The notes under the pieces were generated by a model. It made no database searches. It was not told the DNA's origin and saw nothing but the letters and a program-made list of their open reading frames with translations. A stretch of 64,000 bases of DNA from Lacibacter cauensis (GTDB lineage Bacteria > Bacteroidota > Bacteroidia > Chitinophagales > Chitinophagaceae): assembly GCF_007830055.1 (NCBI RefSeq), contig NZ_VLLE01000002.1, positions 817,953-881,952 on the forward strand, in the 5' to 3' direction. Made by a program: the position numbers and the translations under genes. Position 1 is the stretch's first letter, and each line of letters begins with the position of its first letter. Below, piece after piece: positions 1 to 64,000 of this stretch.

Positions 1-484
1 CATAACTCAGTTTACGTCCACTCGTTTTATGAATAACCTCTCCGTTATCAACCGTACATTCTGCTGCAGAAACATTCCATTGTTGTGCAGCAGCGGCAAT
101 CAACATTTCACGTGCAGTTGCACCAACTGTACGCAGTTCTGTAAAACGTCCACGCACCGATCCGCTGCCACCTGCTGTTTGACGGCCCATTCTACTGTCT
201 AATGGTGCTAATTCTACTTTGATCTTTCTCCAGTCAACACCCAGTTCTTCAGCAACGATCATGGGTAACGATGTTTTTACACCCTGTCCAATTTCCGGAT
301 TGGGTGCAAATAACACAATGGAACCATCAGCATTAATTTTGATATATGCATTAGGTGTAAAGACCACATCTTCCAATGCTTTTGCTTCTGCTGTGAGGTT
401 GAGCAAACTAAAGCTGATGAGCATACCACCACCTGATAAAGCAGATACTTTCAGAAAGTTTCTTCTTGAATGTGTTGTTGCCAT
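1..484 (-). CDS. Molybdopterin-binding subunit of an isoquinoline 1-oxidoreductase/aldehyde oxidase-type enzyme (5' part, cut by window edge)
   Basis: Reading the minus strand from the ATG at 484 gives an uninterrupted frame to base 1. The product is the large, Mo-cofactor-binding subunit of a xanthine-oxidase-family hydroxylase, whose electrons pass to the [2Fe-2S] subunit encoded just upstream. The N-terminus carries a twin-arginine signal (SRRNFLKVS), followed by motifs typical of the beta subunit, including NPEIGQGVKTSLPMIVAEEL and GRQTAGGSGSVRGRF. The stop codon of the upstream gene lies two bases before this ATG, so the pair is co-transcribed. The Tat signal implies a periplasmic enzyme. 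The substrate cannot be read from this part. About 160 N-terminal residues are visible; the family usually exceeds 700. Confidence 0.82.
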   Translation of the reverse strand, partial: MATTHSRRNFLKVSALSGGGMLISFSLLNLTAEAKALEDVVFTPNAYIKINADGSIVLFAPNPEIGQGVKTSLPMIVAEELGVDWRKIKVELAPLDSRMGRQTAGGSGSVRGRFTELRTVGATAREMLIAAAAQQWNVSAAECTVDNGEVIHKTSGRKLSY

Positions 485-486
485 AA

Positions 487-951
487 TTATTTTTTGCTTT
501 TTTTAGCTGCTAAATGAATTGCTTTGCGAATGCGTACATGTGTGCCGCAGCGGCAGATGTTTCCCGACATGGCATTATCAATATCCTGATCGGTGGGTTT
601 GGGATTGCGTTTTAGTAAGGCAGCAGCACTCATGATCTGGCCTGCCTGGCAATAACCACATTGCGATACATCGAGTTCTTCCCATGCCTGTTGCAACGGA
701 TGATCACCTTTTTCACTTAATCCTTCAATGGTAACGATGGCATTTGTTTTTACAGACGACACCGGCAATGTACAGGAGCGTATAGCGTTACCGTTCAAGT
801 GAACAGTGCATGCTCCGCATTGAGCCATGCCGCAACCAAACTTGGTACCAACCAAATTCAGATGATCACGTAAAACCCATAACAATGGTGTAGACGGATC
901 GACATCAACCGAAAGTGTTTTACCGTTTACATTCAGATTAATTATTGCCAT
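487..951 (-). CDS. (2Fe-2S)-binding subunit of molybdenum hydroxylase (IorA-like)
   Basis: This 154-residue protein is the small electron-transfer subunit of a molybdenum hydroxylase. The N-terminal plant-type ferredoxin domain has C40, C45, C48 and C60. The C-terminal helical [2Fe-2S] domain has C98/C101 (CGYCQAG) and C132/C134 (CRCGTH). That order and length are standard for IorA/CoxS-type subunits. It has no signal peptide and would be exported with its Tat-bearing partner. It is the first gene of a two-gene operon with the beta subunit. The Moco genes just beyond it (moaA, MOSC, mobA) fit a Mo-dependent enzyme. Confidence 0.9.
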
Positions 952-1170
952 AATGGAATACTTTGAGGAAAGTTAGTTAATCTTAAAATATACTATTCTA
1001 AAATAAAACACATTTACACGAATGGTTGTAACTGAGTAATTCAAAAGGAAATTGTTGCAGTTTATTAACTTAAATACAATCTGTTGCTTAGACATTTATG
1101 TACAATTCGTTTCACGTCCGACGAGGGCGTCTGACGTTCGTACCCCGTACTTCTAAATTCGCACTTGCTC
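952..1170. other. Intergenic region between moaA and the molybdenum hydroxylase pair
   Basis: This 219-bp stretch holds no supported gene. The iorA-proximal half is very AT-rich and probably contains the promoter of the hydroxylase pair, though no box is clear enough to call. The moaA-proximal half contains the short CGTC/GACG palindromic repeat annotated separately. Confidence 0.5.
1115..1136 (-). repeat. Short interspersed palindromic repeat, CGTCnGACG family, copy 1
   Basis: The 22 bases read as two CGTCnGACG-like arms around a short centre. The reverse complement matches bases 28241-28262 at 21 of 22 positions. Both copies lie between genes. I infer a dispersed REP-like element, possibly acting as an mRNA hairpin. 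Confidence 0.6.
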
Positions 1171-2151
1171 TTATCCTCCAATTCCGATCATACTTCTGTT
1201 ATGAATTGCATCGGCATTGATGTGTTCAAAGTTGGCAGTAAATTGCCCACCGAGTTCTTTTGCTTTATCAGAGATGTTTTGTGAGATGAGTTGTGTTACA
1301 TCTTGTCCGTTACGCAAAGCCGTTAACAGATCCATTTCTTTTTCGGCAAACAAACAGTTTTTCATTTTACCATCGGCTGTTAAACGCATGCGGTTACAGC
1401 TGCTGCAGAAAGGCGCACTCATGGTACTGATCACCGAAAATGTTCCGGCATGACCGGGAACGATATAACCTTTGGCTGTATCATGCGCTTCATTCTTCAA
1501 CGGAAGAAAAGAATTTTGTTGCTCCACTACCTGTAAAATCTGTTGCCAGGTAAAAACCTGGTTGCTTGTCCAACGGTTACCGCTGAACGGCATGAATTCG
1601 ATGAAACGGACATGCACAGGCGTGTTTTTTGTCCATGCAATAAAATCATTAATCTCGCCATCGTTCAAACCTTTCATCACCACCACATTTACTTTTACAT
1701 GAAAATTGCGGCTGATGAGCAATTGAATATTGTCATATACTTTTTGAAACTGATCTCTTCTGGTGAGATGCTGAAAAGTTTCAGCCTGCAATGTATCAAG
1801 ACTTACGTTGAGTGAACGTACACCTGCATCTTCTAGCACATCCACAAACTCATGCAGTCTTGTACCGTTGGTAGTGAGTGTGAGTTTCACCGGCAATTTG
1901 CCCAAACGACGGATGATGTCCGCAGCATCCTTGCGTACCAATGGTTCGCCACCGGTTAAACGGATCTTGTTGACGCCGAGTTGTACAAATGTTTTTGCTA
2001 ATGATTCTATTTCATCCGCCTGCATCAGGTGTGATTGCCTGGTAAACTCGTAATCTTCCTCCGGCATGCAATAAAAGCAACGCAGGTTACAGTTATCGGT
2101 TAACGATATCCGTAAATAATTATGTACACGATTATATTTGTCGATCAACAT
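1171..2151 (-). CDS. moaA: GTP 3',8-cyclase MoaA (molybdenum cofactor biosynthesis)
   Basis: MoaA is a radical-SAM enzyme that starts molybdenum cofactor synthesis by turning GTP into 3',8-cyclo-GTP, later made into cPMP by MoaC. Numbered from the longer frame, the radical-SAM cluster is C28-x3-C32-x2-C35 (CNLRCFYC). The second [4Fe-4S] site is C256-x2-C259-x13-C273 (CSSCNRMRLTADGKMKNC). The protein ends in the Gly-Gly tail typical of MoaA. I prefer the ATG at 2151 (MLIDKYNRV), because it fits the family length and has an AGAAG stretch upstream. The longer start at 2172 lies inside an interspersed repeat and adds only seven Lys/Asn-rich residues. MoaC, MoaD and MoaE are not in the window. Confidence 0.95.
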   Translation of the reverse strand: MLIDKYNRVHNYLRISLTDNCNLRCFYCMPEEDYEFTRQSHLMQADEIESLAKTFVQLGVNKIRLTGGEPLVRKDAADIIRRLGKLPVKLTLTTNGTRLHEFVDVLEDAGVRSLNVSLDTLQAETFQHLTRRDQFQKVYDNIQLLISRNFHVKVNVVVMKGLNDGEINDFIAWTKNTPVHVRFIEFMPFSGNRWTSNQVFTWQQILQVVEQQNSFLPLKNEAHDTAKGYIVPGHAGTFSVISTMSAPFCSSCNRMRLTADGKMKNCLFAEKEMDLLTALRNGQDVTQLISQNISDKAKELGGQFTANFEHINADAIHNRSMIGIGG

Positions 2152-2166
2152 GTTCTTCTTTTTATT

Positions 2167-2238
2167 CGTCATTGCGAGGTACGAAGCAATCTTTTAAATA
2201 ACAGATTGCTTCGCCAAACAACAAGGCTCGCAATGACG
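2167..2238. repeat. Interspersed palindromic repeat, cgtcattgcgag family, copy 1
   Basis: Two arms, cgtcattgcgag...gaagcaatc (2167-2191) and gattgcttcg...ctcgcaatgacg (2204-2238), are inverted complements, so the element can form a long hairpin. A second member lies at 63174-63229. The left arm overlaps the alternative upstream ATG of moaA. It sits between the MOSC gene and moaA, which share an orientation. Confidence 0.75.
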
Positions 2239-2261
2239 AGCCCTTAATGACGTTCGTTAAA

Positions 2262-3086
2262 TTAATTCAACTCCAACGCTTCTTTTACCTGCACAACATT
2301 CAACTCATCTCCCACTCTTATGATTCCTTCCTGCTTATATAAAATATTCTGTCCGAAATACACTTTGTTATTTCCTGCTCTATACGATGCCAATGTTTTC
2401 AATGGCTCCTTTGCAATGATACCGGTTTCCTGGTCGGTGGTTGTAACCACGCATCTGGCACAGGGTTTTACGGCATACAAATCAATTCCGTTGATCCGGA
2501 AATGCTGCATCGTATCTTCTTCGAATGCGACTCCTCCTGTAAACACAATGTTCGGGCGAAAGCGATTCATCGGCACAGCTGTTGTTAATCTGCTGTTCAG
2601 ATCATCCAGTGATGCCTGGCCAATCATCAGCACCGGAAATGCGTCGGAAAATCCGGTGAGCTCATTGTTCAACGCATAATCTGCATCTACTTTCCGTTGG
2701 CTTGCATCGGGCATATATACCAGTTTACAAACACGGTTTAACTTTTCTGAAAACCATTGATTGATTTCGTCTTTCATTACGATCGCTTCAACCACATCAT
2801 CCCATACCTGCACACGCACTGTTGCTGTTTCAGTCGGCTTCAAGTTAACACGGATCGTATCCGCTTCATTCCCCTTTTCATAAACGGTTAATTCATTTGC
2901 ATCAATGGCTGTGCGCAACAATGCCATTTGCGGAAACTCCCGTTGCGTTAGAAAACGATTGTTCTCATCCACCAGCATCCATCTTCTGTCGTGTTCAATC
3001 CCACGGTCCGTTAAACGGGCTTCGGTTAATTCAATTCCGCCCAACGACTTGATGGGATACACATATAAATGGCTGATAGAAAGCAT
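2262..3086 (-). CDS. MOSC domain-containing protein
   Basis: The 274 residues show an N-terminal beta-barrel domain (ISHLYVYPIKSLGGIELTEA, then RRWMLVDENNRFLTQRE) and a C-terminal MOSC domain with the conserved Cys region VKPCARCVVTTTDQETG. MOSC proteins bind or transfer the sulfur ligand of the molybdenum cofactor. Relatives include YcbX, YiiM and the eukaryotic mARC and Moco sulfurase C-terminus. Its place next to moaA and mobA and near two molybdoenzymes supports a Moco role. It could also be a free-standing N-hydroxylated-compound reductase like YcbX, but no fused ferredoxin domain is present. Confidence 0.85.
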   Translation of the reverse strand: MLSISHLYVYPIKSLGGIELTEARLTDRGIEHDRRWMLVDENNRFLTQREFPQMALLRTAIDANELTVYEKGNEADTIRVNLKPTETATVRVQVWDDVVEAIVMKDEINQWFSEKLNRVCKLVYMPDASQRKVDADYALNNELTGFSDAFPVLMIGQASLDDLNSRLTTAVPMNRFRPNIVFTGGVAFEEDTMQHFRINGIDLYAVKPCARCVVTTTDQETGIIAKEPLKTLASYRAGNNKVYFGQNILYKQEGIIRVGDELNVVQVKEALELN

Positions 3087-3207
3087 GGTTAAAATTACAG
3101 GTTTTTAAAAGCCAACCGGCAGTATTTCCAACGGAAAGAATTCTGCTTATTCGGTTAAAATAGCAGTAAATTTATCCTGTTCTTTCACCCCTTAAGCCAA
3201 AGCAAAC

Positions 3208-3507
3208 ATGAAACCCGTTATTACCATTGAATATTGTCCGAAATGTAACTGGCTGTTACGTTCGGCTTATATTGCCCAGGAATTACTTACCACATTCGAA
3301 AACGAATTGAAAGGCGTTACGCTGCAACCCAGTGAAGTAAGCGGCGATTTTCATATATCCATTGATGGCAAAGAAATTTTCAATCGCAAAACCTACGGCG
3401 GTTTTCCGGAGATAAAAGAACTGAAGCAAATTGTACGGGATATTGTCAGTCCGGGTAAAAGTCTTGGACATGCCGATACCAAACCGCATCACCATAGTTC
3501 ACTTTAA
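3208..3507 (+). CDS. SelT/SelW/SelH (Rdx) family thioredoxin-like protein
   Basis: This is a 99-residue thioredoxin-fold protein. C10-P-K-C13 lies directly after the first strand (ITIEYCPKCNW), where selenoprotein W has CxxU; here it is Cys-Cys. The later GGFPEIKELKQIVRDIV segment is typical of the Rdx family. The C-terminus ends in a His-rich tail (HADTKPHHHSSL). The gene is 11 bp upstream of mobA on the same strand, so the two are probably co-transcribed. Bacterial members have no settled function. The redox motif and the Moco neighbours suggest a redox role near Moco or molybdoenzymes, but that is inference. Confidence 0.8.
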   Translation: MKPVITIEYCPKCNWLLRSAYIAQELLTTFENELKGVTLQPSEVSGDFHISIDGKEIFNRKTYGGFPEIKELKQIVRDIVSPGKSLGHADTKPHHHSSL

Positions 3508-3518
3508 TCGCAACAGTT

Positions 3519-4103
3519 ATGACCGGCATTATACTTTGCGGTGGACAAAGCACACGCATGGGCACAGACAAAGGCCTGTTGAAACATGAAGCAAAAACAT
3601 GGGCACAGACTGCTGTTGATAAAATTGCTGCATTGCAATTGCCGGTAAAAATTTCTGTCAACAATCAACAGTTTGCAGATTATGCAGAGGTGTTTGCGAA
3701 AGATGATTTAATTGTTGATGCTGCTTCACTTGCTGTACACGGGCCGTTGCTGGGTGTACTGAGTGCACATGTTCATTTACCCACGCAGGATCTGCTGGTG
3801 CTGGCCTGCGATCTGCCGCTGATGGATTCAGCATTACTCAAAGAACTGTATCAATACTATCTCGATAATCCCGGTTACGATGCTTACCTGTTCGATAATG
3901 ATGGAGAGCATGAACCCTTGTGTGCCATTTATGTGGCAAAAGGATTATTAACGATTGATGAGATGCGCCAAAGAGGTGAGCTTACACGCCACAGCATGAA
4001 ATTTATGCTCGATCATTTATCTGTTTACAGTATTCCGGTGAAGGAAGAACAGAAATCATTCTTCCGCAACTTTAATGCACATGCCGAGTTAAATGGTTTG
4101 TAG
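3519..4103 (+). CDS. mobA: Molybdenum cofactor guanylyltransferase MobA
   Basis: MobA attaches GMP to molybdopterin to make the guanine dinucleotide form (MGD) used by DMSO-reductase-family enzymes such as the nitrate reductase encoded nearby. The nucleotide-binding signature GIILCGGQSTRMGTDKG is at the N-terminus, and LACDLPLMD marks the metal-binding aspartate. The length of 194 residues is normal. The gene follows the SelW-like gene closely, and its last 15 bases overlap the convergent rubredoxin-fusion gene. Confidence 0.93.
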   Translation: MTGIILCGGQSTRMGTDKGLLKHEAKTWAQTAVDKIAALQLPVKISVNNQQFADYAEVFAKDDLIVDAASLAVHGPLLGVLSAHVHLPTQDLLVLACDLPLMDSALLKELYQYYLDNPGYDAYLFDNDGEHEPLCAIYVAKGLLTIDEMRQRGELTRHSMKFMLDHLSVYSIPVKEEQKSFFRNFNAHAELNGL

Positions 4104-5585
4104 ACCGAGCTTTGATTTTTCCGCTTTTACAAAAGTTTCTTTCCCTGCATCGCACAACGGGCAACAGTAATCTGCAGGCAATGCTTCAAACTTTACACCT
4201 GCTGCGATATTGTTTTCCTGCTCTCCCACTGTTTCATCGTACACAGTTAAACAATCGCTGCATTGATGCACATATGCTGTTACCGTTTTTTTATCGGTTT
4301 CTTTTCTTGGTGCTGCTACTTTTTCAACCTTTGCCTGCTTGCCTTCAAGCTGTTGATAGAACGCAGCAATAGAACGTCGTAACTGTTCAGACAATAAAAA
4401 TTTAGGATTGTTACTGCTGAACACATAACCGGTACGTTCGTTGGGGTTGAATTCGTTGGCACAAAGTACATCGTAGAGGTACAGAAATTCCCAGCCAAAC
4501 AGTTTTAGCAGTGGCTTCCGTTTTATCAATATACTACTGAACACTTCGCTCTTGCTTCTTGTTTTAATGCCAATGCAAAGACCAAAGGTTCGTATATCTT
4601 CATTATTGAGTTGTTTAACGAGGTAGTTCTTCAACGCCAACCCTTCGCTGCAATCATCTTCCACCTGGAAATTCAATTCATTTGCTGCATGGCGCATATT
4701 GATGTGGTATTTATCCAGCAATAAACTCCACTTCGCTTTATCTTTTTCATCAATGCCTTTTACAACAACACTTTTCCACGGTGTAGAACATAGTTGCCCG
4801 ATCTTGGTTTCAAGGCAAAGCTTACTCACTTCTTTCAGGAAATCAACACTGAATAATTCATCTCTCCTGTACACCCCCATCCAGTATTTGTTATTGTTGT
4901 AACGGTTGAACCCTTCGTAGTAAGGAAGATTGAATGTTGGCAACTGAACCGTCTTATCCGCAGACTTGGTAATGTATTTATCGGTATGCACAAGCTTAAT
5001 TAATGTTTCGCCCTGTGCTTCGGCATTATCGGAAAAACGTTCTTTATGAGCAAGGATGATCTGCTCAATTTCTTTTGATACCCTTGCTACATCATTCGTA
5101 TATACTAACTGGTTCCATTCGAAAATGGTATTTGTTTTCGGGAATCGAATGAACAGGTGCCAGAAGTGTGCTGCATCTTTTGCAGCCACCCAGTTGATAT
5201 TACCCGTAAGCATCGGTGTAAAACTCTGGTTGCTGTCGCTTACATTGATTTTTAAAGTGGGCTGATAATCGATGCCATCAAAAATATCTTTGTACACACC
5301 TTCACTGAGCCAGGTATTATTGATGAAAATTTCTTCTGCTGGATAAGAGCTCACGATGTTCGGATGCCGATCATTACCTGTTTCATAAACAATATCGATC
5401 AGATCAAGTTCGCTCAGCAATGCTTCCCTGTTCTCAACGCTTACACTAATGAGTAATTGCTGACGCAAACCAAAGCTTACATGACGGATACCCACTTTTG
5501 TGCAAGCCACCAATGTATTGTACAGATCGCCGGGCGAAATAATACCGCCACGGAAATTGATCTTTATGGTTGAACTGTTACTCAT
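4089..5585 (-). CDS. Rubredoxin-tailed, nitrite/sulfite-reductase-like protein of the nitrate operon
   Basis: The first roughly 400 residues resemble the ferredoxin-like half of siroheme nitrite/sulfite reductases (FRGGIISPGDLYNTLVACTK; later QLCSTPWKSVVVKGI). I cannot find the CX5C...CX3C siroheme/[4Fe-4S] ligands. The last ~60 residues form a rubredoxin: CSDC, a spacer, then CCPLC. It is therefore probably an electron-transfer protein derived from a nitrite reductase, not an active reductase. I prefer the ATG at 5585 (MSNSSTIKIN), though starts at 5597 and 5609 are possible. It is the last gene of the minus-strand nitrate operon, suggesting it feeds electrons to nitrate or nitrite reductase. 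Exact function unknown. Confidence 0.75.
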   Translation of the reverse strand: MSNSSTIKINFRGGIISPGDLYNTLVACTKVGIRHVSFGLRQQLLISVSVENREALLSELDLIDIVYETGNDRHPNIVSSYPAEEIFINNTWLSEGVYKDIFDGIDYQPTLKINVSDSNQSFTPMLTGNINWVAAKDAAHFWHLFIRFPKTNTIFEWNQLVYTNDVARVSKEIEQIILAHKERFSDNAEAQGETLIKLVHTDKYITKSADKTVQLPTFNLPYYEGFNRYNNNKYWMGVYRRDELFSVDFLKEVSKLCLETKIGQLCSTPWKSVVVKGIDEKDKAKWSLLLDKYHINMRHAANELNFQVEDDCSEGLALKNYLVKQLNNEDIRTFGLCIGIKTRSKSEVFSSILIKRKPLLKLFGWEFLYLYDVLCANEFNPNERTGYVFSSNNPKFLLSEQLRRSIAAFYQQLEGKQAKVEKVAAPRKETDKKTVTAYVHQCSDCLTVYDETVGEQENNIAAGVKFEALPADYCCPLCDAGKETFVKAEKSKLGLQTI

Positions 5586-5611
5586 ACATACTTTCATTTT
5601 ATGAAGCAACC

Positions 5612-5661
5612 GCCAACGGGGCCTACTTCGACAAGCTCAGTATGAGCCGCCGTTGGGGTTA
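5612..5661. repeat. Intergenic hairpin with cttcgacaagctcag core
   Basis: Bases 5612-5623 (aaccgccaacgg) and 5651-5661 (ccgttggggtt) are inverted complements with a small mismatch. They enclose ctacttcgacaagctcagta. The hairpin fills most of the gap between the nitrate reductase fusion and the rubredoxin gene in the same operon. Only one copy is seen here. The central sequence resembles dispersed repeats known to me from other genomes, so I call it a likely repeat element that may also affect mRNA stability. Confidence 0.45.
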
Positions 5662-5663
5662 CT

Positions 5664-8600
5664 TTATTTATCTGCCATTGCAGTTTCCTTAACGCTTGTT
5701 TGAAGGTTGGCTTCCAGTATCGCTTTCACCTCAGGTCTGCAACTGCCACAACCCATACCTGCACCGGAGAGTTGACACAACTGCAAATGATCTTTACAAC
5801 CTTCTTTTATTTTATTGATAAGATTTCCTTCGCCCACATTGTTACAACTGCACACCAGTTTGCCAATCACCGGTTCAGGCGCTTTACCAGAACGTAACAG
5901 TTGTAACCGTTTTTCACTCAGCTCCATTTTTTGTTCAATGAGATTGCGGTATTCAAGGAACTCGCTCTTATCACCAATTAAAATAGCACCAACCAAACGA
6001 TCATTATGAATGATACATTTTTTGTAGTAACGTTTGGCTTTATCAATAAACACCACTTCTTCATACGCAGGATCGTCCGGACATTCCACTTCGCCCAATG
6101 AACAAAGTTCTGTGCCATGCATTTTTAAAATATTCATCAGCAATGAACCTGAATAATAGGTCGATATATCGCCGCCTAAATATCTTGCAACCACTTCGGC
6201 TTGTTGTTCGGCTGCTGCAGTAATGCCATACAGGAATCCTTTGAACTCTGCAATTTCTCCAATGGCAAAAACAGAAGGATCATTTGTCTGCAGGAATTCA
6301 TCCACCACCACACCACGTTTGCAATCGATACCTGCAGCTTTTGCAATTTCAATATTCGGCACCGTGCCGATTGCAATGACGATTGCCTGGCAATCGATCA
6401 TTAAACCGCTTTTTAACCGAATGCCCGTTACCGTTGTATCGCCGAGGAAACGTTCGATCTCGTCGTTGTAATAAATATCAACCCCTTTATCTGTTAACTC
6501 CTCATGCAACAGTTGACTTCCCAACGGATCAAGCTGACGATCCATCAAACGGGAGATACGTTGAATGATGGTTACTTCCACTCCTACTTCACGAAGTGAT
6601 GCGGCCAATTCAATACCCAGCAAACCTCCACCAACGATCACTACTTTTCCCCGTCCGACCGGGTCATCCGGGCGGGCTTTTGCAGCATCAACATGATGCT
6701 TAAAATTATCTGCATCGTTTCTGCTGCGCATGGTAAAGATGCCCTGCATAGCAGGCACATCACGCAACATGGCTGCACGGCTACCTGTTGCCAGCAACAA
6801 CACATCGTAGTGATGCGTGTTGCCTTTACTATCTGTTACCGTTTTTTGTTCACGGTTAATCTCGTTAATGCTTACACCACGATGCAGTTTGATGTTGTAA
6901 TCATATTCTTCAGCATCGCTCATTTTAATGAGGCTTTGCCATTGCAATGTGCCGCTGATATAATTGGGCAACAATACACGATTATAAAAAGGAAAATCTT
7001 CTTTGCTGAAAATTTCAATTTCATCATCGGTATTGATCATGCGGTAGCTGCGTACAAAACCACAGGCACCGGCACCTGCTCCAACCACAATGATCTTTTG
7101 TTTGGCTTTCTTATACAGTTTTACTTCAACAGCAGAAAATTTAAAATCGGGTTCTTTACTTTTTGGATCAACTAAGTTGTTGGTAAGATTGTTTGCACGG
7201 TTCAGATCACTGTTCAATACCTTACCCCAATGCATCGGCAGGAACACAACACCTTTTTTAATATCGGTTGTGAATTTTGCTTTTACTCTTACATTACCTC
7301 TGCCATTAAAAATTTCTACAACATCGTTTTCTCTAATGGAACGTTTCTCTGCATCTTCCGGATGAATTTCGAGGAACGATTCAGAAATATGTTGTTTGAG
7401 TTTATTTATTTTTCCTGTTTTACTCATCGTATGCCACTGATCCCTGATGCGACCGGTGGTTAAGATCAATGGAAAATCAGGCGATAACTTTTCAGATTGA
7501 TTTTCGTCGTTAAAAGAATGAATGATGGCTTTTTGTGAAGGCGTATAAAATTTATGATCAGTAAACAAACGCTTTGTTCCATAGCCCTCTGCAGTTTTCG
7601 GATAAGGCCATTGCACCGTACGTTTCTCTTTGAGAATAGCGTAGTTCAATCCGCTCATATCAACATTCGTTCCTTCTGTTAATGCAGCATGTTCTGCAAA
7701 AATTTCAGCGAAGCTGTTATAATCAAAACCATTATAGCCCATCTTTTTTGCAAAGCGGCAAATGATCTCTGCATCGGGCAATGCTTCTCCCGGTGCATCT
7801 ATAATTTTATTCAAGTAGCTGATGCGGCGCTCTGCATTCGTCATCGTACCTTCTTTTTCTGTCCATGCAGCAGCAGGTAACACCACATCTGCATACCTGA
7901 TCGTCTCGGGTTTATTACTAATGTCCTGTACCACTACAAACTTTGCTTTCTTCAATCCTTCTTCTGCAACACGCACATCGGGCAAACTGATGAGCGGATT
8001 CGTGCAAAGAATCCAGATTGCTTTTAAGCGGCCATCGTTCAACGCTTCAAACATTTCAGTAGCAGTAAGACCAGGCTTCGCTGCAATTGTTCCGGGAGCA
8101 ACGCCCCAGAATTGTTCAACAGCAGCACGGTGTTCGGGGTTCAGCAAATCACGATGCGCAGGTAATAAATTACTCAAGCCACCTACTTCTCTTCCGCCCA
8201 TTGCGTTGGGCTGACCGGTTAATGATAACGGACCGGAACCGGGTTTTCCAATATGACCTGTAATTAAATTTAAGTTGATGAGCGAAAGATTTTTGTTTAC
8301 GCCAATCACGCTTTGGTTCAAACCCATCGTCCACATGGTAATAAAACCTTTCGCATTACCGATATACGATGCAGCTAAGCGAATATCCTTTTCAGCAACG
8401 CCACAAATAACAGCTGCTTCAGCAACCGTGCGTTCAAATACAGTGGTTCGGTATTTTTCAAAACCTTCTGCATGATTGGTAATAAAATTGAGATCAATGT
8501 CTCCAGTCTCGATCAGCACTCTTCCGATTGCATGATGAAGCGTAACATCTGTACCGGGATTCAACTGCAGATGCACATTGGCTATTGAACAGGTTTGTGT

Positions 8601-9239
8601 TTTACGTGGATCGCTGACAATAATTTTCAGATCAGGATTTTTTTCACGTGCAGACTCTACTCTCCTCCACAAAATGGGATGACACCAGGCAGGATTTGCA
8701 CCTGCAACAAAAATCACATCTGCCAGCTCCAGATCATCATAACTTACCGGCACACTGTCTTCACCCAAACTCATTTTATAACCAACTACGGCACTGCTCA
8801 TGCAAAGGCGGGAATTGGTATCGATATTATTGCTGCCAATAAATCCTTTGATGAGTTTATTGATGACGTAATATTCTTCTGTTAAACATTGTCCCGATGC
8901 ATAAAAGGCAACCGAATCAGGACCATACTTTTCAATCAACGTAGCAAACACTTTTGCAGTTCGTTCCAAAGCAGTATCCCATGTAACACGCTGACGGGGT
9001 TGATTGCGGTTGTATCGCATCTCCGGGTACAACAAACGATCAGAGCGATCATTCACCGTGTAATGCAGGTTCATGCCTTTACTGCAAAGCATGCCTTTGT
9101 TCACCGGATGGTTTTTATCACCTTCCACATGCAAACGTCCAAGCTTATCCTTACTGGTAACAATACCACAACCCACACCGCAATAGCAACAGGTTGTAAG
9201 ATTTGTTTTCGAATGAGTATGTTCTGATATCTTCACCAT
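5664..9239 (-). CDS. Assimilatory nitrate reductase fused to a NasB-like NAD(P)H flavoprotein and a BFD-type [2Fe-2S] domain
   Basis: This 1191-residue protein reduces nitrate to nitrite. Its N-terminal Mo-bis-MGD part (to about 720) begins with a [4Fe-4S] motif C17-x2-C20-x3-C24...C52 and contains GHIGKPGSGPLSLTGQPNAM, typical of NarB/NasC/NapA enzymes. From about 725 a pyridine-nucleotide-disulfide oxidoreductase module follows (IIVVGAGAGACGFV, KVVIVGGGLLGIELAASL), as in NasB or the NirB N-terminus. The C-terminus is a bacterioferritin-ferredoxin-like domain with C1130, C1132, C1164 and C1167. Catalytic and electron-input subunits, often separate (NasC plus NasB), are therefore one chain. 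No signal peptide is seen, so it is cytoplasmic. It lies 49 bp after the transporter gene. Confidence 0.92.
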   Translation of the reverse strand: MVKISEHTHSKTNLTTCCYCGVGCGIVTSKDKLGRLHVEGDKNHPVNKGMLCSKGMNLHYTVNDRSDRLLYPEMRYNRNQPRQRVTWDTALERTAKVFATLIEKYGPDSVAFYASGQCLTEEYYVINKLIKGFIGSNNIDTNSRLCMSSAVVGYKMSLGEDSVPVSYDDLELADVIFVAGANPAWCHPILWRRVESAREKNPDLKIIVSDPRKTQTCSIANVHLQLNPGTDVTLHHAIGRVLIETGDIDLNFITNHAEGFEKYRTTVFERTVAEAAVICGVAEKDIRLAASYIGNAKGFITMWTMGLNQSVIGVNKNLSLINLNLITGHIGKPGSGPLSLTGQPNAMGGREVGGLSNLLPAHRDLLNPEHRAAVEQFWGVAPGTIAAKPGLTATEMFEALNDGRLKAIWILCTNPLISLPDVRVAEEGLKKAKFVVVQDISNKPETIRYADVVLPAAAWTEKEGTMTNAERRISYLNKIIDAPGEALPDAEIICRFAKKMGYNGFDYNSFAEIFAEHAALTEGTNVDMSGLNYAILKEKRTVQWPYPKTAEGYGTKRLFTDHKFYTPSQKAIIHSFNDENQSEKLSPDFPLILTTGRIRDQWHTMSKTGKINKLKQHISESFLEIHPEDAEKRSIRENDVVEIFNGRGNVRVKAKFTTDIKKGVVFLPMHWGKVLNSDLNRANNLTNNLVDPKSKEPDFKFSAVEVKLYKKAKQKIIVVGAGAGACGFVRSYRMINTDDEIEIFSKEDFPFYNRVLLPNYISGTLQWQSLIKMSDAEEYDYNIKLHRGVSINEINREQKTVTDSKGNTHHYDVLLLATGSRAAMLRDVPAMQGIFTMRSRNDADNFKHHVDAAKARPDDPVGRGKVVIVGGGLLGIELAASLREVGVEVTIIQRISRLMDRQLDPLGSQLLHEELTDKGVDIYYNDEIERFLGDTTVTGIRLKSGLMIDCQAIVIAIGTVPNIEIAKAAGIDCKRGVVVDEFLQTNDPSVFAIGEIAEFKGFLYGITAAAEQQAEVVARYLGGDISTYYSGSLLMNILKMHGTELCSLGEVECPDDPAYEEVVFIDKAKRYYKKCIIHNDRLVGAILIGDKSEFLEYRNLIEQKMELSEKRLQLLRSGKAPEPVIGKLVCSCNNVGEGNLINKIKEGCKDHLQLCQLSGAGMGCGSCRPEVKAILEANLQTSVKETAMADK

Positions 9240-9288
9240 AATTACGTCAACATGTATTAATTTTTAAAGGCAAGCAATCGTTTCATCA

Positions 9289-10587
9289 TCAGGCAGCATT
9301 TTCAAGTGCTACATTTATTTCAGCAGCTTTTTCTTTTTTGGTAAACTTTGTCACTAATACCAGCAATGATACAGCAATCACGATCATACCGATATAGCCA
9401 AACGCTTCTACGTAGGTAATGCTTTTACTTTTGAAGAGAAAGCCAAACAACATACCTCCCACATTACCACCTGCTCCAACAATACCACTCACTAATCCTA
9501 CATTTTTTTCATTCACGAACGGAGTGATGGCATAGGTAGCACCATTCGCCATTTTCAGGAATAATGCAAACGAGATCATGGAGATGATGGCCATCGCAAA
9601 CGAACCGGCCTGTGCAAACAGGATCAACCCTGCGCCTTCGAGCAACAATACGGTAGCAAGCAATAAACCTTTGCCACGCATGCCGTATTTCTTACCCACT
9701 TTATCGGCAAAAATGCCGCCGAGTGCACGTGCAAAAATGTTCATGAAGCCAAACACTCCGGCCCAGAAACCTGCACTGCCTTGTGTTAATTTAAATTCCT
9801 GTACAAAATGTAAAGCCGCAATATTGTCGAACGTGATTTCCATACCAAAACAAACTGCATAGGCTAAGGCCAGTGCCCACACTCTCCAGTCTTTTAACAC
9901 ACTGTAATCCGTTTTGCCTTTTGCTTTTACTTCACGTTCAATTTCATCGTAGTTACCGGCGGGTGTATCTTTTGTATAACGGAAATAAAGAAATGCAGCG
10001 ATCAACATCATTACACCGGGAACGATCATGGCATAGCGCCATGCTTCTGCTTTTGTATAACCAAAACCAACGATGGCTGCAAAGATCACCGGCATCACCA
10101 TGTTGGTAACACCACCACCCAGGTTGCCCCAACCACCTGCAACAGCATTGGCTGTTCCTTTAATGTTTGCTGCAAACATCATGGATGTATGAAACTGCGT
10201 AATTACAAATGATGCGCCAATGATACTGATGGCTAAACGGAACAACAGGAATGAAGTATACGATTCAGCCAGACCTACGCCCATCACCGGTATGGCACCG
10301 ATCAACAATAACGTTGTATAAGTTTTACGTGGCCCCCATGAATCGCACAGTTTACCAATGAGCAAACGTGCAATGATGGTGCCTGATACGGATGCAATGA
10401 CGATGTTGCCGATCTGTGATTTATCTAACTGCAGATCTTCTTTAATGGTGGGCATCAGCGGTGCCAATCCAAACCATCCGAAAAAACAAACAAAGAATGT
10501 AAGCCAGGTTACATGAAAGGTTTTCATTTGCACTCCGGAGAGTGAAAAAATGTTGAGCTTGGTTAAAGGTTGATTAGTTACTGCCAT
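9289..10587 (-). CDS. Nitrate/nitrite transporter, MFS family (NarK/NasA type)
   Basis: The 432-residue protein has about twelve hydrophobic segments and the nitrate-nitrite-porter opening FVCFFGWFGLAPLMPTIKEDL. The glycine-rich signature AVAGGWGNLGGGVTNMVMP in the middle and GIVGAGGNVGGMLFGFLF later are the paired nitrate signature motifs of the NNP family. It would import nitrate across the inner membrane for the fused reductase encoded 49 bp downstream. The porin gene is 44 bp upstream. Confidence 0.93.
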   Translation of the reverse strand: MAVTNQPLTKLNIFSLSGVQMKTFHVTWLTFFVCFFGWFGLAPLMPTIKEDLQLDKSQIGNIVIASVSGTIIARLLIGKLCDSWGPRKTYTTLLLIGAIPVMGVGLAESYTSFLLFRLAISIIGASFVITQFHTSMMFAANIKGTANAVAGGWGNLGGGVTNMVMPVIFAAIVGFGYTKAEAWRYAMIVPGVMMLIAAFLYFRYTKDTPAGNYDEIEREVKAKGKTDYSVLKDWRVWALALAYAVCFGMEITFDNIAALHFVQEFKLTQGSAGFWAGVFGFMNIFARALGGIFADKVGKKYGMRGKGLLLATVLLLEGAGLILFAQAGSFAMAIISMISFALFLKMANGATYAITPFVNEKNVGLVSGIVGAGGNVGGMLFGFLFKSKSITYVEAFGYIGMIVIAVSLLVLVTKFTKKEKAAEINVALENAA

Positions 10588-10631
10588 AACTAGTAGTTTT
10601 TAGATGTGAAGAATATGGTTAAGAGAAGGAA

Positions 10632-12161
10632 TCATTTTGAGAGGAAATCGGGTTTGATATTGATTTGCAGGTAGGCCCAGCTGTTATTCAGTTGCGTACT
10701 GCCGGGTGTTACAGCTTTTGCATACTCCATACTTTTGGTTGCAGCCATGTAGCTTAAACCAAGTTCAATGCTTGAAAATTTATTTAGTTGATACGTGCTT
10801 ACACAATCGAATTCGCTGCCGAGGTATTTTTTGATGGCGTTACCTGTAACATCTTTTTGATTTTTTGCCAATGCGAAATAGTGATAATCGATACCTGTAG
10901 AGAAGCGTTTGTCTTTTGAAGTGAACCTGATCTTCGCAAAAGGATTGCTCAATCCGCCAACAGGCGATCCGGTGCCGACATAAAAATAATCCATCAATCC
11001 CCAGAGCTTATGCGGTGTGCCATACAACGGATCGAAACGGTGATTGGTAGTTGAGGTGCTGAACGCATCATTGCCCGACACATAATCCCAGCCAATGCTG
11101 TACAACCAACTTTTCTTAGCATAGGTTACCGAAGCTGTTGTTGTGTATGCAGAAAGCTTCAGTCCTTCTTTATCTTTTCCGCCCTGGTAATAAGCACCTG
11201 CTGTAAGTGTAAGCGATTTCTTTTTATCCAATACACTGTTGATGAGCAAGCCTGTCGTATAACGGGCATGTGTACCTGCTTTGTTGTAACGACGGCCAAA
11301 CACATAACCCGTATCTGCCCCTGCAATGATTTTTACAGAATCAAGACGGTATTTTGAAAACTGATCGCCGACAACTAATGCTGTAATCTTTGTTTGCCCG
11401 AATGTTTTCGCTGCATACAAAAACTGCAATGCTTTATAATGCTGACCGATTGCATTGGTGCTCGGCGCATTTGCCATTGAGAGAGTTCCTGTTTTTGCAC
11501 TGATGCCTGTTGCATTTACAATAGGAATTAAACCGGCCGGTGTTAGAACAAGATTTCCTTTGCTGTCCTTTACATAAGGATTCACATTTGCAGGCGTGTA
11601 ATAAGTGCCGTTATAATTAAACGCATCGGTGTTTTGATTAAAGGCTGCACCCAGGTCGAGCTGCCATCCTTTGTTCAAAAATTTCAATACAAGTGCATCA
11701 TGCCTGCGGGCCTGTTGCAACCAATCGAGGTTACCCAATAAGCGACTATCGTCATACATCAACTCCTGCCGACCGATGCGAAAACCTAAATAATCAACTT
11801 TTGCATGTTTGAAGGAAGAATCTTTTTTGTTGGCCAATGTTACTTCGGCCCACGCTTCGTGAACACCTAATTTGCTGCCATCGGCATTGCTGATGGAGGA
11901 GGCATCTTGTCCCCACACCCGTACATCCTGCACAGAAGTAAGAAACTGGATACGGTTGTTCCTGTAGCCAAAACTCAATCGAGTACGCTGTGAAGTGAAA
12001 AATGCCGGCTGATTGTTGACCGGTCGTAAAGTGCCGGCACCATCACGATACTCTGAACGTGTACGTACCTGCCCCGTTAACGTAAACTGTGCATTAACAG
12101 AAGTACCGGCTGCCAACAGCACTCCCATGAGTATTCCACTTTTTGTGTTTAATTTTTTCAT
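10632..12161 (-). CDS. Outer-membrane porin of the alginate-export type, nitrate operon
   Basis: Starting at the ATG at 12161 (MKKLNTKSGILMGVLL), the protein has a Sec signal ending near ...SVNAQ. About 490 residues of alternating beta-strand sequence follow, with GQVRTRSEYRDG, RIGRQELMYDDSRLLGNLDW and many aromatic strand ends, and it finishes near a C-terminal beta-strand. It resembles alginate-export-domain outer-membrane channels. Its position between nirD and the nitrate transporter gene suggests that it passes nitrate or nitrite through the outer membrane; that is inference. The upstream in-frame ATG at 12203 would put extra residues before the signal peptide and was rejected. Confidence 0.8.
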   Translation of the reverse strand: MKKLNTKSGILMGVLLAAGTSVNAQFTLTGQVRTRSEYRDGAGTLRPVNNQPAFFTSQRTRLSFGYRNNRIQFLTSVQDVRVWGQDASSISNADGSKLGVHEAWAEVTLANKKDSSFKHAKVDYLGFRIGRQELMYDDSRLLGNLDWLQQARRHDALVLKFLNKGWQLDLGAAFNQNTDAFNYNGTYYTPANVNPYVKDSKGNLVLTPAGLIPIVNATGISAKTGTLSMANAPSTNAIGQHYKALQFLYAAKTFGQTKITALVVGDQFSKYRLDSVKIIAGADTGYVFGRRYNKAGTHARYTTGLLINSVLDKKKSLTLTAGAYYQGGKDKEGLKLSAYTTTASVTYAKKSWLYSIGWDYVSGNDAFSTSTTNHRFDPLYGTPHKLWGLMDYFYVGTGSPVGGLSNPFAKIRFTSKDKRFSTGIDYHYFALAKNQKDVTGNAIKKYLGSEFDCVSTYQLNKFSSIELGLSYMAATKSMEYAKAVTPGSTQLNNSWAYLQINIKPDFLSK

Positions 12162-12206
12162 GTTACTTTTGGTCGATTTTAAGGTGAGAAATCCTGGAAT
12201 CATTCG

Positions 12207-12239
12207 GCCCGGTTAGACTGCCATCTGCCGGGCTTTTTT
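12207..12239 (+). terminator. Terminator-shaped hairpin between nirD and the porin gene
   Basis: GCCCGG (12207-12212) pairs with CCGGGC (12228-12233), with an inner AGA/TCT pairing, followed by TTTTTT on the plus strand. This is a good intrinsic terminator shape, but only for plus-strand transcription; no plus-strand gene ends here. In the minus-strand operon mRNA the same bases form a hairpin preceded by an A-run, which could mark an mRNA segment boundary. Confidence 0.5.
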
Positions 12240-12249
12240 ATTTAATTCA

Positions 12250-12597
12250 TTATTCGTCTATGCCAATAAAAACAACACCATCTTCCACTTTCACTTCGTA
12301 GGTTTTAATCGCACACGCATCACCACTCAGGCATTCGCCGGTAACCAGTGAGAATGTTTTTTTGTGAAAGGGACAAGCAACTTTCGGCTCATCATTTTGA
12401 GTGCCGATCAAGCCACGACTTAAAGCCATCTGCATACGATGCGGACATTCGTTCTGCGTGGCATACCACTCATCTCTTCTTGTAAAATGGAAAAGTGCAA
12501 TTTGTGTGTCGTTGTTTTTCACACACACGCCACCGTTAGCAGGAACATCCGATACGCTGCAGGCGGCAAACCAGGTAATTGTTTTTTCTGCGATCAT
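12250..12597 (-). CDS. nirD: Nitrite reductase (NADH) small subunit NirD, Rieske-type
   Basis: Starting at the ATG at 12597, the 115-residue protein is a Rieske-fold subunit of the assimilatory siroheme nitrite reductase. It keeps cluster-ligand-like motifs C51-P-H53 and C75-P-F-H78, spaced as in Rieske proteins; many NirD proteins have lost these. A longer frame from 12684 exists, but the added 29 residues (with LCCSGCYSTDYS) do not look like NirD, whose usual opening (TITWFAACSVSDVP) follows 12597. It lies downstream of nirB in the same operon, separated by a 209-bp leader. Confidence 0.9.
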   Translation of the reverse strand: MIAEKTITWFAACSVSDVPANGGVCVKNNDTQIALFHFTRRDEWYATQNECPHRMQMALSRGLIGTQNDEPKVACPFHKKTFSLVTGECLSGDACAIKTYEVKVEDGVVFIGIDE

Positions 12598-12806
12598 ATA
12601 ATTCGTAGTTAAAGGATTCGTTGAATAATCTGTACTGTAACAACCGCTACAACACAGCTGATCTTCCTTTTTTATATGGGGCAACCGCAGAAAAGTGGCC
12701 AGTTGGCCTTAGCAATCAATCATCAAAAAATCGTTTGGAGTATTCACAGGTTCTGTTCAGTAACTTTTTTTATATGGCAGCAATCATATTTATTCAAAAC
12801 CAAAAT
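12598..12806 (-). promoter_or_regulatory. nirB-nirD intercistronic leader
   Basis: The 209-bp gap is long for this operon. In transcribed sense it contains CCATATAAAAAA twice (complements of 12766-12777 and 12668-12679) and a near-palindrome GGCCAACTGGCC (around 12702-12713). It may hold a second promoter or an RNA structure controlling nirD. No motif is strong enough to name. Confidence 0.3.
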
Positions 12807-15329
12807 TTATTTCCATTCTTTTGCACGCTTTTGTTCACGCATGGGATCAAATACAACCGTTGGATCTTTTTGTTCCGGTGCATTGACGAAGTGCGTAAAG
12901 CGTTTGCGTAACTCAGGTGTTTCAATAGCCGCTTTCCATTCGCACTCGTAGCTGTTTACATGATTTTCCATGGCTGCTTCCCACTCAGCATTCATGCCTA
13001 ATGCATCATGCACAACAACTGAACGCAGGTAATCAATTCCTCCTTCCATTTTATTTAACCAGGTGGCTGTACGTGTTAACGGATCGGCTGTTTTTACATA
13101 GAACATTAAGAAGCGATCGAGATATTTCAAACAGGTTTCTTCATCAATATCCGATGCAAGTAACAAAGCGTGTTGCGGCTTACTTCCGCCATTGCCACAT
13201 ACATACAGGTTCCAGCCTTTTTCTGTGGCGATAATACCAAAGTCTTTACTCTGTGCTTCCGCACATTCACGGATACAACCACTCACACCGCCTTTTAATT
13301 TATGCGGCGCACGCAAGCCACGGTAGCGTTCTTCTACCCGTATGGCAAAACTTACACTATCATGTAATCCGAAACGACACCAGGTACTACCCACACAACT
13401 TTTTACTGTACGTAAACTTTTACCGTATGCATGTCCGCTTTCAAAACCTGCTTCAATTAATTCTTCCCAGATATTTGGAAGATCGCTGAGGTGCGCACCA
13501 AACAGATCAATACGCTGCCCACCGGTAATTTTTGTATAGAGATTATACTTCTTTGCAACTTGTCCGATGACGATTAATTTATCCGGTGTAATTTCTCCAC
13601 CGGGGATACGTGGTACTACAGAATACGTTCCGCCTTTTTGAATATTTGCCAGGAAACGATCATTGCTATCCTGTGCCGTATCATTTCCTTTTTTCAATAT
13701 CACTTCGTTCCACAAACTGGCAAGGATCGATGCTACAGGAGGTTTGCATAATTCACAACCATCACCTTTACCAAGCATGTTCAACACATCGTCGTATGTA
13801 CGCAGTTCGTTCAGCTTAATTAAATCAAACAATTCCTGGCGACTGTAATCGAAGTGTTCGCACAATACATTACGAACAACTTTACCTGCTGCTTTCATAG
13901 TATGCAGCATCAGGTCTTTTACCATTGGTACACAACCTCCGCAACCTGTTCCGGCTTTGGTACATTTCTTAATGCCATCCACTGTTTCATATCCCAGTTT
14001 CACTGCATCACAAATTGAACCTTTTGTTACTGCTTCGCAACTGCAGATCACGGCGTCATCAGGTAAACTTGTAACACCTGCACCTGCATCGCCTTCGCCA
14101 CCTCTTGCACCAAGAATCACATCTTCTGTATTGGGAGGTAATACCACTTTGTTCTTGCAGGTTTGCAATAACATATTGTATTGCTCAGCATCGCCTACTA
14201 AAATTCCACCCAGCAATTGCTTGCCATCGGCACTTACATTTATACGTTTGTACACACCTTTCACGCTGTCATCAAACACAATACTTCTAACTCCATCACC
14301 ACTCACAAACGGATCACCAAAGCTGGCAACATCAACCCCAATCAGTTTGAGCTTGGTGCTCATATCAAAACCGGTAAATGAGCCCCCATCCCCTAAGGGG
14401 GTGTTATTGGCTATTGCAGTTAATTGATTTACCACAACAGTTGCCATTTCATAACCGGGAGCAACCAAGCCATAGATCATTCCTTTATGTAATGCACACT
14501 CACCAATAGCAAAAATGAAAGGGTCGGATGTTTGCAAGTTGTCGTTAACGGTTATTCCTCCACGAGGACCTACTTCCAATGAAGCAGCTCTTGCCAATTC
14601 ATCTCTTGGTTTAATACCCGCAGAAATGACCAGCATATCTACATCAAACGAACTATCATCAGAAAAACGCATGCCGGTAATCGCAGCATCGCCTTCAATG
14701 GCGGTTGTATTTTTTGATGTATGAATGGTTAGTCCAAGATCTTCCAGTTTCGAATGCAATAATTTCGAACCCGCATCATCAATCTGGCGTGGCATCAGGC
14801 GTGGCGCAAATTCAATCACCTGTGTATTCGTTACACCCAGGTCGAGCATTGCCTTTGCAGCTTCCAGTCCGAGTAAACCGCCACCGATCACCGCACCTTT
14901 CTTCGACTTCTTAGCCCAGCCGATCATCAGTTCAAGATCTTCAATTGTACGGTAGATGAATACACCTTCTTTTTCAACGCCGGGAATTGGAGGAACAAAG
15001 GCCGCAGAGCCAGTCGCCAAAACGAGGTAGTCGTAGCTTTCGGTAACACCTGCATGAGAGAACACAGTCTTCTTTTCACGATCAATGGAAATAACCGGAT
15101 CGGAAAGATGAAGTACAATCCCATTCTCACTGTACCATTCTTTCGAAGCGAGGGAAAGATCATCGGCAGACTTGCCTGCGAAATACTCGCTGAGATGCAC
15201 CCTGTCGTAAGCAGGTCTTACTTCTTCTCCGAAAACCACAATGGAAATATTAGCGGCTGTGTTTTTTGCTACAAGTTTTTCGCAGAACTTATAGCCCACC
15301 ATGCCATTACCTATGACTACCACTTTCAT
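12807..15329 (-). CDS. nirB: Nitrite reductase (NADH) large subunit NirB
   Basis: NirB reduces nitrite to ammonium with NADH, FAD, [4Fe-4S] and siroheme in the cytoplasm. The order is: FAD/NAD oxidoreductase (VVIGNGMVGYKFCE at the start, GAVIGGGLLGLEAAKAM near 150), BFD-type [2Fe-2S] domain (VICSCEAVTK...GTGCGGCVP), a second Cys pair (GDGCELCKPP), a ferredoxin-like half domain, then the siroheme/[4Fe-4S] motif CVGSTWC...GCIREC. The 840-residue length is normal. Residues 309-316 (NTPLGDGG) are encoded by a palindromic repeat and look like an in-frame insertion just before the conserved FDMSTKLKLIGVD. It is first in the nitrate operon and divergent from the siroheme methyltransferase gene. Confidence 0.96.
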   Translation of the reverse strand: MKVVVIGNGMVGYKFCEKLVAKNTAANISIVVFGEEVRPAYDRVHLSEYFAGKSADDLSLASKEWYSENGIVLHLSDPVISIDREKKTVFSHAGVTESYDYLVLATGSAAFVPPIPGVEKEGVFIYRTIEDLELMIGWAKKSKKGAVIGGGLLGLEAAKAMLDLGVTNTQVIEFAPRLMPRQIDDAGSKLLHSKLEDLGLTIHTSKNTTAIEGDAAITGMRFSDDSSFDVDMLVISAGIKPRDELARAASLEVGPRGGITVNDNLQTSDPFIFAIGECALHKGMIYGLVAPGYEMATVVVNQLTAIANNTPLGDGGSFTGFDMSTKLKLIGVDVASFGDPFVSGDGVRSIVFDDSVKGVYKRINVSADGKQLLGGILVGDAEQYNMLLQTCKNKVVLPPNTEDVILGARGGEGDAGAGVTSLPDDAVICSCEAVTKGSICDAVKLGYETVDGIKKCTKAGTGCGGCVPMVKDLMLHTMKAAGKVVRNVLCEHFDYSRQELFDLIKLNELRTYDDVLNMLGKGDGCELCKPPVASILASLWNEVILKKGNDTAQDSNDRFLANIQKGGTYSVVPRIPGGEITPDKLIVIGQVAKKYNLYTKITGGQRIDLFGAHLSDLPNIWEELIEAGFESGHAYGKSLRTVKSCVGSTWCRFGLHDSVSFAIRVEERYRGLRAPHKLKGGVSGCIRECAEAQSKDFGIIATEKGWNLYVCGNGGSKPQHALLLASDIDEETCLKYLDRFLMFYVKTADPLTRTATWLNKMEGGIDYLRSVVVHDALGMNAEWEAAMENHVNSYECEWKAAIETPELRKRFTHFVNAPEQKDPTVVFDPMREQKRAKEWK
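14383..14401 (-). repeat. In-frame palindromic repeat inside nirB (copy C)
   Basis: On the plus strand the bases read cccccatcccctaaggggg. In nirB sense, with one flanking base each side, they encode T-P-L-G-D-G-G; the preceding codon is N. The same element, orientation and frame occurs in the SDR gene at 22249-22267, and an intergenic copy lies at 22141-22160. The core self-pairs (CCCC..GGGG). I infer a mobile or spreading short palindrome tolerated in coding sequence. Confidence 0.75.
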
Positions 15330-15522
15330 GTTGTTACTGTTTTAAGTGAAACAATAATGGTAGCAAGCAATCGTATTACAATTTATATCATATAATATTT
15401 TTCTAACAGTTGGAACTATTTTTTGAAGCATTAAATGATTTCTGTCATGAAATTAAGGCTATAATTTGTAATTTTAATCAACAAAACATGATTATTATTA
15501 AATATAAATAAATGTAATTTGT
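15330..15522. promoter_or_regulatory. Divergent nirB / siroheme methyltransferase promoter region
   Basis: This AT-rich 193-bp region must hold both divergent promoters. A palindrome ATTTC-TGTCAT-GAAAT lies at 15438-15453, roughly midway, and has the half-site spacing of Crp/Fnr-family operators. The Crp/Fnr gene two genes away is the natural candidate regulator. No TTGATnnnnATCAA FNR box is present. The regulatory assignment is inference. Confidence 0.4.
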
Positions 15523-16296
15523 ATGAAATTGAGAAAATTGGTACTTATTGGAGCTGGACCAGGCGATCCTGAACTTATTACAATAAAAGCTATACGTTAT
15601 TTGAAACAAGCTGATGTGATCTTGTATGACGCCTTGGCGAACGAAGAACTTTTGAACTATGCTGCCCAAGGGTGCATCACCCGTTTTGTTGGTAAACGCT
15701 ACGGTTGCCATGCCCTTTCGCAGGAAGAGATCAATTCACTTATTGTAGAATACAGCCGGCAATATTGCACAATTGTACGTTTAAAAGGAGGCGACCCCTT
15801 TGTTTTTGGCCGTGCGCAGGAAGAAATTGAAACAGCCCGTGCAGCGGGAATAAAGGTTGAAGTGATTCCGGGTATTTCCAGTGCACTGGCAGTTCCAGCC
15901 ACACAACTGATTCCTCTCACCTGCCGTGGCATAAATGAAAGCTTTTGGATAACTACCGGTACTACAAAAACGGGCGAAATATCAATAGATATAAAATGGG
16001 CGGCTCAGTCGAGTGCAACTGTGATCATTTTAATGGCCATGAGCAAGCTTGAAGCGATCATGGAAATTTTCAGCAGCTATGGAAAAGAACATACTCCGGT
16101 TGCGATTATACAGAACGGTACTACAAAGGATGAAAAGATGATTGCAGGAACAGTAAAAGATATTTTCTTTCGGGCATCTGCAGCAAACATCAGCAACCCG
16201 GCTATAATTGTTGTGGGCGAAGTGGTGAACCTGCACCCGTCAATGATCACACAAGCAATTGCTACACAAACACAGGGACAATTACAGCCCAGGTAA
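15523..16296 (+). CDS. cobA: Uroporphyrinogen-III C-methyltransferase (SUMT), siroheme synthesis
   Basis: The enzyme methylates uroporphyrinogen III twice with SAM to give precorrin-2, the precursor of siroheme, NirB's cofactor. The N-terminal LVLIGAGPGDPELITIKAIR and the middle VRLKGGDPFVFGRAQEE are the two signature motifs of SUMT. The length of 257 residues equals the single-domain enzyme, without the CysG dehydrogenase/ferrochelatase part. It is divergent from nirB, which supports a role in assimilatory nitrite reduction rather than cobalamin synthesis. Confidence 0.95.
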   Translation: MKLRKLVLIGAGPGDPELITIKAIRYLKQADVILYDALANEELLNYAAQGCITRFVGKRYGCHALSQEEINSLIVEYSRQYCTIVRLKGGDPFVFGRAQEEIETARAAGIKVEVIPGISSALAVPATQLIPLTCRGINESFWITTGTTKTGEISIDIKWAAQSSATVIILMAMSKLEAIMEIFSSYGKEHTPVAIIQNGTTKDEKMIAGTVKDIFFRASAANISNPAIIVVGEVVNLHPSMITQAIATQTQGQLQPR

Positions 16297-16359
16297 TCTT
16301 TCTAACCTACTCAAACATTGTTTGCCGTTACTTTGCAGCTGCAAACTCGTAAAACGGCC

Positions 16360-17049
16360 ATGAAGCAAAACAAGAAAAACTGTGACCTGAAAAGCTGCAC
16401 CATGTGCATACAATGCCAACACGACTGGCTGCCTGCACTGGATGTTAACCGCAAAAGTTTTCATTTTAAAAAAGGAGAGCAATTATTTACCGAAGGCGAA
16501 GAAGTAAAAGGAATGTATTTCGTTTCGAAAGGACTTGTAAAAGTGCACAAGCGCTGGGGGAATGAGAAAGAATTGATTTTGCGTATTGCAAAAGACGGCG
16601 ATATCGTTGGGCATCGTGGCTTGGGCGATGATGCCTTCTATCCTGTATCCGGAACAGCTATGGAGCCAACCGATGTTTGTTATATTGATCTTCCATTCTT
16701 TAATAGTACGTTGCGCACCAATCCGGATTTTCAATACAACTTATTAATGTTTTTTGCAGCCGAATTAAAAGAGTCGGAGAAACGAATGCGTAACCTGGCA
16801 CATATGAATGTAAAGGGACGTATCGCCAATGCCTTGATTTACCTGCAAAACAAATTTGGCAAAGACAGTGACGGTTATATTAATCTTTCGATAAGCCGGC
16901 AGGATCTTGCATCGTACACCGGTACAACCTACGAGTCGCTCTTTCGGATTATGAATGAGCTGATGGAGGAAAAAGCGATTATAACTGATGGTAAGAAAAC
17001 AAAAGTGCTGAATGAAAAATTATTAGCGAAACACATGGCGCAGGAATAA
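16360..17049 (+). CDS. Crp/Fnr-family transcriptional regulator with N-terminal cysteine cluster
   Basis: From the ATG at 16360 the 229-residue protein starts with C8-x4-C13-x2-C16-x2-C19 (CDLKSCTMCIQC). A cyclic-nucleotide-binding-fold domain (FKKGEQLFTEGEEVKGMYFV), a long dimer helix and a winged helix follow; the recognition helix is near SRQDLASYTGTTYESLFRIM. E and R of the FNR-type ExxxR pattern are kept. The cysteines could bind an Fe-S cluster for O2 or NO sensing, as in FNR, although the spacing differs from E. coli FNR. Its place beside the nitrite/siroheme genes suggests control of nitrate assimilation. A TTACTTTG box at 16328-16335 could be its -7 element. Confidence 0.85.
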   Translation: MKQNKKNCDLKSCTMCIQCQHDWLPALDVNRKSFHFKKGEQLFTEGEEVKGMYFVSKGLVKVHKRWGNEKELILRIAKDGDIVGHRGLGDDAFYPVSGTAMEPTDVCYIDLPFFNSTLRTNPDFQYNLLMFFAAELKESEKRMRNLAHMNVKGRIANALIYLQNKFGKDSDGYINLSISRQDLASYTGTTYESLFRIMNELMEEKAIITDGKKTKVLNEKLLAKHMAQE

Positions 17050-17051
17050 AG

Positions 17052-17082
17052 AAAGCCGGTTCGTAAGAGCCGGCTTTTGTTT
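17052..17082. terminator. Bidirectional intrinsic terminator between the Crp/Fnr gene and uxuA
   Basis: AAAGCCGG (17052-17059) pairs with CCGGCTTT (17070-17077) around a ten-base loop, followed by TTTTGTTTTT on the plus strand. The converging genes end on both sides, so it can serve both. Confidence 0.8.
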
Positions 17083-18255
17083 TTATTGCTGATACAGCAT
17101 TTTAAATAAGGCATACTCAACACCCCGTAATTCTGCTAATCCTTTTAATCGGCCAATCGCCGAATAACCGGGATAGGTTTTCTTCTTCAGATCATCCAGC
17201 ATCTGATGCCCATGATCAGGTCGCATCGGTAATGAAATATTGCGGCGATGTTGTATCGAGAGTACTTCTTTAATTACTTCGTACATATCTGTATCGCCAG
17301 CCAGGTGATCGGCTTCAAAGAAATTCCCTTCTGCATCCCGCTTGGTATTACGCAGATGAAGAAAGTGTACATGGTCGCCAAAGCGTTTCAGCATAGCAGG
17401 CACATTGTTATCGGCCCTTGCACCAAACGAACCTGTACAAAAACAAAAACCATTCGCTGCTGAAGGCACAGCTTCCAGCAAATCGGCAGCATCTTGTTCT
17501 GTACTCATAATACGTGGCAGTCCCAATACAGGATAGGGAGGATCGTCTGGATGAATCGCCATCTTTAATCCACATTCTTCAGCAACAGGCACCACTTCTT
17601 TTAAAAAGTAAAACAGATGCTCTTTTAATTTAGCAGCATCAATACCCTGGTATTTTTCCAGCTCAGTTAACACCTGTTCAGGAGTAAATGCATCATCGCT
17701 TCCGGGCAATCCCAGCATCATATTATTGAATAAAAAAGTACGCTCCTCTTCACTCATTGCATCATAGCGTTCTTTTGCACGTACAATTTCGTTCACGTCA
17801 TATTCCGCATCAGCTTCCGGACGTTTTAATAAAAACAAATCGAACACCACATAATCAATACGATTGAAGTATAGTGCCGTACTGCCATCTTCTAATTGAT
17901 AATACACATTGGTACGCAGCCAGTCAAGCACCGGCATAAAATTGTAGGTTACCACTTTTAAACCACAGGCAGCTACGTTGCGTAAACTTGCTTTGTAGTT
18001 TTCTATATGGTAGAGATAATTACCAGACTGTCGTTTAATATCATCGCTTACAGGCAGACTTTCAATTACCGTCCAGGTCATGCCTGCATCTTCGATCATT
18101 TTTTTACGCAATAGAATTTCATCTGAAGTCCAGATATCTCCAACAGGAATATGATGAAGAGCTGTAACAACACCGGCACAGCCTGCCTGTCTTATATCTG
18201 CGAGGCTCACCGGATCGTTAGGTCCGTACCAGCGCATGGTTTGATGCATCAACAT
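17083..18255 (-). CDS. uxuA: Mannonate dehydratase UxuA
   Basis: UxuA dehydrates D-mannonate to 2-keto-3-deoxygluconate in the glucuronate branch of hexuronate breakdown. The 390-residue protein opens with MRWYGPNDPVSLADIRQAG and keeps the family metal-site region (MAIHPDDPPYPVLGLPRI, FCTGSFGARADNNVP, MRPDHGHQM). Its substrate would come from glucuronic acid freed from xylan by GH67/GH115 in the neighbouring cluster, after isomerisation (UxaC, not seen) and reduction. It is divergent from the LacI-family regulator gene, and a candidate operator overlaps its promoter. Confidence 0.96.
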   Translation of the reverse strand: MLMHQTMRWYGPNDPVSLADIRQAGCAGVVTALHHIPVGDIWTSDEILLRKKMIEDAGMTWTVIESLPVSDDIKRQSGNYLYHIENYKASLRNVAACGLKVVTYNFMPVLDWLRTNVYYQLEDGSTALYFNRIDYVVFDLFLLKRPEADAEYDVNEIVRAKERYDAMSEEERTFLFNNMMLGLPGSDDAFTPEQVLTELEKYQGIDAAKLKEHLFYFLKEVVPVAEECGLKMAIHPDDPPYPVLGLPRIMSTEQDAADLLEAVPSAANGFCFCTGSFGARADNNVPAMLKRFGDHVHFLHLRNTKRDAEGNFFEADHLAGDTDMYEVIKEVLSIQHRRNISLPMRPDHGHQMLDDLKKKTYPGYSAIGRLKGLAELRGVEYALFKMLYQQ

Positions 18256-18406
18256 AATTTCAATTTTAGTAAAGCTAGCTTACAAACAATAAACGGGCCG
18301 TGGTTTTCTTTGTTGTTGACAACCAGCGAAGTGGAGGGAACTAAGTTTGTCATTAAAATACCACCGAAAGCTGTTTGCAACAGAAACAAAACGCCTGCCT
18401 TTTTTG

Positions 18407-18436
18407 TAAAGATAAAGTCATTAGGTTTTATTGCAA
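18407..18436 (-). promoter_or_regulatory. Candidate uxuA promoter (Bacteroidota type)
   Basis: In minus-strand sense, TTG (18436-18434) and TATCTTTA (18414-18407) are 19 bp apart, matching the Bacteroidota -33 TTTG / -7 TAnnTTTG pattern with small deviations. The TTG lies inside the operator-like palindrome at 18432-18445, so repressor binding would block it. Confidence 0.5.
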
Positions 18437-18445
18437 TCGGTTGCA
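18432..18445. promoter_or_regulatory. LacI-type operator candidate 1 (TGCAATCGGTTGCA)
   Basis: The 14-bp palindrome TGCAA-TCGG-TTGCA is characteristic of LacI-family operators with a central CG. The reverse complement of site 2 differs at one base. It covers the -33 element of the likely uxuA promoter. Confidence 0.6.
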
Positions 18446-18646
18446 GAAAATTACAGGAAAATGGCTGCATTTTTAACCAATTGCAGGCCTAACAACCAAG
18501 GCAAACTATTATGTCCATTTCTTTTTGTCAGCATTGATTTTTTGCAAAACGAAAGCCCTCAAGAATGAAAAAGTAACAAATGCTAGTCAAAAAACAGCAG
18601 TAAATACAGTTTCCTTCAATCGCAACTACTGCACCACTCAAAAAAA

Positions 18647-18660
18647 TGCAACCGATTACA
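18647..18660. promoter_or_regulatory. LacI-type operator candidate 2 (TGCAACCGATTACA)
   Basis: The reverse complement is TGTAATCGGTTGCA, one base from site 1. It ends 20 bp upstream of TATCTTAG (18681-18688), a likely -7 element for the LacI-family gene. It is thus placed over the -33 zone, as site 1 is for uxuA. Confidence 0.6.
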
Positions 18661-18680
18661 TTTTTTGATTAAAAAACTAC

Positions 18681-18688
18681 TATCTTAG
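18681..18688 (+). promoter_or_regulatory. Candidate -7 element of the LacI-family regulator gene
   Basis: TATCTTAG matches the Bacteroidota TAnnTTTG pattern at all fixed positions but one. A TTTG at 18664-18667 is closer than the usual spacing, so the -33 element is uncertain. The implied 5' leader is about 260 bases. Confidence 0.35.
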
Positions 18689-18952
18689 GCTTTTAAACGA
18701 AGCTTGTTTTTATTTCATGCGTCACCATTCTACTTTCTTAAGCCCAGATTGCAGGTTTACCGACTTGTACAATTCAAATTGCAGAAGTGCTGTGCTCAAT
18801 GAAAGGACAGCTGAATTCCTATCCTTTTCTGAAAAAATCGTTTTTCAGTTTTTACCATATCGGCCTTCTAATCAGGCTGTATTTAATTCAAAACGAACCA
18901 TGCTACCCTGCACGATATATTTACTGCAGCAGAGAAACAAAGCAGAACTAAA

Positions 18953-19981
18953 ATGAAAGAAAAAAAAGAAGTTACCATTTATGATATTGCACAGTTGCTG
19001 GATCTTTCCACTGCAACAGTTAGCCGTGCATTACAGGATCATCCTGCAATTAATAAAAATACCAAGAAGAAAATACAGGATACTGCAAAAGAAATGGGTT
19101 ATCGCCATAACAATTTTGCAAGTAATCTCCGTAAACAGAAAACCAACACCATTGGTATTATTGTGCATGAACTGAACAGTAACTTTATTACTTCTGTTCT
19201 TGCAGGTATTGAAAAGATAAGCACCGAAGCCGGTTACGATTTAATTATCACACACTCATCTGAAAGTTATAAAAAAGAAGCAGCGAACGTTCTCAACTTA
19301 TTTCACAAACGTGTAGACGGTATTATTGCTTCACTATCGTTTGATACAAAAGGACTCGATCATTTTCAACCGTTCTTCGATAAAAACATTCCGGTTATTT
19401 TCTTCGATCGTGTGGAAGAAAATTCTGATAACGCCAAAGTGGTGATTGATAACTACAAAAACGGTTACCAGGCAACACAGCATTTAATTGAGCAAGGCAG
19501 CAAGCGCATTGTAATTGTTACAGCCAACCTTAACCGTAACGTATATGCTCAACGTTTCAAAGGATATAAAGATGCCCTGTTCGATAACAATATTGCATTT
19601 GATGAAAACCTTGTACTGATAAAAGACCTCAGTGAAAAATGCGGACGGGAAGCTGCCGAACAAATATTGGCAATGAACCCCATGCCCGATGCTGCATTTA
19701 TTACCAACGATTTCTCTGCTGCGGTTTGCATGCAAACGTTGAAGGAACATGGAATACGTATACCGGAAGAAATTGCCATTGTAGGTTTCAACAACGATGC
19801 CATCAGTAAAATTGTGGAACCGCAATTAACCACAATTAACTATCCCGGTATTGATATTGGTGAGATTGCTGCACGTAACCTTATTGCGCATTTGAAAGGC
19901 GATGTAAACATTACGCAAACCAATACCATTATTGTAAAATCAGATTTAATTGTCCGTAAATCATCCTTGCGTAAAGGATAA
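18953..19981 (+). CDS. LacI-family transcriptional regulator of the xylan/glucuronate locus
   Basis: The 342-residue protein has a LacI helix-turn-helix at the N-terminus (VTIYDIAQLLDLSTATVSRALQDH) with the hinge region after it. A periplasmic-binding-protein-like sensor domain (TIGIIVHELNSNFITSVLAG; VIFFDRVEENSDNAKVVIDN) completes it. It is divergent from uxuA and directly upstream of the GH67 gene. The two operator-like palindromes nearby suggest autoregulation and control of uxuA and the glycoside hydrolase genes. The effector is probably a xylan- or glucuronate-derived sugar or sugar acid, by context only. Confidence 0.93.
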   Translation: MKEKKEVTIYDIAQLLDLSTATVSRALQDHPAINKNTKKKIQDTAKEMGYRHNNFASNLRKQKTNTIGIIVHELNSNFITSVLAGIEKISTEAGYDLIITHSSESYKKEAANVLNLFHKRVDGIIASLSFDTKGLDHFQPFFDKNIPVIFFDRVEENSDNAKVVIDNYKNGYQATQHLIEQGSKRIVIVTANLNRNVYAQRFKGYKDALFDNNIAFDENLVLIKDLSEKCGREAAEQILAMNPMPDAAFITNDFSAAVCMQTLKEHGIRIPEEIAIVGFNNDAISKIVEPQLTTINYPGIDIGEIAARNLIAHLKGDVNITQTNTIIVKSDLIVRKSSLRKG

Positions 19982-20000
19982 TGTTGTAACGATTACTTAC

Positions 20001-22139
20001 ATGAAGAAATTAAACCTATTGCTGCTGTTTGTGCTTGCCTGCTTTTGTGTACAGGCAGAAAATGGCTACGACTTATGGTTGCGCTATCTACCTGTTAGTA
20101 ACCCGGTGTTGCTGCAGCAATACAAACAACAACTGGTATCGCCGGTAGTGCTTGGCTCCTCTTCTACTGTGTCTGTCATCCGTACAGAATTAGCATCAGC
20201 ATTGAAAGGATTAACAGGAAACGCATATACTGTATCTTCTTCCCTTACGTCAACAAATACATTGATTATCGGTAAAGCTGATGCATCAAAAATCCTGTCA
20301 CCACTTGTAACAAAAGAAGAACTAAAGCAACTTGGCGAAGAAGGGTTCATACTAAAAGCAAAGCCCGGTAAAACGATCATTACGGGCAATACTGATGTGG
20401 CTGTACTCTACGGCCTTTTTCATTACCTGCGGTTAATGCAAAGCAATCAGCCAATCACAAATCTCAATATTATTTCTGTACCGAAACTGAAGTTGCGGAT
20501 GCTGAATCATTGGGATAATATGAACCGTACAGTTGAGCGGGGCTATGCAGGTTTTTCGATCTGGGACTGGCATCGACTCCCCGGTTTTATCGATCAACGT
20601 TATATTGATTATGCAAGAGCCAATGCTTCCATTGGAATTAATGCTGTTACACTTACCAATGTAAATGCCAATGCACTTATTCTTACTCCTGCTTACCTGG
20701 AGAAAGTAAAAGCATTGGCAGATGTGTTTCGCCCCTACGGCATCAAAGTATTTTTAACGGCACGCTTCAGTGCACCGATAGAACTTGCACGGTTAAAAAC
20801 TGCGGATCCTTTGAATGAAGACGTAAAGGCATGGTGGAATAATAAAGCCAATGAAATCTATTCGTACATCCCCGACTTTGGTGGCTTTTTGGTAAAAGCA
20901 AACAGCGAAGGGCAACCGGGGCCGCAGGATTATAAGCGTACACATGCAGAAGGTGCCAATATGTTGGCCAATGCAGTTGCGCCACACAAAGGAATTGTCA
21001 TCTGGCGTGCATTTGTGTATGCTGCAGAAAATCCGGTTGACAGGCATAAGCAGGCTTATGATGATTTTGTTCCGCTCGATGGAAAGTTCAATGACAATGT
21101 GATGGTGCAGGTAAAGAACGGCGCTATTGATTTTATGCCCCGTGAACCGTTTCATCCGTTGTTTGGTGCCATGCCGAAAACGCCGTTGATGATGGAGTTT
21201 CAGGTAACACAGGAATATTTAGGACAGGCAACCAACTGGGTATTTCTTGCGCCGTTATTTAAAGAGGTGTTAGATGCAGATACATACGCCAAAGGCAAAA
21301 ACAGTACTGTAGCGAAAGTAATTGATGGCAGTTTAGACAATCATGCACTGAATGGTATGACCGGTGTTGCCAACATTGGCACCGATATCAACTGGTGTGG
21401 CCATCCAATGGCACAAGCGAATTGGTATGCACTTGGTCGTCTTGCATGGAATTATAATTTGAGCAGTGATGCAATTGCTGAAGAATGGTTGCGTATGACG
21501 TATAGTAACGATGCAGCATTTGTACAATCAACCAAACAGATCATGTTACGCAGCCGTGAAATTATGGTTGATTATATGAACCCCATTGGTCTGCACCATA
21601 TAATGGCAACAGGTCATCACTACGGCCCCGGCCCATGGGTAAGTAACCTCAATCGCCCTGAGTGGAATCCTGTTTACTATCATAAAGCTGACAGCATTGG
21701 TATTGGTTTCAACCGCACATCAACAGGAAGCAAAGCAATTGAACAATATTTTCCGGAAGTAAGAAAGCAATGGGAAAACATTGCAACATGCGATGAAAAA
21801 TACCTGCTGTGGTTTCATCATGCTTCGTGGAATCATACCATGAAAAGTGGCCGCAGTTTATGGAATGAATTATGCTATAAATACAATACAGGTGTAGATA
21901 GCGTGAAATGGATGCAGCGTGAATGGCAAAAGCAACAAACAAAAGTTGATGCGCAGCGCTTCAAAGAAGTAAGCATGTTACTGAATGTACAACTAGAAGA
22001 AGCAAAATGGTGGCGCAATGCATGCTTGTTATACTTCCAGACATTTTCGAAACAACCGATTCCATCGAATTACGAACAACCCGATAAAACATTAGACTAT
22101 TATAAAAGTTTACGTTTCCCGTTTGCACCGGGCAACTAA
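20001..22139 (+). CDS. aguA: Alpha-glucuronidase, GH67
   Basis: GH67 removes 4-O-methyl-glucuronic acid from the non-reducing-end xylose of short aldouronic acids. Translated from the ATG at 20001 the protein has a Sec signal (MKKLNLLLLFVLACFCVQAE) and is 712 residues, normal for the family. It contains MLNHWDNMNRTVERGYAG, the general-acid region VKANSEGQPGPQ, and NGAIDFMPREPFHPLFG with the conserved Asp/Glu residues. The signal suggests periplasmic action on imported oligosaccharides. An in-frame ATG at 19950 overlaps the regulator gene and was rejected because it would bury the signal peptide. Confidence 0.95.
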   Translation: MKKLNLLLLFVLACFCVQAENGYDLWLRYLPVSNPVLLQQYKQQLVSPVVLGSSSTVSVIRTELASALKGLTGNAYTVSSSLTSTNTLIIGKADASKILSPLVTKEELKQLGEEGFILKAKPGKTIITGNTDVAVLYGLFHYLRLMQSNQPITNLNIISVPKLKLRMLNHWDNMNRTVERGYAGFSIWDWHRLPGFIDQRYIDYARANASIGINAVTLTNVNANALILTPAYLEKVKALADVFRPYGIKVFLTARFSAPIELARLKTADPLNEDVKAWWNNKANEIYSYIPDFGGFLVKANSEGQPGPQDYKRTHAEGANMLANAVAPHKGIVIWRAFVYAAENPVDRHKQAYDDFVPLDGKFNDNVMVQVKNGAIDFMPREPFHPLFGAMPKTPLMMEFQVTQEYLGQATNWVFLAPLFKEVLDADTYAKGKNSTVAKVIDGSLDNHALNGMTGVANIGTDINWCGHPMAQANWYALGRLAWNYNLSSDAIAEEWLRMTYSNDAAFVQSTKQIMLRSREIMVDYMNPIGLHHIMATGHHYGPGPWVSNLNRPEWNPVYYHKADSIGIGFNRTSTGSKAIEQYFPEVRKQWENIATCDEKYLLWFHHASWNHTMKSGRSLWNELCYKYNTGVDSVKWMQREWQKQQTKVDAQRFKEVSMLLNVQLEEAKWWRNACLLYFQTFSKQPIPSNYEQPDKTLDYYKSLRFPFAPGN

Positions 22140-22140
22140 A

Positions 22141-22160
22141 CCCCTATCCCCTGAAGGGGG
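22141..22160 (+). repeat. Intergenic copy of the palindromic repeat (copy A)
   Basis: cccctatcccctgaaggggg begins one base after the GH67 stop codon. It is the inverted complement of copy B in the start of the SDR gene (18 of 19 bases can pair), and the same family as copy C in nirB. Confidence 0.75.
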
Positions 22161-22232
22161 ATAAGAACTGCATTGTTCTAATAGTCTGACTCAATGAATT
22201 AATATTATTGTTTAACAAAACAAATAAAATAA

Positions 22233-23003
22233 ATGAGTAATCAAAACACCCCTTCAGGGGATGGGGGCACAAAAACAGCAATTGTAACAGGTGGCGGATC
22301 AGGACTTGGTCTTGCAATTGCCAAAGCATTCACAGCAAATAATATTAAAACCATTATTGTTGGTCGTGATGAAGAAAAACTAAAAACAGCAGTTGCAGAA
22401 TTAGGTGAAAATGGTTTTTATAAAGTTTGTGATCTGAGTAATTTATCAACCATTCCTGCATTGATCGAAAATATTCTGGCGGAATTTGGCAAGATTGATA
22501 TACTGGTGAACAATGCAGGCATTAATCAAAAGAAAGTATTTGAAGAAGTAACCGATGAAGAATTTCAACGCATCATCACAACAAATGTAACGGCTGTGTT
22601 CAGCATCAGTCGTGAAGTGGTGAAAGATATGTTGAAACGGAATAGCGGTTGCATTATCAACATCAGTTCCATGGCGGCACAATATGGCTTGCCCAAAGTA
22701 ATTGCCTACAGTGCAAGTAAAACGGCCATAGATGGTATGACGAGAGCCATGGCCGTTGAACTTAGTCCAAACGGTATTCGTGTAAACGCTATTGCACCAG
22801 GTTTCATCTATAGTGCAATGACGGAAAAGGCATTGAACAGCGATCCTGAACGCAAAGCAAAAGTATTTAACCGTACACCCATGGGCTACATGGGTCAACC
22901 GGAAGATATTGGTGCGGCTGCGTTATACTTAGCAAGTGATGGCGCTAAGTATGTAACCGGTGTTGTACTGCCAGTTGATGGTGGTAACAGTATTGGTTTT
23001 TGA
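22233..23003 (+). CDS. SDR-family oxidoreductase, candidate fructuronate reductase or gluconate 5-dehydrogenase-like
   Basis: This classical short-chain dehydrogenase of 256 residues has TGGGSGLG (19-26) for NAD(P) binding, NNAGINQ, catalytic Y159-x3-K163 (YSASK) and a C-terminal GVVLPVDGGNSIGF. It lies between the two glucuronidase genes. Some bacteria, such as Bacillus, use an SDR as D-mannonate oxidoreductase; that would link glucuronate to UxuA here, as no other fructuronate reductase is seen. Residues 5-12 (NTPSGDGG) are encoded by a palindromic repeat that also occurs in nirB, giving the protein an extended N-terminus. Confidence 0.85.
   Translation: MSNQNTPSGDGGTKTAIVTGGGSGLGLAIAKAFTANNIKTIIVGRDEEKLKTAVAELGENGFYKVCDLSNLSTIPALIENILAEFGKIDILVNNAGINQKKVFEEVTDEEFQRIITTNVTAVFSISREVVKDMLKRNSGCIINISSMAAQYGLPKVIAYSASKTAIDGMTRAMAVELSPNGIRVNAIAPGFIYSAMTEKALNSDPERKAKVFNRTPMGYMGQPEDIGAAALYLASDGAKYVTGVVLPVDGGNSIGF
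22249..22267 (+). repeat. In-frame palindromic repeat at the start of the SDR gene (copy B)
   Basis: ccccttcaggggatggggg starts 16 bases after the first base of the ATG and encodes, with flanking bases, T-P-S-G-D-G-G. Same orientation and frame as copy C in nirB relative to coding sense. With copy A it could form a 19-bp stem whose loop contains the start codon at 22233. Confidence 0.75.
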
Positions 23004-23072
23004 TTGATTGAACGAACGATTTAAACAAACCTGTGCTGCATGCAGTGAGCAGCACAGGTTGATTCTTGTATT

Positions 23073-25631
23073 ATGAAAAAAACGATCTTGCTTGTCGGTC
23101 TTTTTTGTGCGTACATACAATTATCGTATGCGCAATTGATTGCAGAAACTTCAAGCCCCTCTTCTATTGCTTTATCCGGCGCAACGATTCTTGTTGATGC
23201 CAATGACTATACTGTTGTAAACAAGGCGGCGCATTTTTTTTCAACCGATATGCAATCGGTTACATTGAAAGAAAGTAGTGTACAGAACATAATCAGCAAG
23301 TCGAACAAAACAGCAATCATCATTGGCTCAGTTGACAAATCATCTCTAATTAAACAACTCATTCAACAAAAGAAAATAGCTATTGCTGACCTGAAAGGCA
23401 AATGGGAAGCGTATAAAATTCTTACTGTAAAAAATCCATTTAAAGGAATTGACCAGGCACTTGTTGTAGTTGGCAGCGACAGACGAGGAACTGCATTTGC
23501 TGTGTTTGAACTCAGCAAACAAATCGGCGTATCACCATGGTATTGGTGGGCCGATGTTCCTGTGCAAACAAAAAAAGAGATCTACATCAACAGCAATGCA
23601 ACCATTACTGATGCGCCAAAAGTAAAATACCGTGGCATTTTCATTAATGATGAAGCTCCTGCACTCAGCAACTGGAGCAAAGAAAAGTTCGGCGGCTTCA
23701 ATTCAAAGTTTTATGCTAAAGTGTTTGAGTTGATGCTTCGTTTAAAATCCAACTATATCTGGCCAGCCATGTGGGGCAATGCATTTTACGATGATGATTC
23801 GCTCAACATTAAAGTGGCAGATGACTATGCGATTGTGATCGGTACATCGCATCACGAACCATTGATGCGTGCACATGCAGAGTGGGCGAAGTATGGCAAA
23901 AAACAAAAATGGAATTACGATAGTACCGAAGCAGGACTAAAAGAATTCTGGAGTATAGGTATTAAGCGTGCATGGAACGAAAAAATTGTAAGTGTTGGTA
24001 TGCGTGGTGATGGTGATGAACCGATGAGCCGTGAAACTGCAACCGCATTACTCGAACGCATTGTAAAAGATCAACGAAAAATTATTGCTGATGTAACCGG
24101 CAAACCTGCTGAACAAACACCACAACTCTGGGCATTGTATAAAGAAGTACAGGATTATTATGATAAAGGCATGCGTGTGCCCGATGATGTAACGTTGTTG
24201 TTATGTGATGATAACTGGGGTAATCTCCGCAAGCTGCCGAAACCAACTGAAAAGCCCCGCAAAGGTGGTTATGGCATCTATTATCATTTCGATTATGTAG
24301 GTGGGCCTCGTAATTACAAATGGCTCAATACAAATCCGCTACCACGCATTTGGGAACAGATGCATTTAGCATACGAGCATCATGTAAACGAGATCTGGAT
24401 TGTGAATGTGGGTGATATTAAACCAATGGAACTGCCCATCTCCTTCTTCCTGGATTATGCATGGAACCCGGATAGAATAGATGCAAATGATGTTCGCCCT
24501 TACACAGAAAAATGGGCTGCACAACAATTCGGAACAAAACACGCAAACGCAATTGCAGATTTACTTGCGAAATATGCAAAGTATAACAGCCGCAGAAAAC
24601 CGGAGATGCTCGATGATAAAACATACAGCTTCTTTTATGGCGAATGGGAAAATGTGGTAAATGATTACAATGAACTGCTGAACCTGGCAGAGGAGATCAA
24701 TAACCAATTAACAGCTGAACAGAAAGATGCCTTCTTTCAACTGGTACTCCATCCCATTAAAGCCTGTGCTAATCTCAACGAACTCTATTACAATGTTGCA
24801 TTGAACAAAGAAGCTTTCAAAGAGAAGTATGAACGCACCAACGAGTATGCAGATAAAGTAAAAGAACTGTATCAAAAGGATTCGCTCATTACCCTTGAAT
24901 ATCATCGGCTAAACAATGGCAAATGGAATCACATGATGAGCCAGACGCACATCGGTTATACCTATTGGCAGCAGCCGCCGTTTAATAAAATGCCGGCTGT
25001 GCAATATTTACCTGAAGGAACACAGTACAAAGACGAAATCATTACAATTGGTAAAATACCACAGGCAGATTATCCAAAGAATGCAAAACCGAATAGTTTC
25101 TTTGAACAGTTTGAAGTGATATCGATTGAAGCAGCACATTTCACCAAAGCAAACAACAGCAAAACCATTTCATGGAAAGTATTACCCGATCTCGGCCGCA
25201 CAGGTGATGCAGTTACAACTTTTCCTGTAACGGCGCAGCAGCAACAACCGTCAGCAACAACTCCTTTCCTGGAGTATGAAATTTATACGTACAGTAAAGA
25301 CAGCTTTACCATTCATGCCTACTTCTCTCCTTCTTTGAATTTCTTTAATACAGAAAATGGTTTACAGTATGCCATTTCAGTTGATGATGAAGCACCGCAG
25401 ATCATCAGCCTGAACAAAGAAGATAAGAACAGCATCAGCGGTATCTGGAACAAATGGGTGGGCGAAAATATTATTATCAAAACAAGTAAACACAGGATCA
25501 ACACACCCGGTAAACATGTAATCAAATACTGGATGGTGAACAGCGGCGTGTTGTTACAAAAAATTGTAGCCGACTTTGGCGGCATGGAAAAATCCTATCT
25601 AGGTCCGCCTGAAACAAAGACCAACAACTAA
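23073..25631 (+). CDS. Xylan alpha-1,2-glucuronidase, GH115
   Basis: GH115 enzymes remove (4-O-methyl-)glucuronic acid from internal as well as terminal xylose units, which GH67 cannot. The 852-residue protein has a signal peptide (MKKTILLVGLFCAYIQLSYAQ) and the family core RGIFINDEAPALSNWSKEKF, LKSNYIWPAMWGNAFYDDD and IVIGTSHHEPLMRAHAEW. A C-terminal beta-sandwich with PGKHVIKYWMVNSGVLLQKI ends it, as in GH115. It is probably periplasmic or surface-exposed. The stretch 23251-23264 is a third match to the LacI operator motif, but lies within coding sequence. Confidence 0.93.
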   Translation: MKKTILLVGLFCAYIQLSYAQLIAETSSPSSIALSGATILVDANDYTVVNKAAHFFSTDMQSVTLKESSVQNIISKSNKTAIIIGSVDKSSLIKQLIQQKKIAIADLKGKWEAYKILTVKNPFKGIDQALVVVGSDRRGTAFAVFELSKQIGVSPWYWWADVPVQTKKEIYINSNATITDAPKVKYRGIFINDEAPALSNWSKEKFGGFNSKFYAKVFELMLRLKSNYIWPAMWGNAFYDDDSLNIKVADDYAIVIGTSHHEPLMRAHAEWAKYGKKQKWNYDSTEAGLKEFWSIGIKRAWNEKIVSVGMRGDGDEPMSRETATALLERIVKDQRKIIADVTGKPAEQTPQLWALYKEVQDYYDKGMRVPDDVTLLLCDDNWGNLRKLPKPTEKPRKGGYGIYYHFDYVGGPRNYKWLNTNPLPRIWEQMHLAYEHHVNEIWIVNVGDIKPMELPISFFLDYAWNPDRIDANDVRPYTEKWAAQQFGTKHANAIADLLAKYAKYNSRRKPEMLDDKTYSFFYGEWENVVNDYNELLNLAEEINNQLTAEQKDAFFQLVLHPIKACANLNELYYNVALNKEAFKEKYERTNEYADKVKELYQKDSLITLEYHRLNNGKWNHMMSQTHIGYTYWQQPPFNKMPAVQYLPEGTQYKDEIITIGKIPQADYPKNAKPNSFFEQFEVISIEAAHFTKANNSKTISWKVLPDLGRTGDAVTTFPVTAQQQQPSATTPFLEYEIYTYSKDSFTIHAYFSPSLNFFNTENGLQYAISVDDEAPQIISLNKEDKNSISGIWNKWVGENIIIKTSKHRINTPGKHVIKYWMVNSGVLLQKIVADFGGMEKSYLGPPETKTNN

Positions 25632-25659
25632 TCACTCAACTACTGATAAAACGAATAGT

Positions 25660-26772
25660 ATGAAAAAGTTCATTTTAAAAATTACTGCAGCAGGAGCAAT
25701 AGTAGCTTCTCTGGCCTATTGCAGCACTGCAAAAAAAATAACAACAACGGCAGTTTCGTTAAAAGATGCGTACAAAAATGACTTTCTCATAGGAACGGCC
25801 CTAAACACGCCGCAAATTGAAGAAAGAGATCCTAAAGCCGCAGCTTTAATCCCCGTACAGTTCAATGCCGTTACCCCGGAGAATTGTATGAAAGCTGAAA
25901 ATATTCATCCACAGTGGGATCAGTACACTTTTGATCTCTCCGATAAACTGGTTGCCTACGCTGCAAAGCACAACATCAAAGTAAACGGACATACACTCAT
26001 CTGGCATAGCCAGTTACCGCAGTTTGCAAGGAGAATCAAAGATGTTGATTCGTTCAAAACATTTTTTACCAATCATATCAACACAGTTGCAAGCCGCTAC
26101 AAAGGAAAAGTGTTTTCATGGGATGTAGTGAATGAAGCATTGAATGAAGATGGCACTATGCGTAAGTCGATCTTCTTAGATAAAATAGGCGATGGATTTG
26201 TAACAGAAGCTTTCCGTTTGGCAGAAAAAGCATCACCCGGCACAGAACTCTATTACAACGATTATAATAATGAACAACCGAAAAAACGTGAAGGCTGTAT
26301 TGCACTCGTAAAAAAAGTACAGGCTGCAGGTGTGCGTATTGATGGCGTGGGCATACAAGGCCATTGGCATTTAGGTCGTGTTCCGTTCAAGGATATTGAA
26401 GAAAGTATTCTTGCTTATCATGCATTGGGTTTAAAAGTGATGATCACGGAGCTGGATATTGAAATGCTGCCACGCAATTTCCAGGGAGCAGATGTCAACC
26501 AACGCCAGGCTTCTAATCCTGCATTGAATCCATATGCCAATGGTATTCCGGATAGTTTGTTACAACAACAGGCAGCTGATTATGCCAACCTCTTTAAATT
26601 ATTTTTAAAACACAAGGATAAAATTACACGTGTTACATTCTGGGGTGTGAACGATGGACAAAGCTGGTTAAATGGATGGCCCATTCCCGGTCGCACCAAT
26701 TATCCATTGTTGTTTGATCGTGCATTTAACCCTAAACCTGCTTATCATGCAGTAATGGCCTTAAAGAAATAA
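25660..26772 (+). CDS. Endo-1,4-beta-xylanase, GH10 (lipoprotein)
   Basis: The enzyme cleaves the xylan backbone internally. The 370-residue protein has a lipoprotein signal with C21 in the lipobox (SLAYC) and is a single GH10 domain with no carbohydrate-binding module. The acid/base is E159 in WDVVNEA and the nucleophile E264 in ITELDIE; HTLIWHSQLP is the conserved active-site loop. It lies 28 bp after GH115 in the same operon. A second GH10 gene at 57020 has a different signal. Confidence 0.95.
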   Translation: MKKFILKITAAGAIVASLAYCSTAKKITTTAVSLKDAYKNDFLIGTALNTPQIEERDPKAAALIPVQFNAVTPENCMKAENIHPQWDQYTFDLSDKLVAYAAKHNIKVNGHTLIWHSQLPQFARRIKDVDSFKTFFTNHINTVASRYKGKVFSWDVVNEALNEDGTMRKSIFLDKIGDGFVTEAFRLAEKASPGTELYYNDYNNEQPKKREGCIALVKKVQAAGVRIDGVGIQGHWHLGRVPFKDIEESILAYHALGLKVMITELDIEMLPRNFQGADVNQRQASNPALNPYANGIPDSLLQQQAADYANLFKLFLKHKDKITRVTFWGVNDGQSWLNGWPIPGRTNYPLLFDRAFNPKPAYHAVMALKK

Positions 26773-26800
26773 ACCACTTACAGCTTATTAAAACCAAAAC

Positions 26801-28228
26801 ATGGAATCTTCTCAAAAACTATCAGTAGTTGAAAAAATCGGTTATAGCCTGGGCGATCTTGCTGCCAATCTCGTGTTTCAAACACTTGTAACATGGATCG
26901 CATATTACTATTTAAACATTTATGGGCTGAAGTCGGAGCATGCTTCCATGTTAACGCTTGTGGTGGGCTTAGTTGCGGCGTTTGCATTTAATCCTATCAT
27001 GGGAGCGATTGCAGACAGAACAAATTCAAAATGGGGAAAATTCCGGCCATGGATCTTATGGACAGCCATTCCGTTAGGCGTTGTTTCATTGCTTGCATTT
27101 AAAACACCCGACTTTGCCTACCAGGGAAAAGTCATTTACGCAGTCATCACTTATGCTTTGCTGTTATTACTGTATGCCGCTAACAATTTGCCTTATGGTG
27201 CATTGAGCGGAGTAATTACCGGTGATATGAAAGAACGCAACAGCTTAAGTTCTTATCGTTTTGTTGCGGTGATGTTTGCCCAGTTTTTTGTACAGGTGTT
27301 CATGTATAATTTTATTATTAAAGCAGGTGGTGGAACAGATGCAGAAGCAATGAAAATCGGCATCTCAAAAGTAATGACGGTGCTCGCTATTATTGGCACA
27401 CTGATGCTCATTATTTGCTTTCTCACCACAAAAGAGCGTATCATTCCAAAACCTGAGCAAAAATCAAGTTTAAAAGAAGACCTCGGCGATCTGTTTAAAA
27501 ACAAACCCTGGGTCATTATTCTTACAGTAACTACGTTGATCTTTGTTACACTTGCATTAAAAGGTGGCTCCTATGTTTATTATTTTGAAAACTATGTTGA
27601 CAAAGCTGAGTTGACTGCTTTCTTAGAACCATTTAAAAAGTTTCTGCCAACATTTGAAAATGATACTTCATTAGGTTTAGGTGTATTTAATGGCGGTGGT
27701 ATTTTGGTTGGCCTCATTGGTATTATGATATCGCCTTGGTTTGCTAACAGATGGGGCAAACGCAATGTGTTCATGGCATCGCTACTGATTGCAACAGTAT
27801 TTATCATTCTGTTCTACTTCTTCCCACCAAAATCAATTGCCATCATTTTTGCAGCGCAAATATTACATGGCTTTTTCTACGGCATCAACACGCCTATTCT
27901 CTGGACAATGATTGCCGATGTGGCTGATTACAGTGAATGGAAAAATAACCGTCGAGCAACAGCTATCATCTTCTCTGCCATGATGGTGGGTTTAAAAGCA
28001 GGGTTAAGCATCGGCAGTTCACTCGTATCATGGATATTGGGAAAATATGGCTACATGCCGCAAAGCACAAGCGGACAAACAGAATCGGCCATTACCGGAA
28101 CAAAAATGCTGGTGAGTATCTATCCGGCTATTCCTTTTTTACTAGCTATAGTGCTTTTGTTCTTTTATGAAATAAATAAAAAAATGGAAGTACAGATAGA
28201 AACAGATCTGAAACAACGACGTTCATAA
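26801..28228 (+). CDS. Glycoside-pentoside-hexuronide (GPH) family sugar:cation symporter
   Basis: The 475-residue MFS-type transporter has twelve hydrophobic segments. It shows the GPH features GYSLGDLAANLVFQ at the N-terminus, GAIADRTNSKWGKFRPWILW in the loop after helix 2, and WTMIADVADYSEWKNNRRAT. It would import xylo-oligosaccharides, xylosides or glucuronate through the inner membrane. A cytoplasmic-looking GH43 is encoded next to it, which fits import of a short oligosaccharide and cleavage inside, as with XynP/XylP-type systems. Confidence 0.92.
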   Translation: MESSQKLSVVEKIGYSLGDLAANLVFQTLVTWIAYYYLNIYGLKSEHASMLTLVVGLVAAFAFNPIMGAIADRTNSKWGKFRPWILWTAIPLGVVSLLAFKTPDFAYQGKVIYAVITYALLLLLYAANNLPYGALSGVITGDMKERNSLSSYRFVAVMFAQFFVQVFMYNFIIKAGGGTDAEAMKIGISKVMTVLAIIGTLMLIICFLTTKERIIPKPEQKSSLKEDLGDLFKNKPWVIILTVTTLIFVTLALKGGSYVYYFENYVDKAELTAFLEPFKKFLPTFENDTSLGLGVFNGGGILVGLIGIMISPWFANRWGKRNVFMASLLIATVFIILFYFFPPKSIAIIFAAQILHGFFYGINTPILWTMIADVADYSEWKNNRRATAIIFSAMMVGLKAGLSIGSSLVSWILGKYGYMPQSTSGQTESAITGTKMLVSIYPAIPFLLAIVLLFFYEINKKMEVQIETDLKQRRS

Positions 28229-28240
28229 ATTTTCAACTTC

Positions 28241-28262
28241 CGTCAGACGCCTTCGTCGGACG
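28241..28262 (+). repeat. Short interspersed palindromic repeat, CGTCnGACG family, copy 2
   Basis: Located in the 50-bp gap between the symporter and GH43 genes. It matches the reverse complement of 1115-1136 at 21 of 22 bases. It can form a small hairpin in the operon mRNA. Confidence 0.6.
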
Positions 28263-28278
28263 GGACAAAACATAACTT

Positions 28279-29316
28279 ATGCCAGAAGATAGTATTGATC
28301 ATATCGACTTTGATGTATTGAACAGCAAAGCGATTTCTCAACCATTGGTGAAACATATTTACACAGCCGATCCATCGGCACATGTGTTCAATGGAAAAAT
28401 TTATATCTATCCTTCACATGATGTGGATGCAGGTGATGCATTTGATGATTTGGGTAGCCATTTCGCTATGGAAGATTATCATGTGCTTTCCATGGATTCA
28501 CCAACAAGTGAAGCAGTTGACAACGGCTTGGCCTTGCATGTAAACGATGTGCCTTGGGCTGCTAAACAAATGTGGGCACCTGATGCAAACGAGAAGGACG
28601 GCAAGTATTACCTCTTCTTTCCTGCAAAAGACCATGAAGGCATCTTCAGAATTGGTGTGGCGGTGAGTGATTCACCTGTTGGCCCGTTTACCCCACAGCC
28701 CGAAGCAATCAAAGGAAGTTTCTCCATTGACCCTGCTGTGTACAAAGATGAAGATGGAAGTTATTATATGTACTTCGGTGGTATCTGGGGCGGGCAGTTG
28801 CAACGCTGGCGCAACGGAACGTTTAATGCAGCACAACCCGAAAGTCCGTTCGCATTTTTACCGGATGCAAATGAGCCGGCTTTGTGTGCAAAAATTGCAA
28901 AGCTTACAGATGATTTACTGGAATTTGCTGAAGCTCCAAAAGATGTTGTTATCACCGATGAAAATGGTGATCCGCTTTTACAAGGTGATACCGACCGACG
29001 TTTTTTTGAAGCAAGCTGGTTGCACAAACACAACGGCAAATACTATTTCTCTTATTCAACCGGCGATACGCATTATCTCTGTTATGCCATTGGCGATAAT
29101 CCTTACGGTCCGTTCAAATATGTCGGCAGAATTTTAGAACCTGTTGTAGGATGGACATCACATCACTCTATCTGCGCATTCGAAGACAAGTGGTATTTGT
29201 TTTACCACGACAGCAGTTTAAGCAAAGGCGTAACACATTTACGCAGTGTAAAAGTAACAGAGCTGGTGCATGATGAAAACGGTTTTATCCAAACAATCAA
29301 ACCTTACAACGATTAA
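28279..29316 (+). CDS. Cytoplasmic GH43 glycosidase (xylosidase/arabinofuranosidase)
   Basis: The 345-residue, five-bladed propeller enzyme has no signal peptide, so it probably acts on imported oligosaccharides. The GH43 pattern is clear: YTADPSAHVFNGKIYIYPSH near the start carries the base Asp, SIDPAVYKDEDGSYYMYF the pKa-modulating Asp, and RFFEASWLHKHNGKYYFSYS the acid Glu. Substrate (beta-xylose or alpha-arabinose) cannot be decided from sequence. It follows the GPH symporter, and its 3' end lies just before the second GH43 gene. Confidence 0.9.
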   Translation: MPEDSIDHIDFDVLNSKAISQPLVKHIYTADPSAHVFNGKIYIYPSHDVDAGDAFDDLGSHFAMEDYHVLSMDSPTSEAVDNGLALHVNDVPWAAKQMWAPDANEKDGKYYLFFPAKDHEGIFRIGVAVSDSPVGPFTPQPEAIKGSFSIDPAVYKDEDGSYYMYFGGIWGGQLQRWRNGTFNAAQPESPFAFLPDANEPALCAKIAKLTDDLLEFAEAPKDVVITDENGDPLLQGDTDRRFFEASWLHKHNGKYYFSYSTGDTHYLCYAIGDNPYGPFKYVGRILEPVVGWTSHHSICAFEDKWYLFYHDSSLSKGVTHLRSVKVTELVHDENGFIQTIKPYND

Positions 29317-29329
29317 ACAATACAATCAG

Positions 29330-30997
29330 ATGAAGAAATTATTCTTAGCAGTTTCTTTTGCCATGGCATTGTTTTATGCAAAAGCACAAACCTTCAACAA
29401 TCCCATACTGGCGGGCTTCTACCCCGATCCCAGTATTTGCAGAGTAGGTAACGATTATTATGTTACCACTTCTACGTTTGCTTATTTTCCCGGTCTTCCT
29501 ATTTTCCACAGCACCGATTTAGTAAATTGGAAACAGATCGGTAATGCCATGGATCGTGAAGAACAATTGGATCAAACCAATGCAGGTGTGTCCAGAGGTT
29601 TGTTTGCACCTACTATCCGCTATCATAAAGGAACATTTTATATTCTTTGTACACTCATTGATAAGAAAGGAAATTTCATCATCACAGCCAAAGACCCAAA
29701 AGGTCCGTGGAGCAATCCTATCTGGTTGCCGGAAGTTAAAGGCATTGATCCTTCCATTGATTTTGTAGATGACAAAGCTTATGTTGTTTACAACAATGAC
29801 GCACCGGATAACAAACCATTGTACAATGGTCATCGCACCATCCGCATGTATGAGTTCGACATCAATGCAATGAAAGTGGTGGGTGAGGAAATTTTACTCG
29901 TGAACGGTGGAACCGATCTTTCTAAAAAACCCATCTGGATCGAAGCTCCGCATATTTTCAAAAAAGATGATTGGTATTATTTGATTTGTGCAGAAGGTGG
30001 AACAGGCTACAATCACACAGAAGTTGTGTTCAGAAGTAAATCGGCGAAAGGGCCCTATGTTTCATATGAGAAGAATCCCATCCTCACACAAAAACATTTG
30101 GATAAAAAACGTCCTAACCCAATTACAACAACCGGTCATGCCGATTTTGTAGAAACACCTGATGGAAAATGGTGGGCTGTTTTTCTCGCCTGTCGCCCTT
30201 ACGATGATGATTTTTATACAACCGGTCGTGAAACCTTTTTATTACCTGTTGAATGGAAAGATGGTTGGCCGCACATATTGGAAGGTGATGCAACAGTGCC
30301 TTATACATTACCTGTTCCTTTACCTGCCGTTACCAAAAAAGTAAACAATCCTTTTGGCGGTAACGTTATGTTTAGGGATGAATTCAATAGCGACAAATTT
30401 GATTTCCGTTATCTCTTCTTACGCAATCCTGAAAAAGATGTTTACAGCTTAACTGCTAAAAAAGGATTTCTGCAATTAGCATTACGTCCGCAAACGGCAA
30501 CTGAACGGAAAAGTCCTTCCTTTCTCGGATACCGTCAGAATAACCTGAAAGGATATGCAGCAACAAGTATCAACTTTACTCCAGCATTAGAAAAAGAAAA
30601 AGCCGGCATGCTCATTTTCCAGAGCGAAAACTTTTATTACTTTTTATGCAAGTCGGTTGAAAATGGCACACCCGCTGTACAATTATTTAAATCACCAGCA
30701 AGAGGAAAAACAGAACCGGAATTACTCGCTTCGCAAAAATTAAACGCAACAAAAGAACTGTTTTTGAAAATCGAAGCAAGAGCAGACACGTATGCATTCT
30801 TCTTTGCAGAAAAAAAGAACGACTGGAAATTGTTGAAAGAAGGCGTTGACGGATCATTCCTTACAACAAAAGTTGCAGGTGGATTTGTAGGAAGCCTGTT
30901 TGCATTGTACGGCACATCCAATGGCGCACCAACTTCATCTGTAGCCTTATACGATTGGTTCGAGTACAAAGGAAACGATGATGCATTTAAAAAATAA
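29330..30997 (+). CDS. Secreted GH43 beta-xylosidase-like enzyme with C-terminal beta-sandwich
   Basis: From the ATG at 29330 the 555-residue protein has a signal peptide ending at ...FYAKAQ. The GH43 propeller shows FYPDPSICRVGNDYYVTTST, GIDPSIDFVDDKAYVVY and WIEAPHIFKKDDWYYLICAEGG (acid Glu). From about residue 360 there is a concanavalin-like C-terminal domain typical of beta-xylosidases of this type. The earlier in-frame ATG at 29270 lies within the previous gene and would bury the signal. Likely periplasmic, releasing xylose from xylo-oligosaccharides. Confidence 0.92.
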   Translation: MKKLFLAVSFAMALFYAKAQTFNNPILAGFYPDPSICRVGNDYYVTTSTFAYFPGLPIFHSTDLVNWKQIGNAMDREEQLDQTNAGVSRGLFAPTIRYHKGTFYILCTLIDKKGNFIITAKDPKGPWSNPIWLPEVKGIDPSIDFVDDKAYVVYNNDAPDNKPLYNGHRTIRMYEFDINAMKVVGEEILLVNGGTDLSKKPIWIEAPHIFKKDDWYYLICAEGGTGYNHTEVVFRSKSAKGPYVSYEKNPILTQKHLDKKRPNPITTTGHADFVETPDGKWWAVFLACRPYDDDFYTTGRETFLLPVEWKDGWPHILEGDATVPYTLPVPLPAVTKKVNNPFGGNVMFRDEFNSDKFDFRYLFLRNPEKDVYSLTAKKGFLQLALRPQTATERKSPSFLGYRQNNLKGYAATSINFTPALEKEKAGMLIFQSENFYYFLCKSVENGTPAVQLFKSPARGKTEPELLASQKLNATKELFLKIEARADTYAFFFAEKKNDWKLLKEGVDGSFLTTKVAGGFVGSLFALYGTSNGAPTSSVALYDWFEYKGNDDAFKK

Positions 30998-31045
30998 AGA
31001 GACAAACTAAGTTTTACAGTTAAACCAGGATCAAAACAATCAACA

Positions 31046-33664
31046 ATGAAAACCGTTCTTGCCATCCTCAGCACATTGCTTGTGACTATTACAGCATCCG
31101 CACAGGATTACAAATCATTTCCCATGTGGAACCCGAAGTTGCCCATTGAGCAACGGGTGAATGATGTTGTAAGCCGTTTAACATTGGAAGAAAAAGTAGC
31201 ACAGATGCTCAATGCAACGCCTGCAATCCCACGTTTGGGTATTCCGGCCTACGATTGGTGGAACGAAGTGTTGCATGGTGTTGCAAGAACGCCATTCAAA
31301 ACAACGGTATTTCCACAAGCCATTGGTATGGCTGCAACATGGGATACGACTTCACTCTTTCGTATGGCCGATTATTCTGCACTAGAAGGAAGAGCCATTT
31401 ATAACAAAGCTGTTGAACAGGGACGAACTGCAGAACGTTATCTTGGTCTTACGTACTGGACGCCCAATATCAACATCTTTCGTGATCCACGCTGGGGTCG
31501 TGGTCAGGAAACTTATGGTGAAGACCCGTTTCTAACGGCCATGCTTGGACGGGCTTTTGTGCGTGGCTTGCAAGGTGAAGATCCAAAATATTTAAAAGCG
31601 GCTGCATGTGCCAAACATTTTGCGGTACACAGTGGTCCTGAGCCATCAAGACACTCCGATAATTTCAATCCGGCAGTGTACGATTTGTGGGACACGTATT
31701 TACCTGCATTTAAAGAACTGATCGTTGATGCAAACGTGGCCGGTGTGATGTGTGCATACAATGCCATCAATAATCAACCTTGTTGCGGCAATGATTTGCT
31801 GATGAATGATATTCTTCGGAAGCAATGGAAGTTCACAGGCTATGTTACAAGCGATTGCTGGGCCATTGACGATTTCTTCAAGTATCATAAAACACACAAA
31901 GACGCCACAAGTTCGGCTATTGATGCAGTAGTACATGGTACGGATATTGAATGTGGCCAGACTGTTTATAAAACATTAGTAGATGCAGTTAAGAATGGGT
32001 TGATTACCGAAGCACAACTGGATGTTTCATTGAAACGTTTGTTCACCATTCGTTATCGGTTGGGTATGTTCGATCCTTTATCGATGGTGAAGTATGCACA
32101 AACTCCTGCTTCAGTTTTGGAGAGCGCACCGCATAAAACACATGCGTTGAAGATGGCGCAGCAAAGTATTGTATTGCTGAAAAATGAAAAAAATGTATTG
32201 CCCCTTTCAAAGTCGATCAAAAAGATTGTTGTGGTGGGTCCAAATGCAGATAACAGCATTGCAGTGTTAGGCAACTACAATGGCACGCCTTCTGAAATTG
32301 TTACCGTGTTAAAAGGTATTCAGAACAAACTTGGAAGTAAAGCCGAAGTGGTTTATGAAAAAGCCATCAACTTCACCAATGATACTTTGCTGGTGTATAC
32401 CGATATGCGCAAGCAATATTCATTCGATGGAAAGAACGGTTTCAAAGCAGAATATTTTAATAACAAAGAATTACAGGGCAATCCGGTTGTAACGCAAACG
32501 GAAGAAACAGTTGATCATTTCTGGCAGGAAGGTTCGCAGGTAGTTGGCAATTTGAACGCTTATAATTTTTCTGCACGTTATACAACCAATTACACAGCCG
32601 ATAAGGATGGCTTTATCACCTTTGAAGTGGAAGCCGATGATGGTTACAAATTCAGCATCGACGATAAATCGGTATTGGATGCATGGACAAGAAACCGCTG
32701 GGGTGCAAGAACCTATCGTTTAAAAGCAGAAAAAGGGAAAACCTATAAACTGGTATTGGAATACTGGCAGGGCGAAGGAAAGGCGAATGTAAAATTAAGA
32801 GCCGGTAATTTTGAACAAACCAATTATGCTGCACTACTGAGTAAAGTAAGCGATGCTGATGCCATTGTTTATGTAGGTGGCATTTCGCCTCAACTGGAAG
32901 GTGAAGAAATGCGTGTTGATTATCCTGGTTTTAATGGCGGCGACAGAACAACCATACTGCTGCCGACTGTTCAAACCGAGCTGATGAAGAAACTGCACAG
33001 TACCGGCAAACCTGTTGTGTTTGTCATGATGACGGGCAGTGCCATTGCTACACCTTGGGAAAGCGAAAACATTCCTGCCATTGTGAATGCCTGGTATGGC
33101 GGACAAAGTGCAGGCACAGCAGTTGCCGATGTATTATTTGGGGATTACAATCCTGCCGGTCGTTTACCGGTTACATTCTACAAAAGCGATAATGATCTTC
33201 CGAGCTTTCTTGATTACGGCATGGACGGAAGAACCTATCGTTATTTCAAAGGCGAAGCATTGTATCCGTTTGGTCATGGGTTAAGCTATTCAACATTTGC
33301 ATACAGCGGTTTGCAGCTTCCCAAAACAATTACAACCAACAAACCGGTTACCGTTACAGTAACGGTGAAGAATACAGGCAAACGTGATGGTGACGAAGTG
33401 GTGCAGTTGTATGTTTCACATCAAACAAAAAGCAAAGCACCGGTTCGTGCATTGAAAGGATTTAAACGTATCTCCTTGAAAGCAGGCGAAAGCAAAACCA
33501 TCAGCTTTAAACTTACACCCGAAGAATTATCCTTGGTCAATGAAACAACAGGTAAATATTATCAGCCCAAAGGAAACGTACAGATCAGTGTGGGTGGTGG
33601 CCAGCCGGGTGTGAAAAATAAAACAACAAGTAACGTACTCAGCAGTACAATGCAAGTACTTTAA
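31046..33664 (+). CDS. GH3 beta-xylosidase/beta-glucosidase with PA14 domain
   Basis: The 872-residue protein has a signal peptide (...TITASAQ), the GH3 N-terminal barrel with nucleophile D270 in GYVTSDCWAIDDF, the alpha/beta sandwich, and a PA14 insert at about 458-590 (FKAEYFNNKELQG, FEVEADDGYKFSIDD). A C-terminal fibronectin-III-like domain (VTVTVKNTGKRDGDEVVQLY) follows. The PYGHGLSYSTF-like PFGHGLSYSTF motif precedes it. The context points to beta-xylosidase activity on xylo-oligosaccharides. Confidence 0.93.
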   Translation: MKTVLAILSTLLVTITASAQDYKSFPMWNPKLPIEQRVNDVVSRLTLEEKVAQMLNATPAIPRLGIPAYDWWNEVLHGVARTPFKTTVFPQAIGMAATWDTTSLFRMADYSALEGRAIYNKAVEQGRTAERYLGLTYWTPNINIFRDPRWGRGQETYGEDPFLTAMLGRAFVRGLQGEDPKYLKAAACAKHFAVHSGPEPSRHSDNFNPAVYDLWDTYLPAFKELIVDANVAGVMCAYNAINNQPCCGNDLLMNDILRKQWKFTGYVTSDCWAIDDFFKYHKTHKDATSSAIDAVVHGTDIECGQTVYKTLVDAVKNGLITEAQLDVSLKRLFTIRYRLGMFDPLSMVKYAQTPASVLESAPHKTHALKMAQQSIVLLKNEKNVLPLSKSIKKIVVVGPNADNSIAVLGNYNGTPSEIVTVLKGIQNKLGSKAEVVYEKAINFTNDTLLVYTDMRKQYSFDGKNGFKAEYFNNKELQGNPVVTQTEETVDHFWQEGSQVVGNLNAYNFSARYTTNYTADKDGFITFEVEADDGYKFSIDDKSVLDAWTRNRWGARTYRLKAEKGKTYKLVLEYWQGEGKANVKLRAGNFEQTNYAALLSKVSDADAIVYVGGISPQLEGEEMRVDYPGFNGGDRTTILLPTVQTELMKKLHSTGKPVVFVMMTGSAIATPWESENIPAIVNAWYGGQSAGTAVADVLFGDYNPAGRLPVTFYKSDNDLPSFLDYGMDGRTYRYFKGEALYPFGHGLSYSTFAYSGLQLPKTITTNKPVTVTVTVKNTGKRDGDEVVQLYVSHQTKSKAPVRALKGFKRISLKAGESKTISFKLTPEELSLVNETTGKYYQPKGNVQISVGGGQPGVKNKTTSNVLSSTMQVL

Positions 33665-33698
33665 TCCTTCATTTTAACGATTGCCTAAACGATATGCC

Positions 33699-35075
33699 AT
33701 GCAAAAAAGAAATCAATCACGCAGAAAGTTTTTAGAAAACTCATTAAAAGCCTCTGCCCTGCTTGCTATCCCAAGCATTGTTCCTGCAAGTGTATTTGGT
33801 AAAAATGCACCAAGTAACCGGATTAACATTGCAGCAATTGGTACCGGACGTATTTCACGTGGGCACGATATGCCCGGCGTTTGGAAACACGATTATACAC
33901 AGATTATGGCGGTGTGTGATGTGGATCTGAAACGTGCAAACGAAGGCAAACAGTTAGTAAATGAATTTTATTCGAAGCGGGATAACAAATCATTTGATGG
34001 TGTGAAAGTGTACACCGACTTCAGGGAGGTTTTACAAAATAAAGATGTAGATGCAGTACTCATCAGCACACCTGATCATACACATGCGATGCTGGGTGTT
34101 GCAGCAGCACGTGCTGGCAAACATATTTACATGCAAAAGCCTGCTTCGTTAACCATTGCCGAAGGAAGAGTCATCAGCAATGTGGTGCAAAAAAGCGGCG
34201 TAAAATTTCAGATCGGCAGTCAGCAGCGTAGTGCTGAACAATTCCGTTATGGTGCAGAGCTTGTTCGTAACGGACGAATCGGCGAATTGAAAACAGTGTA
34301 TGTTGGTTTGCCCGGCGATCCGCCCGGTGGCAAAAAAGAAGAAATGCCGTTGCCCAAAGATTTTAATTATGATCTGTGGTTGGCATCAACACCCGAAGTG
34401 TATTATACCGAAGATCGTGTGCATCCTCAGGTTGGTTATAACCGTCCGGGTTGGTTGCGTTGCGAACAGTTTGGTGCAGGTATGATCACGGGTTGGGGTG
34501 CCCATCATATCGACAGTGCACATTGGGGCATGGGTATGGAAGCAAGCGGCCCAGTTGAAATATGGACAGATCATGTTGAGTTTGCAACCGGTGGCTTATG
34601 GGATGTACATGGCATTTTTAAAACAGGTGCCAAATATGCAAACGGTGTTACCATGATCGTCAGCAATGAATTTCAGAACGGAATCAAATTTGAAGGAACC
34701 AAAGGCTGGATTTTTGTTTCAAGAGGCGATTACCAGGCAACCTCCTCCGATCCCAACGTTGGAACCGTACAGGCAAAGAAAATTGATGCAAGTGATCCTG
34801 CTGTTCTTACATCAGTGATTGGTAAAAACGAATTTCATTTTACTGTAAGTAACGATCATCATGGCAACTGGCTGGAAGCAATCCGTGATAATAAGAAGAC
34901 TATTGCCCCGGTTGAAGAAGCACATCGTGCATGTTCTGCTTGTTTGTTGCATCACATCTCCATGAAGCTGAACCGCAAATTGTATTGGGATCCTGTAAAG
35001 GAACAATTCAAAAACGATGACGAAGCAAACAGGATGTTATCGAGACCACAACGCAAAGGTTACGAAGTGAAATAA
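33699..35075 (+). CDS. Tat-exported Gfo/Idh/MocA-family oxidoreductase (QKP variant)
   Basis: From the ATG at 33699 the protein has a twin-arginine signal (NQSRRKFLENSLKASALLAI), then a Rossmann domain (INIAAIGTGRISRGHDMPG) and the GFO_IDH_MocA C-terminal domain (GWGAHHIDSAHWGMGME). In the usual E-K-P active-site motif the Glu is replaced: Q146-K147-P. Tat export means it folds with bound NAD(P) before transport, as known for glucose-fructose oxidoreductase. The substrate is unknown; the xylan locus suggests a sugar or sugar derivative in the periplasm. The start at 33681 is possible but adds residues before the signal. Confidence 0.88.
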   Translation: MQKRNQSRRKFLENSLKASALLAIPSIVPASVFGKNAPSNRINIAAIGTGRISRGHDMPGVWKHDYTQIMAVCDVDLKRANEGKQLVNEFYSKRDNKSFDGVKVYTDFREVLQNKDVDAVLISTPDHTHAMLGVAAARAGKHIYMQKPASLTIAEGRVISNVVQKSGVKFQIGSQQRSAEQFRYGAELVRNGRIGELKTVYVGLPGDPPGGKKEEMPLPKDFNYDLWLASTPEVYYTEDRVHPQVGYNRPGWLRCEQFGAGMITGWGAHHIDSAHWGMGMEASGPVEIWTDHVEFATGGLWDVHGIFKTGAKYANGVTMIVSNEFQNGIKFEGTKGWIFVSRGDYQATSSDPNVGTVQAKKIDASDPAVLTSVIGKNEFHFTVSNDHHGNWLEAIRDNKKTIAPVEEAHRACSACLLHHISMKLNRKLYWDPVKEQFKNDDEANRMLSRPQRKGYEVK

Positions 35076-35107
35076 AACAGTCAAAAAACTCAAGCAAACA
35101 ACCGATC

Positions 35108-37045
35108 ATGAAACCGCTGCTTACCGCCTTTGTATTTGTTTTAGTTATTACAACGATCAATACCTCATTTGCACAGGTGAAATTGCCACAGATTGTACGA
35201 GACAGTATGATCCTGCAAAGAGATATGCCTGTAAACATCTGGGGCTGGTGTGCAGTCAATGAAAAAGTAAGTGTAAAGTTCAACGGTAAAACGTATAAAA
35301 CAAAAGGCAATGCCGAAGGCAAATGGAGCATCAAGTTACCTGCAACAAAAGCCGGCGGTCCTTATACCATTGATATTACTGCCAGCAATAAGATCATCAT
35401 TAAAGAAGTGTTGTTTGGAGATGTTTGGTTTTGCAGCGGACAAAGCAATATGGTGCATCAGCTGAATATTCATGATGTAACGTATGCCAAAGAAATCGCT
35501 GAAGCCAATGATCCGCAGATACGCCAGTTCTGGATTCCAACGCTTACCAGTCTGCAAGGCGTTCAAGAGAATTTACCAAGCGGTTTCTGGAAAGCTGCTG
35601 TTGGAGAAGATATTCGTCCCTTCTCTGCTGTTGCCTATTTCTTTGCAAAAAACATTTCGGAGAAGTACAAGATACCTGTTGGTATTATCAACGCCAGTGT
35701 GGGCGGCACGCCTATTGAAGCATGGACGAGTGAAGAAGGATTGAAAGATTTTGCAGCCTTGCAAACGACCATTACAAAAAATAAAGACACAGCTTATCTC
35801 AACAGTTTAAACCGCAGACCAACAAATATGCCCCGCATGGCTCCGCCTGTTGATGCAGGATTGAGCGGAACAATAAAATGGTTTGATGTAAACTATGTTC
35901 CGAAGGGTTGGCGCCCGATCAATATTCCCGGCTATTGGGAAGACCAGGGCATTAAAGATCTGAATGGTGTGGTGTGGTACAGAAAAGAAATAACTATTCC
36001 GGCTTCCATGGTTGGCAAGGCTGCTAAAGTTTTTCTTGGACGCATTGTTGATGCCGATGAATTATACATCAACGGCGTGCGTGTTGGCAACACTACCTAT
36101 CAATATCCGCAGCGCAGGTATGCGATACCGGCCAATGTTTTAAAAGCAGGTAAAAATATGTTTGTTGTTCGTGTTACGAACAATGCAGGCAAAGGTGGAT
36201 TTGTTCCCGATAAACCGTATTGCATTTTCGCTGGCAATGACACCGTTGATCTCAAAGGAACATGGCAGTACAAAGTTGGTCTGGTGAATCGTCCCTTTAC
36301 CGGTGGAGGTTTTGGTGGTGGTGGCATCAATGCACAAAATCAACCAACCGCTTTGTACAATGCAATGGTAGCTCCTGTCATCAATTACAGCATCAAAGGT
36401 TTTTGCTGGTACCAGGGCGAAAGCAATGCAGGTAAACCACAGGAATACGGTGCGTTGCAGACGGCACAAATTCATGACTGGCGCAACAAATGGAAACAAG
36501 GCGAGTTGCCTTTTCTCTATGTGCAATTGCCAGGCTTTATGGATTACAACTACCTCCCTTCCGAAAGTGGATGGGCTATTTTACGTCAGCAGCAATTGAA
36601 TACACTGTCTGTGCCTAACACAGCGATGGCTGTTGCCATTGATCTCGGAGAGTGGAATGATATTCATCCGGATAATAAAAAAGATGTCGGTACCCGTTTG
36701 GCATTAGCTGCACGCAAACTTGCTTACAATGAAAACATCGTGTATTCAGGCCCGCTTTATCGATCTGCAACAATTGATGGAAATAAAATTATTCTTTCGT
36801 TTCAACATACCGGCAGCGGATTGACAACAAATGATGGCGAAGAGCTGAGTGAATTTGCAATTGCAGGATCTGATAAAAAATTTGTGTGGGCCAAAGCAAA
36901 AATAGAAGGCGATAAAATTGTCGTGTGGAGTGATGAAGTAAAAGAACCGATGTATGTGCGTTATGCATGGGCGGACAACCCGGTGAACCCGAATCTGTAT
37001 AACAAAGAAGGACTACCTGCCTCGCCGTTTACAACAGAAAAATAA
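35108..37045 (+). CDS. SASA-family esterase (sialate O-acetylesterase-like), probable xylan acetyl esterase
   Basis: The 645-residue protein has a Sec signal (...INTSFAQ) and an SGNH-type esterase core split by an inserted beta-jelly-roll like that of GH2 enzymes (IPGYWEDQGIKDLNGVVWYR, about 270-375). Block I is S110-G-Q-S-N-M115, and the catalytic Asp/His pair is in NDIHPDNKKDVG near the C-terminal end. It is named for sialate esterases, but relatives in xylan loci remove acetyl groups from hemicellulose; the neighbours favour that. Confidence 0.88.
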   Translation: MKPLLTAFVFVLVITTINTSFAQVKLPQIVRDSMILQRDMPVNIWGWCAVNEKVSVKFNGKTYKTKGNAEGKWSIKLPATKAGGPYTIDITASNKIIIKEVLFGDVWFCSGQSNMVHQLNIHDVTYAKEIAEANDPQIRQFWIPTLTSLQGVQENLPSGFWKAAVGEDIRPFSAVAYFFAKNISEKYKIPVGIINASVGGTPIEAWTSEEGLKDFAALQTTITKNKDTAYLNSLNRRPTNMPRMAPPVDAGLSGTIKWFDVNYVPKGWRPINIPGYWEDQGIKDLNGVVWYRKEITIPASMVGKAAKVFLGRIVDADELYINGVRVGNTTYQYPQRRYAIPANVLKAGKNMFVVRVTNNAGKGGFVPDKPYCIFAGNDTVDLKGTWQYKVGLVNRPFTGGGFGGGGINAQNQPTALYNAMVAPVINYSIKGFCWYQGESNAGKPQEYGALQTAQIHDWRNKWKQGELPFLYVQLPGFMDYNYLPSESGWAILRQQQLNTLSVPNTAMAVAIDLGEWNDIHPDNKKDVGTRLALAARKLAYNENIVYSGPLYRSATIDGNKIILSFQHTGSGLTTNDGEELSEFAIAGSDKKFVWAKAKIEGDKIVVWSDEVKEPMYVRYAWADNPVNPNLYNKEGLPASPFTTEK

Positions 37046-37053
37046 ATCATTAC

Positions 37054-38607
37054 ATGAAACTGAAACAAGCTGGGTTGCTTTTTATCGTATTTGTTGTTTT
37101 CAATAGTATCACTTTTGCACAGGTTTCTGTGATTGACAGCAGCAAATATCCAAAGCTCACAGTGTTTACTGTGCAGCAGGATCAGGCGAATATGATGCAA
37201 CAGTTGGGCATAAAAAAATTACGTCCCGGTAAAAGTGGTAACGATAAAGATCCCAATCATGCAAACTATGATGAAGCGTTGGCGAATCCATGTCCTTTGT
37301 TGCCCGATGCACTTACGTTAAATAACGGCAAGAAAGTTACTACTGCTGATGGTTGGTGGAAACAACGCCGTCCCGAATTGATCGAAGAATTTGAACGGGA
37401 AGTGTATGGCCGCATTCCAAACAATGTTCCGAAGGTAACGTGGACGGTGAAGATCACTGACCGAGAAGTAGTGAACCGTATTCCGGTGATTGCAAAAGAA
37501 ATTATTGGTCATGTAGATAACAGTGCCTACCCGTTGATCAATGTTGATATCAAAATGGTATTGGTGGTTCCGGCAAATGTGAAAGGGCCTGTTCCTGTGC
37601 TCATAATGTTTGGCCGCCCGGTATTACCTGCACCTGCACAACCATCGCCGGAAGATCTGGAGAAGATCAATAAATCATTCAAAGAAATGATGATCAGGAA
37701 TGATCCTGCGATAAAAGAAATTTTCGAAAGGTATCCGGCTTATCAACCCATCACCCGTCTCCCCGCCCCTAACTTTTTTGCGCCTCCAAAAAGCGATGAA
37801 GAATTAACGCCGCAGGAAAGATTATTAGCTGCAGGTTGGGGTTGTCTCACCATCGATCCTGCAAGCATACAACCCGACAATGGTGCAGGATTAACAAGAG
37901 GTATCATCGGCTTAACAAATATGGGTCAACCACGCAAGCCCGATCAATGGGGTGTATTGCGTGCATGGGGTTGGGGTGCCAGTCGTGCATTGGATTATTT
38001 AGAAACAGAACCACTCGTCAATGCAAAACAAGTGGGCATTGAAGGTGTATCACGTTATGGCAAAGCGGCATTGGTAACAATGGCATTTGATCAACGTTTT
38101 GCTGTTGGATTGATTGGTTCATCAGGTAAAGGTGGTGTTACGTTACATCGAAGAGTGTTTGGTGAAACAGTCGAAAATTTAACTGGTGGTGGTTATCACT
38201 GGATGGCTGGTAACTATTTAAAATATGGTGCTGAAGAATCTTCGTTCGGCAGAAAAACAGGTTGCGACCTTCCGGTTGATTCGCATGAGATGTTAGCGTT
38301 ATGTGCACCACGTGCTGTATTTGTGAGTTATGGTATTCCGGAGAAAGGTGATGCCAACTGGCTCGATCAGAAAGGAAGTTACCAGGCAACGATTGCAGCA
38401 GGAACTGTTTTCAAATTACTCGGCGCAAAAGATCTGGGTGTGAGCAATGATTATAGGAATGAAAAAATGCCACCCATGTTAACTGATATGGCGGATGGAC
38501 AGTTAGCGTGGCGCCAACATGATGGCGGCCACACCGACGCACCGAATTTTAAATTCTTTATTCCGTGGGCAAGTAAATGGTTGAACTACGAAAAGAAACT
38601 ACCTTGA
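37054..38607 (+). CDS. Glucuronoyl esterase, CE15
   Basis: CE15 enzymes hydrolyse ester bonds between 4-O-methyl-glucuronic acid of xylan and lignin alcohols. The 517-residue protein has a signal peptide (...SITFAQ) and an alpha/beta-hydrolase fold. The CE15 nucleophile motif is GVS333RYGK, GSSGKGGVTLHRR follows, and the catalytic H493 is in QHDGGHTDAPNF. An N-terminal extension of about 80 residues precedes the fold. It lies eight bp after the SASA esterase gene, so coexpression is near certain. Confidence 0.9.
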   Translation: MKLKQAGLLFIVFVVFNSITFAQVSVIDSSKYPKLTVFTVQQDQANMMQQLGIKKLRPGKSGNDKDPNHANYDEALANPCPLLPDALTLNNGKKVTTADGWWKQRRPELIEEFEREVYGRIPNNVPKVTWTVKITDREVVNRIPVIAKEIIGHVDNSAYPLINVDIKMVLVVPANVKGPVPVLIMFGRPVLPAPAQPSPEDLEKINKSFKEMMIRNDPAIKEIFERYPAYQPITRLPAPNFFAPPKSDEELTPQERLLAAGWGCLTIDPASIQPDNGAGLTRGIIGLTNMGQPRKPDQWGVLRAWGWGASRALDYLETEPLVNAKQVGIEGVSRYGKAALVTMAFDQRFAVGLIGSSGKGGVTLHRRVFGETVENLTGGGYHWMAGNYLKYGAEESSFGRKTGCDLPVDSHEMLALCAPRAVFVSYGIPEKGDANWLDQKGSYQATIAAGTVFKLLGAKDLGVSNDYRNEKMPPMLTDMADGQLAWRQHDGGHTDAPNFKFFIPWASKWLNYEKKLP

Positions 38608-38611
38608 TCGT

Positions 38612-39415
38612 ATGAAGAAATTACTTTTTGTTGCTTGCTTTATTTGCAGCTTCTTTCATCCTGTTCAGGCACAAAACAAGCTGGCCTGGAAAGGAAAGAA
38701 ATGTGCAGTTGTATTAACGTACGACGATGCAATTGATCAGCATCTGGATAATGCTGCTCCCCTGCTCGATTCGCTTGGATTGAAAGCCACCTTTTATGTA
38801 ACTGCATTTTCTCAATCGGTACAAAAACGTTTAACCGATTGGAAAAAACTTCCATTGAAAGGTCATGAGCTGGGCAACCATACCTTGTTTCATCCCTGTG
38901 TGGGTAAAACGCCCGGCCGTGAGTGGGTAAGCAATGAAAACGATTTGAACAACTATACTGTCCAGCGCATGGAGAATGAAATGCGGATGACGAATTTGTT
39001 TCTGCAATCGCTTGATGGTAAAACAAAACGCACTTTTGCCTTTACCTGTGGTGATATGAAAGTTGCTGATTCTGCATTCATGAATGGTATGAAAAAAGAT
39101 TTCGTGGCGGCCAGGGCTGTGCGCAATGAAATGCATCAGATAGCAGCAATTGATTTGTACAACGTGGACTGTTACATGGTCAATAACAACAGCTTTGAAG
39201 AAATGAAGTCGTGGGTTGATAAAGCCACCCAGACGAATTCGTTACTGGTTATTTTATTTCACGGTGTGGGCGGAGGTAACAGCTTAAATGTTACAATCGA
39301 AAACCATCGAAAAATTCTGCGTTATATTAAACAGAAGGAAAAAGAAATTTATGTGGCTCCGATGTTGAATGTAGCAGAACATATCAGCCAATGGCAAAAA
39401 GCAAATCATCAGTAA
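38612..39415 (+). CDS. Secreted polysaccharide deacetylase (NodB-like)
   Basis: The 267-residue protein has a signal peptide (MKKLLFVACFICSFFHPVQAQ) and a NodB homology domain. The metal/catalytic Asp pair is in VVLTYDDAIDQHLDN and the zinc histidines in LGNHTLFHPC. It fits CE4-type de-N- or de-O-acetylases. In a xylan cluster an acetylxylan role is plausible, but the substrate is not proven by the sequence. It starts four bp after the CE15 stop. Confidence 0.85.
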   Translation: MKKLLFVACFICSFFHPVQAQNKLAWKGKKCAVVLTYDDAIDQHLDNAAPLLDSLGLKATFYVTAFSQSVQKRLTDWKKLPLKGHELGNHTLFHPCVGKTPGREWVSNENDLNNYTVQRMENEMRMTNLFLQSLDGKTKRTFAFTCGDMKVADSAFMNGMKKDFVAARAVRNEMHQIAAIDLYNVDCYMVNNNSFEEMKSWVDKATQTNSLLVILFHGVGGGNSLNVTIENHRKILRYIKQKEKEIYVAPMLNVAEHISQWQKANHQ

Positions 39416-39458
39416 ACAGTTGAAGCAATGCACATCAATCACCATAAAATCAATTCGT

Positions 39459-40586
39459 ATGCGTCCACAACATTCACGAAGAAGTTTTTTACAGCAGATC
39501 GGACTGGCAGGCTTAAGTCTCCCTCTCTTATCTGCAGATAATTTTGGTAACGAACAATCTTTAAAACAAAACATCTTGCAACAGAAAAAAGAAGGTAAAC
39601 TCGGTATTGCATTAGTAGGTCTTGGTGGTTATGCAAGCGGACAGTTAGCGCCGGCTTTGCAGCAAACAGAACATTGTTACCTCGCCGGTATTGTTACAGG
39701 AACGCCTTCAAAAATTCCTGTGTGGAAGGAGAAGTACAATATTCCGGATAAGAATATTTACAGTTACGACAATTTCGATTCCATTAAAGACAACCCGGAT
39801 ATCGATATCATCTACGTGGTACTGCCTAACAGTATGCATGCAGAATATACCATCCGTGGATTTACTGCCGGTAAACATGTGATCTGTGAAAAACCAATGG
39901 CGCTCACGGTTGCTGATTGTGATAAAATGATTGCTGCTGCAAAGAAAGCAGGTAAACAATTATCCATCGGTTATCGCTTAAACTTTGAGCCATTCAATTT
40001 AGAAATGGCACGACTGGGTACAAACAAAGTATATGGCGATATAAAAAAGTTAACGGCAGGCTTTGGCTTTTTAATAGGCGATCCAACACAATGGCGGTTG
40101 AAAAAAGACCTGGCCGGTGGCGGGCCTATGCAGGATCTTGGAATTTATTGTGTGCAGGGAATTTGTTACACAAGTGGAATGGTTCCGGTTGCTGTTACAG
40201 CACAGGAAGGTCCCAAAACTATTCCCGACAAATTCACTGAAGTGGAACAGTCGTTGAAATGGCAGTTTGAAATGCCGAATGGTTTAATTGCAGAAGGCGA
40301 AGCAAGCTATGGAAGTCCGATGAACTTTTTACGAGCAGAAGCAGAAAAAGGAACGTTCGAACTGTCACCTGCCTACAACTATGGACGATTGAGAGGGAAA
40401 TCACCGGAAGGTGAAATGAAATTTGAGAACATCAATCAGCAGGCGAAACAAATGGATGGCATTGCTTTATCGATGAAGAATAATCAACCATCGATTGTAC
40501 CTGGCGAAATGGGCAGAAGAGATGTGAAACTCATCACTGCTGTGTATGAAGCAATGGCGTCAGGAAAGAAAGTGAAAATTAAATAA
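39459..40586 (+). CDS. Tat-exported glucose-fructose-oxidoreductase-like protein (Gfo/Idh/MocA)
   Basis: From the ATG at 39459 the 375-residue protein has a Tat signal (HSRRSFLQQIGLAGLSLPLL), a Rossmann domain (LGIALVGLGGYASGQ), the E-K145-P motif, and IGYRLNFEPFN, then QWRLKKDLAGGGPMQDLGIY with D226 and Y230. This C-terminal stretch closely resembles periplasmic glucose-fructose oxidoreductase of Zymomonas as I remember it, including the catalytic Lys and Tyr. It may oxidise an aldose to its lactone in the periplasm using tightly bound cofactor. Substrate uncertain. The start at 39420 was rejected because it would lengthen the region before the Tat motif. Confidence 0.87.
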   Translation: MRPQHSRRSFLQQIGLAGLSLPLLSADNFGNEQSLKQNILQQKKEGKLGIALVGLGGYASGQLAPALQQTEHCYLAGIVTGTPSKIPVWKEKYNIPDKNIYSYDNFDSIKDNPDIDIIYVVLPNSMHAEYTIRGFTAGKHVICEKPMALTVADCDKMIAAAKKAGKQLSIGYRLNFEPFNLEMARLGTNKVYGDIKKLTAGFGFLIGDPTQWRLKKDLAGGGPMQDLGIYCVQGICYTSGMVPVAVTAQEGPKTIPDKFTEVEQSLKWQFEMPNGLIAEGEASYGSPMNFLRAEAEKGTFELSPAYNYGRLRGKSPEGEMKFENINQQAKQMDGIALSMKNNQPSIVPGEMGRRDVKLITAVYEAMASGKKVKIK

Positions 40587-40605
40587 GCTTACGCTGTATC
40601 CATCT

Positions 40606-40648
40606 TAAAAAAAATCCTGCAGCATTGTAATTGCTGCAGGATTTTTTA
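40606..40648. terminator. Strong bidirectional intrinsic terminator
   Basis: AATCCTGCAGCA (40613-40624) pairs perfectly with TGCTGCAGGATT (40632-40643) around a seven-base loop, with an A-run before and a T-run after. It lies between two converging operons and ends both. Confidence 0.92.
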
Positions 40649-40670
40649 TGCTTCGAATATATATTAACCG

Positions 40671-41951
40671 CTATTCAAAGAACGGCACACCAGCCACTGC
40701 ATATTTTTTCATGGCCGTTTCGTTAATATCCACTCCTATTCCCGGTTTTTCCGATAACGTGATGTAACTGTCTTTCACCCATTCTCCTTCATACGTTACA
40801 ATTTCTTTGAACATGGGATTGGTATGGAAATACGATTGCCATTCCAGTATTAAAAAGTTAGGAACAGATGCACACACATGTGCCGATGCCATTGCCCCAA
40901 GAAACGATGCCACCATGTGCGGAGCAAACGGTGTATAATATAAATTGGCAAGGTTGGCAATACGTTGTCCTTCACCAAGTCCACCGGCTTTTTGCAAATC
41001 GGGCATGACAATATCAACCGCACCAATCTCAAGCATGCGTCTAAAACCATAAGCTAAGTAATGATTCTCTCCTGCACAAATAGGCGTACTGGTACTTTCG
41101 GTAATCAACTTATATGCTTCCACATTTTCTGCCGGGATCGGTTCTTCCAACCACATTAGATTCAGCGGCTCCAATCGTTTTGCTACTGCCTTTGCAGTAA
41201 CAGCATCGTAACGGCCATGCATATCTACACAAATATCAATATTAGGTCCAACAGCTTCTCGTGCTGCTGACATCTGATCGTACATACGTTGCAGCTCCAT
41301 GGGGCTTGCCGTCCAGTTATACGCATCATACTTGTTCGGATCATTGGCTTGATCCAGATCAAACTTAATAGCATTGAAGCCCATCTTTTTTGCATTCAAG
41401 GCTGCTTCAGCAAAATCTTTGGGTGTGGGTAAGTTGCGTTGATACAAAGCAGTATCGCAATACACCCGTATTTTATCACGGAATTTTCCACCAAGCAATT
41501 GATACACGGGAACATTCAATGCCTTGCCTGCAAGATCCCACAAGGCTGTTTCAATAGCTGATAAAACAGCAATGTACATACCTCCTTGCGCTCCCTGGAA
41601 AAAACCACCTTTGCGGATATCTTCAAACAAACGATGCACATTCAACGGACTTTTGCCTTTTAACCGTTGTCCGAAATTCTTTACCAGATGATAGGTGCCG
41701 GGAACAGCATCTACACCTTCACCTACGCCATAGATATCCTGGTTGGTATAAATTTTCACAAACAGACTACCACGGATATAACCACACTTGATATCTGTAA
41801 TTTTTAGATCGGAAGGTGCAGAAGACTTTGGGGTACGATCAACTGCATCTTTGTAACCCTCTCCAAAAGCTTGCAAAGAAGCAAGCGGCATCAATGCCGA
41901 TGCGATTGCAGCTTTTGATAAAAATGATCGGCGTGAATTATTTTTTTGCAT
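40671..41951 (-). CDS. Tat-exported enolase-superfamily (mandelate racemase/muconate lactonising) sugar-acid dehydratase-like protein
   Basis: From the ATG at 41951 (MQKNNSRRSFLSKAA) the 426-residue protein carries a clear Tat signal. The MR/MLE fold follows with metal ligands D243 (VDMHG), E269/E270 (WLEEP) and E295 (AGENHY), and H345 (FAPHMV) as likely catalytic base. The set resembles D-galactonate, mannonate or other acid-sugar dehydratases. Export of an enolase-superfamily enzyme is unusual. It ends the AraC operon and follows the RraA-like gene by 45 bp, suggesting a linked function on a sugar acid in the periplasm. Confidence 0.88.
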   Translation of the reverse strand: MQKNNSRRSFLSKAAIASALMPLASLQAFGEGYKDAVDRTPKSSAPSDLKITDIKCGYIRGSLFVKIYTNQDIYGVGEGVDAVPGTYHLVKNFGQRLKGKSPLNVHRLFEDIRKGGFFQGAQGGMYIAVLSAIETALWDLAGKALNVPVYQLLGGKFRDKIRVYCDTALYQRNLPTPKDFAEAALNAKKMGFNAIKFDLDQANDPNKYDAYNWTASPMELQRMYDQMSAAREAVGPNIDICVDMHGRYDAVTAKAVAKRLEPLNLMWLEEPIPAENVEAYKLITESTSTPICAGENHYLAYGFRRMLEIGAVDIVMPDLQKAGGLGEGQRIANLANLYYTPFAPHMVASFLGAMASAHVCASVPNFLILEWQSYFHTNPMFKEIVTYEGEWVKDSYITLSEKPGIGVDINETAMKKYAVAGVPFFE

Positions 41952-41996
41952 GTACAATATTTTTTAGTGATGATTGAATCGATTGTTGAAGAACTA

Positions 41997-42941
41997 TTAC
42001 CAGGTCCTGTCTTTCAAATACTGCTGAATAAATTCTTTTGGCACCGGCAGTTCGCTGATATGGTCGTTCAGCCATTTTGAAAAATCACGCTCAATCTCAT
42101 CACTCCATCTTGCATCAATTTGCCCGGCAGTATATTTTCCTTCACGCAAACGCTGATGACCAAACATATCTCTTAACCGAACGATCTCCGATGTTGTCAC
42201 CACACGTTCTGCAAGATGCGGCGGAATAAATACCACCACACCAAGCTTACCCAAAACCAAATCGCCGGGCATGACGGTTACTGTACGTATGCGTGTGGGC
42301 TGATTGATACCAACAATCATTGTTGTAAGATCACCGGGTGGATTATGAAACGACGGATCGTAGCTGGTATAAAAAGAAGTAAAGCCCGGAATATCTTTCA
42401 ATCCTTCCACATCACGCAAAGCACCATCGTACACAATGCCGTTGCCTGTTTTTGCGTAAATGGCATTACCAACATTATCACCAATGGTTGGCCCGTTTCT
42501 GGTAGCACCAAACTGATCGGCTACATACACATCCCCTTTTACAAGTATATCAACAGGCCATGTGTTTTGTCCACGCTTGCCTTGCTTTTTCCCAAGCGAA
42601 TCAATGGCTTTCCACACATCCGGACGACCGGGCATAAACGTTGCTGTAACAGCACGGCCCACCAACACACTGTCAGGATGTATCAATTGCCAACCATACG
42701 CAATCTGGTAAGCATAGCCCGCATTTTTCATAACAGCCCATGCTTCTTCCACACTTACATTCTTCATTCGTTGAATGATCTGGTCAGATACTTTAGGTCG
42801 TCCATCAGGAAAACGTTCGCCTGTCCATAATGGTGTTAACGCAATCAGTTGTTCTTTACTGATCTGCACTTCCTGTGCTTTTACAGTGTTGAGTAATACT
42901 GTAGCAAGCAGTACAAGCAGTATGTTTTTACTTTTCAACAT
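41997..42941 (-). CDS. Secreted RraA-like (class II pyruvate aldolase-related) protein
   Basis: The 314-residue protein has a Sec signal (MLKSKNILLVLLATVLLNTVKAQ) and an RraA/HMG-aldolase-like domain: GRAVTATFMPGRPDVW, DQFGATRNGPTIGDNVGNAI, GIVYDGALRDVEG. The G-x-x-x-G-D-N region and R-D match the divalent metal and pyruvate-binding sites of 4-hydroxy-4-methyl-2-oxoglutarate aldolases. RraA homologues are usually cytoplasmic and about 160-230 residues; this one is longer and exported. With the adjacent exported dehydratase it could cleave a 2-keto-3-deoxy sugar acid, by inference only. Confidence 0.85.
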   Translation of the reverse strand: MLKSKNILLVLLATVLLNTVKAQEVQISKEQLIALTPLWTGERFPDGRPKVSDQIIQRMKNVSVEEAWAVMKNAGYAYQIAYGWQLIHPDSVLVGRAVTATFMPGRPDVWKAIDSLGKKQGKRGQNTWPVDILVKGDVYVADQFGATRNGPTIGDNVGNAIYAKTGNGIVYDGALRDVEGLKDIPGFTSFYTSYDPSFHNPPGDLTTMIVGINQPTRIRTVTVMPGDLVLGKLGVVVFIPPHLAERVVTTSEIVRLRDMFGHQRLREGKYTAGQIDARWSDEIERDFSKWLNDHISELPVPKEFIQQYLKDRTW

Positions 42942-42946
42942 GGCAG

Positions 42947-44065
42947 TTAATTTTTGTATGAGTGATTGTTTGTATCGTTATTGTTTGCTTGGTCAACAGG
43001 TATACGGTTATGCCACCAGCTTGCCAACGCAGATCCTGTAATGTTCATCAAAGGCCCAAACACAGCCGCCGCTAGACCAATGGTGGCAATCTTGCCCAAT
43101 TCTTTTGCAAGGCCTGATGCAAGGCCGGCATTTTGCATTCCTACTTCAATAGCAATGGTGCGGCAATCTTTTTCATTGAGTTTAAATAAACGACCGCTCC
43201 AGTAGCCCAACAGATAGCCGAACAGGTTATGCACTAAAGCAATACCGATCAGGAGCAATCCGATCTTCAACAAATTATCTCTGCCGGAAGCAGTGATGAT
43301 GGTAACAATAGCAGTAATGGCAAACATTGAGATCGAAGGCATGGCATTATCGAGCCATTGAATTTTTCCTTTCAGCAGTTTGTTGAATACTAATCCTGCA
43401 CCAATAGGAATAATGATCATCTTAAAAATATCCCACATCATTTTCAGTACATCAATTTCAATCAACGCACCGGCAAATAATTTCATGAGCAACGGTGTTA
43501 CAAAAGGTGCAATCAGTGTGGTGATGGATGTGATAGTGATAGATAAAGCAAGATTTGCTTTTGATAAGTAAGCCATCACATTCGATGCAAGTCCGCTAGG
43601 AGAACAACCGATAAGAATAATACCGGCTGCAATTTCAGGTGGAAAATTACCCGTGTGCGACAATGCAAAACCCAGCAGCGGCATAATCACAAACTGGCTT
43701 GCTACGCCGATGATGACTCCTTTCGGTGATTTTACAACAGCAGCAAAATCATTCATACTCATCGACGAACCCATGCCAAACATGAGTAACTGGATCAACG
43801 GAATAATGGCACTGCTTAATGCAAACGAACCCCATGTGGTAAAATAGTACGGATGAAACATGGCAACAGTAACCGATGAAAAAATGATGGCGGTAAATGA
43901 CAAACCTTTCAACAGACTATTTTCTCTGAATGCAAAGGAGACAGCTACAAAAAACAAAGCCAATGACCAGCCTGCAGCATTGATATTATCTGTTAACCAG
44001 AATATAGCAGCAGCCACAAGTAACACAGCCGACAATACAAAAAAGGCAATAGATTTCTTTGACAT
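42947..44065 (-). CDS. Bile acid:sodium symporter (BASS/SBF) family transporter
   Basis: From the ATG at 44065 the 372-residue protein has around ten hydrophobic helices and the family motifs GMGSSMSMNDFAAVVKSP, ILIGCSPSGLASNVMAYLSKANLALS and EVGMQNAGLASGLAKELG. BASS transporters move organic anions with sodium (bile acids, pantothenate, 2-keto-acids and others). Its position between the kinase and RraA genes suggests uptake of a sugar acid or ketoacid produced by the exported enzymes. The upstream in-frame ATG at 44125 adds a hydrophobic stretch and is less likely. Confidence 0.9.
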   Translation of the reverse strand: MSKKSIAFFVLSAVLLVAAAIFWLTDNINAAGWSLALFFVAVSFAFRENSLLKGLSFTAIIFSSVTVAMFHPYYFTTWGSFALSSAIIPLIQLLMFGMGSSMSMNDFAAVVKSPKGVIIGVASQFVIMPLLGFALSHTGNFPPEIAAGIILIGCSPSGLASNVMAYLSKANLALSITITSITTLIAPFVTPLLMKLFAGALIEIDVLKMMWDIFKMIIIPIGAGLVFNKLLKGKIQWLDNAMPSISMFAITAIVTIITASGRDNLLKIGLLLIGIALVHNLFGYLLGYWSGRLFKLNEKDCRTIAIEVGMQNAGLASGLAKELGKIATIGLAAAVFGPLMNITGSALASWWHNRIPVDQANNNDTNNHSYKN

Positions 44066-44133
44066 CAGAAAGAGATGTTTAATTCGTGAAAAAAATGTGA
44101 TGTACAAGCAGCAATCAGGAATCAACTATTTCA

Positions 44134-45651
44134 CTAGTCGTGCTGCAAAGCAGCAATATCTGCAAACTCACTTGCAAGCTTCGTGCTCAACCGTTCGAAT
44201 ATGGGGTAATACTTCAGGTACATTTTATTATTCTGCTTATCGGGTGTGGCAAGATCTGGGAGCACAACCGAATTAGCAGCTTCATCCAGCGATTGATACA
44301 TGCCCATCTCCTTTGCACTTAACAAATATGAACCATAACTCACACTATGATAATTCTCCCGCAAACGAACAGGCTTGTTAAACATATCTGCAACCATTTG
44401 TGTAAAGAAGGGCAAGGTGCCAAAGCTTCCGTTAATGGTGAGACTGTTGATGGATCGATGTTCTTCCAACGTTTTGCCGATGCTGTAGAGCTCATATAAA
44501 ATACCTTCAATGGTAGCTCTTACAAAATGTGCTTTTTCATGTTTGATGTTCATGCCGAAATAAACACCTCTTGCATTGGCATTCCAGATAGGCGCACGCT
44601 CGCCTAACAGGTATGGTAGAAATAATAATCCATCTGAACCAGCGGGCACTTTCGATGCATCATTGATCAGTTCCAGCATGGTGTGTTCGATATCGAATGG
44701 ATTTTTAAAATCACCAAACTGACGTGTAAACCATTCGAAAATAACACCACCGTTATTTGTTGGCCCGCCCGATACATATTTGTTTTCTGTCAGCAGGTAA
44801 TTGAAGAAGCGTTGGTTATCATCCTGCATTACTTTATCACTTACCACACGCACTGCACCACTATCTTCCACCGTAATAATGCCTGTTCCTTCGCCGGTAA
44901 CTCCATCGCCCAATACAGCCATACAACCATCACTTGAACCAACTAAAATTTTTGTATCGGCCGATAGGCCCAACGATGTCTGGTAGGCTTTATTCAGCTT
45001 ACCCACTTTTGTATCAATGGGCACTAACTCCGGCAACATCGCAGCAGTAACCCCTGCAAACTTGAGCGATTCTGTTTCCCATTTTATTTTATGTATGTTC
45101 AACAAGCCGGTTGCAGAAGCAATGCTGTAATCGATCACATACTCACCGGTAAGCTGCTGCAGAATGTATGTTTTAATTGACAGAAATTTGCTTACCTGTT
45201 TAAACTTTTCTTTTTCATTGTTTTTGATCCATGCAATTTTTGCAAGTGGCGACATCGGATGCAGCGGCGTACCCGTTGCATTGTATATTTTCTTACCGAG
45301 TGCTGAATGTTTTAATTCGGCAGCTTCTTTGTTGGCCCTGTTATCGGCCCAGGTAATAGCATGTCCCATGGGGTTGCCCCGTTTATCAACCGCTACTACA
45401 CTGTGCATGGATGAGCTGAAGCAGATGCACAGCACTTTGTATTTTTTCGGATGCAACACTTCGTTCAACAGGTTCTTTAATACATACAACATGGTGATAA
45501 AGATCTGGTCCACATCCTGCTCGCTGTAATCGGGTTCGCTATGGAAGGTGGGGCAATAACCTTTCAGTGAGCCAATGATATTGCCATTCAGGTCAAATGC
45601 ATAAACCCTTACTGCATTGGTGCCGAGTTCTATGGTGATGATACATTCCAT
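44134..45651 (-). CDS. FGGY-family sugar kinase, gluconokinase-like
   Basis: The 505-residue kinase shows the two-domain FGGY pattern: TIELGTNAVRVYAFDLNG at the N-terminus, SSSMHSVVAVDKRGNPMGHAITWADNR with the catalytic Asp region, GSSDGCMAVLGDGVTGEGTG for nucleotide binding, and GERAPIWNANARGVYFG. The MHS...ITWADNR stretch and the length match FGGY gluconokinases, though xylulokinase is close in sequence. It shares an operon with an AraC regulator 11 bp upstream. The GntP permease in the divergent operon supports a sugar-acid substrate such as gluconate. Confidence 0.88.
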   Translation of the reverse strand: MECIITIELGTNAVRVYAFDLNGNIIGSLKGYCPTFHSEPDYSEQDVDQIFITMLYVLKNLLNEVLHPKKYKVLCICFSSSMHSVVAVDKRGNPMGHAITWADNRANKEAAELKHSALGKKIYNATGTPLHPMSPLAKIAWIKNNEKEKFKQVSKFLSIKTYILQQLTGEYVIDYSIASATGLLNIHKIKWETESLKFAGVTAAMLPELVPIDTKVGKLNKAYQTSLGLSADTKILVGSSDGCMAVLGDGVTGEGTGIITVEDSGAVRVVSDKVMQDDNQRFFNYLLTENKYVSGGPTNNGGVIFEWFTRQFGDFKNPFDIEHTMLELINDASKVPAGSDGLLFLPYLLGERAPIWNANARGVYFGMNIKHEKAHFVRATIEGILYELYSIGKTLEEHRSINSLTINGSFGTLPFFTQMVADMFNKPVRLRENYHSVSYGSYLLSAKEMGMYQSLDEAANSVVLPDLATPDKQNNKMYLKYYPIFERLSTKLASEFADIAALQHD

Positions 45652-45661
45652 GTGCTAAGAA

Positions 45662-46549
45662 TTAGTTTGTTCCCAAATGATTTTTTCTGAATTCGCTGGG
45701 CGTATAACCGGTTAATTTTTTAAACGTAGTAGAAAAATGCTGTGATGAATAAAAGCCTGTATCCAACGCTATATCTGTTAAACTGATATCGGGTACTTTC
45801 AGTAATTTGATGGCTTCTGAAATACGGATATTGATGAGATAGTTTAACGGCGAAAATCCGGAATAGCTTTTTACTTTTTCGTTGAACAGTGTTGTACCTA
45901 ACCCAACAAATGCAGCCATTTCTTCAACTGTCCATTGATGCGATAAATTGTTGCGCAACTCCTGCTCCAGCTTTGTAAATGTTTTGGGGAAATCTCTGCC
46001 GGGATTCGACATGCGTGTAAACTGCCTGCTTACCTGTATAAATATTTCATCGATTAAATGATTCACTCTTGCCTGGCAACCTATCTCTTGCGTAAACAAT
46101 TCTGTCTGGATGGACTTAAGAATTGTACCGGCTTCTGTAAATTTTTGAAGAATGGGTATCCTGTCGGCCTGTAATACTTTGCTGATGGCATGACACTCTG
46201 CTTCCGATAAACTGCTCCATGCTCCTGTTACCAGTTCATTCTTTTCATTCTTGTTTACCTGTATATGTATCCATGCAAAAGAACCGATCTCCAGCACATT
46301 GTTTCGATTACCAAATTCATTGCCCGGTAAAATCAATGCCACATCGCCCGGATAAAGCGTATAGGGCCGTTCATTAATGCTCCATTCAAATTTACCTTCC
46401 TGTATATAATATAATTTTAAACAACGGTCTGTTGTACTTGGAAAACCATTGAGGCGGATGGCACTGTTCTTCACTACACCTATTTCAACAATATGTGGAA
46501 ATAATCGTAATTCGGAAGCAGTGGTATGGCTAAGTACAAATTGATTCAT
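45662..46549 (-). CDS. AraC-family transcriptional regulator
   Basis: The 295-residue protein has an N-terminal cupin-like sugar-sensing domain (KLYYIQEGKFEWSINERPYTLYPGDVALI) and a C-terminal pair of helix-turn-helix motifs (WTVEEMAAFVGLGTTLFNEK; SLTDIALDTGFYSSQHFSTTFKKLTGYTPSEFRK). It is the first gene of the minus operon and divergent from susC, so it probably controls both by binding in the 190-229 bp between them. It lacks a transmembrane hybrid two-component region; it is a simple one-component regulator. The inducer is probably a pentose or sugar acid by context. Confidence 0.93.
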   Translation of the reverse strand: MNQFVLSHTTASELRLFPHIVEIGVVKNSAIRLNGFPSTTDRCLKLYYIQEGKFEWSINERPYTLYPGDVALILPGNEFGNRNNVLEIGSFAWIHIQVNKNEKNELVTGAWSSLSEAECHAISKVLQADRIPILQKFTEAGTILKSIQTELFTQEIGCQARVNHLIDEIFIQVSRQFTRMSNPGRDFPKTFTKLEQELRNNLSHQWTVEEMAAFVGLGTTLFNEKVKSYSGFSPLNYLINIRISEAIKLLKVPDISLTDIALDTGFYSSQHFSTTFKKLTGYTPSEFRKNHLGTN

Positions 46550-46695
46550 ATAAAATACAGAACGAACCGCTGGCCGTTGTTCGTTGCAATCGTTTCGTTA
46601 ATTACAGTACTTCATAAAGAAAATGAATTTATCTCATCTGCATTTATAAAATTCACCGAAGTTTTTAATTGGAAGTTTTTGGTTGACTGTCTGGA

Positions 46696-46703
46696 TACTT
46701 TAG
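46696..46703 (+). promoter_or_regulatory. Candidate -7 element of the susC promoter
   Basis: TACTTTAG matches the Bacteroidota TAnnTTTG element except at one position and lies about 75 bp upstream of the susC ATG. No convincing -33 TTTG is correctly spaced; activation by AraC could compensate. The rest of 46550-46778 is AT-rich without a gene. Confidence 0.3.
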
Positions 46704-46778
46704 CGTAAGATTCTAAAACCGGGCAACTGTATCATCAGTATGCCCAGCCATTTATCACTCAACCAAAACGATTGCATT

Positions 46779-49700
46779 ATGAAGGTAAAATTTCAGCCCG
46801 CAACAAAAACGGGTTTGATCCGGCTTCTGTTTTCATTTTTCTTCCTCAGCATTTTTACTGCAGCAAATGCACAAACTGTTACCGGCACTGTGCTGGATGA
46901 GGAAAAAAATCCGGTAAACGGAGCTACCGTAACAGTAAAAGGTACAAACAAGGCTACCACAACAAATGCATCTGGAAACTTCAGCATCAACGCTGCAGGT
47001 AAAGATGTGCTGGTCATCAGCTTTGTGGGTTTTACAACAGTAGAAGTTCCTGTTAATGGCAGAGCTTCCGTTGCTGTAACCATGAGCCGTGGCGAAGCAG
47101 TCATGGAAGAAGTTGTTGTAACAGCTTTGGGCATTAAACGTGCTTCCAAAAAACTGGGTTATGCTACAACCTCTGTTAACTCCGATGAACTGGTAAAACA
47201 GCGAACCATCAATATTGGCGAATCGCTTACAGGCCGTGTTGCCGGTTTAAATATTACGCCTCCTGCAGCAGGTGCAGGCGCCAGTAACCAGATTCGTTTA
47301 CGTGGACAGGTAGGTTTTGCAGGCGCTAACAACTCCCCGTTGCTGGTAGTCAATGGTCTTCCGTTAGACCAAGGAGCAAGAGGTGCTGAAGGTGGCGGAC
47401 AGCAACGTGACCGTGGTGATAACCTTGCCAACATCAACCCCGATGATATTGAATCGATCACGGTATTAAAAGGATCTACTGCTGCTGCCTTGTATGGTTC
47501 AAGAGCTGCAACAGGTGCAATTATCATTACCACAAAATCAGGTCAAAAAAATCAAGGTATTGGTGTTGATTTCACTTCAAGCTATACCACATCGCATGCA
47601 TTGAACTTCATGGATGAAATTGTACAAACAGAATATGGCCAGGGACAAGGTGGTGTGAAGTTTACTACTGCAGGTCAAGTACAGGCAAACGGACAATGGG
47701 GCTGGGGAGCAAAATTAGATGGACAGCCAACGATCAACTTTGATGGTCAGATGCGTCCCTACTCTGCTCATCCATTTCAACTGTTCGACTTTTTGCAAAC
47801 AGGAACCAACCTCACCAACACACTTGGTTTATCGGGCGGTGGTGCCAATGGAAGTTTCAGAGCTTCTATTTCTACCACAGGTGCAAAAGGTATTGTGCCA
47901 AGCAACGAGTATAAAAGAAGAATTTTCAATGTAGGTATCAATCACAGCATCACTTCAAAACTGAAGTTGCAGTTAAACATCAACTATGCAGATGAAGATT
48001 ACATCAATCCTCCGCAAATTGGTACACAGGGTGATGGTGCAGTAAACTTCTTTAACCGCATGCCCATTTCCACCCCAATTGAAGCATATAAAAACAGTGC
48101 AATCAATGCGGCAGGTGCAGAGTTTAAAACCAATGGTTTCCTTGGCACTGTAAACAATCCTTATTATACCTTACAGAAAGGCCAGCGTTATAAAGAAGAC
48201 AGAAATCGTTTCCTCGGAACAGCAACACTGCGTTACGATCTTGCGAGCTGGTTGTATGCACAAGGCCGTTTCAACTACGACCGTGGCGACAACTTTGCAG
48301 AGTGGAATACACTCAACGGATCCGGAGCAGAGGTTTTGGTGAATAACGATGGTACGTACAGAGGCAGCTACAACTTAAGCCAGGTAACCACAACCGATAT
48401 CAATGCAGACTTTCTCATTGGCTCGATGCATGAGTTTGGAAAGTTTTCTGTTGATGCAAGTTTTGGCGGCAACACGTTGCGTACAGAATTTAGAAGTCCC
48501 AGTCAAACAGCTACCAACTTCAGCGGTCCCGATTTGTATTCTATTCCGAATGGTACCGTTAAAACGCAAAACTTTGGTTATTCCCGCAGCCGCATCAATT
48601 CGTTGTATGGATTAGCAGAACTTGGTTACAACAATATGCTGTATGTGAATTTTACAGGAAGAAACGATTGGTTCTCTGTTCTCAATCCCGATTATAACAG
48701 TAAGTTCTATTCATCGATCTCAGGTAGTTTCATTTTTTCTGAGTTAATGAAAAATGTAAAATGGTTACAGTATGGTAAGTTAAGAGCTTCGTGGGCAGAA
48801 GTGGGCAGTATTGCCGGTGTTGGCCCATACGAAGGTGTATTAACCTACGGTTACAATCAAAACCCATTCAATAACCAAACACTTGCAAGTGTAAATGGCA
48901 GCAACGTACCCAATCCATTACTTGCTCCTTTCAAAGTAACCGAGAAAGAAATTGGTTTGGAAATGCGCATGTTTAAAAACAGGTTGATGATTGATGTTGC
49001 CGCATTCGATAAGGTTACTAAAGACCAGATTGTAGATGTGGTGCTTTCATCTGCATCGGGCTACACCGGGTTTAAACAAAACGTAGCATCGTTAAAAAAC
49101 AGTGGTCTGGAAACATTGATTGAATACAAAGCCGTACAAGGCAAAAACTTTAAATGGACAACCTCCTGGAACAATGCCTTTCTTAAAACAGAAGTACTGG
49201 ACGTAGGTACACCAAGCGGCACTCGTTTACTGCTTTACTTTAACGGTACAGGTAATGAGTTCCTCGGTGAAATCAGATACACCGAAGGTTTAGCTATGAA
49301 CCAACTGTACACAAGAACGTACAGAAGAAATGCAAAAGGCGAAATTGTTGTTGGTAACAATGGTCGTTTACTCGAGTCGCAAGGTGGCCCTGTAGGTAAT
49401 GGCTTCTTCCCTGTGGGCAGTTCTATTCCTAAGTTCACCGGTGGTTGGAACAATACATTCTCGTATAAAAACTTTAGCCTGAATGTGCATTTCGATTACA
49501 AGTTTGGTGGTACCGTTATTTCCTCTACCCTGTTGAACATGACCAGACAAGGACATAGCAAGTTGTCGTTGGTTGGTCGTGAGGATGGTTTAATTTTCCC
49601 TGCGGTTTATGAAAGCACAGGTTTACCAAACACGACAAAAATCACCGTTGCAGGTAATGGTTTACAAACGTTCTATACCGATTACAGAAATCTGCAGATT

Positions 49701-49976
49701 GGCGATCCGTTCGTATTTAAATCAGATTTTGTAAAACTCCGCAACATTTCGTTGGCATACGATTTTTACGACCTGTTGAAGAAGTCTTCGTTCTTAAAAT
49801 TCGTAAAAGGACTTTCACTTTCAGCATCGTGCAGAAACGTAGCGATACTGTATAAAGATCTTCCCGGTCTTGATCCCGAAGCCATTCAATCATCGGGTGA
49901 TATCCGTGCAGGTTATGAGAACTCTTCTTTGCCAACAACACGTAATTACAATCTTACTTTAAACGTCAAATTCTAA
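46779..49976 (+). CDS. SusC/RagA-family TonB-linked outer-membrane transporter
   Basis: From the ATG at 46779 the protein is 1065 residues: a signal peptide (...FTAANAQ), a carboxypeptidase-regulatory-like domain (VTGTVLDEEKNPVNGATVTVKGT), a plug with EEVVVTALGIKR and the SusC signature ITVLKGSTAAALYGSRAATG, and a 22-strand barrel ending in NYNLTLNVKF. It imports oligosaccharides through the outer membrane with TonB energy and forms a complex with the SusD-like lipoprotein encoded directly downstream. Context suggests xylo-oligosaccharides or their acidic derivatives. An earlier in-frame ATG at 46740 was rejected as it pushes the signal inward. Confidence 0.96.
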   Translation: MKVKFQPATKTGLIRLLFSFFFLSIFTAANAQTVTGTVLDEEKNPVNGATVTVKGTNKATTTNASGNFSINAAGKDVLVISFVGFTTVEVPVNGRASVAVTMSRGEAVMEEVVVTALGIKRASKKLGYATTSVNSDELVKQRTINIGESLTGRVAGLNITPPAAGAGASNQIRLRGQVGFAGANNSPLLVVNGLPLDQGARGAEGGGQQRDRGDNLANINPDDIESITVLKGSTAAALYGSRAATGAIIITTKSGQKNQGIGVDFTSSYTTSHALNFMDEIVQTEYGQGQGGVKFTTAGQVQANGQWGWGAKLDGQPTINFDGQMRPYSAHPFQLFDFLQTGTNLTNTLGLSGGGANGSFRASISTTGAKGIVPSNEYKRRIFNVGINHSITSKLKLQLNINYADEDYINPPQIGTQGDGAVNFFNRMPISTPIEAYKNSAINAAGAEFKTNGFLGTVNNPYYTLQKGQRYKEDRNRFLGTATLRYDLASWLYAQGRFNYDRGDNFAEWNTLNGSGAEVLVNNDGTYRGSYNLSQVTTTDINADFLIGSMHEFGKFSVDASFGGNTLRTEFRSPSQTATNFSGPDLYSIPNGTVKTQNFGYSRSRINSLYGLAELGYNNMLYVNFTGRNDWFSVLNPDYNSKFYSSISGSFIFSELMKNVKWLQYGKLRASWAEVGSIAGVGPYEGVLTYGYNQNPFNNQTLASVNGSNVPNPLLAPFKVTEKEIGLEMRMFKNRLMIDVAAFDKVTKDQIVDVVLSSASGYTGFKQNVASLKNSGLETLIEYKAVQGKNFKWTTSWNNAFLKTEVLDVGTPSGTRLLLYFNGTGNEFLGEIRYTEGLAMNQLYTRTYRRNAKGEIVVGNNGRLLESQGGPVGNGFFPVGSSIPKFTGGWNNTFSYKNFSLNVHFDYKFGGTVISSTLLNMTRQGHSKLSLVGREDGLIFPAVYESTGLPNTTKITVAGNGLQTFYTDYRNLQIGDPFVFKSDFVKLRNISLAYDFYDLLKKSSFLKFVKGLSLSASCRNVAILYKDLPGLDPEAIQSSGDIRAGYENSSLPTTRNYNLTLNVKF

Positions 49977-51568
49977 TGTATATGACAAAACGATTTAAAC
50001 TACTGCTTTTTATAAGCGCTGGTTTTTTGCTTGCAAGTTGCGATAAAGATTTTGTAAAGGTTAACACAAATCCATACGCTGCCAATACGGTTGATCCTGC
50101 TCTTTTACTCGCCGGTGCACAACGTTCGCACTTAGGTACCTGGGCGGCAGAACACACCATTGTACAGCAGTTTGTTTCGCCTTACAATACAGGTGCAACA
50201 CTTGGTTTTAACTTCAATGAAGATATTGATGGCATCAGCACACCCAAATGGGATCAGTCGTATGCAGGTTTGGCCAACGGTAATCTTCCTCCTGTAAAAA
50301 ACCTTGTACAGGCCATTAATATACTCGGCAACAGCACTACACGTGTCAACTTACTCAGCATGCTCCGCATCTGGAAAGCACAGGTATTTATGGGTTTGGT
50401 TGATACTTATGGCGATGTACCTTACTTCGATGCAGGTAAAGGCATCAGTGATCTGATCTTCTATCCGAAATACGATGATGATGCAGCCATTTATGACAAC
50501 CTGTATGCAGAGCTGAAAGCAGCCATTAATGCCATGAATCCCTCAGGTGATTTTGTTGCTGCTGATCTTTTTTATGGTACCAATGGACATTCAACCACAA
50601 GAACCTCCAATGCAGCCAACCAGGTTGCCAAGTGGAAAAAGTTAGGCTATTCGCTGATGTTACGTTTGGGTATGCGTTATTCAAAGATCAATACCACCAA
50701 AGCGCAGAGCATCGTTGCAGAAGCATTTGCAGGTGGCGTTATGACGGCCAACAGTGACAATGCATTTATCAAATACGATGGTACATTATATACCCAACTT
50801 GATAATGCTACATTGCGCAACTTCTCACAGTTTAACTACGCTGCTGAGCCATTCGTGAATCAATTGAAATCAACCAATGATCCACGTGGAAGATTCATTG
50901 TTGCCAATTTCTCTAACCCCGGTAATGTTTCTTCTCAACCAAACCCTGATACGGTTTTAGCGAATCAGTTTGGTGTACCGATTGGAGTAACAGATGGTCA
51001 GATTACAGCAACAGGAAGTCCCTACAGAGGTGCACGATCTGGTGGTTTAAACTATTCGCAAATCAATGTGTGGACGGTTGGTTCACCAGCTGCGCCGGAT
51101 ATGTATGTAACCTATGCGCAAACTTCGCTCTTGCTGGCAGAAGCAGCAAAAAGAGGATGGATTCCAGGTGGTGATGCAACAGCAAAAACCTACTACGAAG
51201 CGGCAATTACTGCAGACATTGCGGCGTATACGCTTTATCCCGGAACTGCAGCTGTGCCAGGTGCAGAAGTAACTGCGTACATCAATCATCCTTCAGTATT
51301 ATACAACCCAACTGATGCGTTGAAACTCATCAATACACAATACTGGATTGCGAATATCAGGAATGGTAGTGAAGCCTTTGCTAATTTCAGAAGAAGCAGC
51401 TTCCCTACCCTCAATCCTAATCTTTTCAACAACAAGTTAAATGGTGGTTTTGTAAGAAGAATGTCTTATCCTGATGCAGAAGCATCTGCAAACACGGCCA
51501 ACTACCAGGCTGCATCCACAGCAATTGGCGGCGACAAATTAACCTCCCGTGTATTCTGGGATAATTAG
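49976..51568 (+). CDS. SusD/RagB-family nutrient-binding lipoprotein
   Basis: The 530-residue protein has a lipoprotein signal with C22 in the lipobox (FLLASC). A SusD-like fold of the second SusD subfamily follows, opening with FVKVNTNPYAANTVDPALLLAGAQ, with TPR-like helices later (QTSLLLAEAAKRGWIPGGDA) and a C-terminal RRMSYPDAE. It caps the SusC barrel and binds the glycan. The start ATG overlaps the susC stop by one base (TAATG), so translation is coupled. A start two codons later is equally possible. Confidence 0.94.
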   Translation: MYMTKRFKLLLFISAGFLLASCDKDFVKVNTNPYAANTVDPALLLAGAQRSHLGTWAAEHTIVQQFVSPYNTGATLGFNFNEDIDGISTPKWDQSYAGLANGNLPPVKNLVQAINILGNSTTRVNLLSMLRIWKAQVFMGLVDTYGDVPYFDAGKGISDLIFYPKYDDDAAIYDNLYAELKAAINAMNPSGDFVAADLFYGTNGHSTTRTSNAANQVAKWKKLGYSLMLRLGMRYSKINTTKAQSIVAEAFAGGVMTANSDNAFIKYDGTLYTQLDNATLRNFSQFNYAAEPFVNQLKSTNDPRGRFIVANFSNPGNVSSQPNPDTVLANQFGVPIGVTDGQITATGSPYRGARSGGLNYSQINVWTVGSPAAPDMYVTYAQTSLLLAEAAKRGWIPGGDATAKTYYEAAITADIAAYTLYPGTAAVPGAEVTAYINHPSVLYNPTDALKLINTQYWIANIRNGSEAFANFRRSSFPTLNPNLFNNKLNGGFVRRMSYPDAEASANTANYQAASTAIGGDKLTSRVFWDN

Positions 51569-51645
51569 CAAGCATGAACGTATTTGTTATAGGTTATAGA
51601 TAAAGAGGAAATGTTCATTACTCAACAGTAAACAATCGTCGGCAT

Positions 51646-51676
51646 AGACCTTTTGTATCTACAAAGGGTCTTTTCC
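51646..51676 (+). terminator. Intrinsic terminator after the SusD-like gene
   Basis: AGACCTTTTGTA (51646-51657) pairs with TACAAAGGGTCT (51660-51671) with one mismatch, followed by TTTT. It separates susCD from the downstream catabolic genes and may be partial, letting some transcription through. Confidence 0.7.
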
Positions 51677-51709
51677 GTACGTATACATGCCACAAATGAA
51701 AATTGAAGT

Positions 51710-53296
51710 ATGATAAAAAAGACGCAGATCATTGGGTTCAATACATCAGCAGAAGGAACAGAAACGTTTTACTCATTCAACCCTGCTACCGGTGTAAACA
51801 ATGAATATGTTTTTGCAAAAGCGACAACGGAAGAAGTAAATCTTGCAGCCGAAAAAGCGGCAGCTGCTTTTCAGTTGTACTATAAAAAAAGCGGAGCGGA
51901 AAAAGCTGCGTTCCTGGAATGCATAGCAGAAGAAATTAACAATACCGGCGTTCACTTAATAACCGTTTGCAGCAGCGAAACCGGTTTGCCACAGGCCCGT
52001 ATTGAAAGTGAAAGAGGCCGTACGGTTAATCAATTAAAAATGTTTGCGGCATTGTTACGGGAAGGTTCGTGGGTGGATGCAAGAATTGAAACAGCAATAC
52101 CTGATCGTGCTCCCCTACCCAAACCCGATATACGCTACATGCAGATTGCATTGGGTCCGGTAGCGGTGTTTGGTGCAAGTAATTTTCCATTGGCATTTTC
52201 TGTTGCCGGCGGCGATACAGCTTCTGCATTGGCAGCCGGTTGCCCCGTAATCGTAAAAGCGCATAGTGCTCATCCTGCCACTTCATCCATCATTGGTATG
52301 GCCATTCAAACAGCAGCTATTAAAACCAATATGCCCGATGGTGTTTTTTCTTTATTGTTTGGCGATGGGCCAACTACCGGTATCCAGTTGGTAAAACATC
52401 CGCACATCAAAGCCGTTGGTTTTACGGGTTCGTATAAAGGTGGAAAAGCTTTGTACGATGCAGCGGTAAGTCGTCCGAAACCGATACCTGTTTATGCAGA
52501 AATGGGCAGTAGTAATCCTGTGTTTATTTTACCACAGGCCATGAAAGAAAGAGCAGCTGCTATTGCCGCAGGATATGCAGGCTCAGTAACATTGGGTGTT
52601 GGACAATTCTGTACAAATCCCGGCATCTTGTTTTATAATGAAAATGAAGATGCGTTTAAAAATCTGTTGCAACAGGAGTTTGAAAAAACAAATGGCGGTG
52701 TAATGTTGGCGCCTGCTATCTATCAGTCGTACAGCAAAGCCGTAGAACAGCAGTTGCATGTAAACGGTGTGGCACAATTGGCAACAGGCTCTGCTGCAAA
52801 AGACAGTGAAAGCAACTATGCGACACCGATATTGTTTGAAACAAGCAGTGTCACTTTTGAAAGCAATCCGGAGCTGAGTGAAGAAATATTCGGTCCTGCA
52901 AGTATTGCTGTCACCACCCGTGGAAAAGAAGAAATGATCAGTATTGCTAAAAAGCTTTCCGGTCATCTTACCGCTACTGTTCATGGAACAGAGACTGAGC
53001 TGGCAGAATATAAAGAACTGCTTCATATACTTGAACAAAAAGTGGGACGGGTTGTCATTAATGGATTTCCTACCGGTGTGGAAGTTTGCAGTGCGATGGT
53101 GCATGGTGGTCCGTTTCCTGCTACAACCGATAGCAAGTCTACATCTGTGGGTACAGCAGCTATCAATCGTTTTACACGACCGGTCTGTTATCAAAACATG
53201 CCCGATGTTTTATTGCCGGCAGAACTGAAAAATGAAAACACATTAGGTATTTGGCGTTTAATTAATGGTGAGAAGACGAATAAAGATTTAAATTAG
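51710..53296 (+). CDS. Alpha-ketoglutaric semialdehyde dehydrogenase (NADP-type aldehyde dehydrogenase)
   Basis: The enzyme oxidises 2,5-dioxopentanoate to 2-oxoglutarate, the last step of non-phosphorylative pentose degradation. The 528-residue aldehyde dehydrogenase has the Glu base E264 (YAEMGSSNPVF), the catalytic C301 in GQFCTNPG and the FTGSYKGGKALYDAAV cofactor loop. The GSSNPVF and GQFCTNPG variants match the KGSA dehydrogenase subgroup. It is followed at 37 bp by the IlvD/Edd dehydratase gene, and the neighbours supply the earlier steps, which strengthens the assignment. Confidence 0.9.
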   Translation: MIKKTQIIGFNTSAEGTETFYSFNPATGVNNEYVFAKATTEEVNLAAEKAAAAFQLYYKKSGAEKAAFLECIAEEINNTGVHLITVCSSETGLPQARIESERGRTVNQLKMFAALLREGSWVDARIETAIPDRAPLPKPDIRYMQIALGPVAVFGASNFPLAFSVAGGDTASALAAGCPVIVKAHSAHPATSSIIGMAIQTAAIKTNMPDGVFSLLFGDGPTTGIQLVKHPHIKAVGFTGSYKGGKALYDAAVSRPKPIPVYAEMGSSNPVFILPQAMKERAAAIAAGYAGSVTLGVGQFCTNPGILFYNENEDAFKNLLQQEFEKTNGGVMLAPAIYQSYSKAVEQQLHVNGVAQLATGSAAKDSESNYATPILFETSSVTFESNPELSEEIFGPASIAVTTRGKEEMISIAKKLSGHLTATVHGTETELAEYKELLHILEQKVGRVVINGFPTGVEVCSAMVHGGPFPATTDSKSTSVGTAAINRFTRPVCYQNMPDVLLPAELKNENTLGIWRLINGEKTNKDLN

Positions 53297-53333
53297 CCAG
53301 CAAGGCAACCATGAAATTTATAAACAGAAAAAG

Positions 53334-55052
53334 ATGAGCACACATTTAAGAAGCCACGATTGGTTCGGCAAGAAAAATAAAGACGGCATTATTTACCGCA
53401 GCTGGATGAAGAACCAGGGAATGCCAACCGATATGTTCGATGGACGACCGGTGATCGGCATTTGCAATACATTCAGTGAGCTTACTCCCTGCAATGCTCA
53501 CTTTCGTGATCATGCAGAAGCAGTGAAGCGTGGTGTACTGGAAGCAGGCGGTTTTCCTGTGGAGTTTCCGATTATGAGTTTGGGTGAAACATTGCTGAAA
53601 CCAACAGCGATGTTGTTTCGCAACCTGGCGAGCATGGATGCAGAAGAAAGTATTCGTGGCAACCCGATGGATGGTGTAGTGTTATTAACGGGTTGTGATA
53701 AAACAACCCCATCTACTGTAATGGGTGCAGCCAGTGTAGGTTTACCAACCATTGTTGTTCCCGGCGGCCCCATGTTAAACGGACGTTACAAAGGACAAAC
53801 CATCGGCAGTGGCACACATGTTTGGAAGTTTGATGAAGATATGAAGACGGGCAAGATGAGCCAGGAAGATGTGGAGTTTGCAGAAAGTTGTATGAGCCGA
53901 AGCATCGGTCATTGTATGACGATGGGGACTGCAAGTACCATGGCGGTGATGGTGGAAGCATTGGGTTTAACATTGAGTGGTGCAGCCGCTATACCTGCTG
54001 CTGACAGTCGCAAAAAAGTAATGGCACAACTCAGCGGACGACGCATTGTGCAAATGGTAAAAGAAAATTTAACCATCGATAAAATTCTTACACGTGAAGC
54101 ATTTGAAAATGCAATCAAAGTAAATGCAGCGGTTGGAGGTTCATCGAATTTCATTATTCATCTTATAGCAATTGCCGGACGCATTGGTGTTGACTTGAGC
54201 CTCGATGATTTTGATGCACTCGGCAGCAAGATCCCTCTCCTGCTCAACCTCATGCCATCCGGAAAATATTTGATGGAAGATTTTTATTACGCAGGTGGGT
54301 TACCGGTGATCTTGAATGAAATGAAAGAACACCTGCACAAAAACGTCATCACTGTAACAGGAAAAAATCATCATGAAAATATAATCGGCAACACCGACAA
54401 TTACAATGAAGATGTGATTGCTGCATACGACAAACCGTTTATTCCCGAAGCAGGCTGTGTGGTGGTGAAAGGAAATTTAGCAACCAATGGCGCTGTAATT
54501 AAACCATCGGCTGCAACACCTGCACTCATGAAACATACCGGTCGTGCAGTGGTTTTTGAAAGCATAGAAGATTACAATGCACGCATTGATGATCCGGAAC
54601 TGGATATTGATGAAACCTGTGTAATGGTGTTGAAATATGTAGGACCTGTTGGATATCCCGGTATGCCCGAAGTGGGTAATATGGCATTGCCAAAAAAAAT
54701 ATTGGAGAAAGGAATTAAAGACATGGTACGCATCAGCGATGGACGTATGAGCGGCACGGCGTATGGTACAGCTGTTTTGCATGTATCGCCTGAAAGTGCC
54801 ATTGGTGGTGTATTGGCATTGGTACAGAATGGTGACATGATTGAATTGAACGTTGAGAAACGTTTATTGCATCTGCATGTTAGCGATGAAGAATTAGCAA
54901 AACGCAAAGCAGCATGGGTTGCACCACAACCGGCGGCTACACGTGGTTATGTAAGTTTGTACATTAAACATGTGATGGGTGCGGATAAAGGTGCTGATCT
55001 GGATTTCTTACAGGGAAGTTCGGGCTGTGAAGTAACAAGAGATTCGCATTGA
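53334..55052 (+). CDS. IlvD/Edd-family sugar-acid dehydratase (pentonate dehydratase candidate)
   Basis: The 572-residue [Fe-S] dehydratase has the family ligands in CNTFSELTPCN, LTGCDKTTPST and SIGHCMTMGTAS. It also has VPGGPMLNGRYKGQ and ISDGRMSGTAYGTAVLHVSPE, the latter close to the dehydratase C-terminal signature. This subgroup includes L-arabinonate and D-xylonate dehydratases. Beside KGSA dehydrogenase, a lactonase and a FAH-family dehydratase, D-xylonate or L-arabinonate to 2-keto-3-deoxypentonate is the best reading. Branched-chain IlvD is less likely because no ilv genes are near. Confidence 0.9.
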   Translation: MSTHLRSHDWFGKKNKDGIIYRSWMKNQGMPTDMFDGRPVIGICNTFSELTPCNAHFRDHAEAVKRGVLEAGGFPVEFPIMSLGETLLKPTAMLFRNLASMDAEESIRGNPMDGVVLLTGCDKTTPSTVMGAASVGLPTIVVPGGPMLNGRYKGQTIGSGTHVWKFDEDMKTGKMSQEDVEFAESCMSRSIGHCMTMGTASTMAVMVEALGLTLSGAAAIPAADSRKKVMAQLSGRRIVQMVKENLTIDKILTREAFENAIKVNAAVGGSSNFIIHLIAIAGRIGVDLSLDDFDALGSKIPLLLNLMPSGKYLMEDFYYAGGLPVILNEMKEHLHKNVITVTGKNHHENIIGNTDNYNEDVIAAYDKPFIPEAGCVVVKGNLATNGAVIKPSAATPALMKHTGRAVVFESIEDYNARIDDPELDIDETCVMVLKYVGPVGYPGMPEVGNMALPKKILEKGIKDMVRISDGRMSGTAYGTAVLHVSPESAIGGVLALVQNGDMIELNVEKRLLHLHVSDEELAKRKAAWVAPQPAATRGYVSLYIKHVMGADKGADLDFLQGSSGCEVTRDSH

Positions 55053-55111
55053 TGATAGAAACGCTGATGACGCTGGTGCGACTGATACAAACGGATTTTG
55101 AATAACTAATC

Positions 55112-56125
55112 ATGAAGCAAACGATATACACATTACTGATTGCAAGTCTTTTATCCTGCAACAATGTACAGTCGCAACAACAATCGATGTATAAAACAAC
55201 AGGTACAATTGAACGGATTGATCCGGCATTGGATGCAATCATCAAAAAAGAGGCAGTGATTGAAATTATTGCCGAAGGTTTTGAATGGTGCGAAGGTCCT
55301 GTTTGGGTAGAGAAGCATAAGATGCTTTTGTTCTCCGATGTACCAAGAGACACCATCTTCAAATGGACAGAAGCAAAAGGCAAAGAAGTATATCTTACTC
55401 CATCCGGCTACACCGGTACAGAAACGAGAGGCGGTGAAAAAGGATCGAACGGATTGTTGCTGGATAAAAACGGCAATCTTGTATTGTGCCAATGCGGTAA
55501 CAGGCAAATGGCACGTATGAATGCACCGTTGGATAAACCAATGCCCAACTATAGTTCTATTGCCGGTAAATATAATAGTAAACGTTTCAGCAGTCCCAAT
55601 GATGCAGCATACAACAGTGCAGGTGAATTATTTTTTACCGATCCTCCGTATGGCTTGGAAACACAAAGCGATCGTGATCCCAAAAAAGAAACTGCTTTTA
55701 ACGGCGTATATAAAGTTAAGACCAATGGCGAAGTGGTGTTGTTGGTTGATTCTATCCCCCGCCCCAACGGTATTGCATTTTTGCCGGGTGAAAAACAAGT
55801 GATCATCGCCTGCTCCGATCCCCGCAAACCGAACTGGTACATTTATGATGTAAACGGTGATGCATTGACCAATGGTCGCATCTTTTACAGCACAGCCAAC
55901 GAACGCAAAGGCTTGAAAGGATTGCCCGATGGTTTAAAGATCAGCAGCAAGGGAATTGTATTCGCCAGTGGTCCCGGCGGCATCTGGATCTTCAACAGCG
56001 AAGCAAAACTGCTCGGTAAAATACGGGTGGATGAACATACTTCCAATGTGGCATTATCAGCCGATGAAAAAACCATGTATATCACCAACGATATGCAGGT
56101 GCTGCGTGTAAAACTGAGAGATTAA
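55112..56125 (+). CDS. SMP-30/gluconolactonase-family lipoprotein lactonase
   Basis: The 337-residue beta-propeller has a lipoprotein signal with C16 (IASLLSC) and thus probably sits in the outer or periplasmic membrane leaflet. The SMP-30 fold shows AEGFEWCEGPVWVEKHKMLLF with the metal Glu, GSNGLLLDKNGNLVLCQCGN, FSSPNDAAYNSAGELFFTDP with the metal Asn, and RPNGIAFLPGEKQVI with Asn and later Asp ligands. It hydrolyses an aldonolactone to the acid. Its lipoprotein nature means the lactone is made outside the cytoplasm, consistent with the Tat-exported GFOR-like protein. Confidence 0.88.
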   Translation: MKQTIYTLLIASLLSCNNVQSQQQSMYKTTGTIERIDPALDAIIKKEAVIEIIAEGFEWCEGPVWVEKHKMLLFSDVPRDTIFKWTEAKGKEVYLTPSGYTGTETRGGEKGSNGLLLDKNGNLVLCQCGNRQMARMNAPLDKPMPNYSSIAGKYNSKRFSSPNDAAYNSAGELFFTDPPYGLETQSDRDPKKETAFNGVYKVKTNGEVVLLVDSIPRPNGIAFLPGEKQVIIACSDPRKPNWYIYDVNGDALTNGRIFYSTANERKGLKGLPDGLKISSKGIVFASGPGGIWIFNSEAKLLGKIRVDEHTSNVALSADEKTMYITNDMQVLRVKLRD

Positions 56126-56156
56126 ATTTTAACGATCAAATATCATAGCTATAACA

Positions 56157-56987
56157 ATGAAATTATTTAAAACGAAAGCAGGCGTTGTAATTGAACACAA
56201 CAATCAGTTTTTTGCAGTTCCCGATGAAAGCTGGGATACATTTATCAATGATGATAACGTACTTGCAAAAGCAACTGCACTTGTGGCGAAACTACCTGCA
56301 GTGGATGCATCAGCAGTAAAAGATGTTTTAGCACCCATGGGCAGCAACCAGGAATTATGGGCTTGTGGTGTTACATACTATCGCAGCATGGTGGGCCGGC
56401 AGGAAGAAAGCAAAGCAGCAGGTGGTGCCGATTTTTACAGCAAAGTATATGAAGCCGAACGCCCGGAATGTTTTTTCAAAAGTACTTTTCATCGTGTGGT
56501 AGGCAACAACGATTATGTACGCATCCGCAAAGACAGTACCTGGGATGTACCGGAACCGGAACTCACATTGGTGGTAACATCATCCGGAAAAATCATTGGC
56601 TATACTGTTGGCAACGATATGAGCAGCCGCAGTATCGAAGGTGAAAATCCCTTGTACCTGCCACAGGCAAAAACATACGATGGTTGTGCAGCTGTGGGTC
56701 CCTGTGTGTATCTTACAAACGAACCACTCGACCCAAATACAACCATTCAACTTACCATCAAGCGTAATGCTGCTGTGGTATTTGAAGGAACGATCGCCAT
56801 CAGCCAAATGAAACGTACGCCGCAGGAACTGGTTTCGTTCATTTATCGGGAAGCTTCTTTTCCGCATGGCTGTTTAATTATGACCGGTACAGGCATTGTG
56901 CCCGGCAGTGATTTCACGTTACAAAGCAATGATGAAATAAGCATTTCCATTCAAGGCATTGGTGAATTGGTGAACACCGTGAAGTAA
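56157..56987 (+). CDS. FAH-family 2-keto-3-deoxypentonate dehydratase
   Basis: This 276-residue protein of the fumarylacetoacetate hydrolase fold resembles 2-keto-3-deoxy-D-arabinonate/xylonate dehydratases, which form 2,5-dioxopentanoate. The opening SNQELWACGVTYYRSMVGRQ differs from true FAH hydrolases. The metal ligands are the E-x-E in DVPEPELTLVV and D in AKTYDGCAAVGP; GNDMSSRSIEGENPLY is the family loop. It directly feeds the KGSA dehydrogenase encoded upstream, and the gap to the lactonase gene is 31 bp, so the pathway order is coherent. Confidence 0.9.
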   Translation: MKLFKTKAGVVIEHNNQFFAVPDESWDTFINDDNVLAKATALVAKLPAVDASAVKDVLAPMGSNQELWACGVTYYRSMVGRQEESKAAGGADFYSKVYEAERPECFFKSTFHRVVGNNDYVRIRKDSTWDVPEPELTLVVTSSGKIIGYTVGNDMSSRSIEGENPLYLPQAKTYDGCAAVGPCVYLTNEPLDPNTTIQLTIKRNAAVVFEGTIAISQMKRTPQELVSFIYREASFPHGCLIMTGTGIVPGSDFTLQSNDEISISIQGIGELVNTVK

Positions 56988-57019
56988 ACGTTTGCGATCA
57001 TTCAAAAAAACAAGATCAG

Positions 57020-58180
57020 TTGAAACAGTTACGCTATTTAGCAGTTGTATTGCCGCTTGCGGCTATAGGTTTCGTCTCCATGAAAAAAGCAAATCGAACG
57101 ATTGCACCCGGCCAAACATTGAAGGATGTGTACAAAGATGCATTCCGCATTGGTACTGCCGTTACACCAACCATTACATCGGGTGCAGATAAAGCATCGC
57201 AGGATATTGTGATCAATCATTTCAATTCCATCACTGTTGAAAATGTAATGAAAGCAGCGTTGATCAATCCCGAACCGGGTGTGTTTAATTTCAAACCGGC
57301 CGATGATTTTGTGGCCTTTGGTGAAAAACACAACATGTTTATCATTGGTCACACATTGGTGTGGCACAATCAATGCCCTGCCTGGTTTTTTACAAATGCA
57401 CAGGGAAAACCAAACAGCAAAGAAGAACAGATTGAACGGTTGCGGAGTCATATACAAACAGTTGCCGGACGATATGCCGGACGTGTACATGCATGGGATG
57501 TAGTGAACGAAGTGATTGATGAGGATGGCAACTATCGCCCAACCACATGGGTCAATGCATTTGGTAATGGTGACACCCTTGTGAAATATGCATTTAAGTT
57601 TGCAGCACAATATGCACCCAACACAGAATTGTATTATAACGATTTTAATGCATGGCGTCCATCAAAGCGTGATGGCATTGTACGTTTGGTAAAGATGTTG
57701 CAGAAAGAAGGCCTCCGTATTGATGGCGTGGGCATTCAAGGCCATTGGGGATTGAACTATCCTAAAACAAAATACATTGAGGATGCGATTGATGCTTATG
57801 CTGCCTGCAATGTAAAAGTGATGATTACGGAACTGGATGTGGATGTATTGCCTTTAACAAAAGAAGGACAGATCATCGGACAGGGAATGGCCGATAAACA
57901 GTTTCAACTGGAAGAGTTCAAAACCTATTTAGATCCCTATCAAAAAGGATTACCCGATAGTGTGCAACGTTTACTCAGCAACCGGTATGCAGAACTTTTC
58001 AGTATCTTTTACAAACGAAAAGAGAAGATTGACCGTGTTACGTTGTGGGGTGTGCACGATGGCATGAACTGGAAAAATGATTACCCCATACCACGTCGTA
58101 CCAATTATCCTTTGTTATGGGATCGTCAGCGCCAACCCAAACCTGCATTGCAGGCTGTAATGGCAGTTCCCGGTAAATAA
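57020..58180 (+). CDS. Endo-1,4-beta-xylanase, GH10 (second copy)
   Basis: The 386-residue single-domain GH10 enzyme has acid/base E164 (WDVVNEV) and nucleophile E271 (ITELDVD), plus HTLVWHNQCPAWFF. The frame begins with TTG at 57020 (read as Met), which gives a hydrophobic leader (LRYLAVVLPLAAIGFVSM); an ATG 20 codons later would remove it. It differs from the lipoprotein GH10 at 25660 and has no clear lipobox, so it may be periplasmic. It lies 32 bp after the FAH-family gene within the sugar-acid operon. Confidence 0.9.
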   Translation: MKQLRYLAVVLPLAAIGFVSMKKANRTIAPGQTLKDVYKDAFRIGTAVTPTITSGADKASQDIVINHFNSITVENVMKAALINPEPGVFNFKPADDFVAFGEKHNMFIIGHTLVWHNQCPAWFFTNAQGKPNSKEEQIERLRSHIQTVAGRYAGRVHAWDVVNEVIDEDGNYRPTTWVNAFGNGDTLVKYAFKFAAQYAPNTELYYNDFNAWRPSKRDGIVRLVKMLQKEGLRIDGVGIQGHWGLNYPKTKYIEDAIDAYAACNVKVMITELDVDVLPLTKEGQIIGQGMADKQFQLEEFKTYLDPYQKGLPDSVQRLLSNRYAELFSIFYKRKEKIDRVTLWGVHDGMNWKNDYPIPRRTNYPLLWDRQRQPKPALQAVMAVPGK

Positions 58181-58221
58181 AAATTTGCTGTCGTTTACGA
58201 CAGTGCTCAACGATTGTTTGC

Positions 58222-59529
58222 ATGCAGTTACTTATTATACTTGGCGCAATTCTTTTACAGGTGTTTCTTACTGTAAAAAAAGTTAATCCGTTTATTTCGT
58301 TATTGATCGTTGCAATACTTGCAGGGCTAGCATTGGGTATGCCTGCTCCTGCTTTGTTGAAATCAATTGAAAAAGGTGTGGGCAGTACCTTGGGCGGACT
58401 GGCGTTGATCCTTTGTCTTGGTGCTGTACTCGGCAAAATTTTAGAAGCAAGTGGTGCTGCAGAAAAAATTGCCATCACGCTCATCAAAAAATTCGGCGAA
58501 CAGAATATACAATGGGCCGTGTTGCTCACGGGTTTTTTAATTGGTATTCCGCTTTATTACAATGCAGGATTTGTGATTCTTGTACCGTTGGTTTTTATGC
58601 TGGCACGTAAAACAGGATTACCGCTTTTGTACATCGCCATACCAATGGCCGCATCACTCAGCACCACGCATTGTTTTTTACCACCGCATCCCGGCCCGGT
58701 TGTATTGGTGAACGCCTTTAAAGCAGATATGGGTACAGTGTTGATGTATGGCATTCTCATTGCCATCCCTGCAGTAATTGTAGCCGGGCCTTTCCTTGGA
58801 AGATTAGTAAAAGGTATTTCATCTTCTGATGTAAATCTTTTTTCTTCTGCCGAAACAGAAATCAAAGAACTGCCATCTGCTTTACCAAGCTTCTTAATTG
58901 CCTTACTACCTGTTTTATTAATATCGCTTGCTGTGGTAGCGCAAAATTTCTTAACGGATGGATTCTTAAAAACCGCTTGCCTGTTTATCGGCGATTCAAC
59001 CATTGCCTTGCTCATTGCAGTATTGTTGGCGTTTTACGTGTTTGGTGTGCGGAAGAAGATCAGCATGGACAAACAAATGAAATGGCTCAACGATGGTATT
59101 TCCGGCATCGCCATGATCTTACTCATCATTACAGCCGGCGGTGTATTTAAACAGGTGTTGCAGGACAGTGGCACCGGCGATTACATTGCTTCTTTCAGCA
59201 GCAAATGGCAAATGCCACCGCTCATCTTTGCATGGGTGATTACGGCTTTATTACGTGTTACAATTGGTTCTGCAACGGTAGCAGGTATTACCGCTGCGGG
59301 TATTGTTGCACCGTTAGTAACAAGCGGAGCGGCATCACCCGAGTTGATGGTTTTAGCCGTTGGCAGCGGCAGCGTATTCGGCTCGCACATCAACGATTCC
59401 GGCTTCTGGATGTATAAAGAATTCTTCAAGCTCTCACTCAAACAAACTTTTCTATCGTGGACAGTGATGGAAACAGCAATCTCCATCATTGGCTTGGCGG
59501 GTGTACTTGTGCTCAACTCTTTCAGGTAA
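58222..59529 (+). CDS. GntP-family gluconate/sugar-acid:H+ symporter
   Basis: The 435-residue permease has about twelve to fourteen hydrophobic segments and the GntP features IEKGVGSTLGGLALILCLGAVLGKILE, FLIGIPLYYNAGFVILVPLVF and PPHPGPVVLVNAF, with GSVFGSHINDSGFW near the end. GntP proteins import gluconate and related aldonates. In this operon it is the natural importer of xylonate or arabinonate made in the periplasm, feeding the cytoplasmic dehydratases. It lies 41 bp after the GH10 gene. Confidence 0.94.
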   Translation: MQLLIILGAILLQVFLTVKKVNPFISLLIVAILAGLALGMPAPALLKSIEKGVGSTLGGLALILCLGAVLGKILEASGAAEKIAITLIKKFGEQNIQWAVLLTGFLIGIPLYYNAGFVILVPLVFMLARKTGLPLLYIAIPMAASLSTTHCFLPPHPGPVVLVNAFKADMGTVLMYGILIAIPAVIVAGPFLGRLVKGISSSDVNLFSSAETEIKELPSALPSFLIALLPVLLISLAVVAQNFLTDGFLKTACLFIGDSTIALLIAVLLAFYVFGVRKKISMDKQMKWLNDGISGIAMILLIITAGGVFKQVLQDSGTGDYIASFSSKWQMPPLIFAWVITALLRVTIGSATVAGITAAGIVAPLVTSGAASPELMVLAVGSGSVFGSHINDSGFWMYKEFFKLSLKQTFLSWTVMETAISIIGLAGVLVLNSFR

Positions 59530-59541
59530 GCAAAAACTCTT

Positions 59542-59568
59542 TTTGATCTGTTTGAACCGTTTATCTTG
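59542..59568 (+). promoter_or_regulatory. Candidate promoter of the alcohol dehydrogenase gene
   Basis: TTTG at 59542-59545 and TATCTTG at 59562-59568 lie in the 73-bp gap after the GntP gene, spaced 16 bp. The pattern is close to the Bacteroidota consensus but spacing is a few bases short. Confidence 0.3.
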
Positions 59569-59602
59569 CAATCTGTTATTTCAGAACTAAAACGTAAAAA
59601 AG

Positions 59603-60646
59603 ATGATTGCAACAAAAGCGTACGCTGCACTCGATGCGGCTTCTCCCCTTGTACCTTTTTCATTCGAACGAAGAGATTTGCGTGCAGATGATGTACAGGT
59701 AGAAATTTTATACTGTGGTGTTTGTCACAGCGATTTACACCAGGCCCGTAACGAATGGGGCGGCTCGATGTATCCGATGGTACCCGGTCATGAAATTGTG
59801 GGTAAAGTGGTGAGCATCGGTTCTTCCGTAACAAAATTTAAAGTGGGCGATACCGTTGGTGTGGGCGTTATTATCGATAGTTGCAGCACCTGTAAAAACT
59901 GCCAGGCCAATTATGAACAATACTGTTTAGATGGTGCAACAGGTACCTACAATGCAAAAGAACGGGATGGTGTAACTATTGCGCAAGGCGGTTATTCATC
60001 GCAGATAGTAGTGAAAGAAAAATTTGTATTGCATGTTGCAGACTCTCTCGATCTGAAAGCAGTAGCCCCCTTACTATGCGCCGGTATTACCACCTACTCT
60101 CCGTTGCGTTTTGCACAGGTCGGTCCGGGTATGAAGGTAGGCGTCATTGGCTTGGGTGGTTTAGGACATATGGCGGTGAAGTTTGCCGTTTCATTTGGAG
60201 CTGAAGTAACAGTGCTGAGCACATCGCCTTCAAAAGAGGCCGATGCAAAACGGTTAGGTGCACATGGTTTTCTCGTTACCAGCAACAAAGCACAAATGAA
60301 AGCACATGAAAATTATTTTGATGTGCTGCTGGATGCCGTAAGTGCACCGCACGATTTCACTGCATATCTCGATCTGCTTGGCCTGAATGGTAAATTGCTG
60401 GTGGTGGGATTACCATCAGAAGATCCCAAACTGTCGCCTTTTTCGCTCATCACCAACAGAAGAAGCGTAATCGGTTCCATGATTGGCAGTATGCAGGAAA
60501 CACAGGAAATGCTCGACTATTGTGCGGAAAAGAATATTGTAGCCGATGTTGAGTTAATACCGGTACAACAAATTAATGAAGCGTATGAACGGATGTTGAA
60601 GAATGATGTGAAGTACAGGTTTGTACTTGACATGAAAACACTCTGA
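59603..60646 (+). CDS. Zinc-dependent NAD(P) alcohol/aldehyde dehydrogenase (CAD/YahK type)
   Basis: The 347-residue medium-chain dehydrogenase has the catalytic zinc motif CGVCHSDLHQARNEWG and GHEIVGKVVSIG, the structural zinc cysteines in CSTCKNCQANYEQYC, and the cofactor motif VGVIGLGGLGHMAVKFA. This CAD/YahK group usually acts on aldehydes or primary alcohols with NADPH. It could serve the aldehydes of the sugar-acid pathway or be unrelated, since a probable promoter separates it from GntP. Two hairpin terminators follow. Confidence 0.92.
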   Translation: MIATKAYAALDAASPLVPFSFERRDLRADDVQVEILYCGVCHSDLHQARNEWGGSMYPMVPGHEIVGKVVSIGSSVTKFKVGDTVGVGVIIDSCSTCKNCQANYEQYCLDGATGTYNAKERDGVTIAQGGYSSQIVVKEKFVLHVADSLDLKAVAPLLCAGITTYSPLRFAQVGPGMKVGVIGLGGLGHMAVKFAVSFGAEVTVLSTSPSKEADAKRLGAHGFLVTSNKAQMKAHENYFDVLLDAVSAPHDFTAYLDLLGLNGKLLVVGLPSEDPKLSPFSLITNRRSVIGSMIGSMQETQEMLDYCAEKNIVADVELIPVQQINEAYERMLKNDVKYRFVLDMKTL

Positions 60647-60661
60647 GAAAACAACGAAAAG

Positions 60662-60687
60662 AAAGCGCTCTACCGGGCGCTTTTTTT
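60662..60687 (+). terminator. Intrinsic terminator after the alcohol dehydrogenase gene
   Basis: AAAGCGC (60662-60668) pairs with GCGCTTT (60677-60683), followed by a T-run of seven. It lies 16 bp after the stop codon. Confidence 0.85.
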
Positions 60688-60717
60688 ACGCATGCCTCCT
60701 GAGTTACCGACATAAAA

Positions 60718-60747
60718 AATCCTCAACCGTAGTTGAGGATTCTTATT
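60718..60747. terminator. Second hairpin downstream (possible terminator)
   Basis: AATCCTCAAC (60718-60727) pairs perfectly with GTTGAGGATT (60732-60741) around CGTA. An A-run precedes and a weak T-rich tract follows, so it may act for minus-strand transcription or as backup. Confidence 0.6.
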
Positions 60748-61135
60748 TGGCTTCGAGAATTTTTTGTTTCTTGTCCGTTCTCTTTTAGGTACAGAAGCCG
60801 TTAGCTTTGCATAGGGTTGGGTCGGGATTTAAAAACAGGCCTTTCTTACTTTTGGATTTTAATTGGCTTTCGCCTTTGGATTTCTTAAGTATTGGATTTG
60901 ATAGACCAATATTACTGCAATAAAACATACTAAAAGCTTCCACAACTTAACAATTTCTGTAATTTGATAGTTTCATGAATTACGCATAAGTGGTTGCACT
61001 TAGCGCATTTATAAAATTGTTTCCAAAGCGCCTATTTCTTCATTCACACAGCTGTGAACAACTTTTTTCAGTAAAGTTTCACAGTTTTTGCAATTTAAAA
61101 CACAGTTTTACCGCATCATAGATTGAAAGCCCTTA
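60748..61135. other. Gene-free stretch upstream of the transglutaminase-like gene
   Basis: About 390 bp without a supported gene. The sequence is AT-rich with no clear repeat or RNA structure apart from the terminators just before it. It probably includes the promoter of the following operon, but I cannot place boxes. Confidence 0.45.
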
Positions 61136-62014
61136 ATGGAACAAACAAAAGAGATAACAGCCCTGCTTCACCTGATTGATGATCCTGATTCCGAAGTATA
61201 CTCAACGGTGAGTGAAAAAATCATCTCCCTGGGTAAGCAGATCATCCCCAACCTCGAGCATTTGTGGGAAAATACACCTGATGAATATACCCAGGAGCGT
61301 ATTGAAATGTTGATCCACAGTTTACACTATCGTGATCTTCAGGTTGATTTCAATGCATGGGCCAACGATAAAGAACATGACCTGTTTACAGGTGCTTTAT
61401 TGGTGAGTCGTTACCAATACCCCGATCTGAATTTAGCAAGCAACTACCAGGATCTGGAAAAAATCAGACGTAATGTGTGGCTGGAGCTGAACAGCTTTCT
61501 TACAGCGCTGGAAAAAGTAAATGTGCTCAATAATATCATCTTCAATTATTACAAGGTAAAAGGTGTTGAAATTAATTACAACAACCCGGATGAATTTCTG
61601 CTGCACAAATTGCTGGAGTCGAAAAAAGGAAATGCCATTTCGATTGGGATGCTGTTGTTAAGCCTTTCGCACATGCTGGATATAAATCTCTACATGATCA
61701 ATATACCAAGGCAGTTTATCCTCGCATATTTTGACGATGAACCATCGGAGATTGACAATGACTTTCCGCCGCAACATATCCAGTTTTACATGGATGGAGC
61801 AACCGGACAGATTTTTTCGCACAAAGATGTTGAAACCTATTTCAAGCGCATCAATCTTGCGCCATCTGCCTCCTACTTTAAACCGCTGGAAAACAAACAG
61901 GTTGTTGCACGTATGATTGAAGAATATGCCCGTTGTTTTGATAATGAAAAAAACAATTACAAAAAGCAGGACTTGCTTTCACTTGCTTCGCAACTAAACA
62001 ACAGCTATGAATGA
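61136..62014 (+). CDS. SirB1-like transglutaminase-fold protein
   Basis: The 292-residue protein matches the transglutaminase-like SirB1 family. The first ~80 residues look helical and HEAT-like (DPDSEVYSTVSEKIISLGKQ). The core then has the LASNYQDLEKIRRNVWLELN and GNAISIGMLLLSLSHMLDINLYMINIP segments. The cysteine usual in transglutaminases is replaced in this family, so catalysis is doubtful. Its 3' end overlaps the next gene by eight bases, so translation is coupled. Function unknown. Confidence 0.8.
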   Translation: MEQTKEITALLHLIDDPDSEVYSTVSEKIISLGKQIIPNLEHLWENTPDEYTQERIEMLIHSLHYRDLQVDFNAWANDKEHDLFTGALLVSRYQYPDLNLASNYQDLEKIRRNVWLELNSFLTALEKVNVLNNIIFNYYKVKGVEINYNNPDEFLLHKLLESKKGNAISIGMLLLSLSHMLDINLYMINIPRQFILAYFDDEPSEIDNDFPPQHIQFYMDGATGQIFSHKDVETYFKRINLAPSASYFKPLENKQVVARMIEEYARCFDNEKNNYKKQDLLSLASQLNNSYE

Positions 62015-62345
62015 GTTGATCAGCTGGAACGATTTTGAAAAAGTTCAGATCAAAGCCGGAACCATTGTTGAAGTAAATGATTTCCCCAATGCACGCAAAC
62101 CCGCCTACCAGTTGCTCATCGATTTTGGTGAGCTGGGCATGAAACGTTCCTCTGCACAAATCACGCATCATTACAGCAAAGAAGAACTCATCGGCAAACA
62201 GATTGTTGCAGTTGTCAATTTTCCTGTAAAACAAATAGCCAACTTCTTCAGCGAATGCCTGGTATTAGGTGTATATGATGCCGATAACAAGGTGGTATTA
62301 TTAACGCCGGATAAACCGGTACAAAACGGAGGCACTGTTGGCTGA
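62007..62345 (+). CDS. csaA: CsaA-like tRNA-binding-domain protein
   Basis: The 112-residue protein is a single OB-fold tRNA-binding domain (WNDFEKVQIKAGTIVEVNDFPNARKPAYQL; VAVVNFPVKQIANFFSECLVLG). It matches CsaA, a small dimeric protein described as an export-related chaperone that resembles the C-terminal domain of MetRS. It lies between the SirB1-like and Ogt genes with overlap or a four-base gap, so one mRNA is likely. Confidence 0.9.
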   Translation: MNELISWNDFEKVQIKAGTIVEVNDFPNARKPAYQLLIDFGELGMKRSSAQITHHYSKEELIGKQIVAVVNFPVKQIANFFSECLVLGVYDADNKVVLLTPDKPVQNGGTVG

Positions 62346-62349
62346 TGCA

Positions 62350-62829
62350 ATGCAGCATATCGCTTATTACCATTCACCGATCGGTTTTATTGAACTGGTA
62401 GAAGAAGATGGCTATTTAACGTTTGCCTCTTTTATGGATGAACAGAAGAATGAACCAACTGCTGCAACTCCCCTTTTACAAAAAGCTTTGCAACAACTGG
62501 ATGCTTATTTTGCGGGAAAGCTGCAACAGTTTGAGTTGCCGTTACGCCCGTCAGGAACAGCTTTTCAACAAAGCGTATGGGATCAGTTGGTACAGATTCC
62601 TTATGCAGAAACCATCACCTACCTGCACATGGCCAAACGTTTGGGTAATGTAAAAGCCATCCGTGCAGCAGCTTCTGCCAATGGAAAAAATCCGTTGGCC
62701 ATCATCATTCCCTGTCATCGTGTAGTTGGAGCCGATGGAAAATTAACCGGCTATGCAGGCGGTTTGCATCGCAAACAATGGTTATTGGAACACGAAGCAA
62801 AGTTTGGCGGCAGCAAAACGCTGTTTTAA
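62350..62829 (+). CDS. ogt: Methylated-DNA-[protein]-cysteine S-methyltransferase
   Basis: This 159-residue suicide repair protein takes the methyl group from O6-methylguanine. The active-site motif IIPCHRVVGADGKLTGYAGG is present, with the upstream helix-turn-helix region (FQQSVWDQLVQIPYAETITY) and RAAASANGKNPLA. The ATG at 62350 gives MQHIAYYHSPIG, a normal Ogt N-terminus; a TTG at 62338 is less likely. It has no Ada regulatory domain. Confidence 0.94.
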   Translation: MQHIAYYHSPIGFIELVEEDGYLTFASFMDEQKNEPTAATPLLQKALQQLDAYFAGKLQQFELPLRPSGTAFQQSVWDQLVQIPYAETITYLHMAKRLGNVKAIRAAASANGKNPLAIIIPCHRVVGADGKLTGYAGGLHRKQWLLEHEAKFGGSKTLF

Positions 62830-63144
62830 TTATTGCATATAGAACACATCCTTCAACGGCGTACTCACAGGCGAATTATCCGGATTTGTTTCCATAATAT
62901 CTTTCATATACGCCCACCATTTTTTCATTACCGGATGATTGGGCAGATCGCTGAGCTTTGCCGGATCTTCGGCCTGCAATACAGCAAACAGATCACCGGT
63001 GGCTTCATCTAAAAAAATACTGTAATCGCTGATGCCTGTTTGATGTAGCAGATCTTCCAGATCGGGCCAGAGTTCGTCGTGACGACGTTTGTATTCTTCT
63101 TCCTGGCCTTTAAAGATTTTCATGCGTGATGCAATGCGTGGCAT
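62830..63144 (-). CDS. rhaM: L-rhamnose mutarotase
   Basis: The 104-residue protein interconverts alpha and beta L-rhamnose. RhaM features are MPRIASRMKIFKGQEEEYKRRHDELWPDL with the conserved His, YSIFLDEATGDLFAVLQ, and HPVMKKWWAYMKDIMETNPDNSP with the Trp pair and Met. The longer start at 63189 lies in an interspersed repeat and adds residues not found in the family, so 63144 is preferred. Neighbouring pectin-type esterase supports rhamnose use. Confidence 0.93.
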   Translation of the reverse strand: MPRIASRMKIFKGQEEEYKRRHDELWPDLEDLLHQTGISDYSIFLDEATGDLFAVLQAEDPAKLSDLPNHPVMKKWWAYMKDIMETNPDNSPVSTPLKDVFYMQ

Positions 63145-63173
63145 ATAAATAGTTTTAGTGTTGTTAGGAGTAA

Positions 63174-63229
63174 CGTCATTGCGAGGCATGATGCAATCTA
63201 TGTAGACTGCTTCGTTCTTCGCAGTGACG
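63174..63229. repeat. Interspersed palindromic repeat, cgtcattgcgag family, copy 2
   Basis: Arms cgtcattgcgag...gcaatc (63174-63198) and gactgcttcg...cagtgacg (63205-63229) are imperfect inverted complements. It is the same family as 2167-2238 and fills the gap between the acetylesterase and mutarotase genes, overlapping the longer mutarotase start. Confidence 0.72.
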
Positions 63230-63237
63230 AAGAGCGT

Positions 63238-64000
63238 TTATTTCTTTACAATATAACGTGCAAGTTCACCGGGGTTTTGTAAGATCAATTGCTGAATAAC
63301 AATCTCCACATTCATCTTCGCTCCTTCCAGTCCGGTATGTGTTTTATCGCCATGAAAAAACTTGCTCACTTCTGCTTCTCCCAGTTCATCGTATTTATCA
63401 GCAATCAGTTTATTCAGATCAACAAAGTATGCGCCCTCTTCTTTCGCAATTTGTTCGGCCCACAATGCATAGTTATCAGTTGACCGACCCACTTTTCCAT
63501 CTTTCCAGTTATTACGAGGTATCAAGGAACAAACAATCGGCACTGCACCTTTTGCTTTTGTTTCCCGTACATACTTACGCATGTACCAGCCAAAACTGTA
63601 CACGGTTTCCTGTACTTTACGGATGGGATTCCAGATCACCGAACTATCATTGCCAATACCACGGATCGTTCCTCTTGCACGTGCAGTATCGTCTAACGGA
63701 CTTGCATCGTTATGTCCAAACTGCATAATCACATAATCGCCTTTCTTTAAATTAGCCGTAATCTTTTCCCATCGTCCTTCGGTGATAAACGTGCGACTGC
63801 TGCGGCCACCCATTGCATGATTCTGAATCGATATTTTGGAGGTATCGAAATAGTCGGCCACAAAACTACCCCAGCCCCATTGTCCGTTACTGCCTGTACC
63901 CGAACCGTTGCGCACTGTTGAATCGCCAATAATATAAAACACCGGTTTGGTTTGCAGCAGCGTGAACGACATGGTTGCAACAGCAATAACAGCGAATAAA
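63238..64000 (-). CDS. Rhamnogalacturonan acetylesterase-like SGNH hydrolase (5' end beyond window)
   Basis: The enzyme removes acetyl groups from rhamnogalacturonan I. SGNH blocks are visible: FYIIGDSTVRNG (block I, GDS), NHAMGGRSSRTF, IMQFGHNDASP (block III) and DKTHTGLEGAKMN (block V, D-x-x-H). An in-frame ATG occurs at 63972, but the reading frame runs on upstream as a hydrophobic stretch (LFAVIAVATMSFTLLQTKP) to the window edge. I take that as the signal peptide, so the true start lies beyond 64000. The repeat and rhaM gene are immediately downstream. Confidence 0.87.
   Translation of the reverse strand, partial: LFAVIAVATMSFTLLQTKPVFYIIGDSTVRNGSGTGSNGQWGWGSFVADYFDTSKISIQNHAMGGRSSRTFITEGRWEKITANLKKGDYVIMQFGHNDASPLDDTARARGTIRGIGNDSSVIWNPIRKVQETVYSFGWYMRKYVRETKAKGAVPIVCSLIPRNNWKDGKVGRSTDNYALWAEQIAKEEGAYFVDLNKLIADKYDELGEAEVSKFFHGDKTHTGLEGAKMNVEIVIQQLILQNPGELARYIVKK

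Follow-up and report, generated by a model that had tools for sequence, protein, structure and literature searches.

The palindrome copies in the 64-kb window (the whole stretch of DNA analysed here) are probably short derivatives of a homing-like mobile element encoding a DUF559 nuclease. The palindromic ends of this element are read as peptide, and we infer that its nuclease cuts or nicks empty alleles and thereby moves it. The original prediction, whose overall interpretation is partly supported, had compared the palindromes with Rickettsia palindromic elements and missed the correspondence between them and the ends of an element encoding a DUF559 nuclease.

Palindromes in the window and across the genome

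Two genes contain the palindrome CCCCTTYAGGGGWTGGGG in frame: an SDR gene and, on the minus strand, the NirB gene, whose copy has one mismatch. Searching the window with the pattern CCCCTNNAGGGGNTGGGG, allowing up to three mismatches, gave four matches at three places, since overlap counts 14383-14401 twice; the other matches are at 22142-22159 (minus) and 22249-22266 (plus). Shuffled windows held a mean of 0.40 matches, and none of 100 shuffles reached four. In gene sense the copies encode NNTPLGDGGS (NirB) and NQNTPSGDGGT (SDR), so that pattern search and translation confirmed the same palindrome in identical sense and frame in both genes, as originally predicted. The predicted third copy between genes is also present (22142-22159), but its pairing with the copy at 22249 had been overlooked: the two are inverted with their tails outward. 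A hairpin finder requiring five pairs found only these two SDR-side copies in the window, because the stem in NirB is shorter. The features are as follows.

12807..15329, minus strand: nirB, host of the solo copy (Pyr_redox_2, Fer2_BFD, NIR_SIR; open reading frame list and Pfam)
14382..14405, minus strand: solo palindrome with G-rich tail, an in-frame nirB insert that adds NTPLGDGG (24 nt net; core of the palindrome at 14384-14401; the insert ends are our own placement)
22141..22159, minus strand: left palindrome of the tails-outward pair, intergenic, one tail mismatch
22249..22268, plus strand: right-hand member of the pair, read in frame within the SDR N-terminus as NTPSGDGG
22141..22268, no strand assigned: candidate mini-element, the inverted pair without DUF559, across the SDR start codon
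22233..23003, plus strand: SDR gene, which contains the right palindrome (open reading frame list and Pfam)

The orientation of the pair is that of DUF559 elements, which suggests that 22141..22268 may be a mini-element; no DUF559 was found in the 64-kb window. This tract is 95-98% identical to a same-genus genome, G083, against mostly 72-85% in adjoining sequence, with other windows of the same 3.3 kb comparison also at 92-97%.

A whole-genome search (4.95 Mb, at most two mismatches), proposed alongside the original prediction, found further copies: 27 matching places, 14 of them exact. A reversed control pattern had no match in this genome or in any of 147 genomes. Shuffles, genome counts and the reversed control lead us to reject a chance origin. 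Among the exact copies, four (L001, L010, L013 and L014) represent a single repeated flank near contig ends. The ThrC and ArgC genes of the genome also carry the palindrome.

Insertion into host genes and reading frame

Homologue alignment bore out the octapeptide as an insertion in both window genes. NirB is eight residues longer than its 94% identical G083 orthologue. In an alignment of 30 rows (the best 30 of 111 matching genomes, with 12 further same-genus genomes outside it), six further rows are also longer at the palindrome loop, one (G098) with a related palindrome and five with unrelated sequence. SDR has about nine residues more than homologues without the palindrome, as compared in 10 of 12 retrieved loci (51 genomes matched), and shares its copy with G083. 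The expectation that homologues without the DNA repeat would also lack the peptide held for G083 NirB, which has neither, and failed for the SDR homologue of G091, which retains SPSGDGS with a degraded DNA palindrome. We read the G091 and G083 SDR states as older insertions in decay. The ThrC palindrome is absent from the same place in 10 of 14 same-genus genomes (17 of 25 relatives searched matched), and ArgC of G083 has none at the corresponding place.

The net gain in the four genes compared is about 12-27 nt. The gains in NirB, ThrC and ArgC are not clean, a few host residues being lost at the insertion; comparing filled and empty NirB and ThrC sites by eye, we saw no target duplication and found local host residues replaced.

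We then classified 36 in-gene palindromes, each at least 40 residues inside an open frame of at least 200 residues and at least 25 residues from its end. Twenty-four are read in sense in the PxGDGG frame, eight as PFRGxG and two as PLQGMG, and two are antisense; this set is enriched in ArgB by our own queries and includes a few palindromes of other types within one mismatch. Among pattern-match loci only (L001-L058, n = 11), eight are in the PxGDGG frame and ten in sense. The frame preference that had been ascribed to selection is thus seen, and tolerance accounts for it equally well.

The behaviour of the palindromes, in frame in unrelated proteins, with further copies and with relatives lacking the insert, agrees with the analogy to Rickettsia palindromic elements. 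That they are an independent element of that type, moved by another agent and tolerated as a hydrophilic loop, as originally proposed, nevertheless seems very unlikely to us, since it leaves the association with DUF559 unaccounted for.

Palindromes as probable ends of DUF559 elements

We detected a C-rich palindrome within 300 bp of 78 of 92 distinct DUF559 domains, compared with 6 of 27 RAYT loci and 3 of 41 NirB/SDR loci (3 of 30 RAYT and 1 of 42 NirB/SDR loci cut by contig ends being excluded). The 92 domains come from 90 retrieved loci, drawn from the stronger and earlier-listed DUF559 matches. The palindromes lie at defined positions, 50-100 bp upstream of 43 of 91 domains and within 50 bp downstream of 40 of 92; beyond 300 bp, no distance bin exceeds 6 of 88. 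Another set, of 80 named DUF559 loci, overlaps the first in part, includes some loci from panel genomes and has approximate domain ends for most members; it gave 27 of 79 at 50-100 bp and 21 of 79 at 100-150 bp upstream, and 33 of 80 at 0-50 bp downstream. GIY-YIG genes, at most 1 of 25 of which had a palindrome in any bin within 400 bp (5 of 30 loci, incomplete, being left out), showed no peak and were rejected as partners.

The full element has the order tail-palindrome, DUF559, palindrome-tail, its ends inverted, matched and with tails outward. By our rule, 50 of the 92 panel domains have both ends and 14 have neither. In the 86 of 170 DUF559 domains with both ends used for this test, end-to-end similarity within an element was 0.652, against 0.194 (s.d. 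0.028) in 500 permutations. Flanking palindromes around DUF559 occur in the host family and beyond, and in the genome studied here the ArgB-linked DUF559 element has the same end sequence as the solos and the pair. DUF559 is encoded by 33 of 41 palindrome-positive genomes versus 42 of 106 negative genomes (p = 8e-6). Across 57 genomes, with part of each genome's DUF559 typed, A-ended DUF559 tended to occur with A palindromes elsewhere (p = 0.09) and B-ended with B (p = 0.016), the cross comparisons giving p = 1.0 and 0.18; specificity of end type between elements and solos is only suggestive.

We considered whether a Y1 (HUH) transposase might instead spread the palindromes as repetitive extragenic palindromes, DUF559 being incidental. 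Y1_Tnp is encoded by 107 of 147 genomes of the family, tails-outward pairs look like REP dimers, and the frequency of adjacent C-rich palindromes of any type at RAYT loci exceeds that at NirB/SDR loci. However, neither Y1_Tnp locus of the genome itself has a flanking palindrome (one is split between frames), RAYT loci show no sharp positional peak, co-occurrence with the palindrome is not significant (p = 0.10), and seven palindrome-positive genomes, one with 22 copies, have no RAYT match. We therefore reject RAYT as the mover, despite the six loci with a palindrome, and regard this explanation as unlikely.

The element in conserved enzymes

Many DUF559 copies lie in frame in LeuRS, chorismate synthase, MetH, CinA, MetRS, ArgB or HisF, as assigned by Pfam. 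No Hint/intein domain was found in 20 + 3 DUF559 open reading frames (Pfam, E 1e-5), and we reject an intein reading as there is no splicing domain around the nuclease. DUF559 lineages largely track host site: ten host sites require 14 changes on the DUF559 tree versus 45.2 when shuffled, with none of 200 shuffles as low, a clustering that vertical descent would also be able to produce and that is uneven, LeuRS1 needing seven changes and adenine deaminase not clustering beyond shuffles. Presence of DUF559 is patchy against empty alleles, with lineages tied to sites except in adenine deaminase and LeuRS. Two AroC genes carry end scars, remnants after DUF559 loss, and belong to same-genus partners of two element-bearing genomes. 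From the ArgB junction to the right palindrome, 56 of 93 nt are identical to G083, compared with 80-98% per 60-nt window outside.

These alleles bear on a further possibility, that DUF559 is a homing nuclease which invades palindromes spread by another agent, making the palindrome its target rather than its end. Consistent with this, DUF559 matches are lacking in eight palindrome-positive genomes, G083 among them, and solos outnumber DUF559 copies in several genomes. Insertion into a target would, however, leave both tails pointing in the same direction, whereas the tails point outward from matched inverted ends. Moreover, the empty ArgB junction of G083 contains no palindrome, nor do most of the AroC genes that we read (AroC was covered in 30 of 144 matching genomes and ArgB in 30 of 124). 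We consider a target role improbable.

The domain itself is probably a small nuclease of Vsr/EDxHD type with the fold of a homing family: the nearest folds to its predicted model include I-Bth0305I (E 1.6e-4) and Vsr (probability score 0.98), and an I-Bth0305I profile matches DUF559 at E 5e-6. I-Bth0305I belongs to the EDxHD/Vsr type. Five conserved residues are intact in 166 of 170 DUF559 domains and in 81 of 83 with long frames. A defence system was rejected, PADLOC matches being weak and partial (DpdF, E 6e-7 over about 55 residues; mREase_II; PDC-S69).

Proposed model

In our proposal, each end of a DUF559-encoding mobile element is formed by the palindrome and the G-rich tail on one side of it. 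Many copies of this element lie in frame within conserved enzymes or abut them. Where an element is in frame in a host enzyme, its ends and nuclease would therefore be read through as host protein. DUF559 would recognize or move the palindromes: it may cut or nick an empty allele, or a similar site, into which recombinational repair would then copy the element by a homing-like route, flanking host sequence being co-converted. Inverted pairs and solo palindromes in general could be leftovers of DUF559 loss, or of abortive or ectopic copying; the window would hold two such derivatives, the nirB solo and the SDR-gene pair. Against the model, some hosts could retain DUF559 as a useful domain.

We see an even chance that this is an undescribed class of selfish element, in which a homing nuclease whose ends are palindromic and free of stop codons inserts in frame into conserved enzymes, persists unspliced as an extra host domain and seeds solos translated as short loops. 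The literature searched contained no description of a palindrome-ended DUF559 element. Protein-coding palindromes are not known to have a mover, and a nuclease gene with matching ends offers a testable one. The model further points to a possible role for some DUF559 proteins, whose Pfam family has no assigned function, and open frames, among them those of LeuRS and chorismate synthase, show enzymes carrying the nuclease domain. Natural filled, empty and scarred alleles provide a test set for insertion tolerance.

Comparison with known systems

Like MITEs, the derivatives in this genome have terminal inverted repeats in common with a putatively autonomous element, here the ArgB-linked DUF559 element. 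I-Bth0305I is among the nearest folds, and DUF559 lineages cluster by host site; in contrast to I-Bth0305I, no intron or intein was found around DUF559 here, the ends are palindromic and the element appears to stay in the protein. Caulobacter VsrA, which has the same Pfam domain, is a DUF559 Vsr-like nuclease reported to be responsible for an SOS response, in a text that uses neither the word homing nor the word palindrome (PMC12907096). Rickettsia palindromic elements, about 150 bp long according to a review, likewise place palindromic DNA in frame in unrelated protein genes (PMC10969869), whereas the elements here give the small net gains noted above, occur in a Bacteroidota host family and share their ends with a nuclease gene. 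REP/RAYT (TnpA-REP) systems (PMC3733652, PMC6006769) also consist of short palindromes tagged on one side, often in inverted pairs and some intragenic. The copies read in this genome and 86 elements have a G-run tail in place of a REP-type GTAG or CGTC foot tag, and their partner is a Vsr-like nuclease, not a HUH transposase. If the model is true, these elements would be the Vsr-like-nuclease counterpart of REP/RAYT.

Palindromes in the window and in the family

The original prediction placed one palindrome in nirB, in the SDR gene and between genes. The copies are present there above chance (none of 100 shuffles of the window reached four matches), and the NirB and SDR copies, each read in its gene's sense, share orientation and frame. 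Two copies in the window form a pair:

22142 and 22249, palindrome pair, inverted, G-rich tails outward

The further genomic copies that the original prediction expected were found, 14 exact and 27 at two or fewer mismatches, with none for the reversed control; one lies inside a 926-aa open frame and another close to the N-terminus of one of 300 aa. Across the family, the exact core occurs in 41 of 147 genomes and the control in none. The observation holds, and it opens onto a larger finding: the palindromes most likely derive from the ends of a homing-like element that encodes a DUF559 (Vsr-like nuclease) domain and lives in frame within proteins. We infer that DUF559 moves them. Further palindrome types (CCCCTCCCGGGAGGGG; CCCCTTCAGGGGGCGGAG), read at loci L018, L023, L019 and L024-L026, also occur in the L. 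cauensis genome, and CCCCTCCCGGGAGGGG is similar to the terminal sequences of the second DUF559 gene there (C5:500516).

Palindromes flank DUF559 domains

In L. cauensis, two palindrome copies bracket a DUF559 gene that separates OTC from ArgB. Of the 147 family genomes, 75 have DUF559 matches; these are commoner in palindrome-positive genomes, by a statistic that ignores kinship. Among 92 distinct domains, a C-rich palindrome lies within 300 bp upstream in 64, within 200 bp downstream in 64 and on both sides in 50. Counting 300 bp on either side, the proportion is 78/92 for DUF559, compared with 6/27 for RAYT (the transposase of REP systems) and 3/41 for NirB/SDR loci. Palindrome frequency is highest immediately beside the domain; no such peak was seen at GIY-YIG loci. 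Both ends of a single element are matching inverted repeats. The same proximity holds at 80 named DUF559 loci, mostly from Bacteroidota but including other phyla. The signal is weaker on viral contigs (50–100 bp upstream, 13/80; 0–50 bp downstream, 11/79). Because a minority of these viral genes (L303-L382) have palindromes close by, phages may carry the element. One Y1 transposase gene of L. cauensis (G000:C1:527859-528119; L029, L060) is broken across two frames.

Many DUF559 domains lie in frame within host enzymes

For 55 of the 92 panel domains, the open frame containing the domain spans 200 aa or more beyond it. Pfam searches of 23 ORFs with at least 200 aa beyond the domain named the hosts and detected no intein domain in them.

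Host ORFs of DUF559 named by Pfam
LeuRS, several sites
Chorismate synthase
MetH, two domains
CinA
MetRS
Adenine deaminase
Methylmalonyl-CoA mutase
HsdR
Eco57I-type methylase
Nucleotidyl transferase
ArgB
His_biosynth protein, taken as HisF

In the examples inspected, the reading frame passes through the palindromes at both junctions. At L107 and L109, two DUF559 domains occupy separate sites in a single LeuRS open frame, and each has palindromes of its own.

In-gene palindromes as insertions

Alignment bore out the predicted insertion in NirB, which has eight more residues than its homologue in the same-genus relative G083 (94% identical). Among 30 NirB proteins aligned, six others also exceed it in length at this loop: G098 has a related palindrome there and the remaining five have unrelated sequence. 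The loop therefore tolerates changes in length. For SDR, where 10 of 12 fetched loci were readable and the palindrome is present in L. cauensis and G083, the prediction stood in part: seven of the ten lack the palindrome and have a start about 7–9 residues shorter, but G091 keeps the peptide although its DNA palindrome has decayed. The ThrC palindrome is present in 4 of 14 same-genus genomes, adding five residues and replacing a few host residues; of the ten without it, G154 is three residues longer, with other sequence. ArgC of L. cauensis has four more residues than that of G083, with replacement.

Among 136 distinct type-A copies (one mismatch at most) in the loci collected, a sample enriched for ArgB, 65 lie under no open frame of 200 aa. 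The 36 well inside such frames read, in this ArgB-enriched sample, as PxGDGG (24), PFRGxG (8), PLQGMG (2) or antisense (2). At the ArgB loop before HGGG, copies occupy all three sense frames across different genomes, and this difference between genomes suggests repeated independent insertion. Solo palindromes also occur at the same ArgB loops in different genera (L411, L404, L038, L388, L390).

History of host sites

On a DUF559 tree in which 68 of 170 rows carry host-site labels, and which has many weakly supported forks and rests on a short domain, the labels require 14 changes compared with 45.2 when shuffled (0/200 shuffles as low). One origin each fits HisF, ArgB, methylmalonyl-CoA mutase and MetRS; LeuRS1 requires seven changes and adenine deaminase does not cluster. 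In AroC, 4 of 30 loci read hold the element, and same-genus partners of two element-bearing genomes retain scars of its left or right end; no scar was recognised in the other 24.

The ArgB junction of G083 is empty. The N-terminal stretch of L. cauensis ArgB up to the right palindrome is 56/93 (60%) identical to G083, compared with 80–98% in 60-nt windows outside. SDR shows the reverse, a 95–98% tract ending at the right palindrome with mostly 72–85% adjoining, although other windows of the 3.3 kb compared also reach 92–97%. Both patterns fit transfer of palindrome-bounded tracts; neither is proof of it.

The predicted DUF559 fold resembles a homing endonuclease

Five acidic or His residues, picked for being conserved, remain intact in 166 of 170 DUF559 domains. 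An SOS response has been attributed to a Caulobacter DUF559 protein (PMC12907096). The predicted structure (pLDDT 88.6) has matches to an endonuclease-like protein of Neisseria (E 7e-7), to the homing endonuclease I-Bth0305I (E 1.6e-4), which a profile also matches in sequence (E 5e-6), and to Vsr (prob 0.98, E about 0.03).
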